From a virus: 28,480 bases of DNA. Shown here piece after piece: positions 1-28,480 of this stretch (position 1 is the stretch's first letter; each line of letters begins with the position of its first letter). The stretch is from the IMG/VR virus record IMGVR_UViG_3300036832_001713, positions 1-28,480 of that record; one strand, given 5' to 3'. The notes below the pieces were generated by a model. That model did not search any database, had not been told where the DNA came from, and worked only from the letters and a program-made list of their open reading frames with translations. The position numbers and the translations under genes are program-made.

Positions 1-2
1 TT

Positions 3-818
3 AGTTTATTAGGTTCATTAATGCCTGATATTGATGAAAGGATTGGTAAGTGGAGAAATTGTGCCGTTCCAGTTCCCGATTGGGGATGCTGGGTGGCAGC
101 AACCTATCACCCTAGTTATGTTATGCGTGAAGAAAAGAAGCCTGAAGTTGAAGTTATCTGGAAGTCAGATATTGAACGTGCGTTAAAGCTATTGGAACGA
201 CCACGACCAAAGCCTGAGGATTTGCGTAAAAAGGTTGTTATTCTCAGGACTGAAGAAGAGATACTAGCAGCCCTAAATAGGGTCTCTCGTCGTGGTGGTG
301 GCTTGTTTTCCTTTGATTATGAAACCACCGGTTTAAAGGCAATCCTACATGGTGTAGTTTGTGCATCCTTTGCCATATCTGCTGATCGTGCTTACGCATT
401 TATGCTTGATAACGCATCGATTCGCGTAGTGGAAGCATGGCATAATATCTTATCGGATAGCCGTATTGGAAAAATATCGCACAACCTTCGTTTTGAACAG
501 GAATATTCGAAAGAGCATTTTGGTGTGACTTCAATAAACTGGAAATGGGACTCAATGTTATGTGCACACATTCTCGATAACCGACCAGGTATATGTGGAT
601 TAAAAGTGCAAGCTTTCTTGAACTTTGGGGTAAAGCCTTACGATACCGTTATCGGACCTTACCTAAAATCTATTGACGATAAGGACCCTCGATCACCCAA
701 TCGTATATATGAATTTATTGATCGTTATGGTCAAGATGAATGCTTGGTTTACTGTGGTATCGACTCCTTAATCACCTTTAGACTTGCTAAGAAACAAATG
801 ATGGAAATACAGGGATGA
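3..818 (+). CDS. DNA polymerase I family, N-terminal part: end of uracil-DNA glycosylase domain plus 3'-5' exonuclease (partial at left edge)
   Basis: The reading frame is open to the left edge, so the gene starts outside the window; the ATG at 21 is internal. The first ~45 residues contain WVAATYHPSYVMR, which matches the HPSY motif near the end of family 4 uracil-DNA glycosylases, a domain known to be fused to phage family A polymerases. A DnaQ-like proofreading exonuclease follows: ExoI FDYETTGL (D and E metal ligands), ExoII around HNLRFEQEY, ExoIII YCGID (Y-x3-D). The protein stops right after the exonuclease domain; thumb, palm and fingers are missing and are found in the gene at 1483. 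Its TGA overlaps the ATG of the endonuclease gene (ATGA at 815-818). Exonuclease assignment is firm; the glycosylase is inferred from its tail only. Confidence 0.9.
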   Translation, partial: SLLGSLMPDIDERIGKWRNCAVPVPDWGCWVAATYHPSYVMREEKKPEVEVIWKSDIERALKLLERPRPKPEDLRKKVVILRTEEEILAALNRVSRRGGGLFSFDYETTGLKAILHGVVCASFAISADRAYAFMLDNASIRVVEAWHNILSDSRIGKISHNLRFEQEYSKEHFGVTSINWKWDSMLCAHILDNRPGICGLKVQAFLNFGVKPYDTVIGPYLKSIDDKDPRSPNRIYEFIDRYGQDECLVYCGIDSLITFRLAKKQMMEIQG

Positions 819-1483
819 TTACACATACCATTTATCATATTCCAGGACGTAAAGTGGGCTGTACGAAAAATCTTGAATATAGGATGAGAGTTTATGAATG
901 GGCAGAAGGAGCATCTCCTGAAATTGAGATCTTGGAAGAACTGCACGACAAAACAGATAAAGAGGCTGGAGATATTGAATGGCAATGGGCAGATAAATTT
1001 GGATATAGTCGAGGGGTCCATTATACGAATACGTTAGCGGCTATTAAATCGTCGGCAAATAGTAATAAGCATAGAGAAGCGGTTCGAAGAAATGGATTGT
1101 TGATGTATGAATTGGGTATTGGTATTCATTCTGTTGAATCACATACTAGAGCGGGTAGAATTGGTGGGCTTATAGCCGGTCGTAAGATTGTTGAATTGAG
1201 GCTTGGTATACATGGATTATCTTTTGAAAGAAGATCTGAAATTGGTGTGATAGCAGGCCGTATTGGCGGTCGAAAAGTTGTAGAATTAAAACATGGAATT
1301 CATGGATTACCTCCTAATCGTAAATCTGAGATTGCTAGAAAGGCTGGCTTATCTGGAGGTAAGAAAGGAGGAATGAAACAGTTAGGTATTTGTCCTCACT
1401 GTGGACATGAGAATAATCTAGCAAGTCTAGGACGTTGGCACTTTGGCAAGTGTAAGCGTCGCCCAATGGTACGGAGAACCTAA
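815..1483 (+). CDS. GIY-YIG-type (homing) endonuclease inserted between the two halves of the DNA polymerase
   Basis: 222 residues. The N-terminus has TIYHIPGRKVGCTKNL with an Arg shortly after, a compact variant of the GIY-YIG nuclease fold, and a Glu in EAGDIEWQW as candidate metal ligand. Residues ~112-188 hold two and a half copies of a ~28-31 residue Gly/Arg/Lys-rich repeat (GRIGG..GRK.VEL..GIHGL), similar to the modular DNA-binding repeats of phage homing enzymes. The C-terminus has a zinc-finger pattern, CPHCG ... HFGKC, typical of these endonucleases. It overlaps the exonuclease gene by 4 bp (ATGA) and its TAA overlaps the polymerase ATG (TAATG), so three polypeptides would be made from one message by coupled translation. 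Nuclease class is likely; actual homing activity is inferred. Confidence 0.82.
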   Translation: MITHTIYHIPGRKVGCTKNLEYRMRVYEWAEGASPEIEILEELHDKTDKEAGDIEWQWADKFGYSRGVHYTNTLAAIKSSANSNKHREAVRRNGLLMYELGIGIHSVESHTRAGRIGGLIAGRKIVELRLGIHGLSFERRSEIGVIAGRIGGRKVVELKHGIHGLPPNRKSEIARKAGLSGGKKGGMKQLGICPHCGHENNLASLGRWHFGKCKRRPMVRRT

Positions 1484-2862
1484 TGAATCTATTAGATGCC
1501 TATAATCTACTGCATACCGGGGCAATCACCCTTGCCGAGGTAGAGGAAAGGGGTATCTGTATTGATGTTGAATATTGTAAAGATAGGATAAAATGGATTG
1601 ATCTTAAATCAAAGTTAAGTGAACACCGGTTTAAACAGAGCAAACTGTATGCAGCCTGGATTGCGAGGTTTCCAAAGATCAGTTATGGTAGTCATCCCCA
1701 GTTAAGGGCTGTATTGTATGCGGACCTAAAAGTAAAACCGTTTCGCAAAACCGAAAAGGATGAAGATAGTGTAGATGAAGAATCCTTACGGCAAACTAAC
1801 ATTGATGGGATTGAAGATCTATTAGGAATGCGTCGATACAAGAAGATTAGAGACGTTTTAAGTCAATTCCTACGGTATCAGGTTGACGGCTTTTTATACC
1901 CGAACTTCTTGTTACACACGGTAGCAACATATCGTTCTTCTAGTTCCGGTCCTAATATGCAGAATACGCCAAAACGCGATAAGGAGTCTATGGACATCTG
2001 TCGTAAGGCTATTATTCCTAGAAAGGGGTATAGGCTTCTAGAGGTGGACTTTAGTGGATTAGAAGTCAATATTGCAGCCTGTTACCACAAAGATCCCGTA
2101 ATGATAGATTACCTCAATGATCCTACATCAGATATGCACGCAGATACGGCACTAGATCTATTTCTCCTAAAGCGTAAGAATACTGAAGTCCGTAAGTTAG
2201 CAAACTTTGGGACATTGCGTCAGGCAAGCAAGAATGGTTTTGTATTTCCCGAATTTTATGGTGATTACTACGAATCCTGTGCACATAATATCGCCGTGTC
2301 CTGGTGTAAGCTCCCCCGTACAGGAGCATGGCGTGACCATCACGGTATTGAGTTTGATGGGATGCCTATCGCTCGACATTTTGCCAGTCAGGATATTGAA
2401 TCACTTAGTGATTTTGCCGATCATGTCAAAAAGGTTGAAGATGATTTCTGGCAACGCAGATTTAAGGTTTATGCAGCCTGGCGTAAGAACTGGTATAGCG
2501 AGTATCAGAAAACCGGATTCTTTGATATGAAGACCGGATTTCGATGTGCAGGGGTAATGGCGCGTAATGCGGTTGTTAACTATCCGGTGCAAGGCGCCGC
2601 GTTTCACGTATTATTATGGTGCTTGATTCGCATGGTCGAGCGGATGCGAGGTTGGCGTAGTGGGGTTATTGGTGAGATTCACGACTCAGGTATTATCGAG
2701 GCACACCCGGATGAGTTTGATAATGTTGTTTCCCTTGTTCAGCAGATTTGTACAGTAGAAGTTATGCGTGAGTGGCCCTGGCTTATCGTTCCCCTTAAAG
2801 TGGAAGTAATGGCTAGTAAGGTGGATGGGAACTGGGCTGAGATGGAGGAGGTACATGGCTGA
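1483..2862 (+). CDS. DNA polymerase I family, polymerase domain (separate gene)
   Basis: 459 residues that begin exactly where a continuous family A polymerase would continue after its exonuclease (AEVEERGICIDVEY matches the start of the thumb region). TYRSSSSGPNMQNTP corresponds to the conserved T-x-R-LSS-x-PN-x-QN-P stretch. Motif A is VDFSGLEV (Asp189), the fingers O-helix region is KNGFVFPEFYGDYY, and motif C is IHDSGII (His400-Asp401), so both catalytic aspartates are present. There is no exonuclease domain in this gene. The start is fixed by the TAATG overlap with the endonuclease gene. Together with the upstream gene product it probably forms the replicative polymerase by non-covalent association, as known for split phage polymerases; that assembly is inference. 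Confidence 0.95.
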   Translation: MNLLDAYNLLHTGAITLAEVEERGICIDVEYCKDRIKWIDLKSKLSEHRFKQSKLYAAWIARFPKISYGSHPQLRAVLYADLKVKPFRKTEKDEDSVDEESLRQTNIDGIEDLLGMRRYKKIRDVLSQFLRYQVDGFLYPNFLLHTVATYRSSSSGPNMQNTPKRDKESMDICRKAIIPRKGYRLLEVDFSGLEVNIAACYHKDPVMIDYLNDPTSDMHADTALDLFLLKRKNTEVRKLANFGTLRQASKNGFVFPEFYGDYYESCAHNIAVSWCKLPRTGAWRDHHGIEFDGMPIARHFASQDIESLSDFADHVKKVEDDFWQRRFKVYAAWRKNWYSEYQKTGFFDMKTGFRCAGVMARNAVVNYPVQGAAFHVLLWCLIRMVERMRGWRSGVIGEIHDSGIIEAHPDEFDNVVSLVQQICTVEVMREWPWLIVPLKVEVMASKVDGNWAEMEEVHG

Positions 2863-3088
2863 AGTAAATGCCCGTCAGGTTGATGTATTTCAGATTAGAC
2901 CTACTGATCAAGTCTATCAGGTTAATCCTAGGTTTAGTAATCAACCATTTTACGGTAGTTTTATTGTCAGAAATGGAATAGTCTTTTCGGCAACCCAGAA
3001 TATTAGGAGTTTGGTAATACTACAAACACTAGCTAACGCCTTTAGAATATGCTGGGCACACAATTTTGGTTATGTGAGGGTTCAATGA
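2855..3088 (+). CDS. Small phage protein of unknown function (77 aa)
   Basis: ATG at 2855 is chosen because GGAGGAGG ends four bases... just upstream, giving a strong ribosome site; an in-frame GTG-type start at 2825 lies inside the polymerase gene. It overlaps the polymerase by 8 bp and its TGA overlaps the clamp-loader ATG (ATGA at 3085-3088), so it sits inside the replication operon. The protein is basic with NIRSLVILQTLANAF as a possible helix and no recognisable domain, signal peptide or metal motif. Its position between polymerase and clamp loader suggests a replication-linked role, but nothing in the sequence proves this. Confidence 0.7.
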   Translation: MAEVNARQVDVFQIRPTDQVYQVNPRFSNQPFYGSFIVRNGIVFSATQNIRSLVILQTLANAFRICWAHNFGYVRVQ

Positions 3089-4053
3089 GTCTATACCACA
3101 AACACAGACCCCTGGGTTTTGGTGGGATTGTTGGTAAAGAGAATGCAGAACAGATAACAAAGTTAAAGGCATTACTAGATCAGGACGATCCACCACATGC
3201 TTACTTACTAACGGGTCCTACAGGTTGCGGAAAGACAACCCTAGGTAGGATTATTGCAAAGTATCTTGGTTGTGATGGTGTTGATTATGAAGAAATTGAC
3301 TCTGCTGATTTTCGTGGAATTGATGACGTTAGAAAGGTTAGAAATAAGGCACACTATCGAGCGTTAAAGGGCATTCGTCGCTGCTGGTTATTAGATGAAT
3401 GTCACAAGATGACTAATGATGCACAAAACGCCTTTTTAAAGGGATTGGAGGATCCTCCATCCCATTGTTATTATGTGTTGAGTACTACAGATAGGGATCG
3501 AATTCTAAAGACCATTCGTGGACGCTGTCAAGAAGTAGTTTTGTATCCGTTAAAAGAAGACGAGATGGTTGCCTTATTGGATCGTATTTCCCGTAGGGAG
3601 GGTAACCCTATTGATGAGAAATTTCTTCGGATGATAGCGGAAAAGTCTTCCGGTTGGTCCCGTCATGCTATTAACCTATTAGAAACCGTTTTAGTTGCTA
3701 GTCCTGAAGACCGTGAAAAAGTAATAACAGGTGCAAAGGAGGCTGAAGAGGCTGCTGATCACCTTGCAAAGGAACTATTGGGTAGAAGGGGGTGGAAACC
3801 AGTAGCTACCGTATTGGCAGCAATTGAAGATGATGAAGATGTTGAAGGTTTACGTCGTGGTGTTATGAATTATATGCGAAACGTTTTGATAAGGACAAAG
3901 GATGAAATGGCGTTTGAAGTCATCAACAATCTGATGGATCCATTCTTTAATAGTGGAAGGGCTGGCTTAACCGCGGCTTGTTATAGGGCGTTAAGAGAAT
4001 GTGGTGGACTTGAAGAAATTAGGGTGGGTACAAAGCCTCGAGCAGCCGAATAG
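3085..4053 (+). CDS. Clamp-loader-like AAA+ ATPase (DnaX/RFC type)
   Basis: 322 residues from ATG 3085; a longer in-frame start at 3049 overlaps the previous gene with no ribosome site. MSLYHKHRP is the typical N-terminus of DnaX/RFC proteins. Walker A is GPTGCGKT (residues 44-51), Walker B is LLDECHK (Asp104-Glu105, with Cys where DnaX usually has Val or Ala), sensor 1 is STTD, and GRCQE matches the SRC-like arginine-finger box. The length covers ATPase, lid and a collar-like C-terminal region. It would load a sliding clamp for the adjacent polymerase, though no clamp gene is recognisable in the window. Confidence 0.9.
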   Translation: MSLYHKHRPLGFGGIVGKENAEQITKLKALLDQDDPPHAYLLTGPTGCGKTTLGRIIAKYLGCDGVDYEEIDSADFRGIDDVRKVRNKAHYRALKGIRRCWLLDECHKMTNDAQNAFLKGLEDPPSHCYYVLSTTDRDRILKTIRGRCQEVVLYPLKEDEMVALLDRISRREGNPIDEKFLRMIAEKSSGWSRHAINLLETVLVASPEDREKVITGAKEAEEAADHLAKELLGRRGWKPVATVLAAIEDDEDVEGLRRGVMNYMRNVLIRTKDEMAFEVINNLMDPFFNSGRAGLTAACYRALRECGGLEEIRVGTKPRAAE

Positions 4054-4089
4054 GCTGTAAACGTATAATGCTTATAAGGAGCAAATGCT

Positions 4090-4572
4090 TTGGACTACGA
4101 AACAGATATTGAGATTGACCCAGACCACCTTGACTTGGAATGGCTTGACCATTCTTCCCGAATGTTAAGATATTGTACCTATGCGGCTGAGACGAACAAA
4201 GAGATGGATTTGGCAAAGGTGCGTTTGGATGTAATAAAAGCTCAACTTGACCAGCAAGTTCGATCAAACCCCGATCAGTATAATCTAGGGATGGGTGGTA
4301 GATTAACCGAAGCTTCAATACAGGCAGCTGTTATAACGGATCCTGAATATATGTTAGTCAGTCAGGATTATATTGATAAGAAGTTTGAACATGAAGTAGC
4401 AGTTGGTGTGGTTAAATCCTTTGAGCATCGTAAGAGCTCATTAGAAAATTTGGTTAGACTACATGGTCAATCCTACTTTGCAGGCCCCGCAGTTCCCCAT
4501 AACTTAGCGGAGGAACGTACTCTTCGCAGACGCGAAGTAAATGCTAGAGTGAGAATTACTAGGAGAACCTAA
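4090..4572 (+). CDS. Conserved-looking phage protein, possible recombination mediator (UvsY-like)
   Basis: 160 residues from a TTG start at 4090; AAGGAG at 4076-4081 lies eight bases upstream, whereas the ATG at 4085 opens a frame that soon stops. The protein is largely helical and charged (MDLAKVRLDVIKAQLDQQ; TDPEYMLVSQDYIDKKFEHE; FEHRKSSLENLVRLHG), with a basic tail rich in Arg. The size, helical layout and position between clamp loader and ssDNA-binding protein, close to a UvsX/RecA gene, resemble UvsY-type mediators in other phages. There is no diagnostic motif, so the mediator role is inference; a helical DNA-replication accessory protein is equally possible. Confidence 0.7.
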   Translation: MDYETDIEIDPDHLDLEWLDHSSRMLRYCTYAAETNKEMDLAKVRLDVIKAQLDQQVRSNPDQYNLGMGGRLTEASIQAAVITDPEYMLVSQDYIDKKFEHEVAVGVVKSFEHRKSSLENLVRLHGQSYFAGPAVPHNLAEERTLRRREVNARVRITRRT

Positions 4573-4728
4573 TTGAGCTGGGAATTGATAGCCTTAATCA
4601 TCGGAATATTGGTTTTCTTACCATTCTATTCGTATCTATTGGCAAAGTTTGTAGCCGCTGGATATTTATCGGGTACTAAGACGTTTCTGGATTGTGCAAG
4701 GAGGCGGGCAAATGGCTCTCGGTCGTAA
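4573..4728 (+). CDS. Small single-pass membrane protein (51 aa, TTG start)
   Basis: The TTG at 4573 directly follows the stop of the previous gene, with AGGAG at 4561-4565 seven bases upstream. The product has an acidic N-terminus (MSWE), a hydrophobic segment of about 20 residues (LIALIIGILVFLPFYSYLLA) and a basic C-terminus (CARRRANGSRS). Its end overlaps the start of the ssDNA-binding protein gene by 17 bp in another frame. A short membrane peptide in a replication operon has no obvious role. Supported by ribosome site, hydrophobic segment and exact packing between neighbours, not by a recognised family. Confidence 0.6.
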   Translation: MSWELIALIIGILVFLPFYSYLLAKFVAAGYLSGTKTFLDCARRRANGSRS

Positions 4729-5878
4729 GGATATGAAGAGTGGTGGGTTTCGCGATAAGGTTGCGTTTAATAGTGCGCAGCGGCGTAGTAAAGCCGCTAA
4801 CTATGGTCACTTGCTGGTGCCCCGAGGGATAAATGTTTTTAAGGAAGAAGCCCCGGCAACAGTTTTCCTGGATTTCCTGCCCTATTTTGTAACGGATGAT
4901 AATCATCCGGAACGAGACGATGATCGTGGTGTTGCCCTTAAAGGGACGCTGTGGTATAAGCGTCCGTACAAGTTGCATCGCAATGTCGGTCCTGAGAATG
5001 TTACGGTTGTCTGTCCGACCAGTATTGGTAAAAAGTGCCCTGTTTGTGAGTATAGGGCAAAGTTGCTGTCAGAAGGTACGGACTGGCAGGATAAGGTAGT
5101 TAGAGAACTTCGTGCTAGCGATCGTATCCTGTATTATGTCGTGCCGAAGAGAAATAAAAAGTTTGAAGAAAAGGCTTATCTGTGGGATATTTCCAGTTTC
5201 TGCTTCCAGAACAAACTGGATGATGAGCTGGATGAGTCCAATGATGAGTATTGTGACTTTCCAGACCTGGCCCACGGTTATACGCTAAAGATTCGGTTTT
5301 CCGAGGAGAAGTTAGGTACGAATACCTTTGCCGAATGTTCGCGTATTGACTTTGAAGACCGAGATAATCCCTATGATGAGGAGGAAATAAGGGCCCTGCC
5401 TTCCTTGGACAATGTATTGGATATAAAGGATTACAAGGAAGTTACTCGTATTCTTGTGGGTGCTGAGGTTGACGAAGATGATGAATATGAGGAACCCAAG
5501 GCTGATGCCCGGCCTTTGCGTCGTTCCGTTGCTCCTCGTGAGGAAGAAACCGATCTTCGTCCGGTACGTCGTTCCAGACCCGCTTCGGAGCCAGAACCCG
5601 AACCTGAAGAAGAAGTAGTTGAGGAACCGGTTGAGAGACCAAGACCTCGGATTGTTCGACCCGTAGAACCAGATCCTGAACTTACCGTTGCAGCTCCACG
5701 GACTGTTGTTCGCCGAACCGCACCGGCTAATGGTGGTGCCGCTGCTGTTAGTGATACAACAGAACGTTGCCCCCACGGTCATCGCTTTGGTAAGGATTGT
5801 GATCAGTTTACCGATTGTGAAGACTGTGATATCTGGGCAGAGTGTGCTGAAATGACCACTTCAGGTGCGGCAGCGTAA
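4712..5878 (+). CDS. Single-stranded DNA-binding protein, gp32-like
   Basis: 388 residues from ATG 4712, preceded by AAGGAGG seven bases upstream. The core contains a Cys cluster (VVCPTSIGKKCPVCEYRAKLL) like the zinc-binding module of gp32-type proteins, within an OB-fold-sized region rich in aromatic residues (WYKRPYKLHR; YLWDISSFCFQ). From about residue 250 it becomes an acidic/proline/arginine-rich disordered linker (EEPKAD, EPEPEPEEE), as expected for the protein-interaction tail of phage SSBs. Unusually, the tail ends in a second Cys/His-rich unit (CPHGHRFGKDCDQFTDCEDC). It would coat ssDNA during replication and recruit the recombinase and polymerase encoded next to it. Confidence 0.85.
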   Translation: MALGRKDMKSGGFRDKVAFNSAQRRSKAANYGHLLVPRGINVFKEEAPATVFLDFLPYFVTDDNHPERDDDRGVALKGTLWYKRPYKLHRNVGPENVTVVCPTSIGKKCPVCEYRAKLLSEGTDWQDKVVRELRASDRILYYVVPKRNKKFEEKAYLWDISSFCFQNKLDDELDESNDEYCDFPDLAHGYTLKIRFSEEKLGTNTFAECSRIDFEDRDNPYDEEEIRALPSLDNVLDIKDYKEVTRILVGAEVDEDDEYEEPKADARPLRRSVAPREEETDLRPVRRSRPASEPEPEPEEEVVEEPVERPRPRIVRPVEPDPELTVAAPRTVVRRTAPANGGAAAVSDTTERCPHGHRFGKDCDQFTDCEDCDIWAECAEMTTSGAAA

Positions 5879-5903
5879 CGCCTGTACGTGCCTGCTATGC
5901 GTA

Positions 5904-5943
5904 AAAGGGTTCGACACCTAATGCTATAGCGTTCGAACCCTTT
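5904..5943 (+). terminator. Long-looped hairpin before the recombinase gene, possible terminator or processing site
   Basis: AAAGGGTTCGA (5904-5914) is the exact reverse complement of TCGAACCCTTT (5933-5943), an 11-bp stem around an 18-base loop that itself contains the palindrome GCTATAGC. Only three T follow, so it is a weak intrinsic terminator at best. TATAAT occurs at 5943-5948 but no good -35 is spaced in front of it. It occupies the only sizeable gap (about 100 bp) in the first 7 kb and may separate the SSB gene from the recombinase unit. Confidence 0.5.
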
Positions 5944-5979
5944 ATAATCGTTCTCTGCACGCTCAAACGGGTACTGGAT

Positions 5980-7026
5980 ATGGAAAGACGGGCACCGATA
6001 GCTTCACTCTCAAAACAAGTAAAAGAACACGTAAAGAAGCCAATACAGAAAAGGGCTGAGACTGTCGGTAGTGAACAAGTTATCTCAACAGGTAGTACAT
6101 TATTGGACCTGTCTATTAGTGGTGGTCGTTTTCCTAAAGGTGGTATACCAGGGGGTATCCTGGTTGAGATATTTGGTCCCTCTAGTAGTGGCAAGACTGT
6201 TTTGCTATGTGAGATTGCCGGTGCTATCCAGCGTCAGGGTGGTGCCGTTATGTTTCGCGATCCCGAAGCTCGTTTAAACAAACAATTTGCTGAAATGTTT
6301 GGTTTTAAGGTTAGTAATGCTGATTATGATACACCTGATACGGTAAAGGAATTGTTTGAACCAATTAGAAAATGGGATCCTGAAGGAATTGATATCGTAC
6401 ACGGGTTCTTTGCTGATTCGTTAGCCGCATTATCCACCGAGATGGAACTATCAGATAAAGACCAGTATGGGATGCGCAGGGCAAAAGAGTTTAGTGAGGA
6501 ATGTCGTAAGGTTGCCCGTATCTTAGCCCAACGTAATATCTTGATGGTGTGCAGTAATCAGGTACGACAAAATATCGATGCAGGCCCGTTTGCTGAAAAA
6601 TATAGCAGTCCGGGTGGTATGGCAATCGGATTCTATTCTAGTCTTCGTTTGCGTTGCCATAGTCCCATGCGTATAAAAAGTGAAAAGGTGATAGGTAAGG
6701 ATAAGGTAACCCGTGTGGCGGGTGTAAAGACCCAGATTGAGGTGTATAAATCATCCGTATGGGAACCCTTTCGTAGCACTCCGGTAAACATCCTGTATAC
6801 TTATGGGATTGATGATATTCGAGGCAATCTAGAGTTTGTCAAGGGAATAAATGGTGAGAGTACGTACACCTTTAATGGTCATCGGTTGGGTTTAGGTTTA
6901 GAAAAAGCAATCAAAACTGTAGAACAGGATGGCTTGGATTCCGAACTAAAACAGCACACTATTGACTTGTGGAGGGAAGTAGAAGAAAAGTTTAAGGTGA
7001 GTAGAGTAGCGAAGAGACGTAATTGA
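5980..7026 (+). CDS. RecA/UvsX-type recombinase
   Basis: 348 residues. STGSTLLDLSISGG and GGIPGGILVEIFGPSSSGKT (Walker A at residues 66-73) are the standard N-terminal part of the RecA core. FRDPEARL carries the glutamate region after Walker A, HGFFADSLAAL is the Walker B strand, and MVCSNQVRQN followed by a short variable loop and GG(MA)IGFYSS covers the DNA-binding loops. It would form a filament on ssDNA and drive strand exchange with the SSB and the SbcCD-like nuclease encoded nearby. The ATG at 5980 has only a weak ribosome site (GGTACTGG) and follows the hairpin at 5904-5943; no better in-frame start exists nearby. Confidence 0.93.
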   Translation: MERRAPIASLSKQVKEHVKKPIQKRAETVGSEQVISTGSTLLDLSISGGRFPKGGIPGGILVEIFGPSSSGKTVLLCEIAGAIQRQGGAVMFRDPEARLNKQFAEMFGFKVSNADYDTPDTVKELFEPIRKWDPEGIDIVHGFFADSLAALSTEMELSDKDQYGMRRAKEFSEECRKVARILAQRNILMVCSNQVRQNIDAGPFAEKYSSPGGMAIGFYSSLRLRCHSPMRIKSEKVIGKDKVTRVAGVKTQIEVYKSSVWEPFRSTPVNILYTYGIDDIRGNLEFVKGINGESTYTFNGHRLGLGLEKAIKTVEQDGLDSELKQHTIDLWREVEEKFKVSRVAKRRN

Positions 7027-7042
7027 TAGAGAGGAGAGGAAA

Positions 7043-7570
7043 ATGGCTAATGGTGATGATATCTACAGAAAGATGACCCTGAGGGAGTTGTTCCACGAAT
7101 GGAACGAATCAAACAATATTGTTCCACCTCGTGCTGAAATACGCCGCAGGTTTGGTTGGCACAAGGGTGGTCCGGAGTTGTGGGATCTGATCGAAAGTTT
7201 TGTTCTGTCGCAGAACGGGATGTTCGAACCCGAGCCTAGTCCCTTTGATATGGGGGGTCATCAACCTATACCACCACCACCTGTGAACTATGATTTTGCG
7301 GCCATGTTGAAGCAGCTCAATATGACCGATGGTGTGGTAGAACCTACCCATTTGGTTGCTGATCAAATGGTCGATAGTGGTTGGGATGGTGTTGATGGGC
7401 GTGAGTACGGTAAGCGGTTTGATCGTAGTCCTGAAGATATCCTGACATACCTACATGATCTGCAGGCTCAGGATCTCTATATGGACGATCTGACCGAATC
7501 GCAGCACCGGTATTTTATCGGGATCTTTAAGGCTTGGAGGCATTGGGTAAGGAACGTTCGGGGGAAGTAG
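7043..7570 (+). CDS. Phage protein of unknown function (175 aa)
   Basis: Strong purine-rich ribosome site (GAGGAGAGGAAA) just before ATG 7043. The N-terminal ~55 residues (TLRELFHEWN ... AEIRRRFGWHKGGPELWDLI) look like a helical, possibly DNA-binding region. A proline-rich linker with QPIPPPP follows, then acidic and aromatic segments ending in a basic helix (FKAWRHWVRNVRGK). No catalytic or metal motif is visible. It lies between recombinase and lysozyme-domain genes in the same orientation. I do not recognise the family. Confidence 0.75.
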   Translation: MANGDDIYRKMTLRELFHEWNESNNIVPPRAEIRRRFGWHKGGPELWDLIESFVLSQNGMFEPEPSPFDMGGHQPIPPPPVNYDFAAMLKQLNMTDGVVEPTHLVADQMVDSGWDGVDGREYGKRFDRSPEDILTYLHDLQAQDLYMDDLTESQHRYFIGIFKAWRHWVRNVRGK

Positions 7571-7571
7571 T

Positions 7572-8000
7572 CTGGTTTCTCTAGCGATCTGGTCTTGGCT
7601 TGCTGCCCATCATTGCAGTCCAGCTTGTATATCTGCTATACTAGCAAATGCGCAAATTGAGGTGGGCAGCAAGTTTGAGACCTGTACTGATAATGGTCGT
7701 TACTCAGGCCTATTTCAATGGGGTGGGGAACGTAGGCAAAGGCTGTTTGTTAAGTATGGTCAAAAATGGTGTGATTTACATAGTCAATTAGAGTTTATGA
7801 TGATTGAGTTAAGAGAAATGGGTATGTTAGAGTCGTTATTTCAATCTCGAAATCTTGACCATGCGGCTTCACTAATGGCTAGGTTTGAGTCAGGTGGTGG
7901 TGACGCAAAGCGATTGGCTTTTGCCAAGCACTACTATCAACAAGTAATTAAACTAACTAAGCCTACCAAACCAGCTATTGTCTGGGCTTGGATAGATTGA
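7572..8000 (+). CDS. Phage lysozyme-domain protein (tail-lysozyme type), probable CTG start
   Basis: 142 residues if begun at CTG 7572. The conserved part of the phage tail lysozyme fold is split over a possible GTG start at 7662: upstream in the same frame are AIWSWLAAHH and ILANAQIEVGSKF (Glu of the ANAQIE stretch matches the catalytic Glu of the NxxxES-type motif), downstream are GRYSGLFQWGGERRQRL and the Gln/Glu-rich helix SQLEFMMIEL. A GTG start would therefore delete the catalytic Glu. No ATG, GTG or TTG exists between the in-frame stop at 7548 and 7662; CTG 7572 is one base after the previous stop and has GGGGGA at 7560-7565 six bases upstream. It would cleave peptidoglycan. A stand-alone lysozyme in a replication block is odd. 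Confidence 0.75.
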   Translation: MVSLAIWSWLAAHHCSPACISAILANAQIEVGSKFETCTDNGRYSGLFQWGGERRQRLFVKYGQKWCDLHSQLEFMMIELREMGMLESLFQSRNLDHAASLMARFESGGGDAKRLAFAKHYYQQVIKLTKPTKPAIVWAWID

Positions 8001-8516
8001 ATGCTGGCCGGTAGAGGCAAGGCAAAGGGTGGGGCCTTTGAGAGAGAGGTAGCACGTAAGCTCTCCCTCTGGTTATCCCATGGTAGGCGGTCGGATCTTC
8101 TCTGGCGTAGTTCAATGTCAGGTGGCTTAGCCACTATTGAGATGAATAGGGATAAGGTAAATCTAACACAAAGTGGTGACTTGTCTGCGATTGGTGAAGA
8201 GGCTTACGATTTCTGTCAGAAAACGTTTGTGGAATGTAAACATGTTCAAAACTTAAACTTTGGTCGTGGTTTTATTTGTGAAACTGGTGAATTGAGTAAT
8301 TTCTGGAAGATCTGTTTTCGAGAATCATTACGCTATCAAAAACGACCAATGTTGATTGCACGACAAAATAGATTTCCCACGGTTGTTTTAACTAGTTCCT
8401 ATGATACCGTGTTTCCGGAAAGCCCACTAATCGTATTAAATAATTGGAAAGTGGATGTTCGATTGTTTGACGACGCGGTTAGGGTTAGGCGTCCTATGAT
8501 AAGGCGGGCTAAATGA
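8001..8516 (+). CDS. PD-(D/E)XK nuclease, possible Holliday-junction resolvase
   Basis: 171 residues starting immediately after the lysozyme stop. GGAFEREVARKLSLWLS with Glu14, SGDLSAI with Asp60, and VECKH with Glu78-Cys-Lys80 give the E ... D ... ExK set of PD-(D/E)XK nucleases in the right order and spacing. WRSSMSGG between them is also seen in phage relatives annotated as resolvase-like. It would cut branched or nicked DNA during recombination, fitting its place between RecA and SbcCD-like genes. The specific resolvase role is inference. It overlaps the next gene by 4 bp (ATGA). Confidence 0.75.
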   Translation: MLAGRGKAKGGAFEREVARKLSLWLSHGRRSDLLWRSSMSGGLATIEMNRDKVNLTQSGDLSAIGEEAYDFCQKTFVECKHVQNLNFGRGFICETGELSNFWKICFRESLRYQKRPMLIARQNRFPTVVLTSSYDTVFPESPLIVLNNWKVDVRLFDDAVRVRRPMIRRAK

Positions 8517-8695
8517 CTGATGAAGAACTGGCTGCTGGGCTGAACATTGATGTTTCGCTTGTTCCAAAGATAACCCCGGAAAAGCGAGCAATGTATGAAC
8601 GCCTATTAAGGGCTGCGGATGAATTGCTGCGTTATCAAGTGGGTGAGATTAGTACCTTTTCCGATAGAATGATCGTTTGTGGGGAACACAAATGA
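8513..8695 (+). CDS. Small acidic protein of unknown function (60 aa)
   Basis: Starts within an ATGA overlap with the nuclease gene and ends within another ATGA overlap with the next gene, so it is clearly packed in the operon. The protein begins MTDEELAAGLNIDVSLVPKI, which resembles a short helical N-terminus, and has a second helix (EKRAMYERLLRAADELLRY). No domain is recognised. Reality is supported by exact packing; function is unknown. Confidence 0.65.
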   Translation: MTDEELAAGLNIDVSLVPKITPEKRAMYERLLRAADELLRYQVGEISTFSDRMIVCGEHK

Positions 8696-8901
8696 AAGTA
8701 AAGGCTGACGAGGATCTATTTTATCGGTGGAAGGCTCTAAATGTGCAGATTGATGGCATTGCTAGCATTGTCCAAAATGATATGGAGATTACCGAAGAAG
8801 AATGGAAGGATTGGTGTAATAATACAACTAAGCTGATTAGAAATATTAGGCAGTTAAGATTTGAGACCTGCGAACATCTAAGTAGGCCGGTGATTCGATA
8901 A
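8692..8901 (+). CDS. Small helical protein of unknown function (69 aa)
   Basis: ATG 8692 overlaps the previous stop (ATGA) and is preferred over the in-frame GTG at 8677. The protein is charged and helical (IVQNDMEITEEEWKDWCNN; TTKLIRNIRQLRFE) with no membrane segment or metal motif. Its TAA overlaps the SbcD-like ATG (TAATG). Function not recognisable; the tight overlap suggests co-expression with the SbcD-like subunit. Confidence 0.65.
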   Translation: MKVKADEDLFYRWKALNVQIDGIASIVQNDMEITEEEWKDWCNNTTKLIRNIRQLRFETCEHLSRPVIR

Positions 8902-9881
8902 TGTATCTCCTCACAACTGACCTTCACCTAGACGAAAATCCAGAAAACGAATATCGATGGAATGTTTTTGATGGGATTAGACAGACTATTAGTATGTATA
9001 GTATATCTGATCTATTTATACTGGGAGATTGTTTTGATCGAAAAGATCGTTTCTCGGCTTCCTTTGTAAATCGAGTTATTGGCTGTTTAAGAGAGATATT
9101 TGTTCCGGTCTATATCCTACGTGGTAATCACGATACCACCCTGCATCCACCCTCCTACTTTACGTTTTTGTCGCAAGCAAATACTCCTGGTATTGAATAT
9201 GTTAGTAAACCTACATGGTATGATAGTAATCTATTGTTACTACCCTTTACTGCACAACCACGAGAGGATTGGCAGTATCTAAAATTGTCCCGGGCAAAGT
9301 GCATCTTTATGCACGCAACGGTAAGGGGCTCAATGTTTGAAAATGGGCAGATTGTTGAGAGTGATAATCTACCTATGCTTCCTGGTAGGGTTAAGTTTTA
9401 TAGTGGGGATGTACATACTCCTCAAACTGTCCGAAATGTTACCTACGTAGGTTGTCCCCACCCCGTCAAGTTTGGTGATAAGTATCCCTGTAGAATGTTA
9501 GTACTTAACGAGATGTTTGATATTGCCCACGAAATACAGTTATCTCCACCCCGCAAGATTGTTCTTGAAATTAGTGATGTACATGATCTGTTAAAGGCAA
9601 AGGTTAATCCTGGTGATCAAGTTGTTATTAGGTTTAACTATCCATCCGATCAGTTAGAAAATTTTGGTTTAGCGGAGTCAAGTATAGATCAGTGGGCAAG
9701 GGAAAATGGTATTACCCTTAGACGAACCGAAGTTGCAGTCGAGTCTGAATACGGCCATAGAGATGTGGATCCAGCTGAGTCTCCTGAGGTGGTATTACGT
9801 GAATTTGCGGCGACTGAAGGTATTACTGATGAGATGCTGGCAATAGGTGAGGAGTTGTTAAATGAAACACGTAATTCTTGA
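8901..9881 (+). CDS. SbcD/gp47-like recombination nuclease subunit (metallophosphoesterase)
   Basis: 326 residues. It carries the calcineurin-like phosphoesterase motifs in order: TTDLHLD (Asp7, His9), LGDCFDRKD (Asp43 and Asp46), RGNHD (Asn76-His77-Asp78), FMHATV and YSGDVHTPQ. This is the Mre11/SbcD/T4 gp47 nuclease subunit. With the SbcC-like ATPase at 10056 it should form a nuclease that resects DNA ends for recombination-dependent replication. The C-terminal ~100 residues (from PPRKIVLEI) match the capping-domain region in length. Its last 20 bp overlap the next small gene. Confidence 0.92.
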   Translation: MYLLTTDLHLDENPENEYRWNVFDGIRQTISMYSISDLFILGDCFDRKDRFSASFVNRVIGCLREIFVPVYILRGNHDTTLHPPSYFTFLSQANTPGIEYVSKPTWYDSNLLLLPFTAQPREDWQYLKLSRAKCIFMHATVRGSMFENGQIVESDNLPMLPGRVKFYSGDVHTPQTVRNVTYVGCPHPVKFGDKYPCRMLVLNEMFDIAHEIQLSPPRKIVLEISDVHDLLKAKVNPGDQVVIRFNYPSDQLENFGLAESSIDQWARENGITLRRTEVAVESEYGHRDVDPAESPEVVLREFAATEGITDEMLAIGEELLNETRNS

Positions 9882-10059
9882 TAAAGATCATGTACTGAAT
9901 GTCTGTAAGCCTTGGAATAATCTAGATACTTGTCGGTATTTGGGAAGGATTTCGGATGGTTGGTGTTGTGTAAAGTTGACAGACCTTAAAGAAATACTTG
10001 ATATTCGAGTAGCCGAAGGTACAATGGCCGCTCAGGGTGATAACTGCGAGGGTAGATGA
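9862..10059 (+). CDS. Small protein of unknown function between SbcD- and SbcC-like genes (65 aa)
   Basis: ATG 9862 lies inside the end of the SbcD-like gene with GGTGAGGAG a few bases upstream. The stop overlaps the ATG of the SbcC-like gene (ATGA at 10056). Three Cys (VCKP, DTCRY, WCCV) are present but not in a clear zinc pattern. The region SDGWCCVKLTDLKEIL looks like a compact beta-alpha fold. A small gene between the two nuclease subunits also occurs in T4-like phages, but no homology is claimed. Confidence 0.65.
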   Translation: MKHVILDKDHVLNVCKPWNNLDTCRYLGRISDGWCCVKLTDLKEILDIRVAEGTMAAQGDNCEGR

Positions 10060-11840
10060 AACAAGTCTCTATACAAGAGATAAAACCCAAGCACTTTAAA
10101 TCCTTTGTAAATGAAACTGTTATTGAGCTGACCAATGGGTCAGGTCTAAAACTGATATCCGGTGATAATAAGGCTGAACCACGGCTTGGAGCAAATGGTT
10201 CCGGTAAATCTACCGTGTGGGATGCTGTATGCTTTTGTTGGTATGGTACTTCGGTAAAGGGTACTAGAGCATCCGATCTAATATCCTATGGACATAAGGA
10301 CCTCTCGGTCGAGACGTTAATCCAAGTAGATAATCAAGATTACCGCATAAAACGTACAGCACCACCTGATCGAGTCTATATTAATGGACATCGTGTTGAA
10401 CAGGTAGAAGTTAATCGATTATTATTGTCTCGGGATAGGTTTCTAAATTCGGTTGTCTTTGGACAGGCTGTACCACTGTTTATTGATCTCCCTATTCCAG
10501 CAAGAGGAGACTTGTTAGATGAAGTATTAGATCTTGAATTGTGGATGCGCGCCGCAGGTAAGGCATCTGACCATTGGACCGGGTGTACAAAACAATTAAC
10601 CGCTGTTCAGTTAGAACTAGCCCGGACAAAGGGACATATCGATGCCTTACCTAGCCTTCCCAAATTGTTAGAACAAGAACAAGTTTGGAGAGCAGATCAA
10701 CAAACCAGACTAGCAGACTTGATTAATAGATTTGGTGCAGTAAGAACCGAAGTGCTAGAATTGACAAAACAAGTACCCGAAATGGTACTAGATACTAGTA
10801 TCGCTATGAAGCATGATTATGAGGATGCTCGAGGTAGGGTAGTTGGTTTGCAGCGTGCTGAAGGTATTGATAATGCTGAAGTTGCTAGAATAAAGAAAGA
10901 AATTGAGTTCTTTGATGATAATGAAAATTGTCCCGTTTGTGGGCAGTTGATTACCCTAGAATTTGCTGAACAACATAGATCAGAACTACTCATTAAGGAG
11001 ATGGAATTAGAAGCAAAGATTGAAAAGACAAAAGGTCGGATTGTTGCTTGGAATAAGAATATGAATGAGGCACAAAATGCCTGGCATGCAGCGATAAACG
11101 AGTATAATGAAGCAAGGCGACAGATTGATGTATTGAATGAGCGAATTTCAGGTAAGAAACGAGAACAGAGGATTCTAGATCAACAACTGATTGAGTGCAG
11201 AAACGAAACCAATCCGTATACTAGACAACGCAAGGAAACGATTGAATCAAAGAAGCTGCTTCTAGAAACCTTGCGTGGAAAGAAGCGAGAAGAAGGGGTT
11301 CTAGTCTCTAAGTTAGCACACTACAATTACTGGCGTAATGGTTTTCGCAAGGTTAGGTTGTTTTGTCTAGAACGCGTGTTACAGGAACTGACAGTAGAGA
11401 CTAGAAACTCGTTATTGGCATTAGGCTTGATTGACTGGCATATTGGGTTTAAGACCGCGACCGAGACCCGGTCAGGTACAGTTAAGCTAGGTGTGCAAGT
11501 AGAAGTTACTGCACCAAATAGTATATCAACCAAGTTTGACTCACTATCGGGTGGTGAAGGACAAAGGGCGAGGCTTGCTGTCTCTTTAGGCTTGGCCAAT
11601 TTAATACAAAGATGGGCAGGCGTAAAGTTTAATTTTGAAGTCTGGGACGAGCCTACAGCCTGGCTTTCTAGCGAGGGTGTAGAAAATCTACTAGAAGATT
11701 TAGCGTATCGAGCACAATCTCAAGATAAAAGTATTTGGTTATTGGACCACCGTGCACTTACACATGGTTCCTTTTCTGAATCCTATATAGTGATTAAGGA
11801 TTTAGTCGGATCGCGCTGGCAAATAGCCTCTGTCGTATAA
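10056..11840 (+). CDS. SbcC/gp46-like recombination nuclease ATPase (SMC/Rad50 family)
   Basis: 594 residues. Walker A is GANGSGKS (residues 45-52), the zinc hook CPVCG is at residues 292-296 in the middle of a coiled-coil region, the ABC signature is LSGGEGQRARLA (Ser498) and Walker B is FEVWDEPT followed by a D-loop-like segment. The order and size match T4 gp46 and short Rad50/SbcC proteins. It pairs with the SbcD-like nuclease at 8901. The coiled coils on each side of the hook are short compared with cellular SbcC, as usual for phages. Confidence 0.93.
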   Translation: MKQVSIQEIKPKHFKSFVNETVIELTNGSGLKLISGDNKAEPRLGANGSGKSTVWDAVCFCWYGTSVKGTRASDLISYGHKDLSVETLIQVDNQDYRIKRTAPPDRVYINGHRVEQVEVNRLLLSRDRFLNSVVFGQAVPLFIDLPIPARGDLLDEVLDLELWMRAAGKASDHWTGCTKQLTAVQLELARTKGHIDALPSLPKLLEQEQVWRADQQTRLADLINRFGAVRTEVLELTKQVPEMVLDTSIAMKHDYEDARGRVVGLQRAEGIDNAEVARIKKEIEFFDDNENCPVCGQLITLEFAEQHRSELLIKEMELEAKIEKTKGRIVAWNKNMNEAQNAWHAAINEYNEARRQIDVLNERISGKKREQRILDQQLIECRNETNPYTRQRKETIESKKLLLETLRGKKREEGVLVSKLAHYNYWRNGFRKVRLFCLERVLQELTVETRNSLLALGLIDWHIGFKTATETRSGTVKLGVQVEVTAPNSISTKFDSLSGGEGQRARLAVSLGLANLIQRWAGVKFNFEVWDEPTAWLSSEGVENLLEDLAYRAQSQDKSIWLLDHRALTHGSFSESYIVIKDLVGSRWQIASVV

Positions 11841-11856
11841 TAAAGCAATCCCGAAC

Positions 11857-11876
11857 CCTTAACTCCTTTTTTAAGG
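11857..11876 (+). promoter_or_regulatory. Hairpin over the queD ribosome-binding site
   Basis: CCTTAA (11857-11862) pairs with TTAAGG (11871-11876), and the second arm contains the AAGG that serves the queD-like gene. The loop is CTCCTTTT, itself complementary to purine-rich ribosome sites. If formed in the mRNA it would lower translation of the 7-deazaguanine genes. The stem is only six pairs, mostly A-U, so this is tentative. Confidence 0.3.
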
Positions 11877-11884
11877 TGATGCAG

Positions 11885-12334
11885 ATGTTCTCTGTGATCA
11901 AACGTTATGGTCACGAAGAGGGTTTCTCCGTGGCCTTTCGGCAGTGGAAAGCCAACCACTCCCATTGCCATTTTGTTCACGGTTACGCTATTGCCCTGGA
12001 GTTTCAGTTTGCTGCTGAAACACTAGATGATAAGAACTGGGTGTTTGACTTTGGTAACTTGAAAGATCTGAAAGAATGGTTAAAGGACAACTTTGACCAT
12101 AAGACTCTTGTGGCAAGAAATGATCCTGGTATGGCTTGGTTCGCTGAAGCCCATATGCAAGGACTTCTCGATTTAAAGGTAGTAGACGAGATTAGTTGTG
12201 AAAAGTTTGCCGAGATGGCTTTTAACTTTGCTAATGATTTGTTAAAAAGCACGACATGTCATCCCAGGGTACGACTAGTATCCGTAAAGGTATCTGAACA
12301 TGCAGGAAACACCGCTATCCATGAAGCCTCGTAA
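11885..12334 (+). CDS. queD: 6-carboxytetrahydropterin synthase-like protein (QueD / PTPS family)
   Basis: 149 residues if started at ATG 11885; AAGG at 11873-11876 fits this start better than the ATG at 11879 or GTG at 11876. WVFDFGNLK and FDHKTL are family hallmarks of the QueD/6-pyruvoyltetrahydropterin synthase fold, and Cys28 lies at the catalytic-Cys position before HGY. The protein is expected to make 6-carboxytetrahydropterin on the way to 7-deazaguanine. Oddities: the zinc-ligand positions AAH and HGH of enterobacterial QueD are AF and HGY here, although extra His (NHSHCH) are nearby. QueE is two genes downstream, supporting the pathway call. The last 35 bp overlap the next gene. Confidence 0.82.
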   Translation: MFSVIKRYGHEEGFSVAFRQWKANHSHCHFVHGYAIALEFQFAAETLDDKNWVFDFGNLKDLKEWLKDNFDHKTLVARNDPGMAWFAEAHMQGLLDLKVVDEISCEKFAEMAFNFANDLLKSTTCHPRVRLVSVKVSEHAGNTAIHEAS

Positions 12335-12746
12335 AGTCTATATTTCGTGGAATGGCGTTGTTGACGCCTGCTCCGGTTTAATAGATAACCTGCCTCCTGG
12401 CTTTCTAGGTATTGTTCCTGTTGCTAGGGGTGGGTTGGTACCGGCAACAATCATCTCCTATAAGTTAGATCTACCGATTATTGATCTAACTTATGTTGAA
12501 CATCGACCTATAAAGGCAAGTTATGGGATATTGGTTGTAGATGATGTATGTGATACGGGTAAGACATTTGTTAGACTTCGGGATACTTGGCCGGAAGCAA
12601 CATTTGCTGCTCCATTTGTGAAACCCAGGGGAATGGATCATTGTGATCATTGGTACACAGAAGTAGAGCAAGATGACTGGCTTGTGTTTCCTTGGGCTCC
12701 AAACGATGAGGTAAACCTGATCAGGGGGATAAGCAATGCCGGATAA
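12300..12746 (+). CDS. Purine-type phosphoribosyltransferase
   Basis: 148 residues. The PRPP-binding loop VVDDVCDTGKTF (two Asp then DTGKT) and the upstream PVARGGLVPA loop are characteristic of type I phosphoribosyltransferases, most like xanthine/guanine enzymes. ATG 12300 has AAGG about nine bases upstream; ATG 12321 is the alternative and would remove seven residues. It lies between QueD- and QueE-like genes, overlapping both, so it may supply or recycle a purine nucleotide for 7-deazaguanine or dNTP synthesis. The substrate cannot be read from the sequence. Confidence 0.85.
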   Translation: MQETPLSMKPRKVYISWNGVVDACSGLIDNLPPGFLGIVPVARGGLVPATIISYKLDLPIIDLTYVEHRPIKASYGILVVDDVCDTGKTFVRLRDTWPEATFAAPFVKPRGMDHCDHWYTEVEQDDWLVFPWAPNDEVNLIRGISNAG

Positions 12747-13446
12747 GATCCTTATTTCCGAGATTTTTGGAAATACATTGCAGGGAGAAGGATTTCTTGC
12801 AGGTCAATCCTCACATTTTATTCGCACTGCTGGTTGTGACTATCGTTGTAGTTGGTGCGATTCTATGCACGCTGTTGATCCACTCGTAATTAAACAGACT
12901 GCCTCTAGGCTTACACCTAAGGAAATTGTTGATAAGATACTTGCTTTACCAAAGGCAAGGTGGGTAACCATCTCCGGTGGGGATCCCGTCGCCTGGGATC
13001 TGACCCAGGTCATTTTAACTTTAAAGATGCAGCATTTGTTTAAACTTGCCGTTGAGACACAAGGTTCGATATGGCATGATTGGTTAGAATATTGTGATCT
13101 TGTTACAGTTAGCCCCAAACCACCCTCCTCAGGTATGCAAGATAGATTAGATCCCGCTGTTCTGCAAAAGTATTGGGCCCGCTTGCGGGCCCGTATGGTG
13201 TTAAAGATAGTGATATTTGATGAGGCAGATCTGGATTGGGCAGAACGGATTCGCAATTTTCTACCTGACGTTACTTTGTACTTGTCATCTGGGACTAAAC
13301 AGGGTTATGGTGACGATGTAGAAATGAGTGTATTACTAACTTATAGATGGTTGGCTGGTGAAGTGATCAAACGTCCAAAGTTTGTTAATGCTACAGTACT
13401 ACCACAGCTTCACGTTTTACTATGGGGACATGAGCTTGGTCGTTAG
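12736..13446 (+). CDS. queE: 7-carboxy-7-deazaguanine synthase (QueE), radical SAM
   Basis: 236 residues; AGGGGGA precedes ATG 12736. EIFGNTLQGEGFLAG is the typical QueE N-terminus, and AGCDYRCSWCD gives Cys34-x3-Cys38-x2-Cys41 for the 4Fe-4S cluster. TISGGDPVAWD is the SAM-binding GGxP-like strand, and ETQGS follows. It converts 6-carboxytetrahydropterin to 7-carboxy-7-deazaguanine, so it acts directly after the QueD-like product. Neither QueC, FolE nor a DNA transglycosylase (DpdA) is visible in the window; whether the product goes to DNA modification or to tRNA is open. Confidence 0.93.
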   Translation: MPDKILISEIFGNTLQGEGFLAGQSSHFIRTAGCDYRCSWCDSMHAVDPLVIKQTASRLTPKEIVDKILALPKARWVTISGGDPVAWDLTQVILTLKMQHLFKLAVETQGSIWHDWLEYCDLVTVSPKPPSSGMQDRLDPAVLQKYWARLRARMVLKIVIFDEADLDWAERIRNFLPDVTLYLSSGTKQGYGDDVEMSVLLTYRWLAGEVIKRPKFVNATVLPQLHVLLWGHELGR

Positions 13447-13645
13447 TTATCTAGCACCAATGGATGCCTTTGACCGGTTACATGTAAGAATTAGAAAATT
13501 GATTAATGATGCACCAATTGGTTTACCACACCAACAGATTTATCAATTGTTAACGTATCAGTCACAGTTTGGGCCTAGTGCGGCTGAAGCGCTGTTAAAG
13601 AGTTACTTTAGTCAGCACTTTCCAAACTATAGGTTTAAAGACTAG
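13430..13645 (+). CDS. Small protein of unknown function (71 aa)
   Basis: ATG 13430 overlaps the end of queE by 17 bp; the longer frame from 13382 lies deeper in queE. ATG 13460 (MDAFDRLHVRIRK) is the alternative start. The sequence looks helical (FDRLHVRIRKLIND; HQQIYQLLTYQ; AAEALLKSYFSQHF), with a shape like a small winged or helical DNA-binding domain but no firm match. It fills the space between queE and nrdJ. Confidence 0.55.
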   Translation: MSLVVSYLAPMDAFDRLHVRIRKLINDAPIGLPHQQIYQLLTYQSQFGPSAAEALLKSYFSQHFPNYRFKD

Positions 13646-13665
13646 ACCCACAAGGAATCCGTAAA

Positions 13666-16620
13666 ATGAAGGTTGAGCGTGTGTATACAAAGCCTGGTGT
13701 TCCTGTAGAAGCTCAACTTGAGTGGAAGCGGGTTGACGTTTTGGTAAAGGATGGCAAGACCGGGAAAACCATCTTTGCTCAATCTGATGTCGAAGTACCC
13801 GTACACTGGTCGGATAATGCCGCCCAGATTCTAGCTAGTAAGTATTTTCGCAAGGCTGGTATACCACTTCATACTATTCCCTGTAGTGAACTTGAAATAC
13901 CTGATTGGCTGCGTCGCTCCACTGCTAGTTATACCGAGTTTGGTTTCGAGACATCAGCAAAACAGGTGTTTCATCGGCTAGCAGGTTGTTGGACCTATTG
14001 GGGATGGAAGCACAACTACTTTAATGGAGAAGATGCCCTAGTCTTTTATGATGAATGTTATATGATGTTGGCCATGCAGGTTGCCGCACCTAATTCCCCA
14101 CAATGGTTTAATACAGGACTGCATTGGGCCTATGGTATTGCGGGACCGGATTCCGGGCAATGGGCAATGCACGAAGGTGATGAAACAAGTGGTGAAAAGC
14201 CATACCCATTTCTGACGCTAAACTCCTACGAACGTCCACAACCCCATGCCTGCTTTTTGACCCCCGTTACTGATGATCTGGTCAATGAGGGTGGGATTAT
14301 GGATCTGTGGGTGCGAGAGGCCCGCATCTTTAAGCATGGATCCGGATCGGGTGTTAATGTTAGTGATTTGCGGAGCAAGGGTGAAAAGTTGTCCGGTGGT
14401 GGTGCGGCTTCCGGTGTTATGTCTTGGTTGGAGATAGGTGATCGTGCGGCAGGAGCGATCCAGAGTGGAGGAACTACACGGCGTGCAGCAAAGATGGTGA
14501 TCTTAGATATGGATCACCCGGAGATTGAGGAGTTTATTGATTGGAAGGTACGCGAGGAAAGTAAGGCTGCGGCAATGTATGTGGGTAGTCAGCTGATGCG
14601 AAATTATTATATGGGTATCGGTGACGCACGCAAAGACCCGTATATTGCTGTCCCTAGCGCAACGATTGATAGGTTTCATCATGAAATCGAACCCGAACTG
14701 TTTGGTATTGGTTGGGAAGAAGAAGCGATTAGGTCTGTTAGTGGTCAGAATAGCAACAATTCAGTCCGGATTACCGACGAATTTATGAAGATGATTGATG
14801 GTGAACCTGAAGAACCCGAATCCTGGGATTTGATCTCGCGTACGACAAATGAGGTTGTTAAATCGCTTGAACCTGGTGTATTGTGGCATAAGATATGTCG
14901 AGCCGCTTGGGCTAGTGCGGATCCTGGTGTTCTGTTTCATGATACGATCAACTATTGGAATACTTGTCCTAATGATGGTGAGATCCGTACTACAAACCCG
15001 TGTTCGGAATTTCACTTTTTAGATGGTAATGCCTGTAACCTGGCTTCACTTCGTCTAACGGCATTTTTGCAGGATGATGGTGAATTTGATGTTAATCGTT
15101 TTTGTCATGCAGCACGAATATGGACTATGGTACTTGATATTAGTGTAACGATGGCCGCCTTCCCGACAAAAGAGTTTGCTCAAGCTGCTAATGACTATCG
15201 AACATTAGGTTTAGGTTATGCGGATCTCGGTGGTCTGCTGATGCGAATGACCTACCCGTATGATAGTGAGGAAGGTCGTAATACCGCGGCTGCGGTTACT
15301 GCACTAATGCACTTTCAAGCCTACAAGACCAGTAATGAAATGGCTGAAGCACTTGCTCCCTTCCCTCGTTGGGAGGTGAACAAACAACCAATGGAAGATG
15401 TAATAGCCCTGCATTATAATCAGATCAGAGGTATAACATCAAACCACATTTGGTTAAAGGTTGTTGAATTGAATGAGTCGATAGACTTAGAAAGGGGGTT
15501 CCGCAATGCGCAAGTTACACTGCTGGCCCCGACCGGTACTATTAGTTTTGTCATGGATTGTGATACCACTGGCATTGAACCTGACTATAGCCTGGTTAAG
15601 CATAAAAGCCTGGCAGGTGGCGGGTCAATGGACATCGTCAACCAAGGTATTGAACCAACTCTATATCGATTGAGTTATTCCCCAAATGAAGTAAATAGTA
15701 TTGTAGAGCATGTAACCCGTACTGGTGGCCTACAGGATTGTGACTTGTTAAGAAAAGAACATTTGCCAATCTTTGCCTGTGCAAATGAGATTGATCCGAT
15801 GGGTCATGTAAAGATGGTGGCTGCGGTGCAACCTTATCTGTCCGGTGCAGTTAGTAAAACGATTAACCTGCCCAAGGAGGCAACAGTAGAAGATGTTAGT
15901 GAGGTGTATTTGGGTGCCTGGCGTATGGGGTTAAAGTCTGTAGCCCTATATCGGGATGGATCTAAACTTACCCAGCCTCTGTCTTCTGTACAGAAGCCGA
16001 CAAAAACCTGGAATTCAACTACCCGTACTTTGCCTACCCGTGAGATGCTACCTTGGCGGCGTAGTCGTTCGTATACACAAAAAGTAAAGATTGACGGGCA
16101 ATCCGTATATTTGCATGTTGGGGAATATAATGATGGACGGCCCGGTGAAATCTTTCTTGAACTGGCGCATCAAGGATCAACCCTTCGTGCTATGGGTAAT
16201 TTGTTTGCTATTGCTGTTAGTGTGGGTCTTCAGCATGGTATACCAGTGGAGCAGTACATTAAGAATTTTCTGCACACCAAGTTTGAACCCGCGGGGATTG
16301 TCGAGGGTCATAATCACATAAAGATGGTTAGCTCGATTGCTGACTATATCGCCCGCGAATTAGCGATCACCTATTGTGGTCGGTATGACCTGGCAAATAT
16401 CAAGCCTGATGAGGCTATCAATATCATGGGGGCTGCTGAAGTTATTGCTTCTCAGATGAAAGAATTGAGTCAAAAGATTGGTGCTATTGGTTTTGATCTT
16501 ACCTCTCACTCACACCAGATAACCGGTAATTTCTGTCCACAATGTCATAACGCAGCCCTCGTTAAGGCAGGCACGTGTGAGTACTGTCGGGAGTGTAGTT
16601 ATAACACCGGATGTGCTTGA
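13666..16620 (+). CDS. nrdJ: Ribonucleotide reductase class II, adenosylcobalamin-dependent (NrdJ)
   Basis: 984 residues. Diagnostic parts in order: NSPQWFNTGLHWAYG; HACFLTP with the first redox Cys; GSGSGVNVSDLRSKGE and GGGAASGVMSW (substrate/phosphate binding); TNPCSEFHF with the NPCSE radical region; LLAPTGTISFVMDCDTTG; and a C-terminal Cys-rich tail (CPQCHN ... CEYCREC). It makes deoxynucleotides from ribonucleotides without needing oxygen, using B12. No NrdB-like subunit is nearby, as expected for class II. AAGGAATCC precedes ATG 13666. This feeds the polymerase and fits with the neighbouring purine genes. Confidence 0.95.
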   Translation: MKVERVYTKPGVPVEAQLEWKRVDVLVKDGKTGKTIFAQSDVEVPVHWSDNAAQILASKYFRKAGIPLHTIPCSELEIPDWLRRSTASYTEFGFETSAKQVFHRLAGCWTYWGWKHNYFNGEDALVFYDECYMMLAMQVAAPNSPQWFNTGLHWAYGIAGPDSGQWAMHEGDETSGEKPYPFLTLNSYERPQPHACFLTPVTDDLVNEGGIMDLWVREARIFKHGSGSGVNVSDLRSKGEKLSGGGAASGVMSWLEIGDRAAGAIQSGGTTRRAAKMVILDMDHPEIEEFIDWKVREESKAAAMYVGSQLMRNYYMGIGDARKDPYIAVPSATIDRFHHEIEPELFGIGWEEEAIRSVSGQNSNNSVRITDEFMKMIDGEPEEPESWDLISRTTNEVVKSLEPGVLWHKICRAAWASADPGVLFHDTINYWNTCPNDGEIRTTNPCSEFHFLDGNACNLASLRLTAFLQDDGEFDVNRFCHAARIWTMVLDISVTMAAFPTKEFAQAANDYRTLGLGYADLGGLLMRMTYPYDSEEGRNTAAAVTALMHFQAYKTSNEMAEALAPFPRWEVNKQPMEDVIALHYNQIRGITSNHIWLKVVELNESIDLERGFRNAQVTLLAPTGTISFVMDCDTTGIEPDYSLVKHKSLAGGGSMDIVNQGIEPTLYRLSYSPNEVNSIVEHVTRTGGLQDCDLLRKEHLPIFACANEIDPMGHVKMVAAVQPYLSGAVSKTINLPKEATVEDVSEVYLGAWRMGLKSVALYRDGSKLTQPLSSVQKPTKTWNSTTRTLPTREMLPWRRSRSYTQKVKIDGQSVYLHVGEYNDGRPGEIFLELAHQGSTLRAMGNLFAIAVSVGLQHGIPVEQYIKNFLHTKFEPAGIVEGHNHIKMVSSIADYIARELAITYCGRYDLANIKPDEAINIMGAAEVIASQMKELSQKIGAIGFDLTSHSHQITGNFCPQCHNAALVKAGTCEYCRECSYNTGCA

Positions 16621-16716
16621 TTGCTGGAAGTAATAGAGCAGTTTTTGATTGCACTTTTAGTAATGTTATGTGCACTTGCCCTTATTCTAGTCGCCGTTCG
16701 ATTGGCTATAGGATGA
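16621..16716 (+). CDS. Possible membrane micropeptide after nrdJ (31 aa, TTG start)
   Basis: TTG 16621 directly follows the nrdJ stop, the same layout as the membrane peptide at 4573. The product is almost one hydrophobic helix (FLIALLVMLCALALILVAV) flanked by an acidic N-terminus (MLEVIEQ) and a basic residue. There is no strong ribosome site, so translation would depend on coupling to nrdJ. It is the last + strand gene before the strand switch. Confidence 0.45.
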   Translation: MLEVIEQFLIALLVMLCALALILVAVRLAIG

Positions 16717-16784
16717 GGCCGTTTCTCGGTGCCCTCTCTGCGTAAAAGGCAAGCCTCTGCTAGCGCTGCATATCCCGTAGCCGT

Positions 16785-17159
16785 TTAGCAGCTTCCAGGC
16801 ACTGACAGGCGTGCTATTTCTTTCTCGATCTCGGCTAACTTTGCCTTAGCCCAGTCCACTGCAAGCTGATGCATTGCTTCAGCCTGACCCCAAGTCTCAC
16901 ATCGAGTCTGGTAGTTAAGCCAGTCATGTTCGTCACTTGAAATCATTGTTTCAAATAGCTGTGATGGACCTTTTCCAAAATGGTCGTGGTCAAGACTAAG
17001 AAAGACTGTACTAACTCTAAGGGGTCCAACTTCCGTTAGATCCACTCGACGTTGATCTAATGAGTTTTCAAACCAATACGCCCATTCCCACATATTAGAA
17101 CAGGGTACCGCAAGCTTCCCGATAAGTTTATAGTATTGGATCATCCTTGTTCCAGTCAT
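16785..17159 (-). CDS. Conserved phage protein of unknown function (124 aa)
   Basis: Contains RVSTVFLSLDHDHFGKGPSQLFETMI and RCETWGQAEAMHQLAV, a pattern I recall from small phage proteins of unknown function in which a short N-terminal YYKLxG segment is followed by an STVFLxLDH strand. ATG at 17159 gives 124 residues; ATG at 17144 (MIQYYKLIGK) has GGAA in better position and may be the true start. It is the last gene of the helicase unit and ends 68 bp from the converging + strand peptide gene. No activity can be assigned. Confidence 0.75.
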   Translation of the reverse strand: MTGTRMIQYYKLIGKLAVPCSNMWEWAYWFENSLDQRRVDLTEVGPLRVSTVFLSLDHDHFGKGPSQLFETMISSDEHDWLNYQTRCETWGQAEAMHQLAVDWAKAKLAEIEKEIARLSVPGSC

Positions 17160-17162
17160 GAA

Positions 17163-17555
17163 TCATCTGATTGCATTCCGTAATTGATTGGCAACTCGTT
17201 CCAGTTCAGAAGCCCGTTGTTCGGTAAGTTCATCACCAAGTATTCGGGCATCACGTATCTCGTGGTCCCTGAGCCTACCACCTAATGCCTTTAACACTAG
17301 TAGCATCTTGTCTTGGGGTAGCTCGAATACATAGGATGGGTTTAAACGCAATTCGCTATAGTCATTTGCGCTTTTGGCTGGACTGGTCCTTCGAAACCGG
17401 GGCTTTCCACTTCCAGTGTTGGACGGCTCCGTTACAGGCTCGGCATCTTTGTGCCGAAGTGATTGTGCTAATTCCTCCCAACCGGACCCAGCAGTTTTCG
17501 TGGTTGGTGCATTCGACAGGGGCACATCGCTTTCGGGATTGCTCTGCGAAGGCAT
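17163..17555 (-). CDS. Phage protein of unknown function with disordered N-terminus (130 aa)
   Basis: ATG at 17555 is chosen because GGAG lies seven bases upstream; the frame continues further to 17618 but without a ribosome site. The first ~80 residues are low-complexity, polar and Ser/Pro/Thr-rich (SQSNPESDVPLSNAP; SKRT-like PRFRRTSPAKS), then a compact charged helical part follows (DKMLLVLKALGGRLRDHE; RASELERVANQLRN). This suggests a flexible tail on a coiled-coil or DNA-associated domain. It is in the helicase operon, four bases from the next gene. No family is recognised. Confidence 0.65.
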   Translation of the reverse strand: MPSQSNPESDVPLSNAPTTKTAGSGWEELAQSLRHKDAEPVTEPSNTGSGKPRFRRTSPAKSANDYSELRLNPSYVFELPQDKMLLVLKALGGRLRDHEIRDARILGDELTEQRASELERVANQLRNAIR

Positions 17556-17568
17556 TGTCGATCTCCAT

Positions 17569-18060
17569 TTAGTGGACTGTTTTTGGTGGGATGATACCGT
17601 CAACCATGCGGCCACCAAGTCCGGTAGTGATCACCTCATCTGCATCTAATCTGGTAAGTCGACCGGTTATCTTGTCCCGGATCATCGTGAGGCTTTTGGC
17701 GATAATCTCACTACCATCAAATGCGACGATCTGTACGATCTCGACCCGATCGGGATGCAGGCTGGGCCGCAGTAAGTCAGGATTATCCTGCTCCTTGGGT
17801 ACGGACAAGGCCCAAGCCTCTGCGATATACATTGCGGCGATCGCGTTTAACTCCCGCGCCTTGGACTTGATCATGGAGATCATTAAGTCTTTTTCAAAAT
17901 CGCCATTCCAGGGACATTGGAGAACCGCGCTTTTACCATCGGGTGTAATCAGATGATACATTGCAATCAATTCTTTGTTGCGTCTTTCTAGGAGCCACTC
18001 TCGGGCAAAGTCTTCGCCCATTTTTAGGAGCTCTAGTAGTGCAGGATTGTGTGTCTGCAT
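17569..18060 (-). CDS. Phage protein of unknown function (163 aa)
   Basis: Its ATG overlaps the helicase stop (TAATG on the - strand), so it is translated with the helicase. It has charged helices (LLELLKMGEDFAREWLLERR; ISMIKSKARELNAIAAMYIAEAW) and a strand-rich C-terminal half with GSEIIAKSLTMIRD. MYHLITPDGKSAVLQCPW and IAAMYIAEAWA resemble small phage proteins found near helicases, but I cannot name a family. No metal or nucleotide motif is visible. Confidence 0.7.
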   Translation of the reverse strand: MQTHNPALLELLKMGEDFAREWLLERRNKELIAMYHLITPDGKSAVLQCPWNGDFEKDLMISMIKSKARELNAIAAMYIAEAWALSVPKEQDNPDLLRPSLHPDRVEIVQIVAFDGSEIIAKSLTMIRDKITGRLTRLDADEVITTGLGGRMVDGIIPPKTVH

Positions 18061-20009
18061 TAGAATGGGATGTCCTCGTTACGATCTAGAAGGGGCAGGC
18101 CCTGCTCCACCTGGATCTTTTTGACTGGTTGCGGCTGCGGGGGCTGCGGAATTAATACGGGCTCCGGTGCACGGACCCGTGGTGCGATTGAATCCAAAGT
18201 CTTCTCAATAATCTCCTGCTTCTCGATGATAGTTGCGGCCATGTAGCTGTCAACGCTATCGTCAAAAACTAGATGCTGGACTAGAACGTTACCGTGCTGC
18301 CCAATTCGGTGCAGGCGGTCTTCAGCTTGGCTGATGTTGCCCGGAACCCAATCGAGTTCGGCAAACACTACGTGCTGTGCTGCGGTCAGTGTGATACCAA
18401 CCCCCGCTGCCTGAATACCCCCGATAAACAACCGGCAGGCCGGATCGTTCTGGAACCGATCGACTTGCGTGATCCGGTCGCTTGGCTTGACTTGGCCAGT
18501 GACTAGGGCGGCTGTCGGAAACGCCTCCTTGAGAGCGTTTGCCACATCGTGGTGATGGACAAACACCACGACCTTTTCCTCAGCCTCTAGGCACTCGGTT
18601 AGATGCTCGATAACCTGAGGCACCTTGGCTACTGCCGTATCGTGGCGTAGTGTGGACATCTCTTCAAAGGCAATTGACTTGGAATTATGCAGCTCGAGCA
18701 CCGCTTCCCGGTAACCGTCTTTGTCACCGTGGGAGCGTGCCCTCTCTGCGGCTTCCTCTGCTGCCTGCATAGCCTGCTCGTACCGGCGGAATACTTGTCT
18801 CTCGTTTCGTACGGCGGCTATTGCGGCTGCCCCGGTGGGCGGCACTATAATAATCTGGCGGCGCTTAGGCGGGAGCTCCTTGAGAACATCGGCCTTTAAC
18901 CGGCGCACCATAAACGAACTACGCAGTTTCTGCTGGAGTTCCGGCAGGTTGGACGCACCACTATATTCCCAACCCCAGGATGCCTTATAGCCGGCGCAAT
19001 ACTGGCAGATATAATCTACAAAGTTTTTACCAAGCCCTTTAGGATCAATCGATTTAAGGATAGGCCAAAGCTCAGCGGGTCGATTAACAATTGGTGTTCC
19101 CGTCATAAAGACCCGTTTGGTTGCCTTGATTGGGAAGACCCTCTTCTCACGACTGGCATTCCACTTGCCGAGCAAAGCAATGGTCCGCTGGGCCTTGGAA
19201 TTCTTAATGTAATGGCACTCGTCAACGATCATCAGGTCCCATTGTACCTGGTCGATCTCCGCACGCCACTTCTTGAGGATATCGTAGTTGATGATGACGA
19301 TATCGGCGGTTGGGAATTGACCATTGGCGATCTTAACTGTTGTCGGTCGCACGAGCCATTTGTTCATCTCGCGCAACCAGTTGATCTTGAGTGTGGCCGG
19401 GCAAATCACGAGCACTTTTTGGATGCTCGGATCGGCATTGATAAGCCCAATCGCTTGGATCGTCTTGCCTAGGCCCATCTCGTCCGCGAGTAGGAAGCCT
19501 TCCCGGTTTCGATTGGTCATATAGGCGATACCTGCAAGCTGATAGGGCAGATAGCTGAGCCCCTCGGGTGCAGGCACCTTGATAAAGCCCTCGGTGGCCC
19601 GGCTGGCCTCAATGGCTGCGTTCGCCTGGCGTTCGGCCTCAGCACCAATAGCCGGGTCGAGCTTGGCGGCGATCATCGGGTCGGTGGTCTTCCAAAGCTT
19701 TTCGTCCCAATTGAACTTGAACCCAGCCGACTTTACAATCTCCTTGGTTTCGTATGTATACGGGAATCGCGCGATATAGTGCAGTCCCTCTTTGGTGACC
19801 TTAATCATCTGACTTGCCTTGATTAGAGCCTGGCGCTTGTGTTCCCCGGCTAACCACGCTGCGTAAGAGTGGCTGTGGGTAGGATATCTTCCTACCTTAC
19901 CGGCAAAACCCACATCGAACGCATCCTGGAGAACGTCCCTACGACCCGTCGCAGGTCTACCCTGGCAGAATAGATCAAATGTGGATTGCTGGGATGGGGT
20001 GAGCTTCAC
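18060..20009 (-). CDS. SNF2-family (SMARCAL1-like) DNA helicase/translocase
   Basis: 649 residues from GTG 20009 (AGCAGG six bases upstream). The two-domain motor is complete: DEMGLGKT (residues 176-183), CPATLKINW, VDECHYIKN (Asp263-Glu264), MTGTPI, VFVHHHDVA, and the motif VI region QAEDRLHRIGQ. N-terminal to it, residues ~24-58 resemble the short ribosome-modulation-factor fold (DAFDVGFAGKVG ... YAAWLAGEH) and residues ~78-118 (FPYTYETKEIVKSAGFKFNW) resemble the HARP-like DNA-binding element of SMARCAL1 relatives. It would remodel forks or branched DNA. Promoter and operator at 20050-20101 lie upstream, then the repeat arrays. Confidence 0.92.
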   Translation of the reverse strand: MKLTPSQQSTFDLFCQGRPATGRRDVLQDAFDVGFAGKVGRYPTHSHSYAAWLAGEHKRQALIKASQMIKVTKEGLHYIARFPYTYETKEIVKSAGFKFNWDEKLWKTTDPMIAAKLDPAIGAEAERQANAAIEASRATEGFIKVPAPEGLSYLPYQLAGIAYMTNRNREGFLLADEMGLGKTIQAIGLINADPSIQKVLVICPATLKINWLREMNKWLVRPTTVKIANGQFPTADIVIINYDILKKWRAEIDQVQWDLMIVDECHYIKNSKAQRTIALLGKWNASREKRVFPIKATKRVFMTGTPIVNRPAELWPILKSIDPKGLGKNFVDYICQYCAGYKASWGWEYSGASNLPELQQKLRSSFMVRRLKADVLKELPPKRRQIIIVPPTGAAAIAAVRNERQVFRRYEQAMQAAEEAAERARSHGDKDGYREAVLELHNSKSIAFEEMSTLRHDTAVAKVPQVIEHLTECLEAEEKVVVFVHHHDVANALKEAFPTAALVTGQVKPSDRITQVDRFQNDPACRLFIGGIQAAGVGITLTAAQHVVFAELDWVPGNISQAEDRLHRIGQHGNVLVQHLVFDDSVDSYMAATIIEKQEIIEKTLDSIAPRVRAPEPVLIPQPPQPQPVKKIQVEQGLPLLDRNEDIPF

Positions 20010-20049
20010 GTGCGCCTGCTATCAAAAGCCTCTGTGGCCTTCATGTTAC

Positions 20050-20101
20050 ATATAAGCATTTTGCGTTAGATTGCAAGCCCTGGGTGTCAACTTTTTTGCG
20101 C
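20050..20101 (-). promoter_or_regulatory. Shared-design promoter and operator, copy 1 (helicase)
   Basis: Read on the - strand: GCGCAAAAAAGTTGAC (20101-20086), then TTGCAA (20076-20071), exactly 12 bp, and TGCTTATAT (20058-20050). The same elements at the same 21-bp distance occur at 23263-23314 and 25783-25833, each just upstream of a - strand gene. TTGCAA and TTATAT/TATATG act like -35 and extended -10 boxes. The upstream element is an incomplete form of the GCAAA-N4-TTTGC palindrome. The first base of the helicase GTG lies about 40 bp downstream. Confidence 0.7.
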
Positions 20102-20111
20102 TCTCAGGCCC

Positions 20112-20392
20112 TGGTTCTCTCGCGGGTTATGGCTCGCTCCAGCTGATTGGTGCTCTCTGCTGGTATGGCTCACTTACACGCTGTGGTTCTCTCCACGCTC
20201 TTGGCTCGGTTCGAAGTCGTGGCACTCTCCAAGTCCATGGCTCACTCGATTTACGTGGCTCTCTCGTTTACTTTGGCTCGCACGGATGATGTGGTTCACT
20301 CGCTAGGTAGGGCTCGCTCATCAGCTTTGGTGCTCTCAGTGGGTACTGGCTCACTCGCTTGTCCTGGTACTCTCACAACTAGTGGCTTACTT
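20112..20392. repeat. 18-bp alternating repeat array, block 1 (16 units)
   Basis: Motif starts on the + strand: 20112, 20130, 20148, 20166, 20184, 20202, 20220, 20238, 20256, 20274, 20292, 20310, 20328, 20347, 20365, 20383. Fourteen of fifteen steps are exactly 18 bp, one is 19. Units alternate between A-type TGG[T/C]NC[T/A]CTC (for example TGGTTCTCTC, TGGTGCTCTC) and B-type TGGCTC[G/A]CTC. The 8-bp spacers (gcgggtta, cagctgat, tgctggta ...) are unrelated to one another. On the - strand, the direction of the genes, the units read GAGNGARCCA-like. The block fills the gap between the stop of the membrane peptide (20387) and the helicase promoter. No gene is visible inside. Confidence 0.93.
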
Positions 20393-20470
20393 TAACGTTG
20401 CTAACCATAACATTATACCGCCTACCCACACAATCATCCCAACAAACCCTAATACGTCCGTATCGATCAT
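20387..20470 (-). CDS. Membrane micropeptide between array blocks 1 and 2 (27 aa)
   Basis: ATG at 20470 with AGGGA about eight bases upstream (just outside block 2). The product has an acidic N-terminus (MIDTDVLG) and then one hydrophobic helix (FVGMIVWVGGIMLWLATL) ending in Lys. Its TAA lies inside the last motif of block 1. Although very short, it has the ribosome site, membrane segment and exact fit into the only non-array DNA between blocks 1 and 2. Function unknown; similar one-helix peptides recur in this phage. Confidence 0.5.
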   Translation of the reverse strand: MIDTDVLGFVGMIVWVGGIMLWLATLK

Positions 20471-20488
20471 AATCGCTTCCCTATTCAG

Positions 20489-20840
20489 TGGTCCACTCTT
20501 TATCTATGGCTCGCTCTTTTGTGATGGTACTCTATACATCTGGCTCACTCCCGACTTTTGGTCCTCTCTGTCCTGATGGTTCACTCGAAGTTTGTGGTTC
20601 TCTTCAGCGTTCTGGCTCGCTCTCCATTAATGGTACTTGCTCGAATTTTATGGCTCGCTCCCTGGTCTTGGTGCTCTCTATTTTTGTGGCTCGCTTGACT
20701 TCTCAGGTTCTCTCAAATGCTTTGGCTCGCTCACATATTGTGGTACTCTCTGAAGCAATGGCTCACTCCCGGGCTTTGGTACTCTCACACCTTGTGGCTC
20801 GATCTTATCTCATGGCCCTCTCGTGCTGTGTGGCTATTTC
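20489..20840. repeat. 18-bp alternating repeat array, block 2 (20 units)
   Basis: Motif starts: 20489, 20507, 20525, 20541, 20559, 20577, 20595, 20613, 20631, 20651, 20669, 20687, 20705, 20723, 20741, 20759, 20777, 20795, 20813, 20831. Seventeen of nineteen steps are 18 bp; one is 16 and one 20. Each unit is the A or B variant in strict alternation (for example TGGTACTCTC then TGGCTCACTC). Spacers are different again. The last motif (TGGCTATTTC) overlaps the stop codon of the IS110-like gene (20834-20836). The reading frame of the motif changes at the 16- and 20-bp steps, which argues against a protein-coding repeat. No gene occupies this ~345-bp stretch. Confidence 0.93.
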
Positions 20841-21811
20841 TTTCTTGGTGCAGGTGGAATAACGTGTGCGTGACCTAGATGTTCCATTGGGTAAGGTGCA
20901 GGTGGTGGGTAACCAAACGTTTGGGTAAACCACTCAACATGCAGATGTGCCAGAAATAGTTTGACTGCCCACCGCCGAGACATTGCATCAATGTGCCCCG
21001 GAGATAAAACACCCGAACTGTACCAACCATAGGCTTCGGTTTCCTTACCTACCTTTTTTGCCAATCCCAATGCACGTTCCCGATACTTGCCATCGCTATT
21101 CATTTTTTGGTACTTGGTCTTTTGTTCTTTATACAGGCGACCATAGTAGCACTCGGGACGCTTGTTAAACTTCATAAAGCTTTGGCCAGCCTTCCAGCAT
21201 AGCGACTTGAACTGAGCATTAAAAGGGCGTAGTTGATTCTTTTCCCAAGGTATCTGACCGTCACCCGCCCAACCCGCATATTGCCAGATATGACCAACAG
21301 TAGGACAAGAGATGATGGGTTGGAAAACATGCTTGGGTGGCTTTTTGCCATTACGCTTGTACTTGCTTTTTGCTGACTGTCGGTACTTGCAGTCATCCTC
21401 ACTACGACCGTGACATACTGCACACCACATACCCATATAGATGTGGGCTAGAATACCAGCACTGATAACAGGACCGATACCATAGATCTCCCGCATCCAG
21501 GCACCCATCGGATGTTTTTGCGTATACTGATCGAGGGCGGCCTTGATACCTTCTTCCAGTACCTCGAAGCTGGTTCCCAGCCATGCAAGGACAGGGTTTC
21601 CAGGTTCGTCATCCGCTTGTGATCGCATCTGGGCATCTGCCCTGATCCGGTCGTGCTGCATATCGTAATAGGTGGATACCAGATATCGGGCTTGGACGTC
21701 ACCCATTTTCCCTGCGGCAATCCGCAGTTCACGACCCAGTCGTCTTACTGCGACACTAAAGTCGTCGATAAAGTTAGGGTCGGTTGCCTCGTCTTCGAAA
21801 TCGTCAGTCAT
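20834..21811 (-). CDS. IS110-transposase C-terminal-like protein (HhH / Transposase_20-type), nuclease half missing
   Basis: 325 residues from ATG 21811, with AAAGGAAC about seven bases upstream; a longer frame to 21844 runs into block 3. Residues 110-120 (YGIGPVISAGI) are a helix-hairpin-helix like the IPGIGPxTA segment of IS110/IS116 transposases, followed by HIWQYAGW and, near the end, HIDAMSRRWAVKLFLAHLH, as in the C-terminal Tnp domain. An inserted Cys cluster (C130, C133, C141) may bind zinc. The N-terminal RuvC-like DEDD domain is absent and no Ser-Gly follows the YAG strand where the catalytic Ser of IS110 enzymes is expected. I recall relatives in phages and prophages of unknown function. 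Probably DNA- or RNA-binding rather than an active transposase. Confidence 0.7.
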   Translation of the reverse strand: MTDDFEDEATDPNFIDDFSVAVRRLGRELRIAAGKMGDVQARYLVSTYYDMQHDRIRADAQMRSQADDEPGNPVLAWLGTSFEVLEEGIKAALDQYTQKHPMGAWMREIYGIGPVISAGILAHIYMGMWCAVCHGRSEDDCKYRQSAKSKYKRNGKKPPKHVFQPIISCPTVGHIWQYAGWAGDGQIPWEKNQLRPFNAQFKSLCWKAGQSFMKFNKRPECYYGRLYKEQKTKYQKMNSDGKYRERALGLAKKVGKETEAYGWYSSGVLSPGHIDAMSRRWAVKLFLAHLHVEWFTQTFGYPPPAPYPMEHLGHAHVIPPAPRKK

Positions 21812-21836
21812 TGTAGTTCCTTTCGCTCTTGTATTA

Positions 21837-22009
21837 TGGTTCACTCGATTGAAGTGGCCCGCTCATTAGCTTTGGTGCTCTCACGCCATATGGCTCACTC
21901 CCATACTTTGGTTCTCTTCCCTGATACTGGCTCGCTTGCCTCGCATGGTACTCTCGTTTGTAATGGCTCGCTCTCGTAGTATGGTTCTCTCTGACGACGT
22001 GGCTTCTTA
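21837..22009. repeat. 18-bp alternating repeat array, block 3 (10 units)
   Basis: Motif starts: 21837, 21855, 21873, 21891, 21909, 21928, 21946, 21964, 21982, 22000; eight of nine steps are 18 bp, one is 19. A and B variants alternate as in the other blocks; the last is degenerate (TGGCTTCTTA). The spacer attagctt before TGGTGCTCTC differs by one base from atcagctt in block 1 at the equivalent position, the only near-match among spacers that I found. The block lies between the stop of the 54-aa gene (22022) and the ribosome site of the IS110-like gene. Confidence 0.93.
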
Positions 22010-22021
22010 TTATACGTTACG

Positions 22022-22186
22022 TTACTTTCTAATTTCATCGCAATCTTGACCAACTTTTGGTCTGTTTTCAAACCGTTTAGCCGTCATAACAAAGGCGTGG
22101 TCTTCGTAGACATACCACCCGGATTCAAATCGGCGACCATTGACCTCGAAGTCCTTTTCATAGTACCGTGCGATCTTCTTTGCCAT
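22022..22186 (-). CDS. Small basic protein of unknown function (54 aa)
   Basis: ATG at 22186 with GGAG seven bases upstream. The protein begins MAKKIARYYEKDFEVNGRRF and continues ESGWYVYEDHAFVMTAKRF, a compact beta-rich charged sequence resembling small phage proteins. It ends 13 bp before block 3, so block 3 is its 3' flank. No known domain. Real by ribosome site and placement; function unknown. Confidence 0.6.
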   Translation of the reverse strand: MAKKIARYYEKDFEVNGRRFESGWYVYEDHAFVMTAKRFENRPKVGQDCDEIRK

Positions 22187-22225
22187 TGTGGTCTCCTGAC
22201 TTACCAGGGGAAGGGAGGCGGTGTG

Positions 22226-22414
22226 TTAGTTTTCCCGTATCCAGGTTCCATCCGGACTTCGAACCCACCGGATGTCGGTAAATGGTTCTCGAGTCGATCG
22301 GGTTGTTGGGTGCTCCTCCTCTTGTAAGTTTGGTGTTGTGGTATCGTTATCGGGCCACCAATGTCTAAACCATTGAAAGCGCCGCTGTCGTCTCATCCAT
22401 TGTTCGCGGTTCAT
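22226..22414 (-). CDS. Small Arg/Trp-rich protein of unknown function (62 aa)
   Basis: AGGAGA lies six bases before ATG 22414. The N-terminal third is strongly basic and aromatic (REQWMRRQRRFQWFRHWW), then the sequence turns acidic and polar (PDNDTTTPNLQEEEHP) and ends WVRSPDGTWIREN. The basic, tryptophan-rich start could bind nucleic acid or membrane surfaces. No family recognised. Confidence 0.6.
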   Translation of the reverse strand: MNREQWMRRQRRFQWFRHWWPDNDTTTPNLQEEEHPTTRSTREPFTDIRWVRSPDGTWIREN

Positions 22415-22434
22415 CTGTCTCTCCTACGTTTTCA

Positions 22435-22731
22435 TCACTTGACCTCCTGGCTATAGGCTCCACCAAAGGCCTCCCACCACTCGGTCAGGACCGCGTTGGC
22501 GGACTCGATCTCGTGATCGTCGGTCAAGCTGATATTACAAGTCAGCTTGGGACTGGCGACAAACAGCTTCCAGTCTATCTTGTGCTTACGCACTTGCGGC
22601 TGTAGTGCCTTTGCCGCCTTGTTCAGGCAATCTTCCTTTGCAGCCTCTAGGTATAAAGCCTCCGATGCCGAGGCGGCGGCAGGCATGGCTACACTGGCGA
22701 GCAGCGCGGCGGCGATCAGGTGTTTACGCAT
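22435..22731 (-). CDS. Exported protein with signal peptide (98 aa)
   Basis: MRKHLIAAALLASVAMPAAASA is a clear Sec signal peptide in parts (basic start, hydrophobic core, cleavage after A-S-A near residue 22). The mature part has two Cys (DCLNK and LTCN) that could form a disulfide, and is otherwise charged with Trp-rich segments (IDWKLFV; LTEWWEAF). GGAG is nine bases before ATG 22731. The predicted place is the periplasm, which would fit a Gram-negative host. Function unknown; superinfection exclusion or lysis-linked roles are possible but not shown. Confidence 0.7.
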   Translation of the reverse strand: MRKHLIAAALLASVAMPAAASASEALYLEAAKEDCLNKAAKALQPQVRKHKIDWKLFVASPKLTCNISLTDDHEIESANAVLTEWWEAFGGAYSQEVK

Positions 22732-22784
22732 CTTGGTTGACTCCGGTTATCAGTTGAGATATGTCACATCCGAGTGGGTCACCC

Positions 22785-23219
22785 TTAGGCGACCCCCATC
22801 CGACCAAAACACTCAGGCCCAATTCCCCGATCGATTGACTCGGGCACCGTCAGCTTGCGGCCGCATCGGCCACAGCTGCCCTCGTGCCGGATCTCCATGT
22901 GCGGGGGCATCTCGCCGTCCGAGACCCATTTCCAGAAATACTGGAATGCTTTGACCGGGGTGCTGTCACCGGTGTAACGCGACTTGGCCGTCAGGCGGAA
23001 GTCCCCATTCTGGGTCAGCAGGCCGACATACGCATAATCCGCGTAATTGTCAGGGCCGGTCAGGAGGCCGACAAACCACATCGGCTTGCGCTCCCCGTTT
23101 TCGTCCTTCGCCTGATTGATCTGGAAAGTGTACCGCGCGCCCGTCTTTTGGCTGGTGAGCGTCAGGGTGGCGTGACCTGCGAGGGTGTAAGTTTTAACAT
23201 CTGCGGCTTGGGTGAACAT
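22785..23219 (-). CDS. Zinc-binding phage protein, DUF6011-like C-terminus (144 aa)
   Basis: The C-terminus GSCGRCGRKLTVPESIDRG then GIGPECFGR has three Cys in a CxxC ... C arrangement typical of DUF6011-like phage proteins. The N-terminal ~100 residues are beta-rich (YTLAGHATLTLTSQKTG; YTFQINQAKDENGERKPMW). It is the first gene downstream of promoter copy 2 (23263-23314), with ATG at 23219. Role unknown; a small zinc-stabilised nucleic-acid- or protein-binding domain is likely. DUF name is from memory. Confidence 0.7.
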   Translation of the reverse strand: MFTQAADVKTYTLAGHATLTLTSQKTGARYTFQINQAKDENGERKPMWFVGLLTGPDNYADYAYVGLLTQNGDFRLTAKSRYTGDSTPVKAFQYFWKWVSDGEMPPHMEIRHEGSCGRCGRKLTVPESIDRGIGPECFGRMGVA

Positions 23220-23262
23220 CTGCTAGATCCGCTATGAGCGAGCGCTATGCCCGACTACATAG

Positions 23263-23314
23263 ATATAAGCATTTAGAAGCGAATTGCAAGGGCTGGCGCA
23301 AACTTTTTTGCGCC
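23263..23314 (-). promoter_or_regulatory. Shared-design promoter and operator, copy 2
   Basis: On the - strand: the 20-bp palindrome GGCGCAAA-AAAG-TTTGCGCC (23314-23295) with 8-bp perfect arms, then TTGCAA (23289-23284), 12 bp, and TGCTTATAT (23271-23263). This is the most perfect of the three copies. It lies 44 bp upstream of the ATG at 23219 and downstream of the end of the gene at 23329. The palindrome sits just upstream of the -35-like box, where an activator or repressor would act. Confidence 0.72.
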
Positions 23315-23328
23315 GCCCTGCAATTATT

Positions 23329-23637
23329 TTAATCCATTCTGCAGACTTCGAACGATCCGTCGGGTTGTATGATAGCGACCCATGCGTGTTCGTAGAACCG
23401 AATCGTTTCGTCCCGCAGCTGTGTCTCGAACAGCAGGCGGGTGGGGGGATCACCGGGATACTGAATGTTCCCGTTGGGTAGCATCTTGTGACCTGGGAAG
23501 GATTTCCACCCGCCCCCGTGACTATAGTTGGCATTGGCCTGTTCCGCTGCCGGTCTAGGATCAAGATCGTCAAACATCATCGGTAGAAAACCGAGCATGT
23601 CCATCGTTGCTTGTGGGTGTTTCTTTTTCCAAAGCAT
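23329..23637 (-). CDS. Phage protein of unknown function (102 aa)
   Basis: GAGGAG is eight bases before ATG 23637, whose first bases overlap the stop of the upstream gene (TAATG). It contains WKSFPGHKMLPNGNIQYPGD and WVAIIQPDGSFEV, which look like a small beta-sheet fold. The N-terminus (MLWKKKHPQATMDMLGFL) is basic then hydrophobic but too short for a clear membrane anchor. No family is recognised. Confidence 0.65.
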   Translation of the reverse strand: MLWKKKHPQATMDMLGFLPMMFDDLDPRPAAEQANANYSHGGGWKSFPGHKMLPNGNIQYPGDPPTRLLFETQLRDETIRFYEHAWVAIIQPDGSFEVCRMD

Positions 23638-23969
23638 TACAGGCTCCTCATAAAAGCGGCATCACCCCAGAGTATGACGATCGGCCCAATCAGGATGTCA
23701 TCACAATGGGGATAGGCCTTTATCCACAGTTGTGTGGCCTCGTGATTGATGCCTAGTCTGGGTGAATCTTTAAGTTTGCCTTCCTCATCACAAAAGGCAA
23801 CGCAAGGCACCGGCTCGTTAGAACCTGGTGGGACAAACGAGTGGAAGTACGGTACGGTCTCGATAAACCCACCAACAGACTGCTGCAAGAATGCAAGTTT
23901 GGGTGGCTTGTCGAAGTCGGTCAGTTCGTGTGTTCCGTCCGTTTGGATGATTAGTGCGTGGCCGATCAT
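23637..23969 (-). CDS. DUF3846-like protein (110 aa)
   Basis: LQQSVGGFIETVPYF, FCDEEGKLKDSPRLGINHEAT and ILIGPIVILWGDA match the pattern I recall for DUF3846 proteins, common in phages and plasmids and of unknown function. AAGGAGG is seven bases upstream of ATG 23969, an optimal site. It is translationally linked to the 23329 gene. Confidence 0.75.
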   Translation of the reverse strand: MIGHALIIQTDGTHELTDFDKPPKLAFLQQSVGGFIETVPYFHSFVPPGSNEPVPCVAFCDEEGKLKDSPRLGINHEATQLWIKAYPHCDDILIGPIVILWGDAAFMRSL

Positions 23970-23998
23970 GGCAATCCTCCTTCTAGATATTATACGAT

Positions 23999-24196
23999 TT
24001 ATTCGCAGTTAAACCAGTTCATGCACGTGACCAGCAGGTGGTTGTAATCGCCCTGAGTAGCTTCTTTGAAAAAGGTATCGATCTCCTCTTCGGGTAGACC
24101 GGTACGACGTGCGGCGGACGAGCATCGCCCTAGAATGGCAAAGGCATTGCTGTCATCACCAACCAATTTAACATTGACTTCTGGGTGTTTAGTCAT
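23999..24196 (-). CDS. Conserved small phage protein of unknown function (65 aa)
   Basis: The sequence HPEVNVKLVGDDSNAFAILG and EEEIDTFFKEATQGDYNHLL matches a widely shared small phage protein family that I recall only as hypothetical. AGGAGA lies seven bases before ATG 24196. Two Cys near the end (VTCMNWFNC) are not a clear zinc site. No activity known. Confidence 0.75.
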   Translation of the reverse strand: MTKHPEVNVKLVGDDSNAFAILGRCSSAARRTGLPEEEIDTFFKEATQGDYNHLLVTCMNWFNCE

Positions 24197-24206
24197 AGTG
24201 CTTCTC

Positions 24207-24275
24207 CTAGATGATTTGGGTTAGTAAGGCTACTCCCACGGCAAAGGCCAGGAAGAGAAAGATTCGGGGTAGCAT
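24207..24275 (-). CDS. Possible membrane micropeptide (22 aa)
   Basis: ATG at 24275 overlaps the stop of the gene to its right (TGATG). The product is one hydrophobic helix (IFLFLAFAVGVALLTQII after MLPR). Its stop overlaps the ribosome site of the next gene. AGGT lies about ten bases upstream, a weak site. Supported by packing and hydrophobicity only. Confidence 0.4.
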   Translation of the reverse strand: MLPRIFLFLAFAVGVALLTQII

Positions 24276-24574
24276 CACTTGACCTGTGGTCCGAGCTCAC
24301 CGGAGTCGACACCAGTAACGAGAGCCTTCATCTCGAGTTCAGCTTCAGACTCGCTGGTGGCAAAGACTGCAGTGACCCAGGCGGGCAGCTCGCTTACCGG
24401 TACACCACCATAGTCACCACCGGTTGGAACCGCCGAGGCATAATTGGCCGAAACGTGATGGCCATCATGCTGGACCGGGAACTCCTTCACTACCCAATCC
24501 TTGGTTCCGTAGAACGCTCCCATAACCCCGACGAGAACAACGGCGGCGCTAATGATGCTTTTAGATTCGTTCAT
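24275..24574 (-). CDS. Protein with N-terminal membrane anchor (99 aa)
   Basis: ATG at 24574 is preferred to 24580 because AGGAG would touch the earlier start. MNESKSIISAAVVLVGVMGAFYG is, in parts, an N-terminal hydrophobic anchor; the rest is polar with FPVQHDGHHVSANYA and an acidic helix (ATSESEAELEMKALV). It may face the periplasm or cytoplasm. One of a row of membrane genes from 24207 to 25206. Function unknown; a lysis or exclusion role cannot be judged. Confidence 0.65.
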   Translation of the reverse strand: MNESKSIISAAVVLVGVMGAFYGTKDWVVKEFPVQHDGHHVSANYASAVPTGGDYGGVPVSELPAWVTAVFATSESEAELEMKALVTGVDSGELGPQVK

Positions 24575-24603
24575 TGTCATCTCCTATGTTTAGCGTTTGT
24601 GCT

Positions 24604-24642
24604 AACACCCCGAAAGGCCCGACGCCATCACGCGTTCGGGCC
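24604..24642 (-). terminator. Repeated hairpin, copy 1 (terminator-like)
   Basis: On the - strand GGCCCGA and TCGGGCC form a 7-bp GC-rich stem around a 13-base loop, followed by TTTCGGGGTGTT. It lies just after the stop of the membrane gene at 24661 and before the gene starting at 24574. A second copy with 33 of 39 identical bases is at 25387-25425. The U tract is short, so termination is plausible but partial. Confidence 0.55.
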
Positions 24643-24660
24643 ATTGGGTTGTTTTTTGCT

Positions 24661-24879
24661 TTATGGCTTTTGGCGGATTTGGATGAGTTCCGCCCGCATA
24701 TCGATGAGTAGTGCGAGGATCCCGCAAACCGCTAGCGTGACAAAGAACCCAATAATGTTTGCGAGAACAAAGACGGCGAAACTGTTGGACATCACACCAG
24801 CAATGAAGCAAGTCGCCATAATGATGACCGCGGTGGCTGCGTTAACAAACGCTGCGCAATTGGCTAAGAGTTTATTCAT
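24661..24879 (-). CDS. Two-helix membrane protein (72 aa)
   Basis: Two hydrophobic segments, FVNAATAVIIMATCFIAGVM and FAVFVLANIIGFFVTLAVCG in approximate extent, are joined by a short loop, and the C-terminus is charged (DMRAELIQIRQKP). GAGGAG is about nine bases before ATG 24879. The size and two-helix layout are compatible with a class II holin, but no endolysin is adjacent, so this is only one possibility. Confidence 0.65.
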   Translation of the reverse strand: MNKLLANCAAFVNAATAVIIMATCFIAGVMSNSFAVFVLANIIGFFVTLAVCGILALLIDMRAELIQIRQKP

Positions 24880-24905
24880 GATGTGTACTCCTCTTTAAGA
24901 TGGGG

Positions 24906-25064
24906 TTAGAGGATTGGGCCCCGGCGGGCTTTCCAGATGCGGGTTGCAAAGATCACGGCTCCTACACCCGCCGTTACTACGCCTAACGCTACAAGTCCGA
25001 TAAGGGGACTGTAACCTGCGTGGACAAAGTACCAGGTTGTCATAACGATCATCAAGGCTTCCAT
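24906..25064 (-). CDS. Small membrane protein (52 aa)
   Basis: AGGAGA is six bases before ATG 25064. The sequence has a short amphipathic start (MEALMIVMTTWYFVHAG), a hydrophobic helix (LIGLVALGVVTAGVGAVIFA) and a basic tail (TRIWKARRGPIL), the usual layout of an inner-membrane protein with its C-terminus inside. It is below the length usually annotated. No family recognised. Confidence 0.6.
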   Translation of the reverse strand: MEALMIVMTTWYFVHAGYSPLIGLVALGVVTAGVGAVIFATRIWKARRGPIL

Positions 25065-25077
25065 TTTGATCTCCTGT

Positions 25078-25206
25078 TTAGAAGGGCAAGGGTGACTGGT
25101 GGGTCAACCAACAAGCGGCGACCCAGGACACCACGAGTACGGCAGCGACGACACACTCGTTCCAGTACTTCAGTTGCTTGAGCTGTTGCAAAGTTTTGGT
25201 GGTCAT
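25078..25206 (-). CDS. Small membrane protein (42 aa)
   Basis: AAGGAG precedes ATG 25206 by six bases; the ATG two codons earlier is too close to the ribosome site. The N-terminus is basic and polar (TTKTLQQLKQLKYWNE) and is followed by a hydrophobic helix (CVVAAVLVVSWVAACWL). The stop lies within the ribosome-site region of the next gene at 25064. Function unknown. Confidence 0.58.
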   Translation of the reverse strand: MTTKTLQQLKQLKYWNECVVAAVLVVSWVAACWLTHQSPLPF

Positions 25207-25216
25207 TTTCATCTCC

Positions 25217-25369
25217 TTAGATAGCGAGTTGATACCGGATAGCGAGAAGAACCATCTCAGATTCCGTGACTAGGTTGAACCCTGGAAAGTAGTGATTGAG
25301 GACCATTAGAGCTAGGTTCCTCAGGAATTCCATCGGGTCGACCGGCAAGGTGGTCTGAGGTAGGTTCAT
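25217..25369 (-). CDS. Small protein of unknown function (50 aa)
   Basis: ATG at 25369 follows two purine-rich tracts (AAGGAGAAAAAGGAG) and is preferred over the in-frame start at 25408, which falls in the repeated hairpin. The protein is MNLPQTTLPVDPMEFLRNL followed by a mildly hydrophobic helix and ends TESEMVLLAIRYQLAI. No motif is recognised. Confidence 0.55.
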   Translation of the reverse strand: MNLPQTTLPVDPMEFLRNLALMVLNHYFPGFNLVTESEMVLLAIRYQLAI

Positions 25370-25386
25370 CTCCTTTTTCTCCTTCT

Positions 25387-25425
25387 GACACCCCAAAAGG
25401 CCCGACACCGTAACGCGTTCGGACC
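25387..25425 (-). terminator. Repeated hairpin, copy 2 (terminator-like)
   Basis: Second copy of the 24604 hairpin. On the - strand the arms are GGTCCGA and TCGGGCC followed by TTTTGGGGTGTC; the one changed arm base gives a U-G pair in RNA but a mismatch on the other strand, which supports an RNA made from the - strand. It lies downstream of the 25484 gene and directly upstream of the ribosome site of the 50-aa gene. Confidence 0.58.
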
Positions 25426-25483
25426 GATCGAGGGGGAGCCGGTTGATATTGTTTATCTTCTCCCCGGCTCCCTAAGTCTGGGC

Positions 25484-25729
25484 CTAGGCCGCGAGCTGCA
25501 TGGGCACCAGGTTCAGGGCCCGGATGTGCTTGCAAGGCTTGGCGTTGTAGCGCGGGCCCTTCTGGAAGATGCTGGCCGGGCAGGAGCAGGACCAGGCACC
25601 GGTCTTCGCATTTTGCGCGATCACGTAGGTCCGATTGCTGCTCGAGGATTTGACCGACAGGCGCGTGCTGTACTGAGCGGACGGGGGCAGCATCGCAAAG
25701 CCTGAAACGGTCGAAAGCAGGGTGGACAT
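25484..25729 (-). CDS. SWIM-type zinc-finger-like protein (81 aa)
   Basis: WSCSCPAS ... KPCKHIRAL gives Cys48-x-Cys50 and Cys66-x-His68, the CxCxnCxH pattern of SWIM zinc fingers, preceded by a strand pair (RTYVIAQNAKTGAWSC) usual for that fold. It would bind DNA or protein. It is the first gene after promoter copy 3 (25783-25833), with ATG at 25729. A longer frame on the same strand (25257-25844) is a GC-driven overlap and was not used. Confidence 0.7.
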   Translation of the reverse strand: MSTLLSTVSGFAMLPPSAQYSTRLSVKSSSSNRTYVIAQNAKTGAWSCSCPASIFQKGPRYNAKPCKHIRALNLVPMQLAA

Positions 25730-25782
25730 CTGGGTTAGCTCCGAATTTTTGGAAGCGCGCTATGCACTCCCTACGCAATAAG

Positions 25783-25853
25783 ATATAAGCAGTCTTGATG
25801 CGTTTGCAAGATGTAGATGCAAATCTTTTTGCACTTAATCGCAAAAAGATTGC
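25783..25853 (-). promoter_or_regulatory. Shared-design promoter and operators, copy 3
   Basis: On the - strand: TGCAAA-AAGA-TTTGCA (25833-25818), then TTGCAA (25809-25804), 12 bp, TGCTTATAT (25791-25783). A second related palindrome, GCAA-TCTTT-TTGC on this strand (25853-25841), lies further upstream, so this copy may have two operators. The 25729 ATG is about 54 bp downstream. A + strand frame starting at 25795 crosses these elements and is not believed. Confidence 0.7.
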
Positions 25854-26155
25854 CGCAGGAATGCTCAGCGTTTTTGGCCTTGCTGACTTTATAGGGATGG
25901 CGCCGGGGGCCGATCAGCTTCCACAGGGAGGGCCGCGTCCGACCCTAGATCCCCCTCCACCGATCGACCCCCTAACCCCGCACCGCTTCTAGCTGCGGCC
26001 GGGGCTGTAGCTTGGTGGGCCCTGGTCTCACCCTTCGGGCCCTATTGGCTGCACGCGATAGCAGGACTTCCAGCATCCCCGCCAAGCCTGTGGAGAGAGG
26101 GGAGCTGCAACCTGCTGGTGAGACCCCTCGGCAAAGGACAACCGAGGTGCCAATC
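25854..26155. other. Gene-free GC-rich stretch with nested inverted repeats
   Basis: No frame here has a ribosome site or recognisable protein. 25854-26010 is GC-rich and shows no clear structure beyond short palindromes. 26018-26043 has GGGCCC twice, 14 bases apart, so it can fold into a hairpin that would compete with the structure at 26024-26125. CCTCGG (26126-26131) and CCGAGG (26142-26147) form another hairpin. TATCCGG (26157-26163) and CCGGATA (26181-26187) form one more at the end of the next gene. Confidence 0.6.
26024..26125. ncRNA. Candidate structured RNA closed by a 9-bp stem
   Basis: GGTCTCACC (26024-26032) is the exact reverse complement of GGTGAGACC (26117-26125). Immediately inside the right arm, CCTGCT (26111-26116) pairs with AGCAGG (26060-26065), and inside that CAGC-AT-CCCC (26071-26080) pairs with GGGG-A-GCTG (26099-26107). 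The result is a long arm plus a 27-base second branch (26033-26059). The nesting is too ordered to be obvious chance in a gene-free stretch, and flanking genes are on the - strand. I tried tRNA, tmRNA, RNase P and cobalamin riboswitch patterns; none fits. Strand and function are open. Confidence 0.4.
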
Positions 26156-26422
26156 CTATCCGGAATATCCTTCTACGGGTCCGGATAATGTTTCTAATAG
26201 AAAAGTACCACTGGGCAGAGCAGCGATATTAAATCGTGCACCACAATCAGCACACTTTACAACCATTTCCATATTGATTTCAGGTCCTTCAAAAAAACTG
26301 TTACTTTGACAAAAAGAGCAATTGGTAAAAGGGTTGGACAGTTTGTGTAGTAGTTTAGGTTTGTGTTTGGGTTGGTGTTTGGATTGTAGCCTGTGTCTAC
26401 CGTTTAGGCCATATTCTTTCAT
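26156..26422 (-). CDS. Small zinc-ribbon-like protein (88 aa)
   Basis: Two Cys pairs, NCSFCQS and KCADCGARFNIA, about 21 residues apart, fit a zinc ribbon. The N-terminus is strongly basic with repeated His/Lys/Pro (QSKHQPKHKPKLLHKL), suggesting nucleic-acid contact. The ATG at 26422 overlaps the stop of the next gene (ATGA). No known family named; the C-terminal CADCGARFN pattern recalls small phage proteins of unknown role. Confidence 0.65.
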   Translation of the reverse strand: MKEYGLNGRHRLQSKHQPKHKPKLLHKLSNPFTNCSFCQSNSFFEGPEINMEMVVKCADCGARFNIAALPSGTFLLETLSGPVEGYSG

Positions 26423-26634
26423 TCTGCATACGGGGTAAGACCCGCCTTCTCTCTAACCGACTCCAACAACATCCGGTCGGTACCAATAACACCAAACTCA
26501 TGTCTGCTAGTTGGTAAGCCGGCCATATTCTCAGCCATAGCAGGTGGTGCTTCGGTGTACCACCACCGTGTATCGTTCATGTCAGCAAACTTGATAGGCC
26601 GGCTAGGTAGATAACGGTACTTGGCTATTGGCAT
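26419..26634 (-). CDS. Small protein of unknown function (71 aa)
   Basis: ATG at 26634 with GGAGG six bases upstream is preferred over a longer frame to 26688. The protein starts MPIAKYRYLPSRPIKFAD and has WWYTEAPPAMAEN and TDRMLLESVREKAG. It looks globular, without membrane or metal motifs. It overlaps the zinc-ribbon-like gene by 4 bp and is one base from the stop of the next gene. Confidence 0.6.
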   Translation of the reverse strand: MPIAKYRYLPSRPIKFADMNDTRWWYTEAPPAMAENMAGLPTSRHEFGVIGTDRMLLESVREKAGLTPYAE

Positions 26635-26635
26635 G

Positions 26636-26857
26636 TTAGCCTCCAAAGATTCGTTCGAGTTTGATAAACTCGTAGTCAATGTTTTCAAGGTCCCGAAGTA
26701 TGATTAGTAATGGCTGCATCCTCTCACACTTGGCCTCAACCCAGTTCTTACTTTCAGGTTTTGCCACAAGGAGTCGATAGCCTACAGGTGTACCCTGATA
26801 TAGGCCACTATAGCCACCACCCATTCTAACTTCTCCCCCTGAAAAACTAGCCGTCAT
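26636..26857 (-). CDS. Small protein of unknown function (73 aa)
   Basis: Starts MTASFSGGEVRMGGGYSGLY, a Gly-rich segment, then GYRLLVAKPESKNWVEAKC and a helical end (LIILRDLENIDYEFIKLER). A GGTGATGATC tract precedes ATG 26857. It lies seven bases from the stop of the next gene. No family recognised. Confidence 0.58.
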   Translation of the reverse strand: MTASFSGGEVRMGGGYSGLYQGTPVGYRLLVAKPESKNWVEAKCERMQPLLIILRDLENIDYEFIKLERIFGG

Positions 26858-26863
26858 TGATCA

Positions 26864-27100
26864 TCACCATGGTTCCTTTTCTAGATGTGTCAACGTTAAT
26901 TTTACCAAGGTTCGGACTCGCTCTGCTGAATAGTAACTGACGTCTAGCTCGTCCGATAGATCTTCGGTTGTGATGTTTGGGTTGTAGAAAAGTATTATCG
27001 TTGCGGTACCACATATATCTCCCAGATCTGGTATCCCCATATTAGGGTTCTCAGCAAGGAAAGAGTCGATATTGGCAAGCACTGCTCTTCTGTATAGCAT
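26864..27100 (-). CDS. Small protein, possible helix-turn-helix (78 aa)
   Basis: The second half (NPNITTEDLSDELDVSYYSA then ERVRTLVKLTLTHLEKE) looks like a winged-helix-type DNA-binding segment: a short helix, a turn, then a recognition helix. The first half is helical (YRRAVLANIDSFLAENP). There is no clear ribosome site visible before ATG 27100. A small regulator of the neighbouring genes is one possibility; evidence is structural impression only. Confidence 0.55.
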   Translation of the reverse strand: MLYRRAVLANIDSFLAENPNMGIPDLGDICGTATIILFYNPNITTEDLSDELDVSYYSAERVRTLVKLTLTHLEKEPW

Positions 27101-27115
27101 TGTCCCACCATTGTG

Positions 27116-28288
27116 TTATCGGTTACGAAACCGACTAAGAACATTACGGGCTTTATTCTTTATAGGTGTAAGCCAGGTAGTCTTTTGTTGTTGAACTTGA
27201 GGTTTGGGTTTTGGTACGAGCTTCTCAATCTCCTTTACAATAGCTACCAATCTACCTGCTGTTCCTATAGAAAAAATAGCCTGGGCACCAAAAGCATAGG
27301 CACCAATAAAGTTATCAATCCCTCTCTTACGTTGGACCGTTGTTAGAGATCTGGATGCCCACTCTTCACCTCGTTTATCAAATATTGAAAAATCGATTTT
27401 AGATAAGTCAAATACATAGCGTTCTTGGTTATTTACATCCTTTAACCACTTTACATCACTGATAATCGTATTCACCTCTATAAATCTATCTTGCCGATTA
27501 TTGAAACGGACAAACTCATCAAGCATACCTGCTTCTAATGCTCGCCGTAGTTTTCTAACCAGCTTAGGATCATTCTGAAACCGAGGGGCTAGACAGCGGA
27601 ATGCACATTCTTCCCAAATCTCATCATAAGTATTTAGTAGTCCTAATGCTAGAAAGTGCTTGGCCTCCCTTTCGTGGATAATAGGTTTAGGTGAAGGACC
27701 AACAGCCTGTGTAGGAGTTATCTTTCTCAGTATAGGTTGTGGTCTGGGTGAAGTGGGTGTAACAGCCTGTGTAGGGACTATATACCGTGGCTTGGCCTTA
27801 ACTTTAGGTAGAGGCTTGGGCTTGAGCTTTGGCTTTGCCACTATGGGTTTAACTAGTTCAGATGGATCTATCCACTCTATTGTAAATGGTTCGACAATCT
27901 GTGGTCTTGAACAGTCTAGGCAGGTATATTCCCTACCACGTCCACGACCCCGCTGGTCACCCCAAGCAGATAGATAGCGAGGACCACCACATTTGCAAGG
28001 TTCTTCCTCCGGACGCAAGCGCACCCTATCGGTACGTTGCGCCCGATAAGTCTGGATACCATTACAGTCGACACGTTCTACCAAGGGACTGACATGTGAT
28101 AGAAACATGCGCCAACGTGCGGTATTGAGACCTACATCTTCAGACCGATATTTATTGGCTTGTCTGCGCATGGCAAGGTGAATGGGAATATCCCGTTCAA
28201 CCTTGGCAAAGAGCTCGGCTAAGCGGACCCAATTGGTGGGATCCGCCGCCAAGTACTCAACACATTGCTGACGCCAACTGGGGGTCAC
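27116..28288 (-). CDS. Large protein of unknown function with Cys-rich centre and Pro/Lys linker (390 aa)
   Basis: GTG at 28288 with AGGAACC eight bases upstream. Residues ~1-90 are helical and charged (NWVRLAELFAKVERD). A zinc-ribbon-like centre follows (CKCGGPRYLSAWG ... YTCLDCSRP). Then comes a Lys/Pro-rich linker with PTQAVTPTSPRP and PTQAVGPSPKP, an imperfect duplication. The C-terminal ~190 residues are folded-looking (AFRCLAPRFQNDPKLVRKL; AYAFGAQAIFSIG) and end in a basic tail. This resembles a two-domain structural or DNA-associated phage protein, but no family is recognised. It is separated by 15 bp from the small gene downstream and by 15 bp from the gene upstream. Confidence 0.75.
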   Translation of the reverse strand: MTPSWRQQCVEYLAADPTNWVRLAELFAKVERDIPIHLAMRRQANKYRSEDVGLNTARWRMFLSHVSPLVERVDCNGIQTYRAQRTDRVRLRPEEEPCKCGGPRYLSAWGDQRGRGRGREYTCLDCSRPQIVEPFTIEWIDPSELVKPIVAKPKLKPKPLPKVKAKPRYIVPTQAVTPTSPRPQPILRKITPTQAVGPSPKPIIHEREAKHFLALGLLNTYDEIWEECAFRCLAPRFQNDPKLVRKLRRALEAGMLDEFVRFNNRQDRFIEVNTIISDVKWLKDVNNQERYVFDLSKIDFSIFDKRGEEWASRSLTTVQRKRGIDNFIGAYAFGAQAIFSIGTAGRLVAIVKEIEKLVPKPKPQVQQQKTTWLTPIKNKARNVLSRFRNR

Positions 28289-28303
28289 GGTACTGGTTCC
28301 TGT

Positions 28304-28480
28304 TTAACGAGGAGCCGCTGCTATTGGCATACCGGACCCACCACCTCCACCACCGGACATCCGCTGGATGCGTTCGATCTCTGCCTTGACCTTGGCCAAG
28401 TTATCCATCGTGTCTTCCAACTGGACAATAGCGTCCGAGTAGTTTGCCGATCCCAGTGCTGTCAAGTGCAGATGCTCAAT
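28304..28480 (-). CDS. C-terminal end of a gene running off the right edge (partial)
   Basis: 58 codons are visible before the TAA at 28304. The end is helical and coiled-coil-like (VQLEDTMDNLAKVKAEIERI) followed by a Gly/Ser-rich stretch (MSGGGGGGSG) and a short Ala/Pro tail. Such a layout is seen in various phage structural and accessory proteins; the protein cannot be identified from this part. Same strand and close spacing suggest co-transcription with the 390-residue gene. Confidence 0.7.
   Translation of the reverse strand: MEHLHLTALGSANYSDAIVQLEDTMDNLAKVKAEIERIQRMSGGGGGGSGMPIAAAPR

What the first reader, a model, noticed from the sequence alone, without database searches (positions are those of the whole stretch)
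20112..22009. 46-unit array with an exact 18-bp period, two strictly alternating motifs and unrelated 8-bp spacers
Three blocks (16, 20 and 10 units) carry a 10-bp motif beginning TGG. 39 of the 43 within-block steps are exactly 18 bp (the others 16, 19, 19 and 20). Motifs alternate A (TGGTNCTCTC) and B (TGGCTCRCTC) through all blocks, so the true period is 36 bp. Spacers show almost no similarity, so it is not a CRISPR or an ordinary tandem duplication; motif sequence and spacing are under constraint while spacers drift. Steps of 16, 19 and 20 change the reading frame, arguing against a coding repeat. Possible roles are an origin or partition-type array bound cooperatively by a protein, or, since the blocks fill gaps between co-oriented genes, an RNA element read as GAGNGARCCA. 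I know no described system with this layout.
Basis: seen in the sequence. Interest (0 to 1): 0.9.

Follow-up and report, generated by a model that had tools for sequence, protein, structure and literature searches.

The report
Phage TIGR-Tas guide-RNA arrays
The strange 18-bp array is a set of three phage-encoded TIGR guide-RNA arrays around their RNA-guided DNA-binding protein TasA, a system described in 2025 and ordinary in kind, but comparison with relatives shows that its guide units are kept letter for letter or replaced whole, which bears on how these arrays evolve.

Summary
In detail: 46 full repeats, 18-bp step, two alternating motifs. On the minus strand the motifs are GAGYGAGCCA ("edge") and GAGAGNACCA ("loop") with 8-nt spacers and half-edge repeats at block ends. 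The 325-aa gene between the blocks is a Tas protein: NCBIfam TIGR_Tas_endo 168 bits (cut-off 100); profile hits to solved TasR (3e-24) and TasH (7e-15); predicted fold matches TasH and TasR (Z 17-18.5). It lacks their N-terminal nuclease domain, so it is TasA. These are three TIGR arrays encoding about 23 tigRNAs of ~36 nt (TIGR-Tas, Faure et al. 2025). From about 1,450 tigRNAs in relatives: (1) an edge-repeat base pair covaries between the two ends of one tigRNA (5 clashes, 29 expected); (2) every array repeat within 3 kb of tas is on the tas strand; (3) between viruses with flanks 80-90% identical most units are replaced, but kept units are usually identical over all 16 spacer bases; (4) one isolate, KBS 96, has an exact tigRNA target in an apparent second prophage. 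Systematic target searches gave no signal, so (4) is only a lead.

The parts
21819..22009 (-).
   Evidence: hand-phased units; strand set by box C (CCA) and by tasA orientation
20834..21811 (-). tasA, 325 aa, Nop-domain Tas protein without N-terminal nuclease domain; ATG at 21811 (the 336-aa GTG start at 21844 lies inside array 1)
   Evidence: NCBIfam NF052498 167.8 bits, cut-off 100; PDB profile hits TasR 9MTY and TasH 21KL; fold Z 17-18.5
21817..21822 (-). Shine-Dalgarno-like AAGGAA, directly after the last half-edge of array 1 and 5 nt before the tasA ATG
   Evidence: sequence; inferred
20471..20840 (-). TIGR array 2 (second block), directly downstream of tasA: ten tigRNA units; the tasA stop TAG lies inside its first half-edge repeat
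20094..20392 (-). TIGR array 3 (first block): eight tigRNA units, ending in half-edge GAGCG
22009..22038 (-). promoter-like ATGAAA-18-TATAAT just upstream of array 1 (weak; promoter-like sites are about as frequent in shuffles)
   Evidence: 4 found, 2.3 +/- 1.7 expected

Best explanation
This is a TIGR-TasA system of an uncultivated phage. Three dual-repeat TIGR arrays flank and follow tasA and are read on the same strand, so the RNA is ...AGCCA-spacer A-GAGAGNACCA-spacer B-GAGYG.... The precursor is expected to be cut in the middle of each edge repeat into about 23 tigRNAs of ~36 nt, each held by a TasA dimer through the two CCA boxes. Spacers A and B (8 nt each) would pair with opposite strands of a 16-bp DNA site of the form A-rc(B). 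As TasA has no nuclease domain, the most likely effect is binding, bending and blocking of a gene or origin of a competing phage, prophage or the host. Shown here: array anatomy, Tas identity, strand coupling, covariation that supports the 36-nt RNA, and constraint on spacer pairs. Inferred from the published system: processing, dual-strand targeting. Inferred only: what the targets are.
For: Tas: NCBIfam TIGR_Tas_endo 167.8 bits, cut-off 100; single-sequence PDB hit is TasR 9MTY, E 6e-7; profile of 51 homologs hits TasR 2.9e-24, TasH 6.8e-15, IS621 1.4e-4; AF2 model pLDDT 85 matches TasH Z 17.3-18.5 and TasR Z 17.2, aligned from model residue 34-39, so the nuclease part is absent. Array: alternating 10-nt repeats, 8-nt spacers, 36-nt unit, half-edge repeats at ends, as described in PMC12045711. 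Coupling: of 63 viral loci picked by Tas alone, 54 have 36 as the best repeat period in the flanks and 3 have 34 or 37, against 4 of 85 control pieces; all 2,930 repeats within 3 kb of a tas gene are on the tas strand. RNA unit: edge position 4 of the following repeat pairs with edge position 7 of the preceding repeat: 5 C-A clashes in 1,136 tigRNAs, against 29.1 +/- 2.7 when shuffled within arrays and 41 if the two positions are taken from the same repeat. Spacer constraint: flanks 80-90% identical, 190 units: 29 identical in all 16 nt, 5 with one change, the rest mostly as unlike as in unrelated viruses.
Against: No RNA data for this locus. No rho-independent terminator was found after any of the three arrays, although TIGR arrays typically have one. 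The box D end reads GAG, not the UG of TasR arrays. No target was found for the window's own 23 units apart from one gap-2 match that is within chance.
Confidence: 0.97

Rival explanations
1. An origin- or partition-type array of DNA sites bound cooperatively by a protein.
For: Regular spacing; some relatives have a ParB-like gene beside tas.
Against: All repeats near tas lie on one strand, covariation across the ends of a 36-nt RNA unit, 16 spacer bases kept exactly in diverged viruses, and a Tas protein in place. No ParB-like gene was recognised beside tasA in the window.
Confidence: 0.01
2. An IS110-type transposon with a bridge RNA: the 325-aa protein is called 'transposase' in PHROGs.
For: PHROG_4285 'transposase' E 2.4e-37; distant similarity to IS621.
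Against: The match to TasR and TasH is far stronger; the model aligns only to the C-terminal part of IS621 (residues 125-320), not to its N-terminal part, where the DEDD catalytic domain lies (the domain's place is from knowledge of the family).
Confidence: 0.01
3. An array of a different RNA-guided phage system such as VIPR, or a CRISPR.
For: Short repeats with variable bases in a phage.
Against: VIPR RNAs are alternating GGY/NN motifs with a RAMP protein (PMC13142463); CRISPR repeats are 25-36 nt; PADLOC finds no defence-system match for the Tas protein.
Confidence: 0.005

Closest known systems
TIGR-TasA with dual-repeat arrays (Faure et al. 2025, PMC12045711), in particular loci with 10-nt repeats, some with tasParB
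   Same: Two alternating ~10-nt repeats, short spacers, ~36-nt unit, half-edge ends, arrays up- and downstream of a nuclease-less Nop-domain Tas protein, phage host.
   Different: 8-nt spacers (most described are 9; SpTIGR has 8), GAG instead of UG at box D, three arrays at one locus, no tasParB recognised, a 40-residue Cys/His-containing insert in TasA (about residues 124-165, low model confidence).
TIGR-TasR and TIGR-TasH nucleases (PDB 9MTY; 21KL and others)
   Same: Same Nop fold, same array logic.
   Different: Those carry an N-terminal RuvC or HNH nuclease domain; this one does not align with it.
IS110/IS621 bridge-RNA recombinases and box C/D snoRNPs
   Same: Distant Nop/RNA-binding domain similarity (IS621 Z 12.8; Nop5 1NT2 Z 6.3).
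   Different: No transposase domain, no bridge RNA, no K-turn.

Membership tests
TIGR-Tas (dual repeat) | Nop-domain Tas protein next to the array | tested here: met
   NF052498 above its cut-off; TasR/TasH by profile and by fold
TIGR-Tas (dual repeat) | two alternating 8-12-nt repeats with spacers of about 8-12 nt | tested here: met
   10-nt edge and loop repeats, 8-nt spacers
TIGR-Tas (dual repeat) | 36-nt unit bounded in the middle of edge repeats | tested here: met
   36 nt in 19 of 23 window units by sequence; covariation across unit ends in relatives. Processing itself not tested.
TIGR-Tas (dual repeat) | 5'- and 3'-truncated edge repeats at array ends | tested here: met
   all three arrays, one 3' end only partly recognisable
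TIGR-Tas (dual repeat) | rho-independent terminator after the array (typical) | tested here: not met
   no minus-strand terminator-like site in 19900-22400; the source calls it typical, not required
TIGR-Tas (dual repeat) | box C CCA at the 3' end of both repeats | tested here: met
   GAGYGAGCCA and GAGAGNACCA; in relatives edge and loop position 8-10 nearly invariant CCA (edge rows were selected for CCA, loop rows were not)
TIGR-Tas (dual repeat) | box D UG at the 5' end of the repeats | tested here: not met
   both repeats begin GAG; the source says that the motifs can diverge but covary between edge and loop, which holds here
TIGR-Tas (dual repeat) | array transcribed and processed to 36-nt RNAs bound by Tas; dual-strand DNA targeting | not testable with these tools
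   needs RNA sequencing and binding assays
TasA subtype | no N-terminal RuvC or HNH nuclease domain | tested here: met
   alignments to TasR start at chain residue 112 and to TasH at 64-66, at model residue 34-39
IS110 transposase | N-terminal DEDD catalytic domain | tested here: inconclusive
   aligned only with IS621 residues 125-320; only about 34 residues precede this part

The most novel reading that the evidence does not exclude
TIGR arrays of TasA phages are heritable libraries of 16-nt guide cassettes that are gained, lost and shuffled whole, and they silence early genes of rival temperate phages: in the isolate KBS 96 a prophage-borne tigRNA matches, without mismatch or gap, the start of an excisionase-like regulator gene in what looks like a second, co-resident prophage. 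This would give a natural target of a TIGR system, which the original study could not identify.
Probability: 0.3. Interest if true: 0.8.

Novelty: new member of a known kind. Interest (0 to 1): 0.45.

Why it matters
The system itself is known. Faure et al. name array turnover and natural targets as open questions. The retained units and the KBS 96 lead make both testable.

Tried and rejected
Targets: all A-rc(B) sites with gaps 0-2 for 1,243 units in 4.36 Mb of phage and prophage DNA gave 13 against 10, 5 and 7 in the three wrong geometries and about 8 expected from other gaps; no significant signal, and none in a unit's own contig (an apparent enrichment in the smaller set did not hold). Two units shared by 4-5 diverged viruses scanned in all IMG/VR: 48 and 9 matches in unrelated contexts, taken as chance. 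The KBS 96 target word scanned in IMG/VR: 33 matches in unrelated genes. Two units of Halomonas NO4 in its own genome: none. Relatives of the second KBS 96 prophage: none found. Tas in INPHARED phages and PLSDB plasmids by tblastn: none. Rfam and tRNA: none. Close relatives of the window by DNA: none; by its SNF2 helicase only two, 52 and 35% identical. Considered and rejected: coding repeat (frame-changing steps, stops), CRISPR, VIPR, partition sites.

Full report
OBSERVATION. The array is real and as described. Searches give 16, 20 and 10 full motifs, 39 of 43 steps of 18 bp, strict alternation of two motifs. The relaxed motif occurs 31 times in the window against 1.65 in randomised sequences.

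IDENTITY. Read on the minus strand the motifs are GAGYGAGCCA and GAGAGNACCA with 8-nt spacers. Between array 1 and array 2 lies a 325-aa gene on the same strand (20834-21811). It matches NCBIfam TIGR_Tas_endo at 167.8 bits, cut-off 100. Its only PDB sequence hit is 9MTY, the TasR complex, and a profile of 51 homologs hits TasR (2.9e-24), TasH (6.8e-15) and, weakly, IS621. An AlphaFold2 model (pLDDT 85) aligns with TasH and TasR at Z 17-18.5, IS621 at 12.8 and Nop5 at 6.3; the notes to that tool warn that helical models reach middling Z by chance, but the top rows are all Tas structures and agree with the sequence result. The alignments begin at model residue 34-39, after the HNH or RuvC part of the solved proteins, so this is the nuclease-less TasA. 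Faure et al. 2025 (PMC12045711) describe exactly this layout: alternating 8-12-nt edge and loop repeats, spacers of about 9 nt (8 in one system), 36-nt tigRNAs cut in the middle of edge repeats, half-edge repeats at array ends, arrays on one or both sides of tas.

ANATOMY. Array 1 (22009-21819) ends in the half-edge GAGCGA, followed at once by AAGGAA and the tasA ATG. The tasA stop codon lies inside the first half-edge of array 2 (20840-20471). Array 3 (20392-20094) follows after about 80 bp. Together they hold 23 units, 19 of them exactly 36 nt by sequence. There is a promoter-like site before array 1 but no terminator-like site after the arrays; promoter-like sites are about as common in shuffles.

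RELATIVES. The reverse, unbiased test: of 63 new viral loci chosen by Tas alone, 54 have 36 as the best repeat period, and 3 have 34 or 37, against 4 of 85 control pieces. In bacterial genomes 12 of 14 Tas loci showed an array-like period of 34-36 by eye and autocorrelation, including Halomonas NO4 and Acidobacteriaceae KBS 96. All 2,930 repeats within 3 kb of a tas gene are on its strand; 214 arrays lie downstream and 94 upstream. On fully read contigs 39 of 161 arrays are more than 3 kb from tas, up to 60 kb away, 13 of them on the other strand, so guides probably act in trans.

RNA UNIT. In the edge repeat, position 4 (C/T) and position 7 (G/A) can pair. If the RNA is cut in the middle of edge repeats, position 7 of one edge and position 4 of the next lie at the two ends of the same tigRNA. 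C-A clashes in that pairing: 5 of 1,136, against 29.1 +/- 2.7 when dealt anew within arrays, and 41 when both positions are taken from one repeat. This supports the extra edge pair reported for TasR, here in a TasA family, and argues for RNA as the functional form. Related sequences are not independent, but the within-array shuffle keeps array composition.

TURNOVER. Near-identical phages (98% or more) have identical arrays. At 80-90% flank identity (26 pairs, 190 units) 29 units are identical over all 16 spacer bases, 5 differ by one base, 6 by two to four, and the rest are about as unlike as units of unrelated viruses (0 of 2,930 unrelated comparisons at four or fewer). With neutral drift at the flank rate about one in ten surviving units would be unchanged (my estimate). 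So units are kept or replaced whole. In L094 and L123 three shared units stand in a different order. Sharing of only one spacer also occurs, nearly always in the same slot, A with A or B with B. The pairs come from a handful of clades and are not independent; recent recombination between viruses could also explain exact identity.

TARGETS. From the published rules a target reads A-rc(B) with a gap of 0-2 (orientation derived by me from the 8-nt 3' overhangs). Systematic search gave no signal, and none of the tested units matches its own contig. In the isolate KBS 96, one of six units (TAAAAGCA/TTCGATTC) has an exact, gapless site in its own 6.7-Mb genome (the other five none). By simple base counts a match for any of six units with gaps 0-2 is expected about 0.02-0.05 times (my estimate). 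The site lies about 25-40 nt inside an HTH_17/Cox-like excisionase-type gene, next to a divergent XRE-type repressor and near a gene whose product shares 58% identity over 124 aa with the replication protein of the TasA prophage. That looks like the early region of a second prophage, but only 3 kb could be read and no phage relative was found. I treat it as a lead.

VERDICT. A new member of a known kind. Confidence in the TIGR-TasA assignment 0.97. Function against rival phages is plausible and unproven.

Noticed in passing
L043:105-2306 (-): A TasA gene is interrupted in frame by an intein-like insert at the conserved ...LKTLC / WKIGESF... motif. Judged by eye only.
   Followed up: partly
window 21-2862: The family A DNA polymerase is split into two ORFs (21-818 and 1483-2862) with an ORF between them that looks like a GIY-YIG-type homing endonuclease (endonuclease judged by eye).
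   Followed up: no
window 12300-16620: QueE-like, xanthine phosphoribosyltransferase-like and B12-dependent ribonucleotide reductase genes next to each other.
   Followed up: no
L285 and ten other Tas loci: A ParB-like ORF in the tas neighbourhood, presumably the tasParB of Faure et al.; none recognised near tasA in the window.
   Followed up: partly
contigs of L125-L264 (G001, G003, G014, G017, G055, G059 and others): TIGR arrays dispersed over the phage genome, up to 60 kb from tas.
   Followed up: partly
window 20310-20347 and 21855-21891: Two units in different arrays share the loop and nearly the same spacer B (AAGCTGAT and AAGCTAAT) with different spacer A.
   Followed up: no
L415:1501-1516: Exact target of a KBS 96 prophage tigRNA inside an excisionase-like gene of an apparent second prophage.
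   Followed up: partly
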